DNA of 64,000 nucleotides from Stutzerimonas frequens (GTDB lineage: Bacteria > Pseudomonadota > Gammaproteobacteria > Pseudomonadales > Pseudomonadaceae), in NCBI RefSeq assembly GCF_024448335.1, contig NZ_JAMOHM010000008.1, positions 62,001 through 126,000 on the forward strand, written 5' to 3'. Positions 1-64,000 of this stretch are shown here, in pieces (position 1 is the first letter of the stretch; each line of letters starts with the position of its first letter). The notes under the pieces were generated by a model. The model was not told the origin of the DNA and ran no database searches. It saw nothing but the letters and a program-made list of their open reading frames with translations. The translations under genes were made by a program, and so were the position numbers.

Positions 1-131
1 CGCCTGGCTGCTGGCGCGTGGGCGGCGACTGGTGGTCGCGGGGCTGGGCTTGGTCATCGGCCTATTTGATGCCAGCCCGGCGGCGGATGCAAACCGCCGT
101 GGCGGTCGCCCCGCAGCACACGGGCCCGCGG

Positions 132-1505
132 CTAGACGGTATGCAAATACCAGTTGTACTCGAGGTCCGAGATCGAATGCTCGAACTCGGCCAGCTCGCT
201 CTCCTTGCACGCGACGAAGATGTCGATGTAATCGGGGCTGATGTAGCGCGCCATGATCTCGCTGTCGTCCAGCTCGCGCAGGGCGTCGCGCAGGTTGGTC
301 GGCAGGCTCTGCTCGACCTGCTCATAGGAGTTGCCCTCGATGGGGTCATCCGGCTCGATCTTGTTGGTCAGGCCGTGGTGCACCCCGGCGAGGATGCCGG
401 CAAGCAGCAGGTAGGGGTTGGCGTCGGCACCGGCGACCCGATGTTCGATGCGTACCGCGTCCGGGCTGTCGGTCGGCACGCGTAGCGCCACGGTGCGGTT
501 GTCCATGCCCCAGCACGGCGCATTCGGCACGTAGAACTGCGCGCCGAAACGGCGATAGGAATTCACGTTCGGGCAGAGGAAGGCCATCGAGGCGGCCATG
601 GTCTGCTGCAGGCCGCCGATGGCGTGGCGTAGCGGTTGACTGTCCAGCGGGTTCTCGGTGGCGAATATATTGTTGCCGTTCTTGTCGAGCAGCGAGATGT
701 GCACATGCAGACCGTTGCCGGCCTGGCCCGGGTAGGGCTTGGCCATGAAGGTGGTGTCCATCTCGTGGTCGTACGCGATGTTCTTGATCAGCCGCTTGAG
801 CAGCACCGCGTAGTCGCATGCCTTGATCGGATCGGCGACGTGGTGGAGGTTGACCTCGAACTGCGCCGGGGCGCTTTCCTTGACGATGGCATCGGCCGGG
901 ATGCCCTGTTCCTTGGCGCCTTCGAGAATGTCCTGCAGGCAGTCGACGTACTCGTCCAGGTCGTCGATCAGATAGACCTGGGTCGAGTGCGGGCGCTTGC
1001 CGGAGATCGGCGAGCGCGGCGGCTGTGGCCGGCCGTTGATGTTCTCCTGGTCGATCAGATAGAACTCCAGCTCGAATGCGGCGCAGATGGTCAGGCCCAG
1101 CTCGTCGAACTTGCTCACCACCTGGCGCAGCACCTCGCGCGGGTCGGCGAAGAACGGTGCGCCGTCGCGCTCGTGCATGGTCATCAGCAGTTGCGCGGTG
1201 GGGCGCTTCTGCCAGGGTTCCTTGGACAGGGTGTTGGGAATCGGGAAGCAGATACGGTCGGAGTCGCCGATGTCCATGCCAAGGCCCGTGCTTTCCACGG
1301 TGATGCCGTTGATATCCAGGGCGAACAGCGAGGCGGGGAGGTTGATGCCCTTCTCGTAGACCTTGTGCAGGCTGGCGCGCTCGATGCGCTTGCCGCGCAC
1401 GACTCCATTCATGTCGGTGATCAGCAGATCGACGTACTGCACCTCCGGATGTTCCTTGAGAAATGCGTTAGCTTCGTTGAGCTGAACGGCACGCGGCGGG
1501 GCCAT
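132..1505 (-). CDS. spuI: Gamma-glutamylpolyamine synthetase (glutamine synthetase family)
   Basis: A 457-residue glutamine-synthetase-fold protein. It should ligate glutamate to putrescine or a related amine using ATP, the first step of the cytoplasmic gamma-glutamyl route of polyamine breakdown. Visible family marks are the N-terminal DMNGVVRGKR segment, the metal-ligand region FELEFYLID, the conserved HVHISLLD and NSYRRFGAQF stretches, and the LRVPTDSPDAVRIEHRVAGADANPY-type ATP/glutamate region near residues 345-370. It is read leftward, divergent from the spuABCDEFGH operon, exactly as spuI lies beside spuA in P. aeruginosa. An AAGG ribosome site precedes the ATG by about 8 bases. It is paralogous to SpuB in this window. 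Polyamine specificity is inferred from the locus, not from active-site residues. Confidence 0.9.
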   Translation of the reverse strand: MAPPRAVQLNEANAFLKEHPEVQYVDLLITDMNGVVRGKRIERASLHKVYEKGINLPASLFALDINGITVESTGLGMDIGDSDRICFPIPNTLSKEPWQKRPTAQLLMTMHERDGAPFFADPREVLRQVVSKFDELGLTICAAFELEFYLIDQENINGRPQPPRSPISGKRPHSTQVYLIDDLDEYVDCLQDILEGAKEQGIPADAIVKESAPAQFEVNLHHVADPIKACDYAVLLKRLIKNIAYDHEMDTTFMAKPYPGQAGNGLHVHISLLDKNGNNIFATENPLDSQPLRHAIGGLQQTMAASMAFLCPNVNSYRRFGAQFYVPNAPCWGMDNRTVALRVPTDSPDAVRIEHRVAGADANPYLLLAGILAGVHHGLTNKIEPDDPIEGNSYEQVEQSLPTNLRDALRELDDSEIMARYISPDYIDIFVACKESELAEFEHSISDLEYNWYLHTV

Positions 1506-1745
1506 GATGAATTACCTTAATTGTTAAAAATTTCAATCATCAGATGCTTGTCTGGGAGTCAATCGAAAAGCCTGTTCACTGTCAATAGTAGCCGGCCAGC
1601 GCCCCATGAGTGCCCATGCTGGGCCTTTTTTGGGGCATCTGCCGTGTGTGTCGAGCGTCGCGCACGCGGCTGAAGTTCGGGCTATTGTCTATAAAAATGA
1701 ACAAGACTACTCTCCGATATGCCCCATTCGAACGACGAGTATCCC
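1506..1745. promoter_or_regulatory. Divergent spuI / spuA intergenic control region
   Basis: This 240-base divergent spacer must hold the promoters for spuI (leftward) and the spuA operon (rightward). It is AT-richer than its surroundings next to spuI. A TATAAA at 1690-1695 could be the -10 element for spuA, but no good -35 lies upstream, which would fit an activator- or repressor-dependent promoter. No specific operator can be assigned by eye. Confidence 0.35.
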
Positions 1746-2492
1746 ATGTCGCGCAAGCCTCTGATCGGCGTATCGGCCTGCACCAAGCAGCTCGGCCACC
1801 ACAGCTTTCATATAGCCGGTGACAAGTACCTACGTGCCGCGGCGATCGCCGGCGTGCCGCTGGTGATCCCGGCGCTGGACGAGCTGATCGATCCCGCGAC
1901 CCTGCTGGAAAACTTCGACGGCCTACTGTTCACCGGCTCGCCGTCCAACGTCGAGCCACATCACTATGGTGGGCCAGCGAGCGAGCCGGGCACTCATCAT
2001 GATCCGTTTCGCGACCGCCTCACCCTGCCGCTGATCCGCGCGGCGGTCGAGGCCGGCATTCCGGTGTTCGGCATCTGCCGGGGCTTTCAGGAAATGAACG
2101 TGGCCTTTGGCGGCACCCTGCACCAGAAAGTGCACGAAGCCGGCCCCTATCAGGATCATCGCGAGCGTCCCGAGGATCCGCTGGATGTGCAGTATGGTCT
2201 CAGCCATGCCTTGCATGTGCAGCCGGGCGGGCTGCTCGAGCGCCTCGGCCTACCGCCGCAGATACAGGTCAATTCGGTACACGGACAGGGTGTCGAGCGC
2301 CTCGGCGCCGGCCTGCGCATCGAGGCGCTGGCCCCCGACGGGCTGATTGAGGCATTTTCCGTGGAAGCCGCGCCGAACTTCGCCCTCGGCGTGCAATGGC
2401 ATCCGGAATGGCAGGTCCACTCGCACCCGCACTATCTGGCGCTGTTCCAGGGCTTCGCCGAAGCCTGCCAGGCACGTGCACGACAACGCTGA
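1746..2492 (+). CDS. spuA: Gamma-glutamyl-GABA hydrolase (class I glutamine amidotransferase, peptidase C26)
   Basis: A 248-residue cytoplasmic C26-family amidohydrolase, equivalent to PuuD, expected to release GABA and glutamate from gamma-glutamyl-GABA. The nucleophile elbow FGICRGFQEMN puts the catalytic cysteine at residue 111. The partner His219 and Glu221 are in WHPEW. The conserved early motif DGLLFTGSPSNVEPHHY is also present. The ATG at 1746 (MSRKPLIGVS) is preferred because it starts where the family normally starts. An in-frame ATG nine codons upstream (1719) has no visible ribosome site. It is the first gene of the spuABCDEFGH cluster and ends 42 bases before spuB. E. coli calls the equivalent gene puuD. 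Confidence 0.9.
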   Translation: MSRKPLIGVSACTKQLGHHSFHIAGDKYLRAAAIAGVPLVIPALDELIDPATLLENFDGLLFTGSPSNVEPHHYGGPASEPGTHHDPFRDRLTLPLIRAAVEAGIPVFGICRGFQEMNVAFGGTLHQKVHEAGPYQDHRERPEDPLDVQYGLSHALHVQPGGLLERLGLPPQIQVNSVHGQGVERLGAGLRIEALAPDGLIEAFSVEAAPNFALGVQWHPEWQVHSHPHYLALFQGFAEACQARARQR

Positions 2493-2534
2493 GGCCGACC
2501 CCGTACGGCCACTTCCCAGCAACCCGAGGTCAAC

Positions 2535-3893
2535 ATGAGTATCAAGCTCGACCAGCTCACCGGCTGGCTGAAAGAACGCAAGATCACCGAAGTGGAGTGC
2601 CTGATCAGCGACCTGACCGGGATCGCTCGCGGCAAGATTTCACCGACCAACAAGTTTCTCGACGAGAAGGGCATGCGCCTGCCGGAAAGCGTGCTGCTGC
2701 AGACCGTGACCGGCGATTACGTCGAGGACGACATCTACTACGAACTGCTCGACCCGGCCGACATCGACATGTTCTGCCGGCCCGATCCGAACGCGGTGTT
2801 CCTCGTGCCCTGGGCGATCGAGCCCACCGCCCAGGTGATCCACGACACCTACGACAAGATGGGCAACCCCATCGAGCTGTCGCCGCGCAACATCCTCAAG
2901 CGTGTGCTGAAGATGTATGCCGATCGCGGCTGGCAGCCCATCGTCGCGCCGGAGATGGAGTTCTACCTGACCAAGCGCTGCGAGGACCCGGACCTGCCGT
3001 TCCAGCCGCCGATCGGTCGTTCCGGTCGCCAGGAGACCGGCCGCCAGTCGTTCTCCATCGATGCCGCGAACGAGTTCGACCCGCTGTTCGAGGACATGTA
3101 CGACTGGTGCGAGGCGCAGGGCCTGGATCTGGACACCCTGATCCACGAGGAAGGCACCGCGCAGATGGAGATCAACTTCCGTCATGGCGAGGCGCTGCAC
3201 CTGGCCGACCAGATCCTGGTGTTCAAACGCACCATGCGCGAGGCCGCGCTCAAGCACAACGTCGCTGCCACCTTCATGGCCAAGCCGATGACCGGCGAGC
3301 CGGGCAGCGCGATGCACCTGCACCAGAGCGTCATCGACCTCAACACCGGGCGCAACATCTTCTCCAATGAAGACGGCTCCATGAGCCAGCTGTTCCTGCA
3401 CCACGTCGGCGGCCTGCAGAAGTACATCCCCGAGCTGCTGCCGATGTTCGCGCCGAACGTCAATTCGTTCCGCCGCTTCCTGCCCGATACCTCGGCGCCG
3501 GTGAACGTCGAATGGGGCGAGGAAAACCGCACCGTGGGCCTGCGCGTGCCGGATTCCGACCCGCAGAACCGCCGGGTGGAGAACCGCCTCGCAGGCGCCG
3601 ACGCCAACCCCTACCTGGCCATCGCCGCCAGCCTGCTGTGCGGCTACATCGGCATGGTCGAGCAGCTGCCGCCGAGCCAGCCGGTCAAGGGCCGCGGCTA
3701 CGAGCGACGCAACCTGCGTCTGCCGCTGACGCTGGAAGCGGCGCTGGAGCGGATGGAAACCTGCCGCGAACTGGAGAAATACCTGAGCCCGAAATTCATC
3801 ACCGGCTACGTCGCGGTCAAACGCGCCGAGCAGGAGAACTATCACCGCGTGATCAGCTCCTGGGAGCGGGAATTCCTGATGCTGTCGGTGTAA
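2535..3893 (+). CDS. spuB: Glutamylpolyamine synthetase (glutamine synthetase family)
   Basis: A 452-residue glutamine-synthetase-family enzyme and the second gamma-glutamyl-amine ligase of the locus. Family marks are LISDLTGIARGKI near the N-terminus, the metal site PEMEFYL, the HLHQSVIDL stretch, NSFRRFLPDTSAP and GLRVPDSDPQNRRVENR. It shares the fold and many motifs with the divergent spuI product, so the locus keeps two ligases, as in P. aeruginosa, where they are thought to differ in amine preference. The ATG follows a GAGG ribosome site. It lies between the C26 hydrolase and the aminotransferase of the same pathway. Which amine it prefers cannot be read from the sequence. Confidence 0.9.
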   Translation: MSIKLDQLTGWLKERKITEVECLISDLTGIARGKISPTNKFLDEKGMRLPESVLLQTVTGDYVEDDIYYELLDPADIDMFCRPDPNAVFLVPWAIEPTAQVIHDTYDKMGNPIELSPRNILKRVLKMYADRGWQPIVAPEMEFYLTKRCEDPDLPFQPPIGRSGRQETGRQSFSIDAANEFDPLFEDMYDWCEAQGLDLDTLIHEEGTAQMEINFRHGEALHLADQILVFKRTMREAALKHNVAATFMAKPMTGEPGSAMHLHQSVIDLNTGRNIFSNEDGSMSQLFLHHVGGLQKYIPELLPMFAPNVNSFRRFLPDTSAPVNVEWGEENRTVGLRVPDSDPQNRRVENRLAGADANPYLAIAASLLCGYIGMVEQLPPSQPVKGRGYERRNLRLPLTLEAALERMETCRELEKYLSPKFITGYVAVKRAEQENYHRVISSWEREFLMLSV

Positions 3894-3977
3894 GGCCGCT
3901 TCCGCCGGAGCCGGCCGCAGGGTGGATGCGATTTTGGCGTCCACCGACCATGCACGAACTTTAACGAGAGGTGACTG

Positions 3978-5336
3978 ATGAGCGATTCGCAAACCCTGCA
4001 CTGGCAAGCGCTGAGCCGCGACCATCACCTGCCGCCGTTCACCGACTACAAGGCGCTGAACGCCAAGGGCACGCGCATCATCACCCGCGGCGAGGGTGTG
4101 TACCTGTGGGACAGCGAAGGACACAAGATCCTCGACGCCATGGCCGGGCTGTGGTGCGTCAATCTCGGCTACGGCCGCGAGGAACTGGTCGAGGCAGCGA
4201 CCCGCCAGATGCGCGAGCTGCCGTACTACAACCTGTTCTTCCAGACTGCCCACCCGCCCGCCGTGGCGCTGGCCAAGGCGATTGCCGACATCGCCCCGGC
4301 CGGGATGAATCATGTGTTCTTTACCGGCTCGGGGTCCGAGGCCAACGACACCGTGCTGCGCATGGTGCGCCATTACTGGGCAATCAAGGGCCGGCCGGAG
4401 AAGAAGGTGATTATCGGCCGCTGGAACGGCTATCACGGTTCCACGGTTGCCGGTACCAGCCTGGGCGGGATGAAGGCGATGCACGAGCAGGGCGATTTTC
4501 CTATCCCCGGCATCGAGCACATCGACCAGCCCTACTGGTACGGCGAGGGCGGCGACATGAGTCCGGAGGAGTTCGGCCTGCGCATCGCCGACCAGCTGGA
4601 GCAGAAGATTCTCGAAGTTGGCGAGGACAAGGTCGCCGCCTTCATCGCCGAGCCGATTCAGGGCGCCGGCGGCGTGATCATCCCGCCGGACAGCTACTGG
4701 CCCCGAATCAAGGAAATCCTTGCGCGCCACGACATCCTGCTGGTGGCCGACGAGGTCATCTGCGGTTTCGGCCGGACTGGCGAATGGTTCGGCAGCGACT
4801 ACTACGGCCTCACCCCCGACCTGATGCCGATCGCCAAGGGCCTGACCTCCGGCTACATCCCCATGGGCGGCGTCATCGTGCGTGACGGAGTGGTGCAGAC
4901 GCTCAACGAGGGCGGCGAGTTCTATCACGGCTTCACCTATTCGGGGCATCCGGTGGCCGCCGCGGTGGCGCTGGAGAACATCCGCATCCTGCGCAAGGAG
5001 AAGATCGTCGAGCGGGTCAAGACGAAGACGGCACCCTATTTGCAGTCTCGCTGGCAGGAACTGGTCGAGCATCCGCTGGTGGGCGAAGCCCGTGGTGTCG
5101 GTCTGCTCGGCGCGCTGGAACTGGTGAAAAACAAGAAGACCCGCGAACGTTTCGTCGATGCCGATGTGGGCATGCGCTGTCGCGAGCACTGCTTCCGCAA
5201 CGGCCTGGTGATGCGTGCGGTCGGCGACACCATGATCATCTCGCCGCCGCTGGTGATCAGCGAGGAGCAGATCGACGAGCTGATCGGCAAGGTACGGCTG
5301 TGTCTGGATGCGACGGCCAAGGACGTGCGCGGTTGA
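3978..5336 (+). CDS. spuC: Polyamine:pyruvate aminotransferase (class III, PLP)
   Basis: A 452-residue fold-type I, class III aminotransferase. It transfers the amino group of putrescine or related polyamines to pyruvate, giving 4-aminobutyraldehyde and alanine. The cofactor site is clear: GSGSEAND (residues 117-124), the pyridine-nitrogen aspartate D258 in VADEV, and Schiff-base Lys287 in PIAKGLTSGY. An AGAGG ribosome site precedes the ATG. The gene follows spuB by 84 bases and is followed by a 214-base spacer before spuD, where a second promoter may feed the transport genes. Length and motifs match P. aeruginosa SpuC closely; the acceptor is taken from that family. Confidence 0.92.
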   Translation: MSDSQTLHWQALSRDHHLPPFTDYKALNAKGTRIITRGEGVYLWDSEGHKILDAMAGLWCVNLGYGREELVEAATRQMRELPYYNLFFQTAHPPAVALAKAIADIAPAGMNHVFFTGSGSEANDTVLRMVRHYWAIKGRPEKKVIIGRWNGYHGSTVAGTSLGGMKAMHEQGDFPIPGIEHIDQPYWYGEGGDMSPEEFGLRIADQLEQKILEVGEDKVAAFIAEPIQGAGGVIIPPDSYWPRIKEILARHDILLVADEVICGFGRTGEWFGSDYYGLTPDLMPIAKGLTSGYIPMGGVIVRDGVVQTLNEGGEFYHGFTYSGHPVAAAVALENIRILRKEKIVERVKTKTAPYLQSRWQELVEHPLVGEARGVGLLGALELVKNKKTRERFVDADVGMRCREHCFRNGLVMRAVGDTMIISPPLVISEEQIDELIGKVRLCLDATAKDVRG

Positions 5337-5418
5337 TTCGCGGCAGCCGGTGGAGGCTGGGCCAGGGTTGCCCTTCGCACCGCCGATTGCGCTCGGCTTG
5401 TTGAAAAAAAGGGCCTGA

Positions 5419-6648
<1,230 letters not shown>

Positions 6649-6660
6649 GGCGACTGCGTA

Positions 6661-6686
6661 CACCGGCCGGGCGATGCCGGCCGGTG
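6661..6686 (+). other. Intercistronic stem-loop after spuD
   Basis: A perfect 10-bp inverted repeat (CACCGGCCGG / CCGGCCGGTG) with a 6-base loop lies 12 bases after the spuD stop. There is no T-run, so it is unlikely to be a full terminator. Such hairpins after binding-protein genes commonly protect the upstream message from 3' exonucleases. That role here is inferred. Confidence 0.6.
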
Positions 6687-6832
6687 CATGCACCCGATCC
6701 GGGCGCCGGGGCAATCCGCGCTTGGAACACCAGCACGAGGACACGGAATGCTTGAAGCCTTTGCAGCCACGTCATCTGCCCTCGTCTCCACCTGCCCTGA
6801 AACTGCAGTGGCAGTTGCACCAAATCTGTTGA

Positions 6833-7996
<1,164 letters not shown>

Positions 7997-8010
7997 ACTC
8001 CGGAGCGGTT

Positions 8011-8041
8011 GCGCTTGGCCCGGCCTGCCTTGGCCAAGCGC
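8011..8041 (+). other. Intercistronic stem-loop after spuE
   Basis: A perfect 10-bp stem (GCGCTTGGCC / GGCCAAGCGC) with an 11-base loop lies 14 bases after the spuE stop and about 100 bases before spuF. No T-tract follows. It probably stabilises the abundant receptor messages or attenuates transcription into the ATPase and permease genes. Confidence 0.6.
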
Positions 8042-8142
8042 AGCCCGCTCTGCCGGGGTGTGCCAGCAGGCGTGCCCGCTGCAACGATCATTAGATTTCC
8101 GGCAATGGCCGGGCCAACCTTTTTCATTTCGGGAGTTCGCGC

Positions 8143-9294
8143 ATGGCCGTTGCCTCCAGCGCCTACAAGAAAGCCCTCAGTGGCGAGAGCAAGAACAAGC
8201 AGGTGCTGCTGAAGATCGACCGCGTCACCAAGAAGTTCGACGAAACGGTGGCGGTCGATGATGTCTCGCTGAGCATCCACCAGGGCGAGATCTTCGCCCT
8301 CCTCGGCGGCTCGGGTTCGGGCAAGTCGACGCTGCTGCGCATGCTCGCCGGCTTCGAGCGGCCCACCGAGGGGCGCATCTTCCTCGACGGACAGGACATC
8401 ACCGACATGCCGCCCTACGAGCGGCCGATCAACATGATGTTCCAGTCCTACGCGCTGTTCCCGCACATGACGGTGGAGCAGAACATCGCCTTCGGCCTGA
8501 AGCAGGATGGCCTGCCCAAGGCGGAGATCGAGGAGCGGGTGAAGGAAATGCTCGGCCTGGTGCAGATGGCCCAGTACGCCAAGCGCAAGCCGCATCAGCT
8601 GTCGGGCGGGCAGCGCCAGCGCGTCGCCCTGGCGCGCTCGCTGGCCAAGCGGCCCAAGCTGCTGCTGCTCGACGAGCCGATGGGCGCGCTGGACAAGAAG
8701 CTGCGCTCGCAGATGCAGCTCGAGTTGGTGCAGATCATCGAGCGTGTCGGCGTTACCTGCGTGATGGTCACCCACGACCAGGAAGAGGCCATGACCATGG
8801 CCGAGCGCATCGCCATCATGCATCTGGGCTGGATCGCCCAGGTCGGCAGCCCGATGGATATCTACGAGACGCCGGCGAGCCGTCTGGTCTGCGAGTTCAT
8901 CGGCAACGTCAACCTGTTCGACGGCGAGCTGGTCGAGGACATGGGTGACCACGCCATCATCGCCTCGCCCGGTCTGGAGAACCCGATCTACGTCGGCCAC
9001 GGGATCAGTACCCGCGCCCAGGACAAGCAGATCACCTACGCGATCCGCCCGGAAAAGCTGCTGATCGGCACCGAACTGCCGGAACTGGAGCGCCCGGGCT
9101 ACAACTGGGCCAAGGGCGTCGTGCACGACATCGCCTACCTCGGCGGCCACTCGGTGTACTACATCAAGCTGCCGTCCGGCGGAGTGCTGCAGGCCTTCAT
9201 GGCCAACGCCGAGCGCCACGTGAAGCTGCCGACCTGGGAGGAAGAGGTGTACGTCTACTGGTGGGATGACAGCGGCGTGGTGTTGCAGGCATGA
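8143..9294 (+). CDS. spuF: Polyamine ABC transporter ATP-binding protein
   Basis: A 383-residue PotA/PotG-type ATPase that powers polyamine import. Walker A is GGSGSGKST, the signature is LSGGQRQRVALARSLA, Walker B is LLLLDEPMGALD and the switch histidine is in VTHDQEEAM. The C-terminal third is the TOBE-type regulatory region typical of spermidine/putrescine ATPases. A GGGAG ribosome site precedes the ATG. Its stop overlaps the start of spuG (ATGA), so the two are translationally coupled. The assignment as SpuF rests on gene order and family. Confidence 0.93.
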   Translation: MAVASSAYKKALSGESKNKQVLLKIDRVTKKFDETVAVDDVSLSIHQGEIFALLGGSGSGKSTLLRMLAGFERPTEGRIFLDGQDITDMPPYERPINMMFQSYALFPHMTVEQNIAFGLKQDGLPKAEIEERVKEMLGLVQMAQYAKRKPHQLSGGQRQRVALARSLAKRPKLLLLDEPMGALDKKLRSQMQLELVQIIERVGVTCVMVTHDQEEAMTMAERIAIMHLGWIAQVGSPMDIYETPASRLVCEFIGNVNLFDGELVEDMGDHAIIASPGLENPIYVGHGISTRAQDKQITYAIRPEKLLIGTELPELERPGYNWAKGVVHDIAYLGGHSVYYIKLPSGGVLQAFMANAERHVKLPTWEEEVYVYWWDDSGVVLQA

Positions 9295-10187
9295 AGCGCT
9301 CGCCCCTGAACACCGGGCGCCGACTGGTCATCGGCGTGCCCTTCCTGTGGCTGATGCTGTTCTTCCTGCTGCCCTTTGCCATCGTGCTGAAGATCAGCTT
9401 TGCCGAAGCGGATGTGGCCATTCCGCCGTACACCGACATCTTCGCCTATGCCGACCAGCAGCTGCAGGTGCTGATCAACCTGGGCAACTACATCTTCCTC
9501 AGCGAAGACGAGCTGTATCTGGCGGCCTACCTGGGCTCGCTGCGGATCGCCTTCTTCAGCACGCTGCTCTGCCTGCTGATCGGCTATCCGATGGCCTATG
9601 CCATTGCCCGTGCGCGAAAGGACCTGCAGACGGTCCTGCTGCTGCTGATCATGATGCCGACCTGGACCGCCATCCTGATTCGCGTCTATGCCTGGATGGG
9701 CATCCTCAGCAGCAACGGCATACTCAACGGACTGTTGCAGGGGCTCGGCCTGATTGATGCGCCGCTGCAGATTCTCAACACCGATATGGCCGTGTACATC
9801 GGCGTGGTCTATTCCTACCTGCCGTTCATGATCCTGCCGCTCTACGCCAACCTGGTGAAGCACGACCCGAGCCTGCTCGAGGCAGCTTCCGACCTCGGCG
9901 CGCGCAACCTCACCAGCTTCTGGAAGATCACCGTGCCGCTGTCGAAGAACGGCATCATCGCCGGCTGCATGCTGGTGTTCATTCCGGTGGTGGGTGAGTT
10001 CGTCATCCCCGAGCTGCTCGGCGGTCCGGAGACGCTGATGATCGGCAAGGTGCTGTGGCAGGAGTTCTTCAATAACCGCGACTGGCCGGTGGCCTCGGCA
10101 CTGGCGGTAGTGATGCTGGCGATCCTGCTGGTACCGATCATCCTGTTCAACCGGAACCAAGCCAAGGAACTGGAGGGCAAGCTATGA
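9291..10187 (+). CDS. spuG: Polyamine ABC transporter permease
   Basis: A 298-residue inner-membrane permease of the PotB/PotH type. It begins with a strongly hydrophobic first helix (about residues 12-34), has five further membrane segments, and carries the ATPase-docking loop EAASDLGARNLTSFWKITVP (EAA motif, residues about 197-216). The start overlaps spuF and the stop overlaps spuH, both as ATGA, so ATPase and permeases are likely made in fixed ratio. With SpuH it forms the channel that takes polyamine from SpuD or SpuE. Confidence 0.93.
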   Translation: MKRSPLNTGRRLVIGVPFLWLMLFFLLPFAIVLKISFAEADVAIPPYTDIFAYADQQLQVLINLGNYIFLSEDELYLAAYLGSLRIAFFSTLLCLLIGYPMAYAIARARKDLQTVLLLLIMMPTWTAILIRVYAWMGILSSNGILNGLLQGLGLIDAPLQILNTDMAVYIGVVYSYLPFMILPLYANLVKHDPSLLEAASDLGARNLTSFWKITVPLSKNGIIAGCMLVFIPVVGEFVIPELLGGPETLMIGKVLWQEFFNNRDWPVASALAVVMLAILLVPIILFNRNQAKELEGKL

Positions 10188-11086
10188 GGCGCTGGAGCTT
10201 TTCCAACCTGATCCTGGTGCTCGGGCTGCTGTTCATCTACCTGCCGATGGTCATCCTGGTCATCTACTCGTTCAACGCCTCGCGGCTGGTGACGGTGTGG
10301 GGTGGCTGGTCGCTGAAGTGGTACGCCGGCCTGCTTGACAACTCCCAGCTGATGGGCGCGGTGATGCGCTCGCTGGAGGTCGCAGCCTACACCGCGATTG
10401 CCGCGGTGGCGCTCGGCACCATGGCCGCCTTCGTGCTCACGCGTATCCCGGTATTCCGCGGTCGCACGCTGTTCGGTGGCCTGGTCACCGCGCCGCTGGT
10501 GATGCCTGAGGTGATCACCGGTCTGTCGCTGCTGCTGCTGTTCGTGGCGATGGCGCAACTGGTCGGCTGGCCCGCGCAGCGCGGGCTGGTGACCATCTGG
10601 ATCGCTCACACCACGTTCTGCTCGGCCTACGTTGCGGTGGTGGTGATGGCGCGCCTGCGCGAGCTCGACCTGTCCATCGAGGAAGCGGCGATGGACCTCG
10701 GTGCGCGGCCGTGGAAGGTGTTCTTCCTGATCACCATGCCGATGATCGCACCGTCGCTGGCGGCGGGCGGCATGCTGTCCTTCGCCCTGTCGCTGGACGA
10801 TCTGGTGCTGGCCAGCTTCGTCTCCGGCCCCGGCTCGACCACCCTGCCGATGGAGATCTTCTCCGCCGTGCGCCTGGGGGTGAAGCCGGAGATCAACGCG
10901 GTGGCCAGTCTGATCCTGCTCAGCGTGTCGCTGGCCACCTTCCTTGCCTGGTATCTCACCCGGCGTGCCGAGAAGCGCCGCATCCGCGCGATGCAGCAGG
11001 CGATGGATGAAACCGCTGGCAGTCCCACCTGGCGCCAGGTGATCGACAGCCGCAAGGTGCTGGTGCCACCCTCGGCGCATAGCTGA
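10184..11086 (+). CDS. spuH: Polyamine ABC transporter permease
   Basis: A 300-residue PotC/PotI-type permease, the last gene of the spu operon. The first membrane helix is at about residues 7-28 and the EAA loop [20 protein letters not shown] at about residues 166-185. The start overlaps the spuG stop (ATGA). It pairs with SpuG in the inner membrane. A strong intrinsic terminator begins 16 bases after the stop and closes the operon. Confidence 0.93.
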
Positions 11087-11102
11087 GCGTTACCGGGAAG
11101 CG

Positions 11103-11130
11103 AAAAAGGGCGCAGCGGTGCGCCCTTTTT
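11103..11130 (+). terminator. Rho-independent terminator of the spu operon
   Basis: An 11-bp stem (AAAAGGGCGCA / TGCGCCCTTTT) with a 4-base loop, followed by a T-run, lies 16 bases after the spuH stop. The A-run on the left side lets it also work for the convergent gene on the minus strand. Confidence 0.9.
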
Positions 11131-11179
11131 CGTGGCGCCTAGGAAGCCATCACCGGCGTACCTACGCTGCCGCTAAGCC

Positions 11180-11749
11180 TCAACCCTGCCAGTCACAGAA
11201 ACAGGCCACCGCCAGGGAGTGGGTCGCGCGCACCTTGCGCCCCGCAAGCACCGCTTCGAGGATCGGCTCGACGAAGCTGTTGTCCGAACTGCACACCGCC
11301 CCCTCGCTGTAGGGCCCGATATAGACGAGCTCACCATGCTGGTCCCAGATGCCTACCGCGGGGCTGGCCGGCAGCTGTTCGGCACCGATGAGCCCCTCCA
11401 GCGCTTTCAGCGAGGCCAGTGGTTGCGGCAGGCGGCCCTGGCTGCCGGGCTTGCGCATCTCGTAGAAGGCGACCGGCTGATCGGCGAAGCGTTCGAGCAG
11501 CTCCTGCAGATGCTGCTGGTTGCCGACATTGCACGGGCAGCCGGGATCCCAGAAGTGCACGAAGCGGACCGGGCCGGGTCCTTGCAGGGCGGCGGGCAGC
11601 TGCAGCGCATCACCCGAGAACAGCTCGGCGCGCTCGCCCTCGAAAGTGCGTAGATAGCGCGCCTCGAACCACCAGAACGCAGCCAGCATGGCACCGGCCC
11701 ACAGCAGGGCGATCAACGCGGCGATCAGATACTTGCGGCGACTAGTCAT
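11180..11749 (-). CDS. Membrane-anchored thioredoxin-like protein (DUF6436 type)
   Basis: A 189-residue protein with one N-terminal membrane segment (about residues 8-27) and a periplasmic thioredoxin-like domain. The motif FVHFWDPGCPCNVGNQQHL holds a CPC pair where thioredoxins have CxxC. Two further cysteines occur in EGAVCSSDN, and another pair (CFC) is at the C-terminus. It resembles the DUF6436 family of Pseudomonas. The function is unknown; a thiol redox role is suggested only by the fold-like motif. It converges with the spu operon and is divergent from the hydrolase gene, 79 bases away. Confidence 0.7.
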   Translation of the reverse strand: MTSRRKYLIAALIALLWAGAMLAAFWWFEARYLRTFEGERAELFSGDALQLPAALQGPGPVRFVHFWDPGCPCNVGNQQHLQELLERFADQPVAFYEMRKPGSQGRLPQPLASLKALEGLIGAEQLPASPAVGIWDQHGELVYIGPYSEGAVCSSDNSFVEPILEAVLAGRKVRATHSLAVACFCDWQG

Positions 11750-11828
11750 GACGGAACCCGGGAAAAGGTGCGCAAGCTTGCCATGCGGCGATGCAGAGCT
11801 GAATATCCCAGCTCAACGCAATCGAAGA

Positions 11829-12773
11829 ATGTCCATGTCCGCGCGTATCCAGCCCGAGCGTCTGCGCAACAGCCTGCCGGCTCTGTCCGAAGCCGTCGAG
11901 GCGAGCGTCGAGACCCTTCACTATCAGGCCTACTACGGCCTCGATCTACCCCATCGTCGGTCCATTCAGCGCCGCCTGGGGCGCTTTCGCGTGCACGACT
12001 ACGATGTCGTCGCGCAGGCCTGGTGGCCGGAACAGCCGCACGCCAGCCTGCTTATCCTGCATGGCTACTACGACCACATGGGCCTGTATCGGCATGTGGT
12101 CGATTGGGGGCTGGAGATGGGCTTCGCCGTGCTGGCCTGCGACCTGCCAGGCCACGGCCTGTCCAGCGGGCCCGTCGCCAGCATCAACGAGTTCGACGAA
12201 TACCAGGCGGTGCTGGCCGGACTGTTCGAGCAGGCTCGCCAACTCGATCTGCCGCGGCCCTGGCATCTGCTTGGCCAGAGCACCGGCGGCGCCATTGCTC
12301 TGGACCACCTGTTACACCAAGCGGAGAACCCGGACCTCGGGCGGACCATCCTCCTCGCGCCGCTGGTACGGCCAAGGGCCTGGTTGCGCTCGCGCTTGAG
12401 CTATGAGCTGCTGCGGCCGTTCGTGCGGCAGATTCGTCGCTCGTTCAGCGACAATTCCGGCGACCCGGCCTTCCTCGAGTTCGTCCAGACGCGCGATCCG
12501 CTGCAGGCCGATATTCTGCCCACCGCCTGGGTTGGTGCGCTGTCGCGCTGGATTCCGCGCATCGAAGGCGCCGCCGACAGCGCGCATGCGCCGCTGATCG
12601 TGCAGGGCGAGGCCGACATGACGGTGGACTGGCGGCACAACTTGCCGATTCTCGAAAGCAAGTTCGCCGCTGCGCAAATCCTGCGCCTGCCCGATGCGCG
12701 GCATCATCTGGTGAACGAGCGCGAGGAGATACGTCGCGCCTATTTCGATTTTCTCCGCGAGCGTCTCGGCTAA
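11829..12773 (+). CDS. Alpha/beta hydrolase (lysophospholipase-like)
   Basis: A 314-residue alpha/beta-hydrolase. The oxyanion region HGYYDH follows strand 3, the nucleophile elbow is LLGQSTGGAIA (catalytic Ser in GQSTG), an acidic residue is available in the QGEADMTVDW segment, and the base is in DARHHLVNE. The pattern (HGxxDH followed by DLPGHGLSSG) matches monoacylglycerol lipase or lysophospholipase-like enzymes. No signal peptide is seen, so it should be cytoplasmic. The ATG at 11829 is taken as start; another ATG two codons later is equally possible. It converges with the next gene with only 10 bases between stops. The natural substrate is unknown. Confidence 0.75.
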   Translation: MSMSARIQPERLRNSLPALSEAVEASVETLHYQAYYGLDLPHRRSIQRRLGRFRVHDYDVVAQAWWPEQPHASLLILHGYYDHMGLYRHVVDWGLEMGFAVLACDLPGHGLSSGPVASINEFDEYQAVLAGLFEQARQLDLPRPWHLLGQSTGGAIALDHLLHQAENPDLGRTILLAPLVRPRAWLRSRLSYELLRPFVRQIRRSFSDNSGDPAFLEFVQTRDPLQADILPTAWVGALSRWIPRIEGAADSAHAPLIVQGEADMTVDWRHNLPILESKFAAAQILRLPDARHHLVNEREEIRRAYFDFLRERLG

Positions 12774-12783
12774 CGCCGGCCGG

Positions 12784-13548
12784 TCAGATGCCCTGTTGCG
12801 GCTCCAGCTCGGTGCCGCTCATGCCCACGGCGAGGCCGGCACGCAGGGCCTGCAGTGCGGCCTGGTAGTACGCCTTGCCGTCATCGGAGCGGGCGAACTC
12901 AAGGTATTGCTCGAGCTCAGCATCGGACAGATCGCGGTAGACATACAGCAGCGTGTTATCCAGGTCGCCCTCGATCTGCTCGATCATCCGCTGGCGCTGA
13001 CTGCTCAGTAGACTCTGCGCCTGGTTGCCGCCGAGCAGCCCGGGAATCATCTGGCTGAGGCTGTCGGCGGCGACACCGGCCAGCGCCAAGCTGACTTCGG
13101 CACCCGCTTCGCTGGCCGGCAGCGCCTGCGCCAGATGGCGGATCAGCAGCTGCCGGTTGCTGCCCGCTTCCATCCGCGGCAGGCCTGAAGCGTGCTGAGC
13201 CAGCTGTTCGCGGCGAGCGGCAAGCACCTCTGCCGAAACGATCTTGCGGCCCAAGGTCGACTGGAAGAACTCCAGCGCCGGTTGCGGCTCGGCCAAGTGC
13301 TCGCGCAGCGCCTGCTGCGCGCGCTGGTCGATGGCGTGCGAGGCGAAGCGGCGGTTGCTGTTGGTCACCAGGGTCTGGAATACCGCGGGCGGCAATGTGT
13401 CCTTGTAGCGCTGCTGCGCGGCGGTCAGCGCATCGGAGAAATTGGCCCGCTGTTCGGTCCAGCCGGCGGTCTCGTAAAGTTCTTCATAGGTGTCGGCGAA
13501 GCTGGCGAGGCTGAAAGTCAGCAAGACACAGGTCAAGAGGGCGCGCAT
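12784..13548 (-). CDS. Exported DUF2059-like protein of unknown function
   Basis: A 254-residue protein with a clear signal peptide (MRALLTCVLLTFSLASFADT, cleavage after SFA). The rest is helical and ends with a segment (YRDLSDAELEQYLEFARSDD and following residues) that looks like the DUF2059 helix pair seen in many exported proteobacterial proteins. No catalytic motif or cofactor site is visible. It is read leftward, divergent from the oxygenase gene and convergent with the hydrolase. No function can be assigned. Confidence 0.6.
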   Translation of the reverse strand: MRALLTCVLLTFSLASFADTYEELYETAGWTEQRANFSDALTAAQQRYKDTLPPAVFQTLVTNSNRRFASHAIDQRAQQALREHLAEPQPALEFFQSTLGRKIVSAEVLAARREQLAQHASGLPRMEAGSNRQLLIRHLAQALPASEAGAEVSLALAGVAADSLSQMIPGLLGGNQAQSLLSSQRQRMIEQIEGDLDNTLLYVYRDLSDAELEQYLEFARSDDGKAYYQAALQALRAGLAVGMSGTELEPQQGI

Positions 13549-13701
13549 GGAAACTCCTGTCTGGCGGGCGGTTCATTTTCCGTGCCCCGACAGCCGCTTG
13601 TCGAGGCGCGCGAATGTGGCTGTGATTGGCACAGCGAGGCAGCTTGTGGTGGAGTCTCAACAGACCCTAGACTCCTGCGGTATCCCTTCGGAGTCACTTC
13701 C

Positions 13702-14310
13702 TTGCAGTTCTCTTCGATCATCGACGACCTCGCCGAGCGCGGCTGGTCGCTGCAGAGTTCTTTCCTTCCCAGTGATGTGACCCACAAGCTGGCCGACGAG
13801 TGCCGCAGACGCGAGGCCGAGGGCGCGCTGGCGCCCGCCGCGGTCGGCCGCGGCGAGGCGCAGGCGGTGCGCGAAGGCATTCGCAGCGACCATATCCAGT
13901 GGCTGGAGCCAGGCCAGTCGGCGGTCTGCGACGACTACCTCGGGCTGATGGACGGCCTGCGCCAGCAGCTCAACCGCGAGCTCTTCCTCGGGCTCGAGGA
14001 GTTCGAGTGCCATTTCGCCTTCTACCCGCCGGGCGCCTTCTACCAGACCCACCTGGACCGCTTTCGCGATGACGACAGCCGGTCGGTCACCGCCGTGCTG
14101 TATTTGAATCCGGATTGGCAGCCCGCCCACGCTGGCGAACTGCGGATGCACCTGGCCGACGGCTCGCAGCTGGACGTGCCCCCGCTGGCCGGCAATCTGG
14201 TGGTGTTCCTTTCCGGCGATTTTCCCCATGAAGTGCTGGTGACCCAGGCCGACCGTCTGTCGCTGACTGGCTGGTTCCGCCGGCGACCGGCAGATGTGCT
14301 GGCGCTCTGA
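13702..14310 (+). CDS. 2-oxoglutarate/Fe(II)-dependent oxygenase (prolyl 4-hydroxylase type)
   Basis: A 202-residue cytoplasmic double-stranded beta-helix oxygenase. The metal triad is His117 and Asp119 (in THLDRF) and His176 (in DFPHEV). Arg185 (DRLSLTGWFRR) should bind the 2-oxoglutarate carboxylate. The reading frame is open well upstream, but the likely start is the TTG at 13702, which has a GGAG ribosome site 8 bases before it and gives the usual length for this family. The use of TTG is inferred. The substrate is unknown; bacterial relatives modify proteins or small molecules. It is followed by the hairpin that terminates the opposing dct operon. Confidence 0.75.
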   Translation: MQFSSIIDDLAERGWSLQSSFLPSDVTHKLADECRRREAEGALAPAAVGRGEAQAVREGIRSDHIQWLEPGQSAVCDDYLGLMDGLRQQLNRELFLGLEEFECHFAFYPPGAFYQTHLDRFRDDDSRSVTAVLYLNPDWQPAHAGELRMHLADGSQLDVPPLAGNLVVFLSGDFPHEVLVTQADRLSLTGWFRRRPADVLAL

Positions 14311-14337
14311 CGAGCCCGTACCGGCATTCGCGCGGAC

Positions 14338-14364
14338 AAAAAAAGCCCGGCACAGGCCGGGCTA
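14338..14364 (-). terminator. Terminator of the dctPQM operon
   Basis: An 8-bp perfect stem (AGCCCGGC / GCCGGGCT) with an ACAG loop. On the minus strand it is followed by seven T residues, directly after the dctM stop. Confidence 0.9.
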
Positions 14365-14385
14365 AAGGGAAGTCAGTGCTTCGTG

Positions 14386-15666
14386 CTACATGCCGAGCAT
14401 GTTCGGTAGACCCAGGGAAATCGACGGCACGTAGGTGATGATCACCAGGAAGCTCAGCATCAGTGCCAGCCATGGCAGCACCGCGCGGATCACCTGGGTC
14501 ACTGGCATGCCGGTCACCGCTGAGGCGACGAACAGATTCAAGCCCACCGGTGGCGTGATCAATCCGATCTCCATGTTCACCACCATGATGATGCCGAGGT
14601 GGATCGGGTCGATGCCCAGCTGAACGGCGATCGGGAACAGGATCGGCGCCAGGATCAGGATGATCGCCGACGGCTCCATGAAGGCCCCGGCGACCAGCAG
14701 CACGATGTTCACCACCAGCAGGAACATCCACGGCTGCAGCCCGGCTTCGATCACCCAGGCGGTGATCGCCTGCGGAATCTGCTCGGTGGTCAGTACGTGG
14801 GCGAAGAGCATGGCGTTGGCGATGATGAACATCAGCATGATGCTCAGCTTGCCGGACTCCAGCAGCACCTTCGGGCACTCGCGCCAGCTCAGGTCCTTGT
14901 AGACGAACAGCGCGACGAAGGCCGAATACACCGCCGCGACGGCTGCCGCTTCGGTGGGCGTGAACATGCCCGAGTAGATGCCGCCGAGGATGATCACCAT
15001 CAGCAGCAGGCCCCAGACCGCCTTGCGTGCGGCGGACAGCCACTCGCGGAAGCTGGCGCGCGGCAGTGCCGGCAGGTTCTTTTTCACCGCGATGATGTAG
15101 ATCGCCAGCATCAGCGCGCCGCCGAGCAGGATGCCCGGGACGACACCGGCCATGAACAGCTTGCCCACCGAGGTTTCGGTGGCAGCGGCGTAGACCACCA
15201 TGACCACCGACGGCGGAATCAGGATGCCCAGGGTACCGGCGTTACAGACGATGCCGGCGCCGAAGGCCTGCGGGTAACCGGAGCGCACCATGCCGGCGAT
15301 GGCAATGGAGCCGACCGCGGCCACGGTGGCCGGCGACGAGCCGGACAGCGCGGCGAACAGCATGCACGCCAGCACCGCACCGATCGCCAGACCGCCACGG
15401 ATGTGGCCGACGCAGGCATTGGCGAAGTCGATCAGGCGACGGGCCACCCCGCCGGTGGTCATGAAGGCGCCGGCCAGCAGGAAGAACGGGATTGCCAGCA
15501 GGGTGTAGTGCTCGGAGGTCTCGAACAGCTTGATCGCCAGCGAGCGCACCGAGTCCTGGCTGAAGATCATGATGGTCAGCGAGCCAGCCAGGCCGAGGGA
15601 CACGGCCACCGGCACGCCGATGAACATCAGCACGAAGAGGGCGACGAACAGGAACAGGATGGTCAT
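14386..15666 (-). CDS. dctM: TRAP transporter large permease subunit
   Basis: A 426-residue polytopic inner-membrane protein, the ion-coupled transport subunit of a tripartite ATP-independent dicarboxylate importer. The usual DctM features are visible: N-terminal paired helices, LIPPSVVMVVY near residue 150, and LITPPVGLNLFVASAVTGM near residue 365. Its ATG overlaps the dctQ stop by one base (TAATG). With DctQ it takes substrate from DctP. Succinate, fumarate and malate are the expected substrates, from the DctBD neighbours. Confidence 0.93.
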   Translation of the reverse strand: MTILFLFVALFVLMFIGVPVAVSLGLAGSLTIMIFSQDSVRSLAIKLFETSEHYTLLAIPFFLLAGAFMTTGGVARRLIDFANACVGHIRGGLAIGAVLACMLFAALSGSSPATVAAVGSIAIAGMVRSGYPQAFGAGIVCNAGTLGILIPPSVVMVVYAAATETSVGKLFMAGVVPGILLGGALMLAIYIIAVKKNLPALPRASFREWLSAARKAVWGLLLMVIILGGIYSGMFTPTEAAAVAAVYSAFVALFVYKDLSWRECPKVLLESGKLSIMLMFIIANAMLFAHVLTTEQIPQAITAWVIEAGLQPWMFLLVVNIVLLVAGAFMEPSAIILILAPILFPIAVQLGIDPIHLGIIMVVNMEIGLITPPVGLNLFVASAVTGMPVTQVIRAVLPWLALMLSFLVIITYVPSISLGLPNMLGM

Positions 15667-16292
15667 TACTTGGGCTCCTCTTCGCCATGCTTCAACGCAT
15701 CGGCCGCTTCATCGGCGAGGCCGAGGCCGGTCTGCTCGTTGCGCAGGATACGTACGAAGATTTCGGCGAAACGGATGAACACCATGGCGAAGCCGAACGG
15801 CACGATCATGCCGATGTGCCACTGCTTGATGCCGATATGGCCCAGGTCTTCGGCGCCGATGTTGGCGATGAACAGGGTCTGGATCCACTCGAAGCTGGCC
15901 ACGGTCAGCAGGCCGGCGTAACCCAGGCAGAACAGGCAGGCGATGATGCCGATGACACGCTGGATATGCCGCGGTGCCAGCTTGACCAGCGCATCGACGC
16001 CGATGTGGCCGGCGGTGCGCACGCCATAGGCGAGGCCGGAGAAGATCAGCCAGGCGAACAGCGCCTTGGTCAGCGCGGTGCTCCAGGTCATGGACTGGGC
16101 CAGCCCGATGATGAAATCACCGATGGCGAACCAGAAGTCGGCGCTTCCCTCGAAGCGGTCGCCCAGGTCGTAGAAAAGGGTGTAGAGGTTGTTGAGGATC
16201 ACGTAAACGAAGGTCACCAGTGTCATGGCGGCCAACAGAAAGGCGATGAAACCTTCCTCGAAGTGGTCCCAGACGCGCCAGAGGGCGTTCAT
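15666..16292 (-). CDS. dctQ: TRAP transporter small permease subunit
   Basis: A 208-residue four-helix DctQ protein that forms the membrane domain with DctM. Membrane segments are visible near residues 15-38, 55-75 and 110-165. It is longer than many DctQ proteins because of an insert between helices 1 and 2 and a charged C-terminal tail ending HGEEEPK. The start at 16292 (MNALWRVWDH) is chosen because a GGGAG ribosome site lies 9-10 bases upstream. An ATG three codons earlier would sit directly against that site. It follows dctP after a 264-base spacer with a stem-loop. Confidence 0.9.
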   Translation of the reverse strand: MNALWRVWDHFEEGFIAFLLAAMTLVTFVYVILNNLYTLFYDLGDRFEGSADFWFAIGDFIIGLAQSMTWSTALTKALFAWLIFSGLAYGVRTAGHIGVDALVKLAPRHIQRVIGIIACLFCLGYAGLLTVASFEWIQTLFIANIGAEDLGHIGIKQWHIGMIVPFGFAMVFIRFAEIFVRILRNEQTGLGLADEAADALKHGEEEPK

Positions 16293-16525
16293 GGATGACA
16301 TCTCCCGATGGACTGCTTGTTGTATCGAAGGCAGCACGGAGGTGCGCCGTGAACCAGCCAGGGCAGGCTGGGGGACAGAGCAATGAAAAACTCTTGTTGT
16401 GACTGTCGAAGCGGCGCGGCCCGGGATCGCCTCGGCCATGCCTGTCAGCCCTTGGTGCGGGCCTCATCTTCTTCAGCTGCTGTGTTTTTTCACTGAGCTG
16501 TCGGTATCGCTGGGTAGTACAGCAA

Positions 16526-16546
16526 AGGGGCGGGGAGCCCGCCCCT
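16526..16546 (-). other. Stem-loop between dctP and dctQ
   Basis: A 9-bp perfect stem (AGGGGCGGG / CCCGCCCCT) with a 3-base loop begins 10 bases past the dctP stop on the minus strand. Only a weak T-tract (TTTGCT) follows, so it probably acts as a partial terminator or mRNA stabiliser, giving more binding protein than permease. Confidence 0.65.
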
Positions 16547-16556
16547 CGGCAAAGGC

Positions 16557-17666
<1,110 letters not shown>

Positions 17667-17687
17667 TCAGTTCGTTGGGTTGCAGGA

Positions 17688-17702
17688 GCAATGCCTGTGC
17701 CA
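17688..17702 (-). promoter_or_regulatory. Sigma-54 promoter of dctPQM
   Basis: Read on the minus strand the sequence is TGGCACAGGCATTGC, a perfect TGGCAC-N5-TTGC -24/-12 element. It lies about 135 bases upstream of the dctP start codon, with transcription predicted to begin near 17676. The neighbouring DctD is a sigma-54 activator. Confidence 0.9.
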
Positions 17703-17760
17703 GAAGCAGCAGTACCTCCTGTGCGCCGGAAGTTTACCCAGCCGATGGTTGAACTTTGTA

Positions 17761-17776
17761 TGTCGGATTATCGACA
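17761..17776. promoter_or_regulatory. Candidate DctD upstream activator site
   Basis: An inverted repeat TGTCG-N6-CGACA lies about 60 bases upstream of the -24 box of dctP. Position and symmetry suit an enhancer site for the adjacent DctD, but no known DctD consensus was checked. Confidence 0.35.
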
Positions 17777-17893
17777 AGCGCGTCTAGGTCGCACCTTTTC
17801 ACGATTCCAGCGGCGGCCGTGAAGCGTCGAAGGCGATGCAGGGGAGCAAAGCGGAACCGTTGAAAGGCAGGTTGGATGGCGGTTTTCCGCCAT

Positions 17894-19288
17894 CTAGTCG
17901 TTGTCATCGGGCGAGCTTCCGCCAGCGTCGGCGAAGCTCAGGCCATGCTTGCGCAGTTTGTCGTGCAGCGTCTTGCGCGGCAGACCGAGGGCTTCGGCGA
18001 CGCTGCGCAGCGAGCCGTGCGGGCGATTCAACTCGGCGGCGATCAATGCGCGCTCGAAGGCATCGACCTGCTCGCCGAGGCTGCCGCCGCTGGCGAGGCT
18101 GGTCGCTGGCTCACTGCCCGGCACATCCAGGCCCAGCCCCAGCCCGAGGGCGAAGCGCTCGGCGGTGTTCTGCAGTTCGCGTACGTTGCCCGGCCAGGCG
18201 TGTTGCAGCAGCACGGCACGCTGCTCCGGCTGCAGTTCGCGGATCGGCAGGCCATGGCGCTGGGCGGCGGCTTCGGCGAAATGCTGGAACAGCAAAAGGA
18301 TGTCTTCGCTGCGTTCGCGCAGCGAAGGGATACGCAACGGCGCGACATTGAGCCGGTAGTACAGGTCGGCGCGAAAGCGGCCCTGGTCGGCGGCCACGCG
18401 CAGGTCTTCCTTGGTCGCGGCGATGACGCGGATGTCCAGGGCGATCGACTGGTTGCCGCCGAGCCGCTCGACCACCCGCTCCTGCAGCAGGCGCAGCAGC
18501 TTGACCTGCACATCGAGGCTCATGCTCTCGATTTCGTCGAGGAACAGGGTGCCGCCATTGGCGAACTCGAACTTGCCGATCCGGCGCTTCTGCGCGCCGG
18601 TGAAGGCGCCGGGCTCGTGGCCGAACAGCTCGCTCTCCACCACCGACTCGGCCAGGGCGCCGGCGTTGATCGCGACGAAGGGGCCGTTGCGTCGGTTCGA
18701 CAGGTCGTGCAGCGCGCGGGCTACCACCTCCTTGCCGGCGCCGGTCTCGCCAAGAATCAGGACATCAGCCTGGGTGCCGGCCAGTGCGCCGATCTGCTCG
18801 CGCAGGCGCAGCATCGCCCGGGACTGGCCGAGCAGGCGCGCCGACAGCTGTTGGCGGTCGGCCAGCGCCAGGCGCAGGGAGCGGTTGTCCAGCACCAGCT
18901 GGCGCAACGCCAGGGCGCGGCGCACGCTGTCCAGCAGCGCTTCGCTGGGGAAAGGCTTTTCCAGGAAGTCGTAGGCACCGGCGCGCATGGCCTGCACTGC
19001 CAGCTGGATGTCACCGTGCCCGGTGATGAGGATCACCGGCAGCTCGTTGTCGCGTGCGCGCAGCTGTTGCAGCAACTCCAGCCCGTCGATCCCAGGCATG
19101 CGGATGTCACTGACCACCACCCCCTGCCAGTCCGCCGGCAGGCGTGCAGCCAGGCCGCGAGCATCGCCCAGGCTGACGACCTCGAGCCCGGCCAGGTCGA
19201 GGGTCTGGCTCAGCGCCTGGCGCAGATGCGGATCGTCGTCGATCAGCACCACCTGGGCCTGGGCACTGATCGGGGTGTCGCTGCTCAT
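17894..19288 (-). CDS. dctD: C4-dicarboxylate response regulator, sigma-54 activator
   Basis: A 464-residue NtrC-family regulator. The receiver domain (residues about 12-125) has the acidic pocket DDD at 17-19, phospho-acceptor Asp61 and Lys111. The AAA+ domain has Walker A GETGAGKE (180-187), the sigma-54 contact loop GAFTGA (227-232) and Walker B FLDE (249-252). The C-terminus is a Fis-type helix-turn-helix ([20 protein letters not shown]). Its start overlaps the dctB stop (ATGA). It should activate the sigma-54 promoter found 190 bases downstream, in front of dctP. Confidence 0.94.
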
Positions 19289-21090
19289 TGGAGATGGTCC
19301 TCGCTGGGAAAGGCCACGCCGGGTTCGGCGCTACGCAGGAACAGGCCGAGCTGCGCGCCACCCTCGGGATGGTTGCTCATGCGCAGCTCACCGCCCAGGG
19401 CGCGGATCAGGGTATCGCAGATCGCCAGGCCGAGGCCCAGGCCCTGAGCGCTGGTCTTGGTGGTGAAAAAGGGTTCGCGGGCGCGCTGCAATGCCTCGGC
19501 AGAGAAGCCTGGGCCATTGTCGCGCAGGCTCAGCAGCACGCCGTCGCCTTCGCGTTCGGCACGCAGCCAGATACGCCGTGGTTGCGGGCGTTCGGCCAGG
19601 GCATCGAGGGCGTTGGCCAGCAGGTTGGCGAGAATCTGCCGCAGCCGCGTTTCGCCGGCCTGCACCCAGAGGGTGGCCTCCGGCAGATCGCGGATCAGCT
19701 CGACACCCATGGCCTGGCGGCGTTTGGCGAGCAGGGCGAGGGCATCGTCCAGCGCCGGCTGCAGCGCCACCCGTTCCGGCGCGTGCTGGTCGCGGCGGGC
19801 AAAGGCGCGCAGGTGGGCGATGATCGAGGCCATGCGCGCGGTCAGTTCGCTGATCAGCCGGAGATTGTCGCGTGCCTCGCTGGTGCGGCCGTGCTCGAGC
19901 AGCACACCGGCGTTGTCGGCGTAGCTGCGAATGGCCGCCAACGGCTGGTTGAGTTCGTGGCTGATGCTCGCCGACATGGTGCCCAGCGCCGACAGCTTGC
20001 CGGCCTGCAACAGCTCGTCCTGGGCGCGCACCAGTTCCTGCTGGGCCTGCTCGCGCTCGAGCACCTCGACCTTGAGCCGGCTGTTCAGTGCCTCCAGATC
20101 GCGGGTGCGCTCCTGCACCCGTTGCTCCAGCTGCTGACGTGCCTGGCTGTCCAGCGCCAGCCGTTCGAGGAAGTGCCGGCGGCGCTGCATCAGCAGGCCG
20201 AGCCAGAGCAGCAGTGCCAGCAATGTGGCGGCGCCGATGGCGACGACGGTGCGCACCGGGCGTTCGACCAGGTTCACCGGCGCGAGAATACGCACCGTCC
20301 AACCGGTCTCCTTCAACTCGCGGCTCTGGATCAGCCAGGCGTCGATGTCCAGTGTCAGGTCTTGCGGATACAGGGTCGGATAGGGCTGGTCGAAGGCAAT
20401 CTGCTCGCGCTCGTCGACGCCCAGCCCGCGGGTGGCGCGGAACCGCCACTCCGGTCGCGAGGTGAGGATCACTACGCCAAAGTTGTCGGTCACCAGCAGT
20501 TGCTCCGGCGTGCTACCCCAGAGTGTCTCGGTGTGATCGAGGTCGACCTTGACCACCAGCACGCCGAGCACCTGATCACCGTCGCGCACCGCCGCGCCAA
20601 AGTAGTAGCCACGCTTGCCGGAAGTCGTGCCGAGGCCGAAGAAGCGCCCCAGGCGACCTTCCATGGCCTGACGGAAATAGGGGCGGAAGGCGAAGTTGCG
20701 GTCGACGAAGCTGTCTTCCTCGTCCCAGTTGGAGGCGGCCAGGGTGTTGCCGTCGGTCGCCATCAGGTAGATGACGTCGGCACCGGTCTGCTTGCGCAGC
20801 CGCTTGAGCAGGCGATTGGCGTTGTCGCGCACCTGTGGCGAATCCTCCTGCAGCACGGCGCGCAGAGCGGGCAGATCGCCGAGGATGCGCGGCAGCACCT
20901 CGTAGCGATTCAGCGTGCCGAGCAGGTTGGCGACGTACAGGTCCAGGGTCTGGCGGTTCTGTTCGGTCAGTTCGTTGCGGTAATAGCGCTCGGCGAGCTG
21001 TTGCAACGGCCACAGCAAGGGCGCCAGCAGCAAGGCCAGCAGGGCGAGATTGCGCCAGCGTGGGCGGCGGGGAGGGAGCGGTACGGTCAT
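19285..21090 (-). CDS. dctB: C4-dicarboxylate sensor histidine kinase
   Basis: A 601-residue membrane sensor kinase. Membrane helices at about residues 13-30 and 280-300 flank a periplasmic PDC/dCache sensor with the RGYYFGAAVRDGDQVLGVLVVKVDL segment typical of DctB. A coiled coil (315-365) leads to the H box SISHELNQPLAAI with phospho-accepting His378. The ATP-binding domain carries N, G1 (LRDNGPGF) and G2 (GLGLGLAI) boxes. The start at 21090 gives a usual N-terminus; an upstream ATG at 21117 cannot be excluded, and neither has a strong ribosome site. It is coupled to dctD by an ATGA overlap. Confidence 0.9.
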   Translation of the reverse strand: MTVPLPPRRPRWRNLALLALLLAPLLWPLQQLAERYYRNELTEQNRQTLDLYVANLLGTLNRYEVLPRILGDLPALRAVLQEDSPQVRDNANRLLKRLRKQTGADVIYLMATDGNTLAASNWDEEDSFVDRNFAFRPYFRQAMEGRLGRFFGLGTTSGKRGYYFGAAVRDGDQVLGVLVVKVDLDHTETLWGSTPEQLLVTDNFGVVILTSRPEWRFRATRGLGVDEREQIAFDQPYPTLYPQDLTLDIDAWLIQSRELKETGWTVRILAPVNLVERPVRTVVAIGAATLLALLLWLGLLMQRRRHFLERLALDSQARQQLEQRVQERTRDLEALNSRLKVEVLEREQAQQELVRAQDELLQAGKLSALGTMSASISHELNQPLAAIRSYADNAGVLLEHGRTSEARDNLRLISELTARMASIIAHLRAFARRDQHAPERVALQPALDDALALLAKRRQAMGVELIRDLPEATLWVQAGETRLRQILANLLANALDALAERPQPRRIWLRAEREGDGVLLSLRDNGPGFSAEALQRAREPFFTTKTSAQGLGLGLAICDTLIRALGGELRMSNHPEGGAQLGLFLRSAEPGVAFPSEDHLQ

Positions 21091-21214
21091 GCGTGGGCGC
21101 CTGAGGGTCCGGCGCATTATGCACGCAGAGCGTGCCGGCGTTCAGCGTCGGTGGTCGAGGCGGCGGAAAAACGCCTGACTGCGGCGTGGCCAAGCGGCGC
21201 GGTGACCAGCTGGA

Positions 21215-22129
21215 TCAGCGTCCCGCGGCGACGGGCTGCGGGGCCTCTTCGCTGTCGAAGCCGCGGGCCCGGTTGAGGCACTCGTGCAGGGCGGTTTCCC
21301 AGTCGGGGAGGGTGACTCCCCAATCCTGCCGCAGCCGCGCGCAGTTGAGCCGCGAGTTAAGTGGGCGCTGCGCCGCGGTCGGGTAGTTCCTGGACAGGAT
21401 CGGGGTGATCTCGGCGCGCAGGCGTCCTTCCTGGCGCAACCGCTCGGCGATGCTGCAGGCGAAGCCGTACCAGGAGGCCTCGCCGCTGGCGCTGAGGTGA
21501 TACAACCCGCTCGGCCCGGCCTGCCCGGCGTTGCGCTTGCGCACCAGCTCGGCGGTGACGCGGGCGATGGTTGCGGCCCAGGTCGGCGCGCCGATCTCGT
21601 CGCTGACCACCGACAGCGCATCGCGCTCCTGCAGCAGGCGCTGCATGGTCAGCAGGAAATTCTTGCCATGCTGGGAGTAGACCCAGCTGGTGCGCAGGAT
21701 CAGGTGTTCGCCGCCGACGGCCTGGATCGCCTGTTCGCCGGCCAGCTTGCTGGCGCCATAGACATTGAGCGGCTGTGGCAGGTCGGTTTCATCGTAGGGT
21801 TCGGCCTTGCGCCCGTCGAACACGTAGTCGGTGGAGTAATGGATCAGCGGCACACCGAGCCGCGCGGCTTCTTCAGCGAGCACCTGCGGGCCGCGGGCGT
21901 TGACCGCGAAGGCCTGCTCGCGGTGGCTTTCCGCGGGGTCAACGGCGGTATAGGCCGCCGCGTTGATGATCAGGTCCGGCCGCAACAGGCGCACCTGCTC
22001 ACGAATCTGTTCGGGTACGGCGAGATCCAGTGCTTTGTGCCCGAGGGCGAGCAGCTTGCCGGTGCCTGCCAGTTCCACTTGCAATTCGCGGGCGAGCTGC
22101 CCCGTGCTGCCGGTGATCAGGATTTTCAT
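21215..22129 (-). CDS. rfbD: dTDP-4-dehydrorhamnose reductase
   Basis: A 304-residue short-chain-dehydrogenase-type reductase that makes dTDP-L-rhamnose from dTDP-4-dehydrorhamnose, with NAD(P)H bound at GSTGQLARELQ (residues about 7-17). The active-site pair YGASKLAGE gives the YxxxK motif, and STDYVFDG is the family signature. The start at 22129 (MKILITG) overlaps the rfbC stop as ATGA, so the upstream in-frame extension is not used. It is the last gene of rfbBACD; the dctB start lies 124 bases beyond. Also called rmlD. Confidence 0.94.
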   Translation of the reverse strand: MKILITGSTGQLARELQVELAGTGKLLALGHKALDLAVPEQIREQVRLLRPDLIINAAAYTAVDPAESHREQAFAVNARGPQVLAEEAARLGVPLIHYSTDYVFDGRKAEPYDETDLPQPLNVYGASKLAGEQAIQAVGGEHLILRTSWVYSQHGKNFLLTMQRLLQERDALSVVSDEIGAPTWAATIARVTAELVRKRNAGQAGPSGLYHLSASGEASWYGFACSIAERLRQEGRLRAEITPILSRNYPTAAQRPLNSRLNCARLRQDWGVTLPDWETALHECLNRARGFDSEEAPQPVAAGR

Positions 22130-22671
22130 GGAAACAGCTCCGCATCGCGTAGCAGCTTGCCGGCCTGGTCCTTGGCGGACAATTGTGGCGCCTCGTCGAT
22201 CGGCCATTGAATGCCGAGCGCCGGGTCGTTCCACAGCAGGCTGCGCTCGTGCTCCGGCGCATAGTAGTCGGTGGTCTTGTAGAGGAATTCAGCGCTCTCG
22301 CTGAGCACCACGAAGCCGTGTGCGAAGCCTTCGGGAATCCACAGTTGCCGCTGGTTCTGCGCGCTCAGGTGGGTGCCGAACCAGCGGCCGAAGCTCGGCG
22401 AACTCTTGCGCAGGTCGACGGCGACATCAAACACCTCGCCGGCCACCACCCGCACCAGTTTTCCCTGCGGCTGCTGGATCTGGTAGTGCAGCCCGCGCAG
22501 CACGCCGCGCTGGGACTTGGAGTGGTTGTCCTGGACGAACTGGCGCTTGAGCCCCGTGGCCGCCTCGAAAGCGGCCGCGTTGAAGCTTTCGTAGAAGAAA
22601 CCGCGTTCGTCGCCGAAGACCTTGGGCTCGATGATCAGTACGTCGGGAATGCTGGTTTCGACGACCTTCAT
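22126..22671 (-). CDS. rfbC: dTDP-4-dehydrorhamnose 3,5-epimerase
   Basis: A 181-residue cupin epimerase acting on dTDP-4-dehydro-6-deoxyglucose. The family motifs [20 protein letters not shown] (catalytic His in LRGLHY) and [10 protein letters not shown] are intact, as is the tyrosine in [15 protein letters not shown] overlaps at both ends couple it to rfbA and rfbD. Length is normal for RmlC. Confidence 0.95.
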
Positions 22672-23540
22672 GCGTCTTCACCCGCCAGCTTGAACAGGTA
22701 CTGGCCGTAGCCGGTCTTGCCCAGCGCATCGGCGCGACGCAGCAGCTGCTCGCGGTCGATCCACTTGTTCTGATAGGCGATTTCCTCCAGGCAGGCCACC
22801 TTCAGGCCCTGGCGGTGCTCGATGGTCTGCACGTACTGCGAGGCTTCCAGCAGGCTGTCGTGGGTACCGGTGTCGAGCCAGGCGAAGCCGCGGCCGAAGC
22901 GCTCGACATTGAGGTCGCCGCGCTCGAGGTAGGCCATGTTGACGTCGGTGATCTCCAGCTCGCCGCGCGGCGAGGGCTTGATCGACTTGGCGATCTCGAT
23001 CACGTCGTTGTCGTAGAAGTACAGGCCGGTCACTGCGTAGCTGGACTTGGGCTTTTTCGGCTTCTCCTCGATGGACAGCGCCTTGCCGTCCGCGTCGAAG
23101 TCGATCACGCCGAAGCGCTCCGGGTCCTTGACCCAGTAGCCGAACACCGTGGCGCCCTTCTCCTGACGCGCGGCGCGTTGCAGCTTCTCGGTGAAGTGCT
23201 GGCCGTGGAAGATGTTGTCGCCGAGGATCAGGCACACCGAATCATCGCCGATGAATTCTTCACCGATCAGGAAGGCCTGCGCCAGGCCGTCCGGCGAAGG
23301 CTGCTCGGCATAGCTGAAATTGACGCCGAACTGGCTGCCGTCGCCCAGCAGGTTCTGGTACTGCGGCAGATCCTGCGGCGTGGAAATGACCAGGATGTCG
23401 CGGATGCCGGCAAGCATCAGCACCGAGATCGGGTAGTAGGCCATCGGCTTGTCGTAGATCGGCAGCAGCTGCTTGGATACGCCAAGGGTGATGGGATGCA
23501 GACGAGTGCCGGAGCCTCCGGCGAGGATGATTCCTTTCAT
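22668..23540 (-). CDS. rfbA: Glucose-1-phosphate thymidylyltransferase
   Basis: A 290-residue nucleotidyltransferase that joins glucose-1-phosphate and dTTP. The N-terminal [11 protein letters not shown] is the nucleotide-binding loop, LGDNIFHG holds the metal aspartate, and [11 protein letters not shown] is the substrate-side motif. The start at 23540 overlaps the rfbB stop as ATGA, and the stop overlaps the rfbC start. It supplies the first committed step to dTDP-rhamnose for O-antigen or exopolysaccharide. Also called rmlA. Confidence 0.95.
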
Positions 23541-24607
23541 GCGTTCTCCAGGGCGCCGAGGCGCTCGCGTTGATAGCTGCCGTCCTGGACGCGACGGCAC
23601 CATTCGAGGTTGTTCAGGTACCACTGCACGGTCTTGCGCAGGCCGCTCTGGAAGGTTTCCTGCGGCACCCAGCCGAGTTCGCGCTCGATCTTGCTGGCGT
23701 CGATGGCGTAGCGCAGGTCGTGGCCCGGGCGATCCTTGACGAAGGTGATCAGGTCTTCATAACGGGCGAGGCCGGCGGGCTTGTTCGGTGCCAGCTCTTC
23801 CAGCAGCGCGCAGATACCGCGCACCACCTCGATGTTCTTCTGCTCGTTGTGGCCGCCGATGTTGTAGGTCTCGCCGACCTTGCCCTCGCTGACCACCTTG
23901 AACAGCGCGCGGGCGTGGTCCTCGACGAACAGCCAGTCGCGGATCTGCGAGCCGTCGCCGTATACCGGCAGCGGTTTGCCATCCAGCGCGTTGAGAATCA
24001 CCAGCGGGATCAGCTTCTCGGGGAAGTGGAACGGCCCGTAGTTGTTCGAGCAGTTGGTGATCAGCACCGGTAGGCCGTAGGTACGCTGCCAGGCCCGGAC
24101 CAGGTGGTCCGACGAGGCCTTGCTGGCCGAATAAGGCGAGCTGGGCGCGTAGGGCGTGGTCTCGGTGAACAGATCGTCGACACCATGCAGGTCGCCGTAC
24201 ACCTCGTCGGTGGAAATATGGTGAAAGCGGAAAGCCTCGCGACGTTCGGCCGGCAGTGTCTGCCAGTAGGCGCGGGCCGCTTCGAGCAGCTGGTAGGTGC
24301 CAACGATGTTGGTCTGGATGAACTCGGCCGGGCCGTCGATGGAGCGGTCGACATGGGACTCGGCGGCCAGATGCATGATGGCGTCCGGCTGGAACTCCAG
24401 CAGCGCCTCGCTGACCCGCTCACGATCGGCGATGTCGGCCTGGAGGAACTGATAGCGCGGGTTGTCTTCCACGCTGGCCAGCGACTCGAGGTTGCCGGCA
24501 TAGGTCAGTTTGTCCAGGTTGAGCACGCTGTGCTCGGTATCGAGAATGAGGTGACGGATCAGTGCGGAACCGATGAATCCGGCACCGCCAGTAACGAGAA
24601 TGCGCAT
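23537..24607 (-). CDS. rfbB: dTDP-glucose 4,6-dehydratase
   Basis: A 356-residue extended short-chain dehydrogenase. NAD+ binds at [11 protein letters not shown] (residues about 7-17). The active site is seen in STDEVYGDL and the [10 protein letters not shown] (YxxxK) motif. It makes dTDP-4-dehydro-6-deoxyglucose for the following rfbA, rfbC and rfbD products. It heads the four-gene operon. A 214-base spacer upstream, containing the symmetric TTGGTTACCAA, should hold the promoter, but no convincing -35/-10 pair was found. Confidence 0.95.
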
Positions 24608-24821
24608 AGTGATGGGGCTTCCTTGGCGCGCTGTCGAGCGTCAGGCTCTTAGCATGTCGGCACGATAGACCGGCCGTCGATGCAAAAATTCCCGGGTGTG
24701 GTGGGGCGCCGGGTGACCGTTTGGTTACCAACATAAACCTAGGATGCTGGCGTGATGCCATAAAGCTTCGGGCTAGAGCGGTCGGTCTGACGACGCGGGC
24801 GTAGTGAAGAAAGCGTAGCCG

Positions 24822-25949
24822 CTAGCGCAACGACACCCGCAGCCGCGACAGCGCACCGATGAAGAACACTGTGCCGATCACCATCAGCGCCAGCAGCTGC
24901 GGCCAGACGATGGCCGTGCCGGCATTGCGGAACAGGATCGCCTGAGCCAGCTCGACGAAATGCGTGGTCGGCGCCACCAGCATGATGCTCTGCACCAACT
25001 CCGGCATGCTCTCGCGCGGCGTCACCCCGCCGGAGAGGATCTGCAGCGGGATCAGCGTGAGGATCACCAGCAGGCCCAGCTGCGGCATGGAGCGCGCCAC
25101 CGTGCCGAAGAAGATGCCCATCGAGGTGGCGGCGAACAGGTGCAGCGCCGCACCGCCGGCGAACAGCCACAGCGAGCCCTGGATCGGGATATCGAGCCAG
25201 CCCTCGACGACGAAGCGCAGGGCGAACGCCGCTGCCGCCAGCACCACCAGACCCATCGCCCAGACCTTGCCGACCATGATCTCGAACGGCGTCACCGGCA
25301 TCACCAGAAGGTGCTCGATGGTGCCGTGCTCGCGCTCGCGGATAAGCGCCGCGCCGGTGAGGATGATCGCCAGCATGGTGATCTGGTTGATCACCTCGTT
25401 CACCGCGCCGAACCAGGCGCGGCTGAGGTTGGGGTTGAACGCGGTGCGCACCACCGCTTCGACCGGCAGCACGTCTTCGCTGCGGTAGCGGCGGACGAAT
25501 TCGGCGGTCTCGCTGGCGATGATCTGCTGGATGTGCCCTGCGCCGGTGAACGCCTGGCTGACCTGGGTGGCATCGACGTTGAGCTGGATGGTCGGCTGGC
25601 GGCCGGCGAGCAGGTCCTGCTGGAAGCGCGGCGGGATGTTCAGGGTGAAGGTGTAGAGGCCGTCGTCCATGCCGCTGTCCATCTCCTGATGGCTGATGGC
25701 CTTCGGCTCGATGAAGTAGGGCAGCTGAAAGGCGTTGATGATGCGCAGCGACGCCTGCGAGCGGTCCTCGTCGACCACCGCGATACTGGCGCGGTGCGGC
25801 GCCTCGGGAATCGCCGTGGCGCCTTCGTAGACCGCCACGGTGAACGAATAGATGATCAGCACCAGCATCGCCGGATCGCGGTAGAGGCTGCGCAGTTCCT
25901 TGAGGCCGAGCTGGAAGATGTTGCCGAGCTTGCGTCGCAGGCCACCCAT
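24822..25949 (-). CDS. ABC-2 type permease, YhhJ-like
   Basis: A 375-residue membrane subunit of an ABC-2 exporter, related to E. coli YhhJ. One helix lies near residues 28-45, then a large extracytoplasmic domain, then five helices from about residue 190 to the end. The family motif EREHGTIEHLLVMPVTPFEIMVGK marks ABC-2 permeases. Its ATG lies one base after the stop of the RbbA-like gene. With the HlyD-family protein and the double ATPase it forms a yhiI-rbbA-yhhJ type export operon of unknown substrate. Confidence 0.85.
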   Translation of the reverse strand: MGGLRRKLGNIFQLGLKELRSLYRDPAMLVLIIYSFTVAVYEGATAIPEAPHRASIAVVDEDRSQASLRIINAFQLPYFIEPKAISHQEMDSGMDDGLYTFTLNIPPRFQQDLLAGRQPTIQLNVDATQVSQAFTGAGHIQQIIASETAEFVRRYRSEDVLPVEAVVRTAFNPNLSRAWFGAVNEVINQITMLAIILTGAALIREREHGTIEHLLVMPVTPFEIMVGKVWAMGLVVLAAAAFALRFVVEGWLDIPIQGSLWLFAGGAALHLFAATSMGIFFGTVARSMPQLGLLVILTLIPLQILSGGVTPRESMPELVQSIMLVAPTTHFVELAQAILFRNAGTAIVWPQLLALMVIGTVFFIGALSRLRVSLR

Positions 25950-25950
25950 G

Positions 25951-28695
25951 TCATTTCTCCTGCTTGCGCAGGCCGGCGACGCTGAGCAGGGTCAGCAGCG
26001 GAATGGCCAGCAGCATGGGAATGAAATAGGGATACAGCTCGGCCAGCCCGAGCGCCTTGGAGAATACCCCGCGGCTGATGATCAGGAAGTGGCTGGTTGG
26101 GTAGAGCTTGCCGACGAAGGCGCCGGCGCCCTCCATCGCCGAGACCGGGTGGATCAGCCCGGAGAATTGGATCGCCGGCAGCAGCGTGACGATGGTCGTG
26201 CCGAAGATCGCCGCGATCTGGCTGTTGAAAATCGCCGACATCAGCAGTCCCAGGCCGGTGGCGCAGGTGACGTAGAGCAGCGCGCCGAGGCAGAGGGTGA
26301 GGATGCTGCCCTTGATCGGAATGCCGAAGACGAACACCGCCAGCAGCGCCAGGGTGGCGAAGTTGAACATGCCCAGCGCGATATAGGGCAGCTGCTTGCC
26401 GAGCAGGAATTCCAGGCGGGTGGTCGGGGTGACGTAGAAGTTGGTGATCGAGCCCAGTTCCTTTTCGCGCACCACGCCGAGGGCGGTGAGCATCGCCGGG
26501 ATCATCATCAGCAGCAGCGGGATCATCGCCGGCGCCATGGCTGGCAGGCTCTGCACGTCAGGGTTGTAGCGGTAGCGGATGGCGACATCGGCCGGTGCCA
26601 GCTGCCCTTCGACACCGGCCTCGCGGGCCAGCTGCTGCAGGTAGTTGAGGTGGATGCCCTGCACATAGCCCTTGATGGTGTCGGCGCGCATCGGCATGGC
26701 GCCATCGATCCAGAACGCGACTTGCGGCACCGCGCCGCGCTTGAGGTCGCGGCCGAAGTTCGGCGGAATCTCCACGGCCAGACTGATGTCGCCGCTGCGC
26801 AGACGCTGATCGAGCTCGGCATGGCTGGCCAGTGGCGCCTTCTCGATGAAGTAGCGCGAGCCGGCCATGTTCAGCAGGTAGTGCTGGCTGGTGGTGGTCT
26901 GGTCACGGTCGAGCACGGCGTAGGTCAGGTTCTCCACGTCGAAGCTGACCCCGTAACCCATGATGAACATCAGCAGCACGCTGCCGAGCATTGCCAGCGT
27001 CGCGCGGATCGGATCGCGGCGCAGCTCCATGGCCTCGCGGCGGGTATAGCTGAGCAGACGGCGCAGGCTGAAGCGGGCCTGACGGCTGCTGTCGCCGGAT
27101 GCCTCGAGCGGGCCGCGCGTGCTGGCCGGCGTCGCGGCGGCCGGCTGCTCGGCGGTATTGGCCGCGGCGGCTTCCTCCAGGTAGGCGATAAAGGTCTGTT
27201 CCAGCGTCGGCAGCCCGCGCTTGGCCATCAGCGCCTGCGGCGTGTCGCTGTCGAGCACTCGCCCGGCGTGCATCAGTGAGATGCGGTCGCAGCGCAGCGC
27301 CTCGTTCATGAAGTGGGTGGAGATGAAGATGGTCACGCCGTCCTCGCGCGACAGCTGCACCAGGAGTTCCCAGAAGCCGTCTCGGGCGATCGGGTCGACC
27401 CCCGAGGTGGGTTCGTCGAGGATCAGGATCTCCGGGTTGTGGATCACCGCCACCGCCAGCGACAGACGCTGGCGCACGCCCAGCGGCAGGCTGCTCGGCA
27501 GGCTCTCGGCGTCGCCGCTGAGGTCGAAGCGATCGAGCATCTCCTGCACCCGCGCGTCGCGCCGCTCTGCCGGCAGGTGGAACAGCCGCGCGTGCAGGTC
27601 GAGGTTCTGTCGCACGCTCAGCTCGCTGTACAGCGAGAAGGCCTGGGACATGTAGCCGACGCGCTGGCGGGTCTGCATGTCGTGCGGGTCCACCGGCTTG
27701 CCGAACAGCAGCGCCTCGCCCTCGCTGGCGGGCAGCAGGCCGGTGAGCATCTTCATGGTGGTGGTCTTGCCGCAGCCGTTGGAGCCGAGGAAACCGAAGA
27801 TCTCGCCGCGGGCGATGCGGAAATTGACCCGGTCCACCGCGACGAAATCGCCGAAGCGCATGGTCAGCCCGTGGGCCTCGATGGCGATGCTGTCGCTCGC
27901 CGGCTGCGGCGGGATGATCAGCTCGCGGTGCTGGCTGCGCTTGGCATCCGGCAGCAGGCGGATGAAGGCCTGCTCCAGGGTGTCGCTGCCGGTGCGCGCC
28001 AGGAGTTCGACCGGCGTGCCGGTGGCCAGCACCTGGCCGGCGTCCATCGCCACCAGATGGTCGAAGCGCTGCGCCTCGTCCATGTAGGCGGTGGCCACCA
28101 GCACACTCATCTGCGGGCGTTCGCCACGGATGCGCTCGATCAGCTCCCAGAACTGCGCGCGCGACAGCGGGTCGACGCCGGTGGTGGGCTCGTCGAGGAT
28201 CAGCAGGTCGGGGTCGTGGATCAGCGCGCAGCAGAGGCCGAGCTTCTGCTTCATGCCACCGGAGAGCTTGCCCGCCGGGCGCTCGACGAATGGCGCCAGG
28301 CCGGTGCTGCGGGTCAGCTCGGCGATGCGCCAGCGCCGCTCGGCGGCGTCCTGACCGAACAGCCGGCCGAAGAACTCGAGGTTCTCGAACACCGTCAGCG
28401 TCGGGTAGAGGTTCTTGCCCAGCCCCTGGGGCATGTAGGCAATGCGCGGGCAGACCGCGCGGCGGTGGCCGGCATCGCCCATGTCGCCGTCGAGCACCTG
28501 CACATGGCCCTGCTGCAGCTTGCGCGCACCGGCGATCAGCGCCAGCAGGCTGGACTTGCCGACGCCATCCGGGCCGATCAGGCCGACCATGCAGCGTGCC
28601 GGCAGGCTCAGGCTGAGGTCATCCAGCGCGCGGGTCTTGCCGTACTGCAGGCTGACGCCGCTGATCTCGGCGACCGGGGCAGGGGACTGGTTCAT
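25951..28695 (-). CDS. rbbA: Double ABC ATPase fused to an ABC-2 permease (RbbA/YhiH-like)
   Basis: A 914-residue fusion of two nucleotide-binding domains and a membrane domain. The first ATPase has Walker A GPDGVGKS (41-48), signature LSGGMKQK and [13 protein letters not shown]. The second has Walker A near 304-311 (GSNGCGKT) and [12 protein letters not shown], but its signature is degenerate (LPLGVRQR). The last 370 residues are an ABC-2 permease with a first helix near 560 and five more from about 720. Length and order match E. coli RbbA, once described as ribosome-associated. A role in export is suggested by the operon. The start at 28695 overlaps the upstream gene stop (ATGA). Confidence 0.85.
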
Positions 28696-29768
28696 TGGCC
28701 GACATTGATCTGCAGGTGCGCCGGCCATTCGGCGTCGGCGTCCAGCTTCAGGTAAGCGACGCCCGGCAGGCCGGTCTTGACCTGTTCCATGTGCTTCTTC
28801 AGCAGCTCGGGGTCGATCCGCGCCTTGACCCGGAACATCAGCTTCTCGCGCTCGCTTTCGGTTTCCACGGTCTTCGGCGTGAACTGCGCGACGCTGGCGA
28901 CGTAGGTGATCTTGGCCGGAATCACGTACTGCGGTGCGGCATCGATCACCAGCCGTGCCTCCGAACCCATGGCGACACGGCCGGCCTGGCGCTCGGGCAG
29001 GAAGAAGGTCATGTAGACGTCGGCCAGGTCGACCAGATTGAGCAGCTTGCCACCGGCGCCGAGCACCTCACCCGGCTGCGCGACGCGGTACTGCACGCGG
29101 GCCACGCGGTCGGTCTTCAGCTCGCTGTCGCTGATGTCCGCCTGCAGCCGCACGACGCTGGCCTGGGCAGCCTCCAGCGCCGACTGTGCCTCGATCACCT
29201 GCGACCTGGCGGCGGCGATACCGGCGTCGGCGGACAACACCTGGGCGCGGGAGGCAGCCAGCGCGGCCTGAGCGCTCTGCATGGCGGCGAGGTCGTCGTC
29301 CAGCTGCTGGCGCGGCATGGCGTTGCGGTCGACCAGCGTCTTGGTGCGTTGGTGGCGCTTCTGCGCGGCGGTCAGCTCGGCACGGCGCTGCAGCACCACG
29401 GCCTCGGCGGTGGCCTTCTCGCTCTCGCGCTGGGTGACCAGCGCCTGGGCGGTGAGGATGGCATTTTCCGCTTGGCGCACCTGGGCACGGGCCTGGTTGA
29501 GCTGGGCCTCCAGTACCTCGGTGTCCATCCGTGCGATGACTTGGCCGGGCTGGACGAAGTCGCCTTCGTCGACGCTGATCTCGCGGATGCGCCCACCGAG
29601 CTTGGTTGCAACGTCGATCTCGGTGGCCTCGATGCGCCCATTGCCGCTGGCGAAGCCGTCGCCCAGGCCGTCGGGACGCAGTTCCGACCATACCAGCAGG
29701 CCGACGACGACCAGCGCGGCGAGCGCGAACAGCACCCGGCGAAGTTTTTTCTGGGCTGGCGCTTTCAT
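28692..29768 (-). CDS. HlyD/YhiI-type membrane fusion protein
   Basis: A 358-residue periplasmic adaptor with one N-terminal membrane anchor (about residues 11-28). The split biotinyl-lipoyl motif ([20 protein letters not shown]) is near residue 60, and a long helical hairpin of alanine- and glutamine-rich coiled coil runs to about 215. The second lipoyl half and beta-barrel follow ([20 protein letters not shown]). It heads the yhiI-rbbA-yhhJ type operon and probably links the exporter to an outer-membrane channel not encoded here. Substrate unknown. Confidence 0.85.
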
Positions 29769-29886
29769 GGGCGTTCCTTATCGTGAAGCACTGGTCTGCA
29801 TGCTAAGCGATGCCCCGGCGGGCCGCGCTTAGCCTGAGTCAATAAAACTGCTGTTTAACGCGTTTATATGACCGTTTCGCCGGACT

Positions 29887-30510
29887 TCACTGCGCGGAAT
29901 GGCTTTTTGCCACCTCAATTGTCCAGCGTTGCAGCTGGCGGCTCAGCTCGTCGCTGGCCTCGCCGAAGGCCGCCACCACGCTTTCCAGCTGCGGGCTGGC
30001 GCTGGGCTGGCGGACCTCGAAGCGGCGGCTGGCAAGGATGCGCTGCTCCGGTGCCGTCGCCAGCTGAGCATCCAGCCTGACCAGCACCTGCGGCTGGCCA
30101 TCGATGTACTCGCTCTGGAACGCGCGCAGTTCGCTGAACAGCTCCAGCTCGGCGAACAGGTTGCTGTCCTCGTTGCTCACCGCCACCGGTCCGCTCTGGC
30201 GGAACTGTTCGATCAGCCGGTCGCGCAGCAGGGTCGGCGCGGCATCGCTCCAGCGTGCGCCCTGGTAGCTGCTGATCTGGTTGCCATCCGGCACCACGGC
30301 GATGCGCGGTCCGGCAAGGATGCGGCTGGCATGCGGGGTGTGGATGCGCAGTGCCTGCTGCAGTCGCTCGCCTTGCTGGACGGCCGGCGACTCGGCGGTG
30401 GGCAGCAGGTACACGCGGATCGGTTCGGCCTCGGGCAGCAGGGTGCAGGCCGCGAGCGTGCCGAGCAGGCTTGCGAGGGCAAGGGGGCGGAACAGCGCAA
30501 GGCGGCTCAT
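29887..30510 (-). CDS. ABC-type transport auxiliary lipoprotein (PqiC-like)
   Basis: A 207-residue outer-membrane lipoprotein candidate with a lipobox LAAC at residues 19-22. The YLLPTAESP opening, the central RIAVVPDGNQISSYQGARWSD segment and the AELELFSELRAF strand resemble the PqiC / ABC_trans_aux family that partners MCE proteins. It is the last gene of an MlaE-MlaF-MlaD-like operon and overlaps the MCE gene (ATGA). It probably receives or anchors the MCE tunnel at the outer membrane. Confidence 0.8.
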   Translation of the reverse strand: MSRLALFRPLALASLLGTLAACTLLPEAEPIRVYLLPTAESPAVQQGERLQQALRIHTPHASRILAGPRIAVVPDGNQISSYQGARWSDAAPTLLRDRLIEQFRQSGPVAVSNEDSNLFAELELFSELRAFQSEYIDGQPQVLVRLDAQLATAPEQRILASRRFEVRQPSASPQLESVVAAFGEASDELSRQLQRWTIEVAKSHSAQ

Positions 30511-31445
30511 GGGGTGAACTCCTGGATCTTCTCGCGGCCGAGCAGGAAGCCGCTGGGATTGTCTTCGAGGCGCTGGGTGACGCGGCGCAGGGCGCCGAGG
30601 GTGCCGCGCAGCTCGTTGATCGCCGGGCCCAAGTCGCTGAAGCCCTGCAGGCCGTTGTTCAATGCGCCTTGGTTGCTCGACAGCAGCTCGTCCAGGCGCG
30701 ACGTGGCGCGCTCCAGCGCGGCCATGGATTCGCCGGCGCTGCTCAGCAGCTGGCGCCCTTCGTCATCGATCAGGCCATTGGCGTTCTGCGTCAGGCGGGT
30801 GATCTCCGCCAGCGCGGTGTTGGTCTGTTGGCCCAGCTGGCTGAGCTGGGTCAGCGCTTCGCTGAGGTCGCCACGCTGTTCGGCCAGCACGCTGGTGGCC
30901 TGTTCGAGATTGGCCAGGGTGCGGCCGATGCGCTCGGCGTTGTCCTCGGAGAGCATCAGGTTGGCGCTGCGCAGCAGATTGTTGATGTTGGTCATCAGGT
31001 CTTCGCCGTTCTCCAAGAGCGCACTCAGCGGCGAGGGGTCGGCGATGATCAGTGGCGGCTCGCCACGCTTGCCTTCCAGCGGCGGGCTCTGCGGCGTGCC
31101 GCTGTGCAGCTGGATGATCATGCTGCCGGTGATGTTGGCCAGCGCCAGACGCGCACGGGTGTCCTGCTTGATCGGCGTGCCGGCATACACGCGGATGCGC
31201 GCGCGCACCTTGCGCGGATCGTCCGGCTCCAGCCACAGCGCCTCGACATCACCAACCTTGATGCCGCTGTACTCCACCGAACTGCCGTTTGACAGCCCGC
31301 TGACCGCGCGATTGAAGCTGATCTCGTAATAGTTGTATTCGCGGTCCATGCTCGACTTGCCCAGCCAGAGGGCGAACAGCAGCGCGCCGCCGACTGCCAG
31401 GACGGTGAACAGGCCGATCATTACGTGGTGGGCGCGGGTTTCCAT
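30507..31445 (-). CDS. MCE-domain protein (MlaD/PqiB-like)
   Basis: A 312-residue protein with one N-terminal membrane helix (about residues 8-28) and one MCE domain (about 40-118: RAVSGLSNGSSVEYSGIKVG is the family start). A long helical tail of about 170 residues, rich in NLEQ/LSQL heptads, follows and could form a periplasmic tube. The start at 31445 (METRAHHV) is one base past the stop of the ATPase gene. It should form the substrate-binding hexamer of a lipid transporter. It is longer than E. coli MlaD because of the helical tail, as in other gammaproteobacterial Mce proteins. Confidence 0.85.
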   Translation of the reverse strand: METRAHHVMIGLFTVLAVGGALLFALWLGKSSMDREYNYYEISFNRAVSGLSNGSSVEYSGIKVGDVEALWLEPDDPRKVRARIRVYAGTPIKQDTRARLALANITGSMIIQLHSGTPQSPPLEGKRGEPPLIIADPSPLSALLENGEDLMTNINNLLRSANLMLSEDNAERIGRTLANLEQATSVLAEQRGDLSEALTQLSQLGQQTNTALAEITRLTQNANGLIDDEGRQLLSSAGESMAALERATSRLDELLSSNQGALNNGLQGFSDLGPAINELRGTLGALRRVTQRLEDNPSGFLLGREKIQEFTP

Positions 31446-31446
31446 T

Positions 31447-32232
31447 TCAGCTCTCCAACAAGTCGGCGGCCTGTTGCGCCGCCCGGCCGCGCGGGCCGTG
31501 GAAGTAGTCACGAATCCAGGCGTCGTCGGTGGCTTCCACCACCTCCAGGCGATCGGCCACCAGCACGCGCTTGCGTGACAGCACGGCCACCCGGTCGCAG
31601 ATGGTGTAGAGCGTATCCAGATCGTGGGTCACCAGAAACACGCTGAGGCCCAGCGCGTCGCGCAGGGTCAGGATCAGCTGGTCGAAGGCTGCCGCGCCGA
31701 TGGGGTCGAGGCCGGCGGTGGGCTCGTCGAGGAACAGCACCTCCGGGTCCAGCGCCAGCGCGCGGGCCAGGGCGGCGCGCTTGACCATACCCCCGGAGAG
31801 CTCGTCGGGGTACTTGCAGGCAGCATCCGCCGGGAGCCCAGCCAGTGCCAGCTTCAGCCGCGCCAGGTGTTCGGCGTCGCGGCGCTCGAGCCCGGCGTGC
31901 TCGATCAGCGGCAGCGCGACGTTCTCCTGCAGGTTCAGCGAGGTGAACAGCGCGCCGCGCTGGAACAGCACGCCGAATCGTCGTTCCACCTGCGAGCGGC
32001 GCTCGGCCGACAGTTCCAGCAGGTTTTCGCCGAACACGCTGACGCTGCCTTCATTGGGCCGGCGCAGGCCGACGATGCTGCGCAGCAGCACCGACTTGCC
32101 GGTGCCCGAACCGCCGACCACCCCAAGAATCTCGCCGCGGCGGATGTCCAGGTCGAGGCCGTCGTGCACGGTCTGGCTGCCGAAGCGGTTGACCAGTCCG
32201 CGTACCTGGATCAGTGCGTCGTCGCTCGTCAC
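31447..32232 (-). CDS. MCE-transporter ATP-binding protein (MlaF-like)
   Basis: A 261-residue ATPase of the MlaF/Ttg2A group. Walker A is GGSGTGKS, the signature LSGGMVKRAALARAL contains the GMxKR variant typical of Mce ATPases, Walker B is LFLDEPTAGLDP, and the switch is VTHDLDTLY. The start is a GTG at 32232 that overlaps the permease stop as GTGA. It powers the MlaE-like permease encoded upstream. Confidence 0.88.
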   Translation of the reverse strand: MTSDDALIQVRGLVNRFGSQTVHDGLDLDIRRGEILGVVGGSGTGKSVLLRSIVGLRRPNEGSVSVFGENLLELSAERRSQVERRFGVLFQRGALFTSLNLQENVALPLIEHAGLERRDAEHLARLKLALAGLPADAACKYPDELSGGMVKRAALARALALDPEVLFLDEPTAGLDPIGAAAFDQLILTLRDALGLSVFLVTHDLDTLYTICDRVAVLSRKRVLVADRLEVVEATDDAWIRDYFHGPRGRAAQQAADLLES

Positions 32233-33377
32233 CAGCCCATCTCCATGAAGAACAGCGCGGCGATGGCGTCCAGCAGGATCACCATGAAGATCGCCTGGAC
32301 CACGCTGGAGGTGGTGTGCTCGCCCACCGACTGCGCGCTGCCGCTGACCTTGAAGCCTTCCAGACAGCCGATCACCGCGATGACAAAGGCGAATATCGGC
32401 GCCTTGCCCAGCCCGACCAGGAAATGGCTGACGGCGATGTCGCGCGCCATGATGGTGAAGAACATGGTCGGCGAGATGTCCAGCGCCAGAACGCAGACCA
32501 CCAGGCCGCCGGCGATGCCACTGAGCATGCCGACGAAGGTCAGGATCGGCAGGGTGATCAGCATCGCCAGCACCCGTGGCAGCACCAGCAGCTCGATCGG
32601 GCTCAGGCCGAGGGTGCGGATGGCGTCGACCTCCTCGTTGGATTTCATCGAGCCGATCTGCGCGGCGAAGGCGCTGGCGCTGCGTCCGGCGAGCAGGATC
32701 GCCGCCAGCAGCACGCCGAATTCGCGCAGGAAGGAAAAGCCCACCAGGTTGACGGTGTAGATGGTCGCGCCGAAATCGGCGAGCACGGTCGCGCCAAGAA
32801 AGGCCACCACCGCGCCGACCAGAAAGGTCAGCAGTGCGACGATCGGCACCGCGTCCAGCCCGGTCTGCTCGATATGCACGGCCAGTGAGGTCAGCCGCCA
32901 GCGCCGCGGTCTTGGCAGGGTGAGCAGCAGCGTCTGCAGGGTCAGGCCGATGAAGCCGAGCAGCGCGCGCTGCTGCTTCCACAACGCCGTGACGGCGCCG
33001 CCGATATGTGCCAGCACGTCGCCGAAGGCATAGCCGCGCGGCGGCTCGGCGGCATCCGGTTGATTCAGGGCGGTCGCGACGGTGCGCAGCAGCGCCAGGC
33101 GTTCGGCTGGTAGCTGCGGCGCCCAGGCTTCGATAGCGGCGATTCGCTCGGCCCCGAGCAGCTCCACCAGCAGGCCGGCGCCCGCCGTATCCAGCGCACC
33201 GAGCCCGCTCAGCTCGATCTGGCTGTGCTCGTCGATCCGCGCCCTGAGCCGCTGCACCTCTCGGCGCAGTGCTGCGTAATGGGCGAGGGTCCAGTCACCG
33301 ACGATGCGAGCCCGCAATGGTGAAGCCCGTTGATCGAGGGTCACCGAACCGGGAGACGAGGACAGGGTGGCGCTCAT
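32229..33377 (-). CDS. MCE-transporter permease with N-terminal STAS-like domain (MlaE-like)
   Basis: A 382-residue protein. Residues 1-100 resemble a STAS-like domain (LSGLGALDTAGAGLLVELL). Residues 120-382 are an MlaE/YrbE permease with the motif AGRSASAFAAQIGSMKSNEEVDAIRTLG and five to six membrane segments. E. coli MlaE has no such domain; there the STAS protein MlaB is separate, so here regulator and permease appear fused. The start at 33377 (MSATLSSS) is preferred over an upstream extension. It is the first gene of the four-gene lipid transport operon. Confidence 0.85.
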   Translation of the reverse strand: MSATLSSSPGSVTLDQRASPLRARIVGDWTLAHYAALRREVQRLRARIDEHSQIELSGLGALDTAGAGLLVELLGAERIAAIEAWAPQLPAERLALLRTVATALNQPDAAEPPRGYAFGDVLAHIGGAVTALWKQQRALLGFIGLTLQTLLLTLPRPRRWRLTSLAVHIEQTGLDAVPIVALLTFLVGAVVAFLGATVLADFGATIYTVNLVGFSFLREFGVLLAAILLAGRSASAFAAQIGSMKSNEEVDAIRTLGLSPIELLVLPRVLAMLITLPILTFVGMLSGIAGGLVVCVLALDISPTMFFTIMARDIAVSHFLVGLGKAPIFAFVIAVIGCLEGFKVSGSAQSVGEHTTSSVVQAIFMVILLDAIAALFFMEMGW

Positions 33378-33521
33378 CTTCTGCAAACGGGTGCCTATGT
33401 CGGGCGATGGAGTCCTGATTGATGCTAGCAGGGCTCCGCCCGGCAAGACAGGACCGGGTGGCCGGTGGTCGGCAACAGGCGGCGCGCGTCGGCTGCTGAT
33501 CCATGGACCACCACGGTGACG

Positions 33522-34658
33522 TCAAAGTGCGCCGTTACGCTCGAGCCGGTAGCTGCTGATCGCCTCGTACACCGCCTTGCGCAGCCGGTTGATGCCGCCG
33601 ATGGGGCGATGCTCCGGCAGTGCATGCCAGGGGTTGAAGCTGAGGTTGTCGCAGGCGAGGTTCTGCTCGGGGCTGTCGAAGTCCTGCGGCGGCAGGCGGA
33701 TGTCGGCGACCGTCTCGAATGGCGCGATGGCCTCGTCCCACTCGATGCTGGTGTCCTCGATGGGCATGTAGTGCTCGGCGTTCTGCCGCTGCACCTGCAG
33801 GGCGAAGCAGGCGGGTGCGCGGTCGAGGGACAGCTGCTGGTAGAGCGCGCTGCGCAGGAAGTTAGGCAGGTCGCGGTTCTGCTCGGGCAGCTGGTAGGTC
33901 GGGCAGTTTTCCGGCGTCGGGACGACCCGGTACTTGATGTTGTGCGGGCCGAGCTTGTATGGCGCCACCGAACTGTAGGTTGTTGCGACCGGGCTTTCCG
34001 GTGCCGGCGCCAGGGTCTGCAGTGCGATGAACAGGTGGCGCAGCTCCCAGCTGCGCGGATCGATGCTCGGGAAGAACGCCAGCGCCTTCTTGCCCTGCGC
34101 CTGGGCGGCGAAGTTGCTGCGATATTCGGCAACGTCGCGGACGAAGAACACCGGGTGGTTGAACATCACGAAGTCCTGCTCGCCGGCATGGCGCGGGCCA
34201 CGCGTGAGCTTTTTCCCCGGCACGTCGAGTAGCTTGATCGCCATGCCGCGGGCGTCCCGAATGCGATCGAACTGCGGGTAGGCGTTGCCGTTGGACAGCC
34301 GCACCCAGGCCTGCCAGGTCTTGCCCGGCTCGCTGAAAACGCCCTGGCGCAGTGCGGGCTCCAGGTCGGCGCGCACACTGACTTCGGCGCGCACGCAGCC
34401 GTGGGCCTTGGCATGGGCGTCGCGCAGCACGCGGGTGTTCTCGCTGTGCTGTTCCACCACGGCGATGGCGTCGGCGATGATCGCCTGGGTGTCGGCCGCT
34501 TCGCTCGGCGCGATGACCTCTTCGCTGGAGACGGGGCCACGATAGGTGAAGTGAAAGTGCACGGCGGCAATCGCCCAGCCAGCCAGGCCGATAGCAGTGA
34601 CGGCAAGCAGCAGCCGGCCCAGCAGGCGACCGATCCAGAGCCAGAGTCTTGTCAGCAT
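33522..34658 (-). CDS. Membrane-anchored catalase-family haem protein
   Basis: A 378-residue protein with an N-terminal membrane anchor (about residues 13-33) and a catalase-fold body. HAKAHGCVRAEVSVRADL resembles the distal histidine region of the small catalase-like proteins, followed by WVRLSNGNAYPQFDRIRDARGMAIKLL and QDFVMFNHPVFFVRD. It is shorter than true catalases, like the SrpA-type proteins. It lies 20 bases after the di-haem cytochrome gene on the same strand, so the two probably form one operon acting at the periplasmic side. Whether it degrades peroxide or oxidises an organic substrate is unknown. Confidence 0.75.
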   Translation of the reverse strand: MLTRLWLWIGRLLGRLLLAVTAIGLAGWAIAAVHFHFTYRGPVSSEEVIAPSEAADTQAIIADAIAVVEQHSENTRVLRDAHAKAHGCVRAEVSVRADLEPALRQGVFSEPGKTWQAWVRLSNGNAYPQFDRIRDARGMAIKLLDVPGKKLTRGPRHAGEQDFVMFNHPVFFVRDVAEYRSNFAAQAQGKKALAFFPSIDPRSWELRHLFIALQTLAPAPESPVATTYSSVAPYKLGPHNIKYRVVPTPENCPTYQLPEQNRDLPNFLRSALYQQLSLDRAPACFALQVQRQNAEHYMPIEDTSIEWDEAIAPFETVADIRLPPQDFDSPEQNLACDNLSFNPWHALPEHRPIGGINRLRKAVYEAISSYRLERNGAL

Positions 34659-34678
34659 GTGGCAGATCCTTGTACGGG

Positions 34679-36550
34679 TCAGGGGCAGCGTGGGCCGGGG
34701 TTATGGGCGCGCGCCGGCAGTTCCTCGAGGCGTGGTTCGAAGCGGGGGTCGCCGAGCACCTTGAGGTACTCGACCAGCGCCCAGCGCTCGTGCGGCGCCA
34801 ATGCCCGGCCGATCACGCCATTGCCGCGACAGCCTGCGCGGAATTCATGGCCGCGGTTGCTGTTGCCGGTGATTGCGGTATTCAGCAGAAAGCCGCCGTC
34901 GAAGCGCTCGGTGCGAATGCCCAGGTGCTGCGGATCGTATTCGCGGCTGCCGACCCAGAATCGCTTCTGCCGTTCGGCCACCGGTGACAGCAGCTGGAAC
35001 AGTGTCGGCACCGAGCCGTTGTGCAGGAAGGGCGGCGTCGCCCAGATGCCGTCCAGCGGGCGTGCCTTGTATCCGCGCAGTTCCTGCACGCCGATCGGCA
35101 GGCCGAAGCCGTCGAACGCCGCGCGCTCGGCCTCGCCGATGCCGGCGTCACGGTAGGCGCGCTCCTCGACGTAGGCGGTGATATAGGCCAGCCCTTTGGC
35201 GCTGGACAGGCTGGCGAGATCGAGCGGGCCGGATGGCGCGCCATACAGCTGCACATCCAGGCGATCCAGCTCATCCTGGGTCCAGCCCAGGCGGGTCAGG
35301 TCGAAGCGGTGGTCGGCAATATTGTCGGCTGTGGTCGGATCGGTACCGACGAAGGAGGTGGGGATCACCTTCATGCGCCACTCGGGGTCGCGTTCGGCAG
35401 CGAAGCGCTTGTCGACCGGCTTGGGCCTGGCGTCGTGGCAATGCGCACAGTTTTCCTTGTACAGCGCGCGACCGAGGCTGGCCTGCTCTAGATCGATCGC
35501 GCCCAGCACGTCTTCGGGCCAGCGGGGCGGGGCCAGCTGCATGAGGGTGGTTTCCAGCCTGTGCAGGTCGCGTACGCGAACGCCCGATGCGTAGCGCTCG
35601 GCCTCGGCGACGGGCTGGCCGTTCTCATGCAGCAGCTGCAGCGTGGCGCCAACACCCAGCGCCTCACCGATATTGCGCGCCATCGGCTGCATGGCCGAGC
35701 CGTTCCACTGCACCCAGTCGAACTTCCAGATATCCCACAGATGCGGGTAGCTCACCGGCGCGTTGGCCACGCGGTAGTTCGCCGGATCGATGGCATCGCC
35801 GAACACGCTGTTGGCGATGCGACCGAACGCATCGGTACGGCCGAAGCCTTCTTCGGTGGGGTAGAGCCCGCGGTGCCAGTCGTTGTAGGCGGTGCCGAGC
35901 AGACGGTCGAGCACCCGCTTGAAGTCGTGGCGCAACTGCGCGCGGTCCTGCTCGTAACGCTCGCCCAGCACCTGCTCGGCGAAGCGACGGAACTTGAGCG
36001 GGTTGTAATAGGTGAAGGCCATGCTCATGCCCAGCGCCTGGCCAAAGGCGCCACCGCGCAGGGTCGGCACGGTGGAGGCCAGCGAATGCATCGCCGCGCC
36101 ACCGTCGATACGAATGGCCTGCCCCCCGTAGCGCAACTCACCGGTGTGGCAGGCCGCGCAGGTCACATCCAGATAGGCGCGACCGGTCTCATCATCCTCG
36201 TGGCGGGCAAAGCCGACCGGCAGGTTGCCGGGGTTCAGCGCGGTGGCTTGTTGCGCGGGATCGACCAGAAAGCCGAAGCGGGCGAGGTAGTCGGGCGTGG
36301 CGAACTTTTCCCGGCTGAAGGGAAGTTCCAGCGCACGGAACCAGTCGTACTCCAGCCCCTTAACCTGAGTGCCCTGCGGCGTGTAGTAGTAGGTCTGTCG
36401 CTGCGTGGCGTCCCACTGCTCCAGATAATGCAGCGCTTCGGGCGCTTCGTACTCCGGAAGGTTCGGGTAGGCCACGAAATACAGCCCGACCCCCACGGCC
36501 AGCACAGCCAACAACAAGACAGCCCCCAGGGCTCGGCGCAGCAATCGCAT
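34679..36550 (-). CDS. Di-haem c-type cytochrome (peroxidase / RoxA-like)
   Basis: A 623-residue periplasmic protein, tethered by an N-terminal hydrophobic segment (about residues 8-27). Two CxxCH haem sites are present: CAACH at 131-135 and CAHCH at 368-372. The spacing, the tryptophan-rich LWDIWKFDWVQWNGS stretch between the haems, and the C-terminal TPPFLHNGSVPTLFQLL segment are those of large di-haem peroxidase-like proteins, a group that includes the rubber oxygenase RoxA. Actual rubber cleavage is not implied. The catalase-like gene follows immediately. Start chosen at the first ATG with an export segment. Confidence 0.75.
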   Translation of the reverse strand: MRLLRRALGAVLLLAVLAVGVGLYFVAYPNLPEYEAPEALHYLEQWDATQRQTYYYTPQGTQVKGLEYDWFRALELPFSREKFATPDYLARFGFLVDPAQQATALNPGNLPVGFARHEDDETGRAYLDVTCAACHTGELRYGGQAIRIDGGAAMHSLASTVPTLRGGAFGQALGMSMAFTYYNPLKFRRFAEQVLGERYEQDRAQLRHDFKRVLDRLLGTAYNDWHRGLYPTEEGFGRTDAFGRIANSVFGDAIDPANYRVANAPVSYPHLWDIWKFDWVQWNGSAMQPMARNIGEALGVGATLQLLHENGQPVAEAERYASGVRVRDLHRLETTLMQLAPPRWPEDVLGAIDLEQASLGRALYKENCAHCHDARPKPVDKRFAAERDPEWRMKVIPTSFVGTDPTTADNIADHRFDLTRLGWTQDELDRLDVQLYGAPSGPLDLASLSSAKGLAYITAYVEERAYRDAGIGEAERAAFDGFGLPIGVQELRGYKARPLDGIWATPPFLHNGSVPTLFQLLSPVAERQKRFWVGSREYDPQHLGIRTERFDGGFLLNTAITGNSNRGHEFRAGCRGNGVIGRALAPHERWALVEYLKVLGDPRFEPRLEELPARAHNPGPRCP

Positions 36551-36667
36551 CGGTACATCCTTGTAGCGTCATGGCGAATGCGCGTTTATGGCAGGGTTGT
36601 GGGGTGATGGCAATAAGATGTCGCCGCTTTTGCGGTGACAGATAAGGGTGAATGCGTGCCCGGACAG

Positions 36668-37096
36668 TTATTCAATGTCAAGCAAACTTCCCTCCACGGA
36701 GGCTGAAATGCATGAGATATAAGTTAAGTAGTTAGAATTTTTCTTAACTAATATGCCGTGCTTGGGCTCTTGGACGTCCGCAACCTTATTGACGCTGGAT
36801 ATTACTGTGTACGTATATTCGCCATTAACGAAGCTGATGGAGTTGGTCAGCTCGCTGCCAGACGCGCTGCCTATTACAATCTGCACCTCATCTGATGTTT
36901 TTTTTAATTCTAGCTCTGGTGGAGAGTTGATTTTCCCAAATTTATAAATAATCGTATTGTCTTGCTTGTGTAATTCGAGGATTTTATTGGATTTTGTTTT
37001 GCAGCTGAAGAGGGGTTTTGCCTCTTCCATAGTATTTGCCGATAGGAGAGACGAGAAAGCTAAAGTCAGGGCTAGTGCAAGATGCGAGATTTTCAT
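36668..37096 (-). CDS. Exported small protein, candidate immunity protein
   Basis: A 142-residue protein with a signal peptide (MKISHLALALTLAFSSLLSA) and no recognised domain. Two cysteines (32 and 129) could form a disulfide, and the mature part looks beta-rich. Base composition is far more AT-rich than the neighbouring genes. It lies 45 bases after the putative peptidoglycan-cleaving effector, at the end of the type VI operon. A periplasmic location is what would be needed to block a cell-wall effector, so it is probably its immunity protein. This is inference from position, export and composition. Confidence 0.6.
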   Translation of the reverse strand: MKISHLALALTLAFSSLLSANTMEEAKPLFSCKTKSNKILELHKQDNTIIYKFGKINSPPELELKKTSDEVQIVIGSASGSELTNSISFVNGEYTYTVISSVNKVADVQEPKHGILVKKNSNYLTYISCISASVEGSLLDIE

Positions 37097-37141
37097 TCTA
37101 AGGATCGCTTCATGGTTGTTAAAGAAATATTTTGTCTCTGG

Positions 37142-39583
37142 CTACTTTAATATTTGGGCGCTCCAGAGTTTCTCAAAATTCGCCCGTCTTGCTTGATAGC
37201 TATCCGTGTTTAGATTCACTAACCTTGTTATTGCGTCCACCGTCTCCGGGCAGTCACCTTTATCCGCAAGTTCGTACAGCCTATTCGATATCCAGAAATT
37301 TGCAGCAGATCGAGTGGCATATTTCATGGTTAACAAGAGATCGGGCTGCTCTGTAAAGTCCAGATCCTTGTCGGTTGGCCAATGTTCGGCGAGCCGATTG
37401 TGCCAAGAGGTGAGCGCTTCGTAATTGTGCCTCCCCGTTAACTGCTTCAAGCCCCGTCCTCGGTATTTCCAACCGTCCCCGGACGAATAGTCACCGTTGC
37501 CTAGATCAGCTCGGCCACCATAAGCTCCGTTAGCAATCGCCTCAAAATCTTCCTGAGACATTCTGCTGCCGTCAGCCTTTATCCCTCGATGAGTATCATA
37601 GCCATGGGCCTTGGCCAGATTCGGATTATTTCTGAAATACTTAAATATTTTTATTAGAGACTCTGCCTTATATTTAAATCCTTCCTCGATTTTTAGTTGG
37701 GGTCCTGTTTCTTGCAGGATTTGAGCAAAGAAATGGGTCCTTCTCAATGTGGTGTCTAATTTGTAGAGGGAGAGGTGGCTGTTTAGCTCGTTTGCTATTT
37801 CCGCTAGGTCACTTTCCCTGTTGGGTGACAAGGACGGATAAATTCGTTTCATTATATCGAGCGTGAACCTGAACGATCGGTCTGCAATGAAGCTGCAGGC
37901 AATTAGCATCGGCGATATGTGCCAGGCGATCCCATCCTCGCTGACCTTATGCCTTCCTGCCAAGTCACCCCACCAACTTAACTTCTCGATTCGCTGCTTT
38001 TCCACTTCCCAAACGAGGTTCGGCTTTCCGGGCTCTTCCGCCAACAATGGATCGAGCTCATCCCACTTGTCCTTGTTCCAGAACCACTCGCTTTCATATT
38101 TGGCGACGAGTTGGCCAAGCACTTGAGCGTGCCAAGGCCTGGCCAGCGCTGCTCGGATTTCAGCGCTGGTCAGTACGCCATCCTTATCGGTATCGGCGAT
38201 GTCGTAGAGACGAGCGAGCGTTACGATTGGGCCACCATCGGTCTTGCTGATCTGCGCCCGGTAGTTGTGCTGTTCGTCTGCGCTCAGCAGGCCTCTGGCA
38301 TTGAAGGCGTAGGCGAGCCTTTCGACGGGCGTTCCGGTTTCCTCGATGCACTGGAAGCCTTCCCACTCCCACGGACTGTGACGAGTAGTGATCAGCTCCT
38401 GCTCGGCGAGCCAGCCGTCGATGGGGTTGCCGTCAGCGTCGGCGAACAGGCCGTCCAGCCGCCACCAGTGCATAGTGTTGTCCGCGCCATCCTTGGCCTG
38501 GATTTTTCTCGAAGTGGGGAGCCCATCCAGCAAGGACTGCGGAATGATCAGGTCGACGCCGATCTGCGTGCCATCGTCATCCAGCTTGGGCGGGTCCTCG
38601 GCATTGATATCGTCCCGATGGGTGATCAGTTTGCTCGCACCTTTGTAGACCTTGAGCAGGGTTTTCTTGTCGTCCGGCAAGCGGCTGGCCCAGGCGCGGC
38701 TCCGGGCGATGAATGCGGGCACATCGTCGCAGCTGAACAGTTCGACATGGACCATGCGCTGAGCGGCGCTGTCGTGGTTCTGGTACAGACCGGGATGGCC
38801 AATAAGGTCACCCGCCTTGATCGGCAACCCGCTGTCGAGAACGACGACCTTGTCGTATTTCGCTGGCTCGCTGTGCGGTTTGAGCAAGCTGGTGGATACA
38901 TAGCCGGGCAGTTGCCCCTCGTCGTCGGCTGATAGAGCGGGTTGTGCCGTCCCGCTGATCAGGCTGACCAGCTTGCTGAACTCGCCTTCCGTCTCGCCGA
39001 TGGTGATCTCGGCACCCTTGGACAGCTCCGACAGCTTAGTGGTGTGCTTGCTCGGGCCTGCGCGAACGCTCAGGCCATCGTGCTGCGTATTCACGGTATA
39101 GCGTTTGGTTTCCCAGAAGGCGGGGCGCGGAAGGTCCGCTTGTGCCTGGTAGCCCGCCCAATCCAGCAGGTGCATGTACAGGCTGTAGAGAGTGAGGCTT
39201 GGAGGGGTTTGCCCTTCGACGATGCTGCCGTCAGCGTTCTTCAGAGGCGGCGGCTGCAGGCTGTGCTTGACCAGAACGAACCCCGTGGAAAAGGGCGCTC
39301 GTTTGACCATGGGAATCTCGTCGGTGAATTCGCTGACCGGGTAGCATTCATCGATACGGTAGGCAATCACCTCTCCGTCGGCGATACAGCGCACGCTCGA
39401 CTGGTCGAATGCAGCGGCCGTGCCTTCATCGAAATGCACGCCGCCATGCCATAAGCCGTTTTCGCCGGTGGGGTAGAACCCGCCTTTGGCCTGGGCCATA
39501 TGTGTAAGCAGTTGCAGCGGATTGTGGCTGGTGTCCTTGCTGGGAAACGGGTAAGTCCAATTGATCGGCTTGTGTTCGGCCAT
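37142..39583 (-). CDS. Putative type VI peptidoglycan-degrading effector (M23-like and GH19-like domains)
   Basis: An 813-residue modular protein without a signal peptide. Residues 40-145 resemble an M23 metallopeptidase (WHGGVHFDEG, then YSLYMHLLDW), but the usual HxxxD is HxxxH (His46, His50). An SH3-like segment follows at 160-235, and an EF-hand loop at 464-475. The C-terminus (570-800) is GH19 chitinase/lysozyme-like: FFAQILQETGPQ puts the candidate catalytic Glu at 625, EEGFKY follows, and GWKYRGRGLKQLTGRHNYEA is the family signature. It lies 48 bases downstream of vgrG and upstream of the immunity candidate. It should be delivered by VgrG to cut rival cell walls. Composition becomes AT-rich toward the C-terminus. 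Confidence 0.75.
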   Translation of the reverse strand: MAEHKPINWTYPFPSKDTSHNPLQLLTHMAQAKGGFYPTGENGLWHGGVHFDEGTAAAFDQSSVRCIADGEVIAYRIDECYPVSEFTDEIPMVKRAPFSTGFVLVKHSLQPPPLKNADGSIVEGQTPPSLTLYSLYMHLLDWAGYQAQADLPRPAFWETKRYTVNTQHDGLSVRAGPSKHTTKLSELSKGAEITIGETEGEFSKLVSLISGTAQPALSADDEGQLPGYVSTSLLKPHSEPAKYDKVVVLDSGLPIKAGDLIGHPGLYQNHDSAAQRMVHVELFSCDDVPAFIARSRAWASRLPDDKKTLLKVYKGASKLITHRDDINAEDPPKLDDDGTQIGVDLIIPQSLLDGLPTSRKIQAKDGADNTMHWWRLDGLFADADGNPIDGWLAEQELITTRHSPWEWEGFQCIEETGTPVERLAYAFNARGLLSADEQHNYRAQISKTDGGPIVTLARLYDIADTDKDGVLTSAEIRAALARPWHAQVLGQLVAKYESEWFWNKDKWDELDPLLAEEPGKPNLVWEVEKQRIEKLSWWGDLAGRHKVSEDGIAWHISPMLIACSFIADRSFRFTLDIMKRIYPSLSPNRESDLAEIANELNSHLSLYKLDTTLRRTHFFAQILQETGPQLKIEEGFKYKAESLIKIFKYFRNNPNLAKAHGYDTHRGIKADGSRMSQEDFEAIANGAYGGRADLGNGDYSSGDGWKYRGRGLKQLTGRHNYEALTSWHNRLAEHWPTDKDLDFTEQPDLLLTMKYATRSAANFWISNRLYELADKGDCPETVDAITRLVNLNTDSYQARRANFEKLWSAQILK

Positions 39584-39631
39584 GTTCGATGCTTCCTTGC
39601 GTTCGATCCGGCTGCGCAGCCGGCATTGTTC

Positions 39632-41680
39632 TTAGCCCGAGAAATTGAGCGAGCGCTTGCGTTTGCGGAGCAGGCTGCCCGCTTCGCCCGGCAGTGCCTG
39701 CTCCAACAAGCTCCCGGCCTTGTCGCTATCCGCGACCCCTGGCAGTACCGGTGGCTTGATCTTGATCCCAGAGCCCTTGCCCGGCGCGCCGCCGGCGTTG
39801 ATTCGCGCCAGCGGGCCGGAGACGGTGATGCCGCCCGGGTCGAGCTTGATGAAGCTACCGCCGGCCTTGAGGGTCAGTTCGACACCGGCTTCGATGACCA
39901 TCTTCTGCCCGGCCTTGAGGTGGATCTCGCGGCCGGCCTTGGTCAGCTGGGCGGTGCCGAGCTTGATGTGCTGGGTCTGGCCGACGGTGAGGTGGTCGTC
40001 GGGTTTGACTTCCACCTTGCGGTCGCCGGCAACAGTCAGGTGTTCTTCGGCGCGGAATTCGCTGTAGCTGTTGGCTTCGACGGTGTCGTGGCGTTCGTGG
40101 CCGACGCGGATCTTCTGGTCGTGCTCGATGTTCTCGTCCCAGTCGCGCTGGGCGTGGATGTAGATCTGTTCGGCGCCCTTGCGGTCTTCGATGCGCAGTT
40201 CGTTGTAGCCGCCACCACCCGGCGAGCTCAGGGTCTTGAACACCGTGCGGGTCTTGTTCGCCGGCAGGTCGTAGGGGACCTGATGCTCCTTGTGGTACAG
40301 GCAGCCGGTCACCAGCGGTTGATCGGGATCGCCTTCGAGGAAGGTGACCAGCACTTCCATCCCGACCCGCGGGATCGCGATGCCGCCGTAGCGGTCGCCG
40401 GCCCAGCTGGACGACACGCGCAGCCAGCAGCTGGTCTTGTCGTCGGCCTGGCCGTGGCGGTCCCAGTGGAACTGGACGCGCACGCGGCCGTATTCATCGC
40501 AGTGGATTTCTTCGCCCGCCGGCCCGGTGACCACGGCGGTCTGGCTGCCGAGCACCTTCGGCTTCGGATGGTTCAATGGCGGACGGAAAGGAATGTCCCA
40601 GGGCGTGGCGCTGAAACGGTTGCGGTAGCCATGGGCAAAGCCGTCACCGGTATCGACGTTATTGGTGATCGACTCTTCCAACACCTGCGGCTGCTTGCCT
40701 TCATGCAGCACCTCGGTGAGCAGCCAGAGGTCGTTCCATTCCCGGCGTGGATGGTCGGATATCTCCAGCAGATGACCGCTGACCAGGCTGGGCTGATCGC
40801 TGCTGCCCTCGGCGAGGCGGCAATCTCTGCGATGGCGCTCCAGCGCGCGTTGCGACAAGTGCTTGCCACGGGCGCGCTCGGTGAAGCGACCCGGATAGTC
40901 GTAGTCTTCGAGGTCTGGTTGCGAGTTGGCAGCTTGTGCTGGCTCGGCGCGATAGGCCGCTTCCATCAGTAATCTGGGCTGCTCGAAATCATAGTCACGA
41001 CGGCTGACGCGGCTGGTGCGTGTCGCGACACGCACGGCGAAGCGCTTGATCACCGGCTCGTCGGCCGTCATGCCGTTGTCCTGCAGATAGGCGGTCGGCT
41101 GGCCGAGTCTGGCGAAGCTGGTCTGGTCATCGCCGAAAACCAGCGCATGACCTCTGGTGCTGTGCTCGAAGTGGTAATGGATACCTTCTTCCTCACACAG
41201 GCGCTGGATGAAGTGCAGGTCGGTTTCGTCGTACTGCACACAATATTCGCGCGGCGGGTAGATCACCGGGCCGAGCTGGAAGCGGTAGGCGTTGGCCTGG
41301 ATGCCATGCTCCTCGAGCACCTGGGCGATGATCTGCGGCACGCTGAGGTGCTGGAAGATGCGCTGGTTGGTCTGGTGCGCGAGGTAGGCCAGTTGCGGAA
41401 CGAGCGTAAGGCGATAGCGGGTCAAGCGTTTGCCCGATTCACCCTGGGCGATGCAGTGGACCAGGCCGTGGATGCCCATGCCGGCGGGGTCGAAAGCGAG
41501 AAAGGCGGGTTTATGCAGCAGCGCCTGCAGATCCAGATCAGGCAGCTCGCTGACCAGCTCGAGGTCGAAGCGATACGGTTGGCTGATGGCTTCCCGACCA
41601 CTGAAGGCGAGGACCTGCAGATCGTGCTCCACGCCTTCGAGCGTCAGGCTGAAGAGGGTTTCATTGGCCGCGTTGAACAT
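39632..41680 (-). CDS. vgrG: Type VI secretion spike protein VgrG
   Basis: A 682-residue TssI/VgrG protein. The N-terminal gp27-like part opens with SLTLEGVEHDLQVLAFSGREA, and the gp5 OB-fold follows (VTGPAGEEIHCDEYGRVRVQF, then WAGDRYGGIAIPRVGMEVLVTFLEGDPD). The C-terminal beta-helix region has the KVEVKPDDHLTVGQTQHIKLG repeats. It ends soon after the helix with a short basic tail, so it carries no fused effector domain. An AAGGAA ribosome site precedes the ATG. It lies 21 bases after the kinase gene and before the candidate effector, which is probably its cargo. No PAAR or DUF4123 adaptor gene is seen. Confidence 0.93.
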   Translation of the reverse strand: MFNAANETLFSLTLEGVEHDLQVLAFSGREAISQPYRFDLELVSELPDLDLQALLHKPAFLAFDPAGMGIHGLVHCIAQGESGKRLTRYRLTLVPQLAYLAHQTNQRIFQHLSVPQIIAQVLEEHGIQANAYRFQLGPVIYPPREYCVQYDETDLHFIQRLCEEEGIHYHFEHSTRGHALVFGDDQTSFARLGQPTAYLQDNGMTADEPVIKRFAVRVATRTSRVSRRDYDFEQPRLLMEAAYRAEPAQAANSQPDLEDYDYPGRFTERARGKHLSQRALERHRRDCRLAEGSSDQPSLVSGHLLEISDHPRREWNDLWLLTEVLHEGKQPQVLEESITNNVDTGDGFAHGYRNRFSATPWDIPFRPPLNHPKPKVLGSQTAVVTGPAGEEIHCDEYGRVRVQFHWDRHGQADDKTSCWLRVSSSWAGDRYGGIAIPRVGMEVLVTFLEGDPDQPLVTGCLYHKEHQVPYDLPANKTRTVFKTLSSPGGGGYNELRIEDRKGAEQIYIHAQRDWDENIEHDQKIRVGHERHDTVEANSYSEFRAEEHLTVAGDRKVEVKPDDHLTVGQTQHIKLGTAQLTKAGREIHLKAGQKMVIEAGVELTLKAGGSFIKLDPGGITVSGPLARINAGGAPGKGSGIKIKPPVLPGVADSDKAGSLLEQALPGEAGSLLRKRKRSLNFSG

Positions 41681-41701
41681 GGGGCTTTCCTTGTCCTGAT
41701 G

Positions 41702-42679
41702 TCATCCATGGGAGTGGCCGAACCAGCGCCGCAGACGGCTCGGTGCGGGGCGGCTGAAGGCCTGCAGCAAGCCTGCTGCATTGATCGAGCGCTGCGCTGC
41801 GTCGAACGCCAGTGCTGTGCGTAGGGCTGGCCAGCAATGCGCGGGAAGCTGCGGCGGGCGCTGCAGGGTGCTATCCAGCTCCATCGCCTTGGCCTGGCGA
41901 GCGCTGAGCCGGCGAAACGGATGGCTGCCGCTGGCCAGTTCGTAGAGCACGCAGGCCAGCGCATAGATATCGGCGCTGGCGGTCAGCTCGCCCCCGTCGA
42001 GCAGCTCGAGTGCCGCATAGCGCGGCGTCCAGGCGGCGAAGCGCGTGCGGCACAGGCGCGGCAGACCGGGTAGCAGGCCTTCCAGCGGCTGGCCGAGGCC
42101 ATAGTCGAACAGGCGCAGGCCGTCATCGGCGAGCATCACGTTGCTTGGTTTCAGGTCGCCATGCAGCACGCCCAGGCTGTGGGAGTAGCTCAGCGCCTCC
42201 AGCAGCGGCAACGCGATGCCCTGCAGTTCGCTCCAGGGCATGCCCTGCGGGCGCTCGCACAGCAGCTGGTCGAGGGTCGGTCCCTTCAGCAGCTCCAGGG
42301 TGATGAAGGCGCGCTGGCTCGCCGGGTCGATATCGAAGTTGTACAGGCGCACCACATGGCGGTGGCTGAGGCGCGTGGTCAATGCGTATTCGCTGTAGAG
42401 CAGCGCGCTGGCGTCGGGGTATTCGGCGAAGTCTTCACTGAGGGTCTTCAGCGCCACGTAAGGATCCGGATCGCCGAACTGTTCGCGCAGCAGGTCACGC
42501 GCGCGATAGACCGCACCCATGCCGCCGACGCCGAGCAGGCGCTCGATCCGGTAGCGGCCGCCGAGCACGTCCGGCAGCTCGCCGACAGGCGTCCTCGGTT
42601 CCACTGGCATTGGCGTGGACGCGGTGGACGCCAGGGCAAAGTAGGTGAGGTCGCTGGCCTGCAGTTGTGGTGCGTTCAT
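41702..42679 (-). CDS. stk1: Type VI-associated serine/threonine protein kinase (Stk1-like)
   Basis: A 325-residue soluble Hanks-type kinase. The glycine loop is GVGGMGAV (50-57), the ATP lysine is in VALKTL (78), the catalytic loop is HGDLKPSN (173-180) and the magnesium motif is DYG (192-194). HGD instead of HRD and DYG instead of DFG are minor departures. It lacks the membrane and von Willebrand parts of the longer PpkA and matches the size of P. aeruginosa Stk1 of HSI-II. It overlaps the phosphatase gene (ATGA), a kinase/phosphatase switch. The FHA protein TagH of this operon is a likely partner, by analogy. Confidence 0.85.
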   Translation of the reverse strand: MNAPQLQASDLTYFALASTASTPMPVEPRTPVGELPDVLGGRYRIERLLGVGGMGAVYRARDLLREQFGDPDPYVALKTLSEDFAEYPDASALLYSEYALTTRLSHRHVVRLYNFDIDPASQRAFITLELLKGPTLDQLLCERPQGMPWSELQGIALPLLEALSYSHSLGVLHGDLKPSNVMLADDGLRLFDYGLGQPLEGLLPGLPRLCRTRFAAWTPRYAALELLDGGELTASADIYALACVLYELASGSHPFRRLSARQAKAMELDSTLQRPPQLPAHCWPALRTALAFDAAQRSINAAGLLQAFSRPAPSRLRRWFGHSHG

Positions 42680-43410
42680 CGGCGGATCACCACGGCGCTG
42701 AGGTTGTCCCGCGCCGGGCCCTTGAGCGCCTGGCGAAACAGCCGCTCTAACGCCAACTGCGTGGACGGCAGGCTGAGGGCTGCACCGAGCGCGTCGGCCG
42801 ACATGCTCTGGTAGAGCCCATCGCTGCACAGCAGCAGCGTGTCGCCCGGGAACACGGCGAACTCGAGGATATCCAGTTCCAGCTTTTCGCTGGCGCCGAT
42901 GGCGCGGGTCAGCGCATTAGCGGCCGGGTGTTTGGCGGCGAGCTCGGGACTGAGCTGCTGCTCGTCGATCAGTTGCTGCAACAGCGAGTGGTCGCGGGAA
43001 AGCTGATACAGCCGGCCGCCGCGCCACAAGTAGCAGCGGCTATCGCCGGCCCATATGCAGGCGGCGCGGTCACCTTCGATGAGCAGGGCGACCACGGTAC
43101 TGCCGATCACCGGATCGGGACGTTCGGCGGTGACCGTCAGTTCCTGGCTGAGCCGGCGATTCAGCTCATGCAGACAGCGCCGCAACGCCCGCAGCCGCTC
43201 CGGCAGATCGCCGCCGCCGGAAAGCTCGGCCAACTGCTCGATGATCAGGCGGCTGGCCAGGGCGCCGTTCTGGTGCCCGCCCATGCCGTCGGCCACGGCC
43301 CACAGCCCGGCCTGTGGCAGGTCGAGAAAGGCGTCCTCGTTGCGCGCCCGCACCTTGCCGGTGTCGGTGCGCGCGACGCTGCGCCAGCTGCACGCGGTTG
43401 CGTTCATCAC
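42676..43410 (-). CDS. stp1: Type VI-associated PP2C-family protein phosphatase (Stp1-like)
   Basis: A 244-residue metal-dependent phosphatase. PP2C motifs in order: RNEDAF (23-28), VADGMGGHQNG (39-49, metal aspartate 41), GSTVV, AGDSRCYLW, RDHSLLQQL, LLLCSDGLY and DNLSAVVI. No membrane segment is seen. It overlaps tssM upstream and the kinase gene downstream, each by ATGA, and should reverse that kinase. Gene order tssM-stp-stk is that of P. aeruginosa HSI-II. Confidence 0.87.
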   Translation of the reverse strand: MMNATACSWRSVARTDTGKVRARNEDAFLDLPQAGLWAVADGMGGHQNGALASRLIIEQLAELSGGGDLPERLRALRRCLHELNRRLSQELTVTAERPDPVIGSTVVALLIEGDRAACIWAGDSRCYLWRGGRLYQLSRDHSLLQQLIDEQQLSPELAAKHPAANALTRAIGASEKLELDILEFAVFPGDTLLLCSDGLYQSMSADALGAALSLPSTQLALERLFRQALKGPARDNLSAVVIRR

Positions 43411-46400
43411 AGCGTCGCCGGCAGCTTGAAGCCGCGCAGCAGCGCGAGGTCGAACGGATTCGGCGAGCGCTGCGCATGCAGCAGATAGTTGGCGCGCAGA
43501 CCGCCGAGATCGGCCTTGAGCATCAGCACGTCGCGCCCGCTGTGGTAATCGACCTGCATCAGGTCGATCAGGCGGAACAGCGACCAGGGCCCGGTGTTCT
43601 TCTCGATACCCACGCGACGGCCGCCGAGTTCCTCCACTACCAGGCTGGTGCGTCCGTCGTCGGCTTCGGCCGGCCAGCGGAACGCGGTCTGCACGATGGG
43701 CCCGTGGCGATATTCCATCTGCTGATTGCCGAAGCGGAAGTCGGCCCGGCCGAGGCTCGAATCCAGGGAGTACGGCTCGAGCTTGAACAGGATCAGCGGC
43801 TCGTTGGGGTTCTCGGCGAAGAAGCTGCGGCGAATGGTCTGCGCCCGGCTCATCTGTGCAAGGAACTGCTCGGACAGCGGCAGGCCGCGGCCATCGACTC
43901 GGCGCAGCTGGTAGTGGCTGGCGCTGCCGCTGACGAAAGGCCTGAGGTAGCGCTCGAAGAAGCTGTCCGCCAGGCCCTGGGCCTTGAAGAACTCGCGGAA
44001 GTCGGCGAGGGCGACGTCGCTGGCGCTATGGGCGCTGAACGGATAGCGCTCGCGCAGGGCACCGCGATAGCTGGCATAGAGCTCGTTGCGATAGCGCTGG
44101 TTGAGGTAGTGGTAGGCATCGCTGAGCACCAGCGACCAGCTGTCCTCGGCCAGCAGGCCCAGCCATTTGCCCAGCGGCTGCGGCAGCCGTGCAGCGCTGT
44201 TGCGCAGCTGGTTGATGGCGTCGCGCTGACCGCCCATGCGTGCCTTGGCCATCTCGAAGGCGGCCTGTTCCGGTGCGCTGGCATGGGCCAGCGAGGCCAG
44301 CTGCGATTGCAGGGCGTCGAGGGCCTGCAGACTGGCGCTCAGCTCGGGGCCGGCTGCGCCGTTTTCGTCCAGCAGTTGGTGCAACGGCGCGAAGCGGCGC
44401 TCCAGGGCCTTGCGTGCAGTGTCGGGTATGTTCTTCAGGAGCGCAGCCTGGGCCTGCTCCGCCGCGGCAGTGGCCAGTTTGGCCGCCTTGCCGAGCTTGC
44501 CACCGGCGCCTTGCGCCGCTTCGGCCAGCTCGCCGGCCTCGGCGGTCGCTTCGGTCACGCCGGCGAACCGGGTGTTCTCGCGTATTTCCAGCAGCAGTTG
44601 CAGCAGCGGCGAGTTGGCGGCGGTGAGCCCGGCGAGCTGTGCGGCACCCTGCGCCGCACTGGCGGCCGGCAGGATGTTCAGCTGGGCGATCGCTTCGCTC
44701 CAGTGCACGGCGTAGTCGCGGAAATACAGCTGCTCCATTTCCGTCAGCAGGCGGCCGAGGTCCTTGGCGCTGAGGCTGTCGCCTTCGCCCAGCACCCAGT
44801 TGTCGCGCAGGATCTCACTGACCAGATCGGCGCCCTGAGCGACGAACAGCTTGTGATAGCCGCGCTGGGTATAGAAGCCGGGAATCGAATAGTCACCGCC
44901 GACGAACAGCGATGCCTGCGGACCGAGCTGTGTGTTCAGACGATAGTCGGGAAGGTTGCGCGCCTGGTCGCGCAGCATGCGGTACACCACTGCCGCCAGC
45001 GATTCGCTGCGCAACTGGGCGCGGGCCTTGGCCACCAGTTTTTCGTTCAGCTGATACGGCGCGAAGGATTCCTCCAGCAGGCGCGCAAAGTGCGTGTTGA
45101 GCCCCTGCTGCGCCACGGCATTGCCCGGATGGCGCAGCGACCAGTCGGCCGCCAGCCAGTCCTTGAGAAACGCAGCATCACGGCGTTCGGCCAGGTTGAG
45201 CATGAGATAGGCGCGCAGGCTGCCGAGCAGTTGCTCGCGGTCGTTCAGGTTGGCGCGAATCTGCGCTTCCAGCTGCCGGCCGACACGTGGCAGCAGCAGC
45301 TTCTCCAGATCGCGGCGATAGGCCTCGTGCAGCGTCGGGTCGACCGCCTCGCCCTGATACAGGCCGCCCCGGCGCAGCCAGGACACCTCATCTTTCGGCG
45401 GGAACACCTCGGTCGCCGCATAGCTCGCGTCCAGAGCCTTGAGCGTGCGCAGAGCCTCGTCTCCCGCCTCGATGGACTTGCGCTCGCTGCCGAGTTGCTG
45501 GGCGATGCCGCGCAGTTGTTCCAGGCGCTCGTGGTTGCCCGAGAAGTTCAGCGCCCAGGCGCCGCCGATCAGCAGCAGGCAGCCGAAGGCGCCGGCATAG
45601 AGGGCACGCTGGCCCCAGTCGATGCGGCGCACCTCGCGTTGGTCGAGGCCCGCCAGTTCGGCTTCCGGAAAGATCACCCGGCTGAGTAGCTGATTGATGA
45701 AGCGCGCGCGGCCGCTGCGGAAGGTTGGCAGTGCACTGCTGGCCAGGCCGAGCTGACGACCGATGCCGGCGGTGAGCGGGTCGAGACCTTCGCGCAGTTG
45801 CGGCGCGCTGGTCAGGTAGAAGCCGCGCAGCTGGCTGGCGCGCTGGTAACGGTTGCCGGCGAAGGCCAGTTCGATGAAGAGGCTCAGATGCTCGCCGATC
45901 TGCCCCAGCTGATGGGGGAAGTCGAGGATGCGGCCACGGCGCTGGGTATCGCGCTCCTGATGCATGCGCAGGATCACCTGGCTGTTCAGCCGGCGCAGCA
46001 GTTCCTCGAACTCCTGGCGCACGACCTGCGCGTCGCTGCCATTCTGTTCCTTGCGGAAACTCGCGCCGAGCACCTGATCGCTTTCCTCCCGCGACAGCTG
46101 CTCGAAGAACTCGTCGAAACCGAGAATCCGATCGGCCTTGCTCAGCACCAGGTAGATCGGCACGTCCACGCTCAGACGTTGATGGATCTCGTGCAGGCGC
46201 TGACGGGTCTGGCGGGCAAGGTTCTCCAGCTCCAGTTCACTGCCGCCTTGCAGCTGATCCACCGGCAGGTTGACCAGTACGCCGTTGAGCGGGCGGGCGC
46301 GGCGCCTGCGCAGCAGACCGAGCAGGGTTTCCCAGGCGCTGCCGTCGACCGCTGCATCGGGCTGGGTCAGGTAGCGGCCGGCGGTGTCGATCAGCACGGC

Positions 46401-46946
46401 ATGATCGGCGAAGTACCAGTCGGCATAGCGGGTGCCCGAGACGTCCTTGGTCAGGCGCTGCTGTTCGCTGCGGTTGAGCGGGAAATCCAGCCCGGAGAAG
46501 TCCAGCAGGCTGGTCTTGCCGCTACCCTGCGGGCCGATCAGCAGGTACCAGGGCAGCTCACTGCGCCATTTCTCGCTGCGCCCGCGATAGAGGCTGGAGG
46601 TCTTCAGGGTACGCAGCGCCTGCTTGAAGCGATGGCGCAACTCCTGTTGCTCTTCGCCGATCAGGCCGTCGCGGCGCAGTTGTTCCTGAACGTCCTGATC
46701 CTCGGCGTCGCGCTTCTTGCGCGCGCTAGCGCGCCAGCTGGCGAAGACCATGGCCAGGCCCCAGCCGAGAAACAGCACGCTGATGCTCAACAGGCGGGCG
46801 GTCGAGGATTCCCAGAAGCGGTAGTCGTCGACCGCCAGCAGCGGCCCGACGAACCACACCACAACCGCCAGCAGCAAGACCAGCAGTAGGCTCCAGACCC
46901 AGGTCCGGCGCAGCACGGCGCCGAGCTTGCCAAAGAACGTCTTCAT
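43407..46946 (-). CDS. tssM: Type VI secretion inner-membrane protein TssM (IcmF)
   Basis: A 1179-residue IcmF/TssM protein. Two membrane helices (about 17-37 and 52-70) precede a cytoplasmic NTPase-like domain with Walker A GPQGSGKT (138-145). A third helix lies near residue 440, followed by the large periplasmic domain with the C-terminal beta-rich part (FKLEPYSLDSS) that contacts TssJ. Length is normal. It begins 1 base after tssL ends and overlaps the phosphatase start. With TssJ and TssL it spans the envelope. Confidence 0.95.
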   Translation of the reverse strand: MKTFFGKLGAVLRRTWVWSLLLVLLLAVVVWFVGPLLAVDDYRFWESSTARLLSISVLFLGWGLAMVFASWRASARKKRDAEDQDVQEQLRRDGLIGEEQQELRHRFKQALRTLKTSSLYRGRSEKWRSELPWYLLIGPQGSGKTSLLDFSGLDFPLNRSEQQRLTKDVSGTRYADWYFADHAVLIDTAGRYLTQPDAAVDGSAWETLLGLLRRRRARPLNGVLVNLPVDQLQGGSELELENLARQTRQRLHEIHQRLSVDVPIYLVLSKADRILGFDEFFEQLSREESDQVLGASFRKEQNGSDAQVVRQEFEELLRRLNSQVILRMHQERDTQRRGRILDFPHQLGQIGEHLSLFIELAFAGNRYQRASQLRGFYLTSAPQLREGLDPLTAGIGRQLGLASSALPTFRSGRARFINQLLSRVIFPEAELAGLDQREVRRIDWGQRALYAGAFGCLLLIGGAWALNFSGNHERLEQLRGIAQQLGSERKSIEAGDEALRTLKALDASYAATEVFPPKDEVSWLRRGGLYQGEAVDPTLHEAYRRDLEKLLLPRVGRQLEAQIRANLNDREQLLGSLRAYLMLNLAERRDAAFLKDWLAADWSLRHPGNAVAQQGLNTHFARLLEESFAPYQLNEKLVAKARAQLRSESLAAVVYRMLRDQARNLPDYRLNTQLGPQASLFVGGDYSIPGFYTQRGYHKLFVAQGADLVSEILRDNWVLGEGDSLSAKDLGRLLTEMEQLYFRDYAVHWSEAIAQLNILPAASAAQGAAQLAGLTAANSPLLQLLLEIRENTRFAGVTEATAEAGELAEAAQGAGGKLGKAAKLATAAAEQAQAALLKNIPDTARKALERRFAPLHQLLDENGAAGPELSASLQALDALQSQLASLAHASAPEQAAFEMAKARMGGQRDAINQLRNSAARLPQPLGKWLGLLAEDSWSLVLSDAYHYLNQRYRNELYASYRGALRERYPFSAHSASDVALADFREFFKAQGLADSFFERYLRPFVSGSASHYQLRRVDGRGLPLSEQFLAQMSRAQTIRRSFFAENPNEPLILFKLEPYSLDSSLGRADFRFGNQQMEYRHGPIVQTAFRWPAEADDGRTSLVVEELGGRRVGIEKNTGPWSLFRLIDLMQVDYHSGRDVLMLKADLGGLRANYLLHAQRSPNPFDLALLRGFKLPATL

Positions 46947-46947
46947 C

Positions 46948-47829
46948 TCATTTCATCCCTGAAAAGGTGGAACCGCCGGCATCCATGTCCAGCACTCGAT
47001 AGGGTTGCAGCACGGCCTCGCGCTGTTCGCCGAGCACCCAGGCGAAGCCGCCGTAGATCACCCCGAGGCAGACCAGGGTGAACAGCGCGACCATCCACCA
47101 GGGCACGATGCGCACCAAGCGCCGGCGGGTGTCCTTGAGGCCCTCCCAATGCGGCGACAGCTCGCGCGGGATGTCGCCGCGCATCTGCCGGATCTGCCGG
47201 TAAAGGCTGTCGCGTACCGCTTCCAGCTCGAGCATGCCGCGCGGCAGCACGCGGTACTTGCCCTCGAAGCCGAGGGACAGGCAGAGGTACATCAGTTCAA
47301 GCATCGGCAGGTGCTTGACCGGGTTGCGCGACAGCCGCTCGAGCAGCTGGAAGAACTTCTCGCCGCCGAAGGTCTCGTTGTGGAAGGAGGACAGCAGGCT
47401 CATCTGCGACCATTCGCTCTCGTTGCCCCAGGGCGTGGTCACCACGGCCTCGTCGAGCACGGTGCAGAGCACGTAGCGCGCCGCCATCACCTGGCTGCTT
47501 TCGGCGCCGTCATGCAGCGCGCGATGCTCGAACAGCTTGATCGCGCTGCTCAACTGGCCGTGCAGGGCCTGCAGGTCTTCGCTTTCCAGGCTGTGCTTGA
47601 AGCGCACCACTTCCGACAGCAGCGGCGAGGCGGCGGCCACCAGCGGGTTGAGGCTGATGTTGAAGGTTTCCGCCGGGCGCAGGCGCGCGGCGTAGATCAT
47701 TCGCTCCTCCAGCTGCTCGAAGCGTGGCGGGGTGTCGAAGTCGGTCAGCGGGCTCTGCGCCGGGGCCTCTCCCGCTCGATTGACGATGACCGTGCGGTCG
47801 TCCTGTCCGTAATCCATTTCCTTGATCAT
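46948..47829 (-). CDS. tssL: Type VI secretion protein TssL (DotU), short form
   Basis: A 293-residue C-tail-anchored protein. The cytoplasmic DotU domain shows RMIYAARLRPAETFNISLNP, YVLCTVLDEAVVTTPWGNES and FGGEKFFQLLERLSRNP, and one membrane helix lies at about 241-262. There is no peptidoglycan-binding OmpA domain, so anchoring to the wall must come from another protein. It ends 1 base before tssM starts and begins 5 bases after tssK. An alternative start at 47814 (MDYGQ) is possible. Confidence 0.94.
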   Translation of the reverse strand: MIKEMDYGQDDRTVIVNRAGEAPAQSPLTDFDTPPRFEQLEERMIYAARLRPAETFNISLNPLVAAASPLLSEVVRFKHSLESEDLQALHGQLSSAIKLFEHRALHDGAESSQVMAARYVLCTVLDEAVVTTPWGNESEWSQMSLLSSFHNETFGGEKFFQLLERLSRNPVKHLPMLELMYLCLSLGFEGKYRVLPRGMLELEAVRDSLYRQIRQMRGDIPRELSPHWEGLKDTRRRLVRIVPWWMVALFTLVCLGVIYGGFAWVLGEQREAVLQPYRVLDMDAGGSTFSGMK

Positions 47830-47834
47830 GTCGC

Positions 47835-49166
47835 TCAGTCCCTGACCGCCCAGAATTTCAGTTCGAGCCCGGCGAAGTCACCGGACACATGGAAGGCAAA
47901 GCCGCCGGAACGCTCCAGTTGCGCCTGGTCCTCGGCGTTGAGCTCCAGCGCGAAATAGGTCTTGCCGGCGTGGAAGGGGATCTGCCGCGGCGCCACCGGC
48001 AGCGGCTTGAGGCGGATGCCCGGCAGATGCAGGTTGACCAGCTGGCGGATGCGCTCCACCGGGCCGATCTTCAGGTGCGCCGGCAGCCGCGTGCGCAGGG
48101 TTTCCGAATCGCACTGGGCGCTGGCGGCGAGCACGAAGGACGCCGTGCCGAGCAGCTTGTGGTCATGCAGCGGCGATACCTGGATGCCGTACTGACGCTG
48201 CTGCAGCAGCAGCTCGATGGCGTGCTGCTCGAGCACCATCGACAGCACCTGGCGGATCGCGTCCATCAGCTTGCGGAAGCTCGCGCCCTGATCACCGTGC
48301 TGGTAACGGCCATCCAGGCGCGGGCGCTTGCTCTCGCTGGAGAAGGTCGCCAGCTCGCCGAGCAGGCCAAGCAGATCGCGGTAGATCTGCTCCGGATGCA
48401 CCTGCTCCACGCCCAGGTAGTGGCGTAGCACCGGTTCGTGACGGTTGATCAGCTGCAGCATCATGAAGTCGCCGACCTCGGCGCCACCCACCTTGCCGGT
48501 GGCGCTGATTCGCTCGGCAAGGGTATCGCCGCGGTGGGCGAGCATGCTGATCACTTCCTTCAGGCAGGACAGCAGATAGCCGGAAGCTTGGAAGTTGACG
48601 TAGGTGGGAATGAATTCCGCGTCGAGGCTGATGACCCCGTCCGGTGTGGTGTCCAGCACCTCGCACAGCTGCAGCTTCACGTAGGCCTGGTCGCTCTGCT
48701 GCTCGCCCAGCAGCAGGCGGAAATCCGGCAGGCCGGTGCTGACCTGGCTGGTGCTGCTGTCGCCGGCATTGGAGTCGGCGACGTCCAGTTCGTGGGCGGT
48801 ATAGCGCGCCAGCACGTCCTTCTGCTCGGGCCGGCGGGTTTCGATGTGGTTGCCGGTGACCAGCGGCAGCGCAAGGTAGACCGGTGTGCTGCCGGTGTTC
48901 GGCGGAATGTCCAGCGCCAGTGGCTCGCGCTCGCTGCCCAGCTCGAACAGCGTGCCGTCGGGGAGGATGCCGCTGGCCTGGCTGAGCACCAGCTTGCCCA
49001 TGTTGAGGAACTGGCGGTCGATCTCCAGATTGAAGAATCCCCAGGCATAGCTGCTCAGCTTCTGGGTGCGGGCCTTGAGTTGGTGATCGTAGTATCGATC
49101 GCTCTGCTGGAAGTGCTGCGGACGCAGCAGCATGCCTTCCTGCCAGACAACCTTATGCAGGCTCAT
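47835..49166 (-). CDS. tssK: Type VI secretion baseplate protein TssK
   Basis: A 443-residue TssK/ImpJ/VasE protein. The N-terminal KVVWQEGMLLRPQHFQQSDR signature is exact for the family, and MLAHRGDTLAERISATGKVG lies in the middle. TssK links the baseplate to the TssJLM membrane complex. It is 2 bases after tssJ and 5 bases before tssL. It is the only baseplate component in this cluster: TssE, TssF and TssG are not present. Confidence 0.95.
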   Translation of the reverse strand: MSLHKVVWQEGMLLRPQHFQQSDRYYDHQLKARTQKLSSYAWGFFNLEIDRQFLNMGKLVLSQASGILPDGTLFELGSEREPLALDIPPNTGSTPVYLALPLVTGNHIETRRPEQKDVLARYTAHELDVADSNAGDSSTSQVSTGLPDFRLLLGEQQSDQAYVKLQLCEVLDTTPDGVISLDAEFIPTYVNFQASGYLLSCLKEVISMLAHRGDTLAERISATGKVGGAEVGDFMMLQLINRHEPVLRHYLGVEQVHPEQIYRDLLGLLGELATFSSESKRPRLDGRYQHGDQGASFRKLMDAIRQVLSMVLEQHAIELLLQQRQYGIQVSPLHDHKLLGTASFVLAASAQCDSETLRTRLPAHLKIGPVERIRQLVNLHLPGIRLKPLPVAPRQIPFHAGKTYFALELNAEDQAQLERSGGFAFHVSGDFAGLELKFWAVRD

Positions 49167-49168
49167 GC

Positions 49169-49651
49169 TTATTTTCCTTCTTCGGCGAGCGGGTCGAACA
49201 GCGCGATGCCACGCTCATCCAGGTTCAGGGCGATGCGGGTGCGCTCTTGCGGCGGAACGGCGATGACGTAGCGCCAGCTGGCTTCCGGCAGGTCGCGGTA
49301 GGCGGCCAGCACGCCGACGTAGCGGCTGCCGTCCTGCACCGAGAGCTTCAGCTCGCGGCTTTCGCCGGGACGCAGTTCCAGTTCCTCGGAGGTCACCAGG
49401 TCTGGCGCCAGGGCTTCCTTGGGCCGCTGGTAGAGGGCGAAGAAGTCGCCATTCTCGAACGCCACCGGATGCTTGAGCTCCAGCAGGCGCAGCACGATCG
49501 GCGACGGCCGGCCGTTGAGATCGGGGTTGAGGCGGTCGCTGCCGTGCAGTTCGAGGTCGAGTTTGGTCAGCTTGGAGTACGGCGACAGCGCTGAGCAGCC
49601 GCCCAGCACGAGCAGCGAGGCCAGCATGGCCAGGGTGATGCGACGAGGCAT
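49169..49651 (-). CDS. tssJ: Type VI secretion lipoprotein TssJ
   Basis: A 160-residue outer-membrane lipoprotein with lipobox LGGC (residues 16-19). The mature part has TssJ features: LELHGSDRLNPDLNGRPSPIVLRLLELK, then FFALYQRP and the GESRELKLSV strand. It should hold the periplasmic end of TssM at the outer membrane. It lies 4 bases after tagH and 2 before tssK. P. aeruginosa HSI-II calls the equivalent gene lip2. Confidence 0.92.
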   Translation of the reverse strand: MPRRITLAMLASLLVLGGCSALSPYSKLTKLDLELHGSDRLNPDLNGRPSPIVLRLLELKHPVAFENGDFFALYQRPKEALAPDLVTSEELELRPGESRELKLSVQDGSRYVGVLAAYRDLPEASWRYVIAVPPQERTRIALNLDERGIALFDPLAEEGK

Positions 49652-49655
49652 GGGA

Positions 49656-50855
49656 TCATCCTTGATGGGTTGAATCGAGCGTGGCGATCAGGCGCACCTG
49701 CTCCTCATAGGTCTTGGCGAAGTCGCGGGCGAACAGTCGCTCGCTCCAGTCGGCATCCTGGCCGAGGCTGTGATGCAGCCGCCGATAGGCGCGCCAGCGG
49801 CTGCCGGCAGTAGCGATCAGCGGTTTGCGGCCTTCGCGTTCGAAACGCAGCGCCAGCTGCTCTGGTGCCAGCTGCTCGAACATCGCGTGAACGGCCGCGC
49901 GACTGGCCGCCAGCAGTGCCACCTGATGCGCCTGGAGGTCGCGGAAGGCGCGGCCGATGGCCTGTTCGGCCGAGAGTTGGCCTGGCTTGCCACCGCGCAG
50001 CAGGGCGCTCAGGGCCTCACCCGTATCAGCGCTGTGCTTGAGCGGGTTGTTGCCGGCGCTCTGCACGGTGGTCAGCGCCAGGCGCAGCTCGTTCTTCAGT
50101 TCGCTGCGGGTGCGCAGGCTCTGCTGCAGGCCGCCAACGCTCTGCTTGAGCAGGCGGGCGGCATTCAGCGCCAAGGCCTGGCGCTGGTCCTCGTCGAGAT
50201 CGTCGAGATCGATGCCCAGCGCCTCGCCGAAACGCGCCCAGAATCCCTGCGGCAGTCGTTCGGGCTCGGCTTCGCGCTTGGCTTGCGGTGCTGCCTGCGG
50301 CATGACCAGTTCCGGCAACGGCAGGCTTTCCATGTCGATGCGCGCGTAGTCGCGCTGCTGCTGCGCCTGGCGCTGTGGCGCTACCAGAGCGAGGTCGAGG
50401 TCGTCGACCTCGGCATAGACGCGCTCTTGCTGTTCCATCGCGACCAGCGGATCGAGGTCGAGGAAGGCGTCGTCGGGGATGATGCTGCCAGCCGGCTGCG
50501 GACGACCGATGTCACCTTCGAACAGCGCCGGGTCCTGGATCAGCCGGGCGCGGATCTCGAAATCGCCCAGGCAGTAGACGCTGCCATGCTCGATGCGCTG
50601 CGGCTGGCCCTTGACAAGGCTGGCCCCGCTGTCCTTGAGCTGGATGCCGTTGCTGCTGGTATCGGTGAGAAAGAAGGCGCCGTCGCGGTAGCTGATCACT
50701 GCGTGACGGCCGGAGAGGACGCGCTTGCGGTCGGGGATCACCCAATCGCAGCCCTCTGCGCGGCCGATCACACCGCCGGCCTGCTTGAAGGTTTTGGTGG
50801 TCAACAGACCCGGCACGAATTGCTGGGCGCCCACCATATCGAAGACCAGTTCCAT
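49656..50855 (-). CDS. tagH: Type VI secretion FHA-domain protein TagH
   Basis: A 399-residue protein. Residues about 25-95 are a forkhead-associated phosphothreonine-binding domain (GRAEGCDWVIPD, VLSGRHAVISY, TDTSSNGIQL). A low-complexity linker follows, then a C-terminal VI_FHA domain from about residue 205 (QGFWARFGEALGIDLDDL). It should read phosphorylation by the kinase of this operon, as in the Fha2 system of P. aeruginosa HSI-II. It lies 20 bases after a 44-residue lipoprotein gene. Confidence 0.9.
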   Translation of the reverse strand: MELVFDMVGAQQFVPGLLTTKTFKQAGGVIGRAEGCDWVIPDRKRVLSGRHAVISYRDGAFFLTDTSSNGIQLKDSGASLVKGQPQRIEHGSVYCLGDFEIRARLIQDPALFEGDIGRPQPAGSIIPDDAFLDLDPLVAMEQQERVYAEVDDLDLALVAPQRQAQQQRDYARIDMESLPLPELVMPQAAPQAKREAEPERLPQGFWARFGEALGIDLDDLDEDQRQALALNAARLLKQSVGGLQQSLRTRSELKNELRLALTTVQSAGNNPLKHSADTGEALSALLRGGKPGQLSAEQAIGRAFRDLQAHQVALLAASRAAVHAMFEQLAPEQLALRFEREGRKPLIATAGSRWRAYRRLHHSLGQDADWSERLFARDFAKTYEEQVRLIATLDSTHQG

Positions 50856-50875
50856 GGTCGTGTCGCTCCTTGCGG

Positions 50876-51010
50876 TTACTGGCCGCGATTCAAGGCTTGC
50901 GGATCACCCAGCGGGCGATAGTGGTCATCGTCGAATTTGTAGTTGCCGGTGCAACCAGCGAGCAGCGCGGCGGCGATGAGCGAAACGAGGGCGTAATAGC
51001 GCACGGGCAC
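50876..51010 (-). CDS. Small lipoprotein at the head of the type VI operon
   Basis: A 44-residue protein starting at a GTG with a near-perfect ribosome site (AAGGAGG, 6 bases before it). The first 20 residues form a lipoprotein signal ending in the lipobox LAGC (Cys20). The mature 25 residues are TGNYKFDDDHYRPLGDPQAL plus four more, polar and acidic. It is the first gene of the leftward type VI operon, 20 bases before tagH. No family is recognised. It is too small for TssJ, which is present separately. The strong ribosome site makes it likely to be real. Confidence 0.65.
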   Translation of the reverse strand: MPVRYYALVSLIAAALLAGCTGNYKFDDDHYRPLGDPQALNRGQ

Positions 51011-51256
51011 GCGATTTCCTCCTTGAAGTCGTGTGTGGGGGCAAGGTGCGCATGGCGCGACCTGAGCGGGGCATTGAAGTTCAGTTGTCCCGCAGGCTCG
51101 GTGAACAGGTTCACAGAACACCCGGCGGATGCGTCTAAAACGAGCGTGAGGTCAGATTGGGGCGGTTCGGCGTCGCCGCGCGGCGGGTTTGGCTTGCATC
51201 GGTCCAGCAATGCTGGCAGGCGATCTGCTGATCGCTGACGGACCTGCAGAAACGCA
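51011..51256 (-). promoter_or_regulatory. Probable promoter region of the type VI operon
   Basis: These 246 bases lie between the tRNA-Arg terminator and the first type VI gene, and contain no gene. No clear sigma-70 pair or -24/-12 element was found by eye, although HSI-II in P. aeruginosa uses sigma-54 with Sfa2. The short repeat GTGAACAGGTTCAC at 51101-51114 is a near-perfect 6+6 palindrome and could be an operator. Confidence 0.3.
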
Positions 51257-51279
51257 AAAGCCCGCAGCGGGCGGGCTTT
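51257..51279 (-). terminator. Terminator downstream of the interrupted tRNA-Arg
   Basis: A perfect 9-bp stem (AAAGCCCGC / GCGGGCTTT) with a 5-base loop and a minus-strand T-run lies 41 bases past the tRNA 3' end. It marks the original end of the tRNA-Arg transcription unit. Confidence 0.85.
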
Positions 51280-51319
51280 GTCGGAGTGCTTCGAGTGGGA
51301 CTCGAAACGACTATCTGTA

Positions 51320-51367
51320 TGGCGCATCCGGCGGGATTCGAACCCACGACCCCTCCTTCGGAGGGCA
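51320..51367 (-). pseudogene. 3' part of an interrupted tRNA-Arg(CCG) gene
   Basis: Read on the minus strand this holds the anticodon loop CTCCGAA, a T-arm with GGTTCGAATCCC, the acceptor strand CGGATGC, discriminator G and CCA. No D-arm or 5' acceptor strand precedes it; the sequence upstream on that strand is unrelated. Its acceptor strand pairs perfectly with GCATCCG of the 5' fragment at 58661-58701, so the two are halves of one gene separated by 7.3 kb. One base of the 3' anticodon stem differs from the expected form (GGAG rather than GGCAG), so this side is also altered. Confidence 0.85.
51355..51367. repeat. Left attachment-type core repeat
   Basis: The 13 bases CCTTCGGAGGGCA are the anticodon region of tRNA-Arg(CCG) and recur in the same orientation at 58661-58673. 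They bound the inserted segment. A direct repeat of a tRNA anticodon segment is what a tyrosine-recombinase integration would leave. The core could extend differently if mutations have occurred. Confidence 0.7.
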
Positions 51368-51380
51368 ATGCGGTACAGGA

Positions 51381-51473
51381 ATGTTGAATGACAGCAGACG
51401 CTCGAAAATGCTTCTAAGTGCCGTCCTGACAGGCTTTAGCCTTATCTCGCTGCCTGCATTTTATAGCTCTTAG
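51381..51473 (+). CDS. Possible 30-residue peptide with a signal-like sequence
   Basis: A short frame starting 14 bases inside the left core repeat. It has a basic start (MLNDSRRSK) followed by a hydrophobic stretch (MLLSAVLTGFSLISLPAFY) and a stop two residues later. It resembles a signal peptide without a mature protein, so it may be the remnant of a gene cut by rearrangement, or chance. An AGGA is too close to the ATG to be a normal ribosome site. The rest of 51474-51674 shows no gene. Confidence 0.25.
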   Translation: MLNDSRRSKMLLSAVLTGFSLISLPAFYSS

Positions 51474-51674
51474 CGGTATCTAAGGGTGGTTATCTCGGGC
51501 ACAAAAAACGAAATGGGGCCTAGCGCTTTTGACACCTAGCCAGCCCCTAGCTCGTCCTGCCGCCTTCTCACCGAACATGAATTCGACTAGCGGCTCGCGG
51601 CCTACGGGCAGCGACTTAGCCAGCACGGTCACAGGTCGCAGTGGACGCTAGTACAATCAGTAAGGCCTGCCGCT

Positions 51675-52772
51675 TTGGGCGTCCCTCTTGCCGCCGCTAT
51701 CTCCCTTGTCATGCTTTCCAGCGCGCAAGCGGCTAACAGCACGGCTGATGTAGAACAGCTTGGCAACAACAACGAGGCTACCGTCACTCAAGCGGCAGGC
51801 GGTGATTTAAAGGCTGCAGCCATCGAGCAGGACGGTGATAACAACTTCGCTGTGGCCTACCAAGAAGGCTCGGAGTATACGCTTGAGAGCACCCAGGTAG
51901 GCAGCTCGAACGTGTCCTTCGCCATTCAGGAGGGATTCAGATCTACCGCAACGATGTCGCAGGACGGCGTAGGTAACCGCCAAAATGTGCTGCAGCAGTC
52001 TGTTGAAGGAAGCCTGTTGGCCGAAGTCACTCAGGTTGGTAACGGCAACGATGCGTACGTTGTTCAAGTCGACGGTGAATACAACGGCGCCCATATCCTC
52101 CAGACGGGAAATCTGAACAAGCTCGACGTCGAGCAGACCGCACGGTTTAACAGCCTACGTGCCACTCAAATTGGATCTGAAAACACCGTGCTCGTAAACC
52201 AGTCCGGCGGAGGAACGGGCGTCACCAGCCAGTCCGGTTACGCAAATACAATCGAGCTGAATCAGTCAGCTCTGATAAACGGCGCTTACACAGCAATTGA
52301 CCAGTCGGGTGAATTCAACGACGCCAAGGTCTATCAGGAAGTTGGCGGCCGTTATCCAGGCGGCAACGTGATCCTCAGCCAGGATGGCACTGGCAACATG
52401 GCCGACGTTGCGGCTATCGGTGGCTGGGCGAACATTGAATTAGTCAAACCGGCGTAGATAACGAGTTGACCTCCTACCAGTCAGGTCGCGCCAATAACGT
52501 CAAAGGCTATTCAAACGGTGATTTCAACCAAGTCGACATCATGCAGGACGGCGACGGCAGTACATTGGATATCGCGCAAAATGGTTCAGAGAACGTGATA
52601 TCGGCGACTCAAAATGGCAGCGCTATCTATGGTGATACCGCCAGTATTGCTCAGACCGGTACCGCCAACGTTGCAACGCTCACACAGGGCTTATGGAGAG
52701 GGATTTGGTGGTCACACCGCCAGTATTTCTCAAAATGGCCTAGGCAACAGCGCAACGGTTACGCAGCGCTAA
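51675..52772 (+). pseudogene. Curlin-repeat (CsgA/CsgB-like) gene, frameshifted
   Basis: The product has a signal-peptide-like start (LAAAISLVMLSSAQA) and then about 300 residues of curlin-type repeats, each roughly 22 residues with a QxGxxN core (for example VEQLGNNNEATVTQ, MSQDGVGNRQNVLQ, TQNGSAIYGDTASIAQTG). Such proteins are exported and form amyloid fibres. The frame is broken twice. Near 52436-52442 the repeats move from one frame to another, giving an early stop at 52455. Near 52695-52703 they return to the first frame and end at TAA 52770 (SISQNGLGNSATVTQR). No ATG opens it; a TTG at 51675 is the only in-frame start, so the 5' end may also be lost. Two sequencing errors are the alternative to a pseudogene. 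Confidence 0.7.
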
Positions 52773-52784
52773 GACCAGAAATAC

Positions 52785-52811
52785 AAAAAGCCCGCTTTCG
52801 CGGGCTTTTTT
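52785..52811. terminator. Bidirectional terminator
   Basis: An 11-bp stem AAAAAGCCCGC / GCGGGCTTTTT with a TTTC loop, with a T-run in both directions. It lies between the convergent curlin-like gene and the membrane-protein operon and can end both. Confidence 0.92.
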
Positions 52812-52822
52812 GCGGCTGTGGA

Positions 52823-54694
52823 TCACCCAAAGAATGGCCTGAACACACTGCCAAACTGGTAAACCAGAGGTTCGAGTTTCAGAGCCCACGTCAGCACGGC
52901 GCCCAGGTCTGAGCCTTCTCCGCCTAGGAATGTTGCAATCTCGCCATGGCTGGCCTCAATCGCGAGGGGGCCAAAGATGATCAGGGCCAGTCCGGCGATT
53001 TTGAGCGGAACCGGACCAAGAAACTTGAGCAACGCCATCAAGCTGAAGAACAGGCTGAAGACAATGGCAACTGGCGGTACGACCAGAGCGCGCACGGCCT
53101 GCTTGCCCTGCTCGGCAGAGGCGCCGCCCGGAGCTAGATCAGGTGCCCTGGCGACAAAGCGCTCGCGAAGTTCGTTGCGGTGCTTATCGAGCTGCGGCTG
53201 TATGCATTTGGCCTTGAATTGAGCAGCGCTAAGATAAGCATTTGAACCGGTGCACTTGGCACTGGCCAGGCGCTCGCGTACGCCGTTATTGACGGACTTG
53301 AGGTTACGGAAGGCCTGCTCACTCAGCTCGGTGCTTACAACCGCGCCAAAGCGCTGCTTTGAACCCTTGGCCCATTCATCGTCGACACGCTTGCGCGCCT
53401 TTCCATCAACGGCGGCCATCACGGCCTTTTCATCGTCCGGGCACCAGTTTGACGGCACATTGATGCCTTGGGAGCGGGCTTTCGCGCTGGCTTGGCTGCA
53501 CACAGCCGGATATTGCATGAATTGCTTCTCGGTCATGTTGGGCGGGTAGCCAACTTGAGCCGTGAAGAGTCGCTTTTCATGTTTGCTGTAGCCGGCGGCG
53601 ACCGAGTCGCTGCTGATCTCACGAACCTCGCGATCCATGACGGTGTTTGCAATCAAACCCACCAGGTTGAGCGATACGTTCCGCCCATTGGTGGTCACGG
53701 CATCTGCGGCAGTTGCCATTCGAGTAGTGATGAAGTCATCGCGTGGAATCGCGAAGCCGTAGATTTCAGTGATGCCCTTGTTGTAGGTCTCATTAGCCCG
53801 GTTGATGCACTGGTTGTCGCGGCATCTGCCCAGGGCGTTGTTATTCTGGAGCATCAGCTCCAGGGTTTTTGACTGCCTGGCGCCTGCCTGGTTGGCCAGC
53901 GACTGAGCCTCATTTCGATATTTCACGAAACTCGCGCTGGTTTGCTCGCGTATCTGGCGCAGCGCTTGCCCGGACTTGCCGCCGGCCTTTGCCATCGCGT
54001 CATGGTACTGATCAACCTGCTTGAGGTACTGCTGGTACTGCTCCGCTACCCCCTTTCGCACCTTCAGGTAGTCTTCCCACTTGGCCTTGCCCTGGTCCTG
54101 CGCAGACTGAAGCACCACACGGTTGAGGATGGTGTCCCGCGAGGAAGAGAGCGTTTCATGCACCTTCTCGTTGTCCTTGGCCAGCATGCCCATCAAGGCG
54201 AGCAAAACCTTGTCTTCTGACGTGTCGCCTACAACGGTGTCGCCAAAAACAACGGCGCCTGATGCGGCGGCGTATTTGAACAGGTTCATGTCCAACGCCT
54301 GCTTGCGCTCTTGCCCTGTCGTTGCATCCACATAGGCGTCGACAATTTTGGGCTGTAGCCAGTGCATGAACGGCACGGTGCCAAACAGTAGGCCAGCCAT
54401 GATCACAAAGTTGGCCCAGACCCCTATCCGCCGGCTGGTGCAAAACAGCCACTCGATAAGGTTCATGAGGACGAAGGCTAGACCGACGCCAGAGAGCGTC
54501 TCGCCTAGAAATGCCATCCTGTCCAGACTGTCCTTGGTGACATCGATGTCTGATGCCATATCGACAAGGGCGGCGTTGAAGCCAAACTCAACTGCGATGT
54601 ACAGCAGACTTGCCGCACCCAGCATGAATGCCCAGCTCTTTGCGGTGCGGGGTCGGGCTGCAGCTTTGTTAGGTGTTGTGCTGGTCGTAGTCAT
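52823..54694 (-). CDS. Large multi-pass membrane protein of unknown function
   Basis: A 623-residue protein of no family that I recognise. Three N-terminal membrane segments lie at about 20-42, 60-84 and 90-113. A 410-residue hydrophilic region (115-530), rich in helix and predicted coiled coil, follows. The C-terminal 90 residues hold two to three more membrane segments (from about 535). The central region carries paired cysteines (GRCRDNQC, VCSQ...NWCPDD, KCTG...AKCIQ) that look like disulfides, suggesting that it faces the periplasm. Its ATG overlaps the lipoprotein stop (ATGA). It is the last gene of a three-gene operon inside the tRNA-flanked insertion. Confidence 0.7.
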   Translation of the reverse strand: MTTTSTTPNKAAARPRTAKSWAFMLGAASLLYIAVEFGFNAALVDMASDIDVTKDSLDRMAFLGETLSGVGLAFVLMNLIEWLFCTSRRIGVWANFVIMAGLLFGTVPFMHWLQPKIVDAYVDATTGQERKQALDMNLFKYAAASGAVVFGDTVVGDTSEDKVLLALMGMLAKDNEKVHETLSSSRDTILNRVVLQSAQDQGKAKWEDYLKVRKGVAEQYQQYLKQVDQYHDAMAKAGGKSGQALRQIREQTSASFVKYRNEAQSLANQAGARQSKTLELMLQNNNALGRCRDNQCINRANETYNKGITEIYGFAIPRDDFITTRMATAADAVTTNGRNVSLNLVGLIANTVMDREVREISSDSVAAGYSKHEKRLFTAQVGYPPNMTEKQFMQYPAVCSQASAKARSQGINVPSNWCPDDEKAVMAAVDGKARKRVDDEWAKGSKQRFGAVVSTELSEQAFRNLKSVNNGVRERLASAKCTGSNAYLSAAQFKAKCIQPQLDKHRNELRERFVARAPDLAPGGASAEQGKQAVRALVVPPVAIVFSLFFSLMALLKFLGPVPLKIAGLALIIFGPLAIEASHGEIATFLGGEGSDLGAVLTWALKLEPLVYQFGSVFRPFFG

Positions 54695-55113
54695 TGGCGA
54701 GCCCCAGTACCCAAGATGTCAATGGGGGGAGGGAGTGGGTCAAAGCTGATTGACTCCTCTTGAACCCGGACGGGTGCTCTTTGCACTGGCCTGGGCGCCT
54801 CTGGCTTAGCTTTGACCGATCGGGTGGAGGCAGGCGCAGCAGAAGGGGCGGCCTGCTCGTCCAAGCTCCGACGGTTGCCATGTATATCCACGTATTGATC
54901 TAGTTCCTGCAAGCGGATCTGCTCGGCAAGATTTTCAAGATCGGCATCGGACGGCAGCTTTCGGATGATGTCGGCCTTTTTCTGGCTTTCAGCCAGAGCT
55001 TGGGCTTTTTGCTCCTCCGTCATGGGCATTTGGTGAGTTGGCTGGTACGGATTGCCCGCACAACCGGCGAGCATGGCCAGTGCAGCGATCAGTAGAATAG
55101 AGCGCATGTTCAA
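54691..55113 (-). CDS. Proline-rich lipoprotein of unknown function
   Basis: A 140-residue protein with a lipoprotein signal ending in LAGC (Cys18). The mature part has a helical charged middle (EEQKAQALAESQKKADIIRK) and a proline/alanine-rich tail (SAAPASTRSVKAKPEAPRP and following). The tail may be an extended spacer through the periplasm. It overlaps both neighbours by ATGA, so the three proteins are probably made together. It has no recognised domain. It may tether or bridge the phosphodiesterase and the membrane protein. Confidence 0.7.
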   Translation of the reverse strand: MNMRSILLIAALAMLAGCAGNPYQPTHQMPMTEEQKAQALAESQKKADIIRKLPSDADLENLAEQIRLQELDQYVDIHGNRRSLDEQAAPSAAPASTRSVKAKPEAPRPVQRAPVRVQEESISFDPLPPPIDILGTGARQ

Positions 55114-56276
55114 GACTCCAGTCCGAGGATTTTGCAGGTTCGAATGGGTGTGGAGTCGACAATTGCCCCGTCTGGTAGCGTCCCCCTGGCTTTTAGCTTC
55201 TTGAGACCGTCCAGGTGATGTTCATTGCTGTTGATGGTGTAAGACTTGACCTTCATGCCGGCAGCGTGAGCCCGTCTGATGATGCCGGGATCATCGAGCA
55301 GATCCTGGATCTCGACATGCAGGCCTGAGTTCCTACCCAGCAGCTGGCGAAACTGCTTGAGCTCACGCGTGCTGTTGAGGCCCGGAAACTTGTAGGAGCC
55401 AAAATGCTGCTTCGCAAAGTTTGCGCCGGCGCGCAGAAGGCGGTTGCCTTTGAGGTGCGCCAGCTCCTTACCGTGGTTGGCCTTTGTCCAGGCCTCCAGC
55501 GCTTTGCGATTGGGCCCCTGTATCACGGCCATGTAGCTGGTCTGATTCTGCTGGCGCATGCATGAAAGCGCTTTGGTGCTATTGAGCTCTGAATAGGCGA
55601 CACCTTCGTAGCCAAGCGTCAAGCGTGCCATGACATCGAGTGTATGCAGCGCCTTGCAGCTTTTGTAATTTTTGATCTCGATATTCATGGTTTGGCCGGC
55701 TTGGCGGTAGGCGCCGGTCAAAACCATCGTCGATAGAACATCACCTGCAGGCTCGGACGTGTTCAATCCATCTCGTCCACGCATGAAGCCCTGTGTCCAC
55801 TCGTTGCGGGTCAACCTTGATACAGGCTGGCTACCGAATGGGTGCACCAAAGTGCGCTCATTGGTTTTGTCGTGGTGCAGAATCCAAGTGTCATCCCTTA
55901 GCTGCTGAGCATCTACTTCAACGGCGTTGTAGCGAGCGGCAAACCCGGCCCTTACGCCCCAGATCCCGTTTTCAGGGTATAGCGGGTGTCCACGGTGCGC
56001 TTCAAGCTCAAGGCCCTTGCAGCCGAGCTTCTCTGGTTCATTCAGACGCCTGACAACACCCACCTGATCAATGTACAGCCCCCGTGTCCGCAGGACCTGC
56101 TGTTCGGGCTCTCGCCTGTCGTCCGCATCGGCTGGCAGCCAGGGGATCGTGGTCTGCTTCGCCATCTCGACCTGCCGGCGTTGCTCGGCCATCTCCTTGG
56201 AGATGAAGTCAGACGCAACTACCTGTGATGCAAACGCAGCCGTTAGGCCCAAGATAGGTAAGTGCCGAATATTCAC
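55110..56276 (-). CDS. Exported glycerophosphodiester phosphodiesterase-like protein
   Basis: A 388-residue protein with a signal peptide (MNIRHLPILGLTAAFASQVV, cleavage near VAS). A GDPD-type TIM barrel begins at residue 92: HRGHPLYPEN (His94, Arg95, Glu102), VEVD (Glu120, Asp122) and HHD (135-136), then MNIEIKN for a metal-ligand glutamate. These are the catalytic and metal positions of glycerophosphodiesterases, so it may be active. The N-terminal 90 residues are extra. The start is a GTG with GGGAC upstream. Substrate might be phospholipid head-group diesters, teichoic-acid-like polymers or lysophospholipid. It is the first gene of the three-gene operon. Confidence 0.75.
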   Translation of the reverse strand: MNIRHLPILGLTAAFASQVVASDFISKEMAEQRRQVEMAKQTTIPWLPADADDRREPEQQVLRTRGLYIDQVGVVRRLNEPEKLGCKGLELEAHRGHPLYPENGIWGVRAGFAARYNAVEVDAQQLRDDTWILHHDKTNERTLVHPFGSQPVSRLTRNEWTQGFMRGRDGLNTSEPAGDVLSTMVLTGAYRQAGQTMNIEIKNYKSCKALHTLDVMARLTLGYEGVAYSELNSTKALSCMRQQNQTSYMAVIQGPNRKALEAWTKANHGKELAHLKGNRLLRAGANFAKQHFGSYKFPGLNSTRELKQFRQLLGRNSGLHVEIQDLLDDPGIIRRAHAAGMKVKSYTINSNEHHLDGLKKLKARGTLPDGAIVDSTPIRTCKILGLES

Positions 56277-56592
56277 AATAAGTCCCTTAAATCCCTTTCC
56301 TACATGCCGGCAAGTGGTTTGCCGGCGCGCAGGTTATTGAGTCGTGCAGAGACGACTCGCCTTATGGCGCAATGCCTGAATTGGTGTGTGCGGTTTAACG
56401 CCCGGAAAGGACAGCCGATCAGTTCAGGCTTTACTTAGCCGTACCGAGGCTGTTTCCGATATGTTGCTGTCGCCAGCACCCAATGCCGTTGCCACCGATT
56501 GAGCCTGGACGTCCTGATACCTTCCTTGAGTCTGTGCTGCTGTGCCGGCCCGCTGTGCATGTTGCAGGCCGGTGCATCCCTTCGGGTTGCCG
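56277..56592. other. Non-coding stretch upstream of the three-gene operon
   Basis: No gene is supported here. Two hairpins occur close to the operon start: GCCGGCAA / TTGCCGGC (56306-56326) and GAGTCGT / ACGACTC (56339-56358). They could lie in the leader or act as a boundary from the truncated gene on the same strand. The promoter of the GDPD operon should be in this interval, but no consensus was identified. Confidence 0.4.
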
Positions 56593-57000
56593 TTATTTAA
56601 TGGAAAAGCTCATTTCGTATCCCGTTCCGCTTTCATTATCGGTCCGTTTGACGGTCAACGTCGAGTTCCGCACCACAGCGCCAGCGTCGCGACCGCCGGT
56701 GATGGCGGAGGAAATAGTGGGCGGCAGGCGCTTACCAAGGGCTATCGTGCTCAGACGCTGCGAGGCCTGAAGGAATGCTAGGTTTGACGTCGACAACGCT
56801 TGCTGAGGGTTCACGTCGAGAATGATCTGCAGGAGCCAGGCCTTATTTTTTATAGCCTCTGGCTTCATACGAGAGCTGATTCTGTGGTCCTGCGCTTTCG
56901 CGGCCGAAGGCTCGGCTCTCGCTGAGACATTGGCCTTGATTGTTCTCGTCGACGGTTCAGCTACTGTGGAGAGCTGTTCTACTGCCAGGTAACCACAGAC
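56593..57000 (-). pseudogene. 3' fragment of an unidentified gene cut by the IS element
   Basis: An open frame of about 135 codons runs leftward from the IS boundary to a stop at 56593. It has no upstream stop in the interval, and its first internal ATG is at 56868. The C-terminal part (TLTVKRTDNESGTGYEMSFSIK reads as alternating polar and hydrophobic, in short sections) looks beta-rich. No family is recognised. The 5' part was not found on the far side of the IS, so sequence has probably been lost. It could also be a chance open frame. Confidence 0.35.
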
Positions 57001-57005
57001 GGGTT

Positions 57006-57866
57006 CTACCCCATTTCCACGGACGGTTTGAAAAGGGCTGAAAACTTCAGATCTTGCCTGGCGACTCTACGACGCATTCTCGGGTTGTGAAACCGCTCGA
57101 TGTAATCGAATAGATCTGCTCGTGCCTCATCGCGAGTTCGATACGACTGATGGGCAACCCGCTCCCGTTTGAGCTGACCGAAGAAGCCTTCACAGGCAGC
57201 GTTGTCGCCGCAATGCCCGACGGCACTCATGCTGCAAACCAGCGTGTTGCGATTCAGAAAGCGCTGGTAGTCAGCACTGGTGAATTGGCTGCCGCGATCC
57301 GAATGCAGGATCACTGACCAGTCACCCTGGCGCTGCCAGATTGCCATCTCCACTGCTCGGATCACCATTTGCCGATCCTGGCGGTGATGCATCGACCAAC
57401 CGATCACCAGCTTGCTGTACAGGTCGAGCACTACGCACAGGAAGAGTTTGCCTTCCAGTGTGGCTATTTCCGTGATGTCCGTGACCCACTTGCGCTCCGG
57501 TTCCTGTGCAGTGAAATCGCGCTCCAGGAGGTTTTTCACGCCTGCTGGGCGGCCACTGACGGCTCTTCCAAAGCCACGTCGTTTCCGGCGTGGCCAGCCT
57601 TGAATTCGCTCAGCCGCCATCAGGCGAGCAACTCGGTTCAGGCTGACGACTTCGCCCTCGTCGAGCAAATCCTCGTGCATTCGTGGCGCTCCAATCACGC
57701 CCCGGCTGTCCTCGTGAATCTCCCGAATGCGCTTCACCAAGCGCGCATTCTCCTGAGCTCGCGCACTTGGTTCACGATCCTGCCAGGCGTAATAGCCGCT
57801 GGCAGAAACCTTCAGGCAACGGCACATCAATCGTACCGGGTACCCGTTGCGGCAGCGCTGGATCAC
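57006..57866 (-). CDS. IS3-family transposase OrfB, DDE catalytic part
   Basis: A 286-residue rve-type integrase-core protein. The acidic triad is visible: first Asp in WVTDITEI, second Asp in [11 protein letters not shown], and Glu in [14 protein letters not shown]. The N-terminal HTH_21-like segment ([18 protein letters not shown]) is also typical. It begins within the orfA stop codon (ATGA) in the -1 frame. Translation is probably mainly through a frameshifted OrfAB. The C-terminus ends at the inverted repeat. Confidence 0.92.
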
Positions 57867-58165
57867 CGTGTACCGCTCGATGACTCCTTGGCAAAGTACG
57901 CTGCCGCGTCTCTTAAAAAATCACGTTCCTTGGTTACTCGGGCCAACTCGCGCTTGAGACGGGCAAGCTCCTCATCCCGCGGACTTCCCGTTCCAGGGAA
58001 GACTTTCTCAGTGCCTGGTTGCGCCTCCCGAACCCAGCGGGTGAGCAGGTTGGGAGCCACACCAATCTCTAGGGCCACCTGTCGGCAGCTGGCCCCTGAA
58101 CGACGAACCAGCTCGACGGCTTCCCGTTTGAACTCGGGACTGTATTTCTTGCGCTTCATGAACAC
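57863..58165 (-). CDS. IS3-family transposase OrfA, DNA-binding part
   Basis: A 100-residue protein with a helix-turn-helix ([36 protein letters not shown], residues 11-45 approximately) and a leucine-zipper-like helix ([22 protein letters not shown]). This is the HTH_Tnp_1 type usual in IS3 elements. A T_TTT_TTA slippery heptamer near its 3' end is in the correct register for -1 frameshifting into orfB. Confidence 0.92.
57914..57920 (-). promoter_or_regulatory. Candidate -1 ribosomal frameshift site
   Basis: On the minus strand TTTTTTA is read GAT-TTT-TTA in the orfA frame, matching an X XXY YYZ slippery heptamer. After a -1 slip the frame (AAG AGA CGC ...) stays open and joins the orfB frame, giving a fused OrfAB transposase. 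Confidence 0.6.
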
Positions 58166-58221
58166 TCCTTCAGCTCGGTGTGAGCTTACTTGAAAGTGTC
58201 CGTGCTAACGGGGTAGAACCC

Positions 58222-58521
58222 GCCCTCCGGCCACCCGCCTGGGCAGGCAGCGACGCAAGATTTCTTCACTACCATCGACTAGTAGCTGCAGCTCGATTTA
58301 TGGCTAGTACTCAAAATCCCCGCTCGCAAAATAGGGCGCCAGACTTTGAGGCACGGTTTAGGCACAGAATTGGCACAGCCCGAAAATGAGTCGAAAAGGA
58401 GCGCTGCGGGCAGTACTCACCACAATCTGAGTATCCGCATGGAGATCAATTTTGAGAGATTAGCCAATTCGGGATCTGGATCGGCAGAGCCTTGGGAAAA
58501 GGCTTTTAAATCATACAGATA
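58222..58521. other. Non-coding stretch between the IS and the tRNA
   Basis: Nothing in these 300 bases supports a gene. It is AT-richer than the flanking chromosome. It is the most likely place for the end of a lost integrase gene, but no integrase motif was found in any frame. Confidence 0.4.
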
Positions 58522-58598
58522 TGGCGCACCAGGCGGGATTCGAACCCACGACCCCCGCCTTCGGAGGGCGGTACTCTATCCAGCTGAGCTACTGGTGC
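58522..58598 (-). tRNA. tRNA-Arg (anticodon CCG)
   Basis: A complete 77-base tRNA on the minus strand. The acceptor GCACCAG pairs with CTGGTGC, then discriminator G and encoded CCA. The D-arm is TAGCTCAGCTGGATAGA, the anticodon stem CCGCC/GGCGG closes loop CTCCGAA (anticodon CCG at 58562-58564), and the T-arm contains GGTTCGAATCCC. It lies 62 bases inside the right core repeat of the insertion. It differs from the interrupted native tRNA in both the acceptor and anticodon stems, with compensating pairs, so it is a separate gene rather than a restored copy. Confidence 0.97.
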
Positions 58599-58660
58599 GT
58601 ATATGTTGCGGCGGTCTATTTGACCATTAGCTGACACCCTTCTCAACTCGATGAGTATTG

Positions 58661-58673
58661 CCTTCGGAGGGCA
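58661..58673. repeat. Right attachment-type core repeat
   Basis: CCTTCGGAGGGCA, identical to 51355-51367 and in the same orientation, in the anticodon region of the split tRNA-Arg. It marks the right edge of the inserted segment. Confidence 0.7.
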
Positions 58674-58701
58674 GTACTCTATCCAGCTGAGCTACGGATG
58701 C
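58661..58701 (-). pseudogene. 5' part of the interrupted tRNA-Arg(CCG) gene
   Basis: On the minus strand this is GCATCCG (5' acceptor), the D-arm TAGCTCAGCTGGATAGA, and the anticodon stem and loop ACTGCCCTCCGAAGG, after which homology to tRNA stops. The missing 3' half lies at 51320-51367. The acceptor halves pair in all seven positions. Confidence 0.88.
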
Positions 58702-58867
58702 GTTGCGGGGGGCAATCATACGCATGTCGTTGACGGGCGTCCATGCTGGTGCGGCTGGGCGGATATGCCCGGGTGCGGCTTTTTCGCAGCTGCCGATGAC
58801 CGGGCCGGCTGGTACCCTTGCGTGTCGCGGCCGGGGGCCGTGGGTGTTCGATGGCAAGGGGATGGAG

Positions 58868-59563
58868 ATGTCAGGCCATATCAAACTCTGGGACGCGCCG
58901 CTGCGGCTGTTTCACTGGTTGTTCGCCGGGGCGGTTATCGCGGCCATCGTCACGGGCTGGATCGGCGGCGACCTGATGCTCTGGCATGGCCGGCTCGGTC
59001 TGCTGGTGCTGGGGCTGCTGGTGTTCCGTCTGATCTGGGGCTTCGTCGGGTCGACCTACGCCCGCTGGTCACGGATCTTCGCCGCGACGTTCGGTGTGAA
59101 GGACTATCTGCAGGGCAACTGGCGCGAAGCCGGGCACAACCCGCTTGGCGCGTTCTCCGTGCTGGCCATGCTGCTGCTGGTGAGCTTCCAGGTTGCCAGC
59201 GGCTTGATGGCGACCGACGACATCGCTTTCCAGGGCCCGCTCTATGCGGTAGTCAGCAGCGAAACCGGCAGCGCGCTGAGCGGCCTGCATCGACAGGCGA
59301 AGTGGCTGCTTCTGGTGCTGATCGGCATGCACCTTGCGGCCATCATCTATTACACGCTGGTGATGCGCCGGCCACTGGTGCGGGCGATGATCGCGGGAAG
59401 GACGCAGCGCGAGCATCCGACGCAGCAGGACGCGCGGGGCGGCTCGCTGCCCACCGCGGTTCTGGCGATCGCGCTGGGTGCGGCTTGCGTATGGGGTGTG
59501 CAGGCGGTGGGGGACTGGCTGAAGCCTGAGCCAGCGGCGGTAGCGCCCAGCCTGGACTGGTAA
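58868..59563 (+). CDS. Cytochrome b561-type membrane protein
   Basis: A 231-residue four-helix b-type cytochrome. Haem-ligand histidines are visible at His16 (RLFHWLF), His40 (LMLWHGRLG), His141 (GLHRQAKW) and His155 (GMHLAAI), the usual set for this family. The C-terminus adds a fifth hydrophobic segment. It should pass electrons from the quinone pool to periplasmic acceptors, and the convergent cytochrome c' gene next door is a likely partner or co-regulated neighbour. The start at 58868 is chosen for AAGGGG 6 bases upstream; an ATG at 58862 is an alternative. Confidence 0.85.
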   Translation: MSGHIKLWDAPLRLFHWLFAGAVIAAIVTGWIGGDLMLWHGRLGLLVLGLLVFRLIWGFVGSTYARWSRIFAATFGVKDYLQGNWREAGHNPLGAFSVLAMLLLVSFQVASGLMATDDIAFQGPLYAVVSSETGSALSGLHRQAKWLLLVLIGMHLAAIIYYTLVMRRPLVRAMIAGRTQREHPTQQDARGGSLPTAVLAIALGAACVWGVQAVGDWLKPEPAAVAPSLDW

Positions 59564-59592
59564 GCCAGCCGACCGGAAGGTGTCGGCTGGCT
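59563..59592. terminator. Hairpin between convergent cytochrome genes
   Basis: An 11-bp perfect stem (AGCCAGCCGAC / GTCGGCTGGCT) with an 8-base loop overlaps the end of the b561 stop codon and precedes the cytochrome c' stop by 8 bases. There is no strong T-run, but position and strength suit a shared terminator. Confidence 0.65.
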
Positions 59593-59600
59593 GCGCGCGA

Positions 59601-60065
59601 TCAGTCGGCGCGGAACTTGTCGTGGCAGGACTTGCAGCTGCCGCCGACGTCGCCGAAGGCCTTCTTGATCGCGGCCTGATCACCTTCTGCGGCGACCTTG
59701 GCAAGCTGGTTGGCGGCGGCGGTGAACTTGCGGCCGATCTGCCCGGCCTCATCGAGGTTCTGGAAGAACTCAGGCTTCAGGCGGGTGGCCTTGCCCAGTT
59801 GCTCGGTGGTGGTGTCCGGGCTGTACAGGCTACCCATGCCAGAGTTGGCGATGGCGGCGATGGCATTGGCTGCGGCTGCCACCTTGGCCTGGTCGTAGGG
59901 CTCCTTGCCGTCGACTACCTGAGCCTTGATCTTGCCCATGTTCCACGACATGAACTGGTAGCCGGCCTGGCGGGTTTCGACCATCTCTTCCGGTTTCATC
60001 TGCGCCTGGACGGCAGTGCTGGCCAGCAGGACGGCGGCCACGGCGCCTGTCATCAATGCTTTCAC
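59601..60065 (-). CDS. Cytochrome c'
   Basis: A 154-residue periplasmic protein with a signal peptide (cleavage near VQAQ, residue 22) and a four-helix cytochrome c' fold. The haem motif CKSCH is at 144-148, near the C-terminus as usual, and the buried MVETRQAGYQFMSWNMGKIK helix opens the mature protein. Cytochromes c' bind nitric oxide or act as electron carriers. It is convergent with the b561 gene and divergent from gabD, 300 bases away. Confidence 0.9.
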   Translation of the reverse strand: MKALMTGAVAAVLLASTAVQAQMKPEEMVETRQAGYQFMSWNMGKIKAQVVDGKEPYDQAKVAAAANAIAAIANSGMGSLYSPDTTTEQLGKATRLKPEFFQNLDEAGQIGRKFTAAANQLAKVAAEGDQAAIKKAFGDVGGSCKSCHDKFRAD

Positions 60066-60365
60066 GGTAACTCCTTATCGATCCTTGGTTGTTCGGCGGC
60101 TGTGCCGCTCGCGCGCAACTATACCCCGACCCGTACCCGGGTTTGGGTAACAAGGCGTGACAGGCCGCGCAGGCATCAGGCTGGTCAATGGCACGACAAT
60201 GCCAAGCGCCATGAGCTTGCCGGCCGGCCGGCTGCGGTCCTAGCATGGTCGTTCGCAGTGCAATGCGGCGGCAGGAACCGGGCGGCGAAGGACGGTTCAG
60301 ATGATCGTCGCGTTCGCCAAACTTTCCGCAGCGGGCCTGCCGCTACGATGCCCGAGGAGACTGCC

Positions 60366-61814
60366 ATGCAACTCAAAGACACCGCGCTGTTCCGCCAGCA
60401 GGCCTATATCGATGGCGCCTGGCTGGATGCCGACAGTGGCCAGACCATCAGCGTGAACAACCCGGCCACCGGCGAGATTCTCGGTACGGTGCCGAAGATG
60501 GGCGCCGCCGAAACCCGCCGCGCCATCGATGCCGCCGAGCGGGCGCTGCCGGCCTGGCGTGATCTGACCGCCAAGGAGCGCTCGCAGAAGCTGCGTCGCT
60601 GGTTCGAGCTGCTGATGGAGAATCAGGACGACTTGGGTCGGCTGATGACGCTGGAGCAGGGCAAGCCGTTGGCCGAAGCCAAGGGCGAGATCGCCTATGC
60701 GGCGTCCTTCATCGAGTGGTTCGCCGAGGAAGCCAAGCGCATCTACGGCGACACCATCCCCGGTCACCAGAAGGACAAGCGCATCCTCGTCATCAAGCAG
60801 CCGATCGGCGTGACCGCGGCGATCACCCCGTGGAATTTCCCGGCGGCGATGATCACCCGCAAGGCCGGCCCGGCGCTGGCGGCTGGCTGCACCATGGTGA
60901 TCAAGCCGGCATCGCAGACGCCGTTCTCGGCGCTGGCGATGGTCGAGCTGGCCGAGCGCGCCGGAATTCCCAAGGGCGTGCTCAGCGTGGTCACCGGCTC
61001 GGCCGGCGACATCGGCAACGAGCTGACCGCCAACCCCAAGGTCCGCAAGATCTCCTTCACCGGCTCCACCGAAGTGGGCGCCAAGCTGATGGAGCAGTGC
61101 GCGCCGGGGATCAAGAAGGTGTCTCTGGAGCTGGGCGGCAACGCGCCATTTATCGTCTTCGATGATGCCGACCTGGACGAGGCGGTGAAGGGCGCCATGC
61201 AGTCCAAGTACCGCAACGCCGGGCAGACCTGTGTATGCGTCAACCGCATCTATGTGCAGGACGGCGTGTATGACGCCTTTGCCGAGAAATTCCAGGCGGC
61301 GGTGGCCAAGCTGCGGGTCGGCAATGGCCTGGAAGAGGGCACCGACATCGGCCCGCTGATCGATGATCGTGCTGCCAGCAAGGTCCGCGAGCATATCGAG
61401 GATGCCGTCGCCCAGGGCGCGCGACTGGTGGCGGGCGGCCAGGCCCATGCGCTTGGCGGCAGCTATTTCGAGCCGACCGTGCTGGTCGACGTGCCGGACA
61501 GCGCCAAGGTGGCCAAGGAAGAGACCTTCGGCCCGCTGGCGCCGCTGTTCCGCTTCAAGGACGAGGCCGATGCGATCGCCAAGGCCAACGACACCGAGTT
61601 CGGCCTGGCCTCCTACTTCTACGCGCGCGATCTGGGCCGGGTGTTCCGCGTCGCCGAGGCGCTGGAGTACGGCATGGTCGGCATCAATACCGGGCTGATC
61701 TCTACCGAAGTGGCGCCGTTCGGCGGCGTGAAGTCCTCCGGTCTCGGCCGCGAGGGCTCGAAGTACGGCATCGAGGATTACCTGGAGATCAAGTATCTCT
61801 GCATGGGCATCTGA
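60366..61814 (+). CDS. gabD: NADP-dependent succinate-semialdehyde dehydrogenase
   Basis: A 482-residue aldehyde dehydrogenase. It oxidises succinate semialdehyde to succinate. Catalytic features are Asn157 (PWNFP), Glu255 (LELGGNAPF) and Cys289 (GQTCVCVNR); Lys180 (VIKPAS) belongs to the NADP site. The two adjacent cysteines of GQTCVC match the redox-sensitive pair of E. coli GabD. The start at 60366 follows a GAGGAG ribosome site. It would complete GABA breakdown begun by the spu locus, but no gabT aminotransferase is adjacent. The 300-base upstream spacer must hold promoters for it and for the divergent cytochrome c' gene. Confidence 0.93.
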   Translation: MQLKDTALFRQQAYIDGAWLDADSGQTISVNNPATGEILGTVPKMGAAETRRAIDAAERALPAWRDLTAKERSQKLRRWFELLMENQDDLGRLMTLEQGKPLAEAKGEIAYAASFIEWFAEEAKRIYGDTIPGHQKDKRILVIKQPIGVTAAITPWNFPAAMITRKAGPALAAGCTMVIKPASQTPFSALAMVELAERAGIPKGVLSVVTGSAGDIGNELTANPKVRKISFTGSTEVGAKLMEQCAPGIKKVSLELGGNAPFIVFDDADLDEAVKGAMQSKYRNAGQTCVCVNRIYVQDGVYDAFAEKFQAAVAKLRVGNGLEEGTDIGPLIDDRAASKVREHIEDAVAQGARLVAGGQAHALGGSYFEPTVLVDVPDSAKVAKEETFGPLAPLFRFKDEADAIAKANDTEFGLASYFYARDLGRVFRVAEALEYGMVGINTGLISTEVAPFGGVKSSGLGREGSKYGIEDYLEIKYLCMGI

Positions 61815-61872
61815 GCCACCTGCGACAGCTGGCCTCAGGGGCCGAGGCTGGCTGTTTGCTGTAGGTCCGTGC

Positions 61873-61900
61873 AGAATCGCGCCCCCATTGGCGCGATTCT
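61873..61900 (+). terminator. Stem-loop downstream of gabD
   Basis: A perfect 11-bp stem (AGAATCGCGCC / GGCGCGATTCT) with a 6-base loop lies 59 bases after the gabD stop. It has no T-run, so it may be a weak terminator or a stabilising hairpin. Confidence 0.55.
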
Positions 61901-61971
61901 CGTCTCGAGGATCTCTCGCCATCGACCTACCCCGTCGCTAGGCTGTGGTGACATCCCCAGCGAGCCGTGCA

Positions 61972-63180
61972 GTGAGCCTCTCTGCCCAAGTTTCCTTCGT
62001 TCTGGTTGCCTACAACGAGCCCTGGCGCGCGGACCAGCTTTGTCAGCTGGTGCGCGAACTGCGCCCCGGTATGCGTGTGCAACCCGCGGCGGACGGGCAT
62101 GCCGCGCTGGAGCTGTGCAAGCGTCAGGTGCCCAGCCTGTTGATCATCGATGGTGAGCTGGAAGGTCTCGATGGTCGCCAGCTGTTGCGTGAACTGCGTC
62201 GTCACGGCCCGACCCAGCGCCTGCCCTGCGTGCTGATCAGCGCGCGTACCGATACCGCCAGCGTCCGCACCGTGCTGCCTTTGGCGCCCGCCGCGTACCT
62301 GGGCAAACCCTACGATCTCGACGACCTGCGCCAGCGGCTGGACAGGTTGCTGCCGCGCTCGGCCGGACGTGCCGGGGTAACGACGCCTGCTCCGGCAGAC
62401 ACTGTGGAGAGCTTTCTCGAGCGCATGCGTCCGCATAACCGCGGCGCGCCGCTGCAGGAGGCGGTGCTGGTCGCCCTGCAGCGCCTGCAAGGCGGTGACC
62501 AGGATTTCGCCGAACTCGAGGAGCTACTGGCCCGCGATCCGCAGGTCACGGCCCGGCTGATCAGCGTCGCCAGCAATGGCGCGGCGCAGCCGGCGGCGCC
62601 CTGCCTTGGGCTGGCGCAGGCGAGACGCCAGCTCGGTGCGGCGCGCAGTCTGCAATTGGTTACCGAGCTGGCCCTGCAACACAACGCGCGGTTGCCCGAG
62701 CCTCGCCTTGCCGAGCTTGCCGGTCAGCTCGGTAACCAGGCGCTGCGCACGGCACGGCTGGCGAGCTGGTTGGCGCGCCAGCTGAAGCTGGATGTCGAGC
62801 TCTGTTTCAGCGCCGGGCTTTTGCAGAACATCGGCGAGCTGGCGTTGCTGCGCAGCCTGCAGGAGTGGCTCGACAGTGGCGGCGCGCTGGATGAAGCGGA
62901 TCTGCAACGCTGCCTGCGCGAGCGCGCGGCCGGCTTCGGCTCGGCGCTGCGGGCACAGTGGGCGCTGCCACTGGAGCTGCGCCAGGTGATCAGCGCCTAC
63001 TACGCGCTGGGTTCCGGTGTACTGCGCCGCGAAGCGCTGGTGCTCAACCTGACGCGGCTGCTGATCGAACTGCCCGCCGATGCCGAGCCGGCCAGTCTGG
63101 CCGGCGAGCGGACGGTGCGCCTGCTGCGCATCGATCCTGATCTGCTGGCGCGCGCGCCTCGCCATGCCGTCGCGGGCTAG
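61972..63180 (+). CDS. Receiver-HDOD signalling protein
   Basis: About 402 residues. The N-terminal 125 resemble a response-regulator receiver with phospho-acceptor Asp60 (LLIIDGELEG), Ser90 and Lys112 (YLGKPYDL). The usual acidic pair after strand 1 is replaced by Asn15-Glu16, so phosphorylation may be altered. The rest (residues 150-385) is an HDOD domain, with a hydrophobic core of helices and the FSAGLLQNIGELALLR segment. HDOD proteins act in regulation, often with cyclic-di-GMP or stress pathways. The start is uncertain: GTG at 61972 (SLSAQVSF follows) or GTG at 61945. No output domain such as GGDEF is fused. Confidence 0.75.
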   Translation: MSLSAQVSFVLVAYNEPWRADQLCQLVRELRPGMRVQPAADGHAALELCKRQVPSLLIIDGELEGLDGRQLLRELRRHGPTQRLPCVLISARTDTASVRTVLPLAPAAYLGKPYDLDDLRQRLDRLLPRSAGRAGVTTPAPADTVESFLERMRPHNRGAPLQEAVLVALQRLQGGDQDFAELEELLARDPQVTARLISVASNGAAQPAAPCLGLAQARRQLGAARSLQLVTELALQHNARLPEPRLAELAGQLGNQALRTARLASWLARQLKLDVELCFSAGLLQNIGELALLRSLQEWLDSGGALDEADLQRCLRERAAGFGSALRAQWALPLELRQVISAYYALGSGVLRREALVLNLTRLLIELPADAEPASLAGERTVRLLRIDPDLLARAPRHAVAG

Positions 63181-63402
63181 CCTGCTTCTGATCCGACATT
63201 CCCTGTATTGATAGCCGCGACCGATCGCCCCTGGGTCGCGCACTATCCCTTGTCTGGCGCGGCTCTGCGCCTTCTTTTCGCTCGAATGCGCTGGCCGTGT
63301 GGTGCTATCGACACGCGGAAATGAGTCATTTATTCTGCAGTGCGAAACATGATTCCGTGAAATTACAATTCCAATCAGCATTTCACACAGCGGAGGCCAG
63401 TC

Positions 63403-64000
<598 letters not shown>

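Follow-up and report, generated by a model that had tools for sequence, protein, structure and literature searches.

A remnant island in Stutzerimonas frequens appears to have replaced the tRNA-Arg(CCG) gene that it interrupts

Results

The window analysed here, a 64-kb stretch of Stutzerimonas frequens DNA, contains a native tRNA-Arg(CCG) gene that is interrupted at its anticodon loop by an insert of 7.3 kb, with a copy of a 13-bp core at each end. The dead 5′ half of the gene (58661–58701, minus strand; GCATCCG...CTGCCCTCCGAAGG), 93% identical to a complete tRNA nearby, lies on the chromosomal side of attL, and the dead 3′ half (51320–51367, minus strand; TGCCCTCCGAAGG...CGGATGCGCCA) on the chromosomal side of attR. 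The core copies (58661–58673 at attL and 51355–51367 at attR, both assigned to the minus strand) read CCTTCGGAGGGCA on the plus strand, where this sequence occurs exactly twice in the window, at 51355 and 58661. ARAGORN, run on the 64-kb window, called a single tRNA, the complete tRNA-Arg(CCG) (58522–58598, minus strand), and none at either insert junction. The original prediction held that a native gene had been split with the core at both ends, that neither junction restores a tRNA and that a different, complete tRNA-Arg(CCG) sits inside the insert; coordinates, exact core occurrences and tRNA calls confirm all of this. One anticodon-stem base is missing from the dead 3′ half, which reads GGAG where intact relatives have GGCAG.

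The complete, replacement tRNA has an altered anticodon stem (CCGCC/GGCGG) and the acceptor GCACCAG; the anticodon CCG is kept, as it is in the copies of relatives. It lies 62 bp inside the insert and approximately 100 bp downstream of a surviving native promoter-like site of the same orientation (58715–58743, minus strand; TGGACG-17-TATGAT, 9/12), which lies upstream of the dead 5′ half and is resembled by sequence preceding the uninterrupted genes of relatives. The spacer between core and replacement (58599–58660, minus strand) has a second promoter-like pair, TTGAGA-17-TCAAAT, which may instead be a recombinase arm site. The same pair, again with 17-base spacing, also precedes the uninterrupted tRNA of genome G052, but among 26 aligned spacers only 15 have TTG-17-TCAAA, and the spacer promoter failed a consensus promoter scan. 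The replacement is presumably transcribed, whether through read-through that starts at the native promoter, from the spacer promoter, or both.

With the complete gene as query, a search of the 32 contigs of the draft genome recovered that copy and the two halves as the only tRNA-Arg(CCG) matches; the remainder were Arg(CCT), Arg(TCT), Val(GAC) and, where contig C17 ends, a match of 21 bases close to a Ser(GCT) gene. No second tRNA-Arg(CCG) was found in these 32 contigs, from which Arg(ACG) and Leu(CAG) were also unrecovered, so the expectation that this tRNA is otherwise single-copy held as far as the draft assembly goes. Across the genus, 55/56 genomes had one tRNA-Arg(CCG) besides dead halves (in G021 this copy runs off the end of a contig), and G017 has a diverged one. 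The replacement is probably the cell's only reader of CGG, and integration without it would presumably be lethal.

The rest of the insert comprises remnant island ends and cargo. A left-end remnant lies inward of the tRNA (58282–58521, minus strand), and a 379-base stretch that starts at the core, spans the complete tRNA and reaches 58282 (58282–58660) was 96–97% identical to the left island ends of two congeneric genomes, G001 and G043. At the other end, beside attR, a right-end remnant (51368–51686, minus strand) belongs to a stretch, 51367–51686, that matched the right end of an island in G031 at 93%, with 51686–52963 matching the same island end at 92%. Cargo genes encode a curlin-repeat protein (51675–52457, plus strand; 260 aa, PF07012) and, on the minus strand, a predicted protein of 623 aa (52823–54694; no Pfam, NCBIfam or PADLOC match), a 140-aa protein that is perhaps a lipoprotein (54691–55113; only sub-threshold family matches) and a glycerophosphodiester phosphodiesterase-like protein of 388 aa (55110–56276; PF03009). 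An IS3-family insertion sequence (57006–58165, minus strand; ORFs 57863–58165 and 57006–57866; Pfam, and NF033516 transpos_IS3) occupies the side on which related islands keep their integrase. The window copy contains no close relative of that integrase, nor the two further tyrosine-recombinase-like proteins found in relatives, and the IS3 element may have removed the integrase. When joined, the insert ends form a palindromic island site, ATTGCC-CTCCGAA-GGCAAT. The hairpin of this joined site was just modestly stronger than shuffled sequences (z −1.9), and was not taken as RNA evidence.

Empty sites were found in relatives at L172, L186 and L187, where GCATCCG...CGGATGC is intact, both 1.2-kb flanks matched at 88–92% and there is no GCACCAG version. 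This comparison had been set beforehand, and its outcome, an intact single native gene, was the one predicted. L025 is likewise an empty site, with a different native allele. The half-then-complete arrangement was detected in 13/56 genomes of the genus (reversed-pattern control, 0), 37/398 of a family sample and 4/370 of a class sample, the present genome included each time; these counts are lower bounds biased towards tRNA-Arg(CCG), given that only loci with an exactly matching D-arm and a 50–80 gap could satisfy the search pattern. Its occurrence in 13 genomes of the genus rules out chance or assembly error. Together these observations argue that a site-specific genomic island, of which the insert is what remains after shrinkage, replaced the tRNA-Arg(CCG) it split with a copy of its own, a reading to which we assign a probability of roughly 0.9; the 96–97% match of the left end to islands in two other genomes upholds the earlier suggestion that the insert brought its own replacement.

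Two other histories would yield a similar locus. An ancestral tandem pair of tRNA-Arg(CCG) genes, one of them split by an ordinary (for example IS-mediated) insertion, would account for a complete gene of the same isotype and orientation only about 100 bp away. However, relatives with matching flanks hold one gene only, the anticodon stem differs in 42/42 uninterrupted congeners, and spacer and replacement tRNA are common to islands of other species and genera whose flanks differ; a tandem origin is therefore extremely improbable. Hardly more credible is a classical island that restored its target, with a later rearrangement giving the split appearance. Some relatives of the integrase do appear to restore their target: at L066 and L068, where the integrase is ~80% identical, a dead half is absent and the complete tRNA immediately follows the native promoter, and G031, of the same genus, shows this form with a displaced 3′ half 33 kb away. 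Rearrangement does not readily explain why the split-plus-complete layout recurs with near-constant spacing both beyond the genus and in 13 of its genomes, nor why the sites displayed have no tRNA 3′ half on the island side of attL.

Replacement by an island is also consistent with the integrases that Pfam searches detected beside or inside the same arrangement (G044, G032, G009, G048, G023, G049, G043 and G001); the two that were scanned both had arm-binding and catalytic domains. In relatives, the tyrosine-recombinase-like proteins form a trio of 833 aa, 1036 aa and a 386-aa arm-domain protein, of which the 1036-aa member retains the invariant R, K, H-x-x-R-H, GH and Y and the 833-aa member is more degenerate. 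Stacked islands, one splitting the replacement tRNA of another, were seen in G043 and at L149, L152, L098 and L128. A further apparent stack, L159 (G207), was discarded since an N in its contig marks an assembly join, and the proposal, from upstream sequence, that the dead half in G001 is a former replacement was dropped because G052 has like sequence before an uninterrupted gene with no dead half. A phage identity for the island was rejected: Pfam scans detected no phage structural domains in seven ORFs of the insert or in 20 from G048 and G029 (19 of which lie within the island), and the 865 matching records in phage collections were all below 60% identity (30–31% among the ten matches listed), with IMG/VR yielding 2 loci vs 199 stretches in genomes.

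The anticodon stem is part of the recombination site, and was altered in the replacement in 45/52 pairs of dead half and replacement (L147, a duplicate of L142, together with L159 and with L160, which is cut by a contig start, having been left out beforehand). Without the duplicate loci L056 (of L169) and L070 (of L164) the count was 43/50; pairs share ancestry, and collapse to 26 distinct combinations, 22 with a differing stem. In Stutzerimonas, GGCAG was present in 42/42 uninterrupted tRNAs vs 0/13 replacements. Such alteration may protect the replacement from the island's own recombinase. Immunity through an altered stem was nonetheless rejected as a universal rule, and is kept here as a conjecture, because at L158, L161 and L162 the tRNA that was split itself had the CCGCC stem, which hence fails to protect against some integrases of the family. 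The change might alternatively be unrelated to the recombinase, having allowed the tRNA to evade a defence that cuts tRNAs or simply showing that it is of foreign origin. Phage tRNAs have been reported to evade nucleases through anticodon-loop changes, the acceptor stem of the window's replacement differs too, and 7/52 pairs are unaltered; yet in Stutzerimonas sites the loop CTCCGAA is constant while the stem, within the recombination core, changes, and the anticodon stem still differs in 14/17 pairs with identical acceptor stems. We regard this explanation as plausible, if on balance somewhat doubtful.

The base missing from the window's dead 3′ half belongs to a wider pattern: a one-base deletion that perfects a palindrome was present in 5/9 dead 3′ halves, the window's included, vs 0/55 other copies. 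The inverted repeat made exact is CCCTCC-GAA-GGAGGG in G000, G048 and G023, and CCTCC-GAA-GGAGG in G001 and G044. The loss could have arisen by template switching once selection on the half had ceased, and would lock the island in. In G029 and G005 both halves are sound as sequenced, and excision between the cores should rebuild the native gene; excision from the window should no longer restore a tRNA because its 3′ half has lost one base, and a close relative of the islands' integrase is in any case absent. The idea that the insertion would be hard to lose therefore needs qualifying.

Spread of the deletion by homologous recombination, or its production by the integrase, competes with independent template switching. 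Stutzerimonas is naturally transformable, the same 110-bp island end occurs in G048 and G023, and a further change beside the core is common to G001 and G044. Against this, the acceptor sequence comes in two versions among the five cases and the 3′ flank in five, G005 has the G048 island end without the deletion, and the deletion makes the inverted repeat exactly perfect. This alternative deserves real weight while falling short of probable.

Discussion

In the mechanism we propose, a tyrosine integrase would have recombined the palindromic island site with the anticodon arm of the cell's one tRNA-Arg(CCG) gene. Neither junction rebuilds the tRNA because the shared core is only ~13 bp; the island would instead supply a complete tRNA-Arg(CCG) just inside attL, downstream of the native promoter-like site. 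The IS3 element would have removed the integrase, and loss of one base by template switching in the unselected dead 3′ half would make the island permanent. More broadly, and as a tentative proposal with a little less than an even chance of being right, an essential single-copy tRNA gene may be relayed in many Gammaproteobacteria: islands with the recombinase trio would split and substitute it, with a stem change that shields the copy from their own recombinase; a later island of another type would split that copy, leaving stacked dead 5′ halves; and the takeover would become irreversible once the dead 3′ half had lost the base that perfects its palindrome.

The natural series from native gene to first and then second replacement would offer a view of a mobile element taking over an essential gene. 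Self-immunity through a change of target site in the payload, the passing of one essential tRNA gene between competing islands, and the way in which a reversible insertion turns permanent all become testable.

A literature search, with most subscription journals outside its reach, found no description of the present island family, and three known systems invite comparison. Classical tRNA-targeting islands, as the available text on the Islander database describes them (PMC4383910), likewise have a tyrosine integrase, a tRNA target and a displaced fragment at the far end, but use island sequence to make the target whole again at the junction, whereas here no complete tRNA is regenerated. GInts (2017, PMC5385486), as described, are likewise non-phage elements whose termini have short, imperfect repeats and whose cargo varies, copper resistance being one example; they may also resemble the islands of relatives in having three tyrosine-recombinase-like proteins. 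That description sets them apart through a ginABCD operon with a small GinD; the islands here aim at a tRNA anticodon arm, and 'tRNA' occurs 0 times in the GInt main text.

A close parallel is tRNA-dependent lysogeny, for which a tRNA requirement is proven in temperate actinobacteriophages (Guerrero-Bustamante & Hatfull 2024, PMC10865867; as given in the available text). As there, an element has inserted into a host tRNA gene through a short core, rebuilds the tRNA at neither junction and carries a complete tRNA of the same anticodon, and the disrupted host tRNA is otherwise single-copy (in our case in a draft genome). In contrast to those phages, the window copy is without a tyrosine integrase, which relatives' islands encode, and the system is a non-phage island of Gammaproteobacteria. 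One of the phages has a tRNA that overlaps another gene, according to the same text; here the tRNA lies ~60 bp inside attL with an altered anticodon stem, islands are stacked and the dead half degenerates, stacking and stem alteration going unmentioned in the available text of PMC10865867. Its authors state there that the prevalence of tRNA-dependent lysogeny beyond actinobacteriophages needs study, and the islands described here suggest that in Gammaproteobacteria the same logic recurs in a system that is not a phage.

A split tRNA gene and its replacement

The native tRNA-Arg(CCG) gene of this Stutzerimonas frequens genome (4.38 Mb in 32 contigs, the window lying in contig C8) is present as two separated pieces, a 5′ half at 58701–58661 and a 3′ half at 51367–51320, both on the minus strand. 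A 13-base core is present in both halves and absent elsewhere on that strand of the window. The sole tRNA called in the window by ARAGORN was a complete tRNA-Arg(CCG) at 58598–58522, also on the minus strand, bearing out the original prediction of a split gene accompanied by a separate complete copy. The prediction had also raised the question of further tRNA-Arg(CCG) genes: querying the whole draft genome with the complete gene gave one full-length match, and the tRNA census (49 Rfam matches) counted one Arg(CCG), although Arg(ACG) and Leu(CAG) were missing from the same census, which means that either the draft or the search is incomplete. Beyond that full-length match, the query hit each of the two dead pieces, the genes for Arg(CCT), Arg(TCT) and Val(GAC), and 21 bases near a contig end (C17: 94144–94164, locus L007) adjoining tRNA-Ser(GCT); these 21 bases may represent the truncated end of the tRNA-Arg(ACG) gene missing from the census. 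Arg(CCG) is presumably the only reader of CGG in this genome, and hence essential; in three type VI secretion genes close by, 8/77 arginine codons are CGG. A type VI secretion gene of the VasE family (47835–49166) is found downstream of the tRNA, with approximately 2 kb between it and the dead 3′ half.

Empty sites in relatives were sought by comparing 35 loci that have an uninterrupted tRNA with the flanks of the insert. Three of these (L172, L186 and L187, from genomes G033, G028 and G006) matched both flanks at 88–92% over approximately 1.2 kb, with the GCATCCG…CGGATGC gene intact and no second tRNA copy, which is the empty site that the prediction had anticipated. L025 (G030) is likewise empty, with flanks at 85–88%, but its native gene is of the GCACCAG form, and L024 matches both flanks apart from 158 bases adjoining the tRNA downstream. 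Most remaining uninterrupted loci matched the upstream flank only, or a short piece of it, indicating that the downstream side of this tRNA varies among species.

The insert as a decayed genomic island

The insert is a decayed member of a family of islands. Its left end (58282–58660) matches islands in G001 and G043 at 96–97% identity; the right end (51367–52963) is 92–93% identical to the island of G031, while 52964–58221 had no match among the 36 loci compared. As only the ends match and no close integrase relative was found in the genome (best 26%), the window copy is probably an immobile remnant. ORFs of an IS3 element (57006–58165), separated by 117 bases from what is left of the left end, occupy the side on which the integrase is found in relatives, and we infer that IS3 caused the loss of that gene. 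The remnant encodes two proteins without an assigned family, together with a phosphodiesterase-like protein and one with curlin repeats.

In G048, 49 kb separate the two tRNA halves. The G048 integrase combines an arm-binding domain (PF12167) with a catalytic domain (PF00589). Two ORFs of 1036 and 833 aa, which overlap by four bases, lie upstream on the strand of the integrase, approximately 500 bases away from it. In 21 sequences of the 1036-aa family, R, K, H-x-x-R-H, GH and Y were invariant; the Pfam phage-integrase cut-off was passed by 3/4 other members scanned, the G048 member falling just short. The 833-aa family appears to be related but more degenerate. Homologues numbered 38 (1036-aa) and 42 (833-aa) ORFs in 100 loci, some of these loci overlapping one another.

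The G048 island (L033–L034) has a large cargo for resistance to copper and heavy metals, comprising a multicopper oxidase, CopB, a CusS-like kinase, an RND pump and a P-type ATPase, and the island of G029 encodes dynamin-like proteins. Prophage identity was considered and rejected: no phage structural domain was found in 20 ORFs scanned from G048 and G029 (19 of them inside the islands), the integrase had less than 60% identity to every match in 865 phage records, and a viral contig collection yielded two integrase loci, hence the term genomic island.

RtcR senses broken tRNA ends. A 122-aa ORF near the G048 integrase, on the replacement-tRNA side (L032: 4839–5207), has a match to the N-terminal region of RtcR (PADLOC model RtcR_PspF2, E 6.6e-28), a curious placement within an island that breaks tRNA genes. 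Relatives of this ORF occur in L037, L042, L047, L049, L057–L061, L063–L065, L067 and L076.

Proposed expression and sparing of the replacement

The replacement tRNA lies approximately 100 bp downstream of a retained native promoter-like site (58743–58715), in the same orientation and with no terminator-like site between them. The spacer itself may contribute: TTG-17-TCAAA was present in 15/26 aligned spacers, and TCAAA in 21/26. A consensus promoter scan did not report this pair, but the same pair, at 17-base spacing, also precedes an uninterrupted tRNA gene in G052, which favours a promoter. On this sequence evidence, expression of the replacement is plausible. TTG-17-TCAAAT, resembling the island spacer rather than the usual native promoter, was seen before the dead half in G001 (L134) and before the uninterrupted G052 gene (L179); the island promoter and tRNA may derive from a lineage like these.

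Joining the insert ends gives ATTGCC-CTCCGAA-GGCAAT, an inverted repeat about a 7-base centre; in the native gene the site is the anticodon arm, CTGCC-CTCCGAA-GGCAG. Between a dead half and the tRNA that follows it, the anticodon stem differed in 45/52 adjacent pairs, including 14/17 pairs with identical acceptor stems (43/50 and 13/16 once two duplicate loci were removed), and in 22/26 distinct combinations. GGCAG was found in 42/42 uninterrupted Stutzerimonas genes (41 behind the usual native promoter, that of G052 behind another) and in 0/13 Stutzerimonas replacements, setting aside G021, where a contig end truncates the copy and the stem reads GGCGG. The pattern suggests that the tRNA carried by an island has been altered so that the island's recombinase acts on it poorly, which is likely, if short of proven, in Stutzerimonas. 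Against such self-sparing, the stem was unchanged in 7/52 pairs, and the tRNA that was split in L158, L161 and L162 already had CCGCC.

Replacements can themselves be split. In G043 (S. stutzeri KOS6) the native 5′ half comes first, next a type-2 replacement (GCACCTG, TTGCC) of which only the 5′ half stands there, and then a complete type-1 replacement (CCGCC stem); the distant 3′ half has the type-2 acceptor, indicating that a type-1 island split the tRNA of an earlier type-2 island. Two dead halves ahead of a complete tRNA were also found in L149, L152, L098 and L128.

Degeneration of the displaced 3′ half

Nine dead 3′ halves in the genus still matched through the anticodon loop, and the same base was missing in five (G000, the source genome, with G001, G023, G044 and G048), compared with 0/55 other copies in the genus. 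The five cases have differing 3′ flanks and two acceptor types. The loss yields a perfect inverted repeat, CCCTCC-GAA-GGAGGG, in G000, G048 and G023; in G001 and G044, with a further change beside it, the repeat is CCTCC-GAA-GGAGG. A palindrome-perfecting loss of this sort is the mark left by quasipalindrome template switching, which is an established class of mutation hotspot (PMC7202029). The joined native tRNA bearing the loss has a predicted fold with a rearranged anticodon arm, although the minimum-energy fold of the intact tRNA is no perfect cloverleaf either. Excision in these genomes should give no working tRNA back, which would make the island copy indispensable, whether or not the island is mobile.

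Distribution

Searching for a 5′ half followed 50–80 bases on by another tRNA start recovered 14 sites in 13/56 Stutzerimonas genomes (the reversed pattern, as control, gave 0 matches in the same 56), 37/398 genomes of a family sample (9/19 genera, the 13 Stutzerimonas included) and 4/370 of a class sample, the source genome included. An integrase-first survey matched 285 stretches in named genomes, of which 199 encoded relatives. Of the best 80 among these 199, 13 had one or more dead 5′ halves immediately preceding a complete tRNA; these 13 came from Stutzerimonas, Pseudomonas, Halopseudomonas, Idiomarina, Marinobacter, Marinomonas and three MAGs, and one of the MAGs has tRNA-Arg(CCT) instead of Arg(CCG). 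At L128 (4875–5190) two dead 5′ halves precede a complete tRNA-Arg(CCT), so the system is not confined to Arg(CCG).

Other loci, L066 and L068 among them, lack a dead half and have a complete tRNA behind seemingly its own promoter, the layout that ordinary tRNA-restoring integration would be expected to give; 53 of the best 80 had no tRNA detected by ARAGORN within the stored flanks. Integrase relatives that seem to follow the restoring mode adjoin tRNA-Pro(CGG) in L118, L126 and L132 (Terasakiella pusilla, a Betaproteobacteria MAG and a Nitrosomonadales MAG). In L123 (8930–9100) a tRNA 3′ half and a complete tRNA-Arg(CCG) are arranged head-to-head, with an integrase relative alongside. Displaced 3′ pieces of 45 bases, a length implying a different breakpoint, occur in G024 (C1: 2453300–2453344) and G042 (C9: 157164–157208), where the distance to the complete gene is approximately 9 and 18 kb; they probably mark ordinary islands of the restoring type inserted at this tRNA.

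Relation to known systems

With the three-recombinase GInts, likened here by description only, the family may have the three-recombinase idea in common; the island family targets tRNA, a word absent from the main text of that account (PMC5385486). Phage-borne tRNA gene substitution has been discussed in the same terms in S. meliloti (PMC11476347). As far as it is described in PMC10865867, tRNA-dependent lysogeny follows the same logic but differs in element type, host class and the position of the tRNA beside attL, and the islands are set apart by stem alteration, stacks and a degenerating displaced half.
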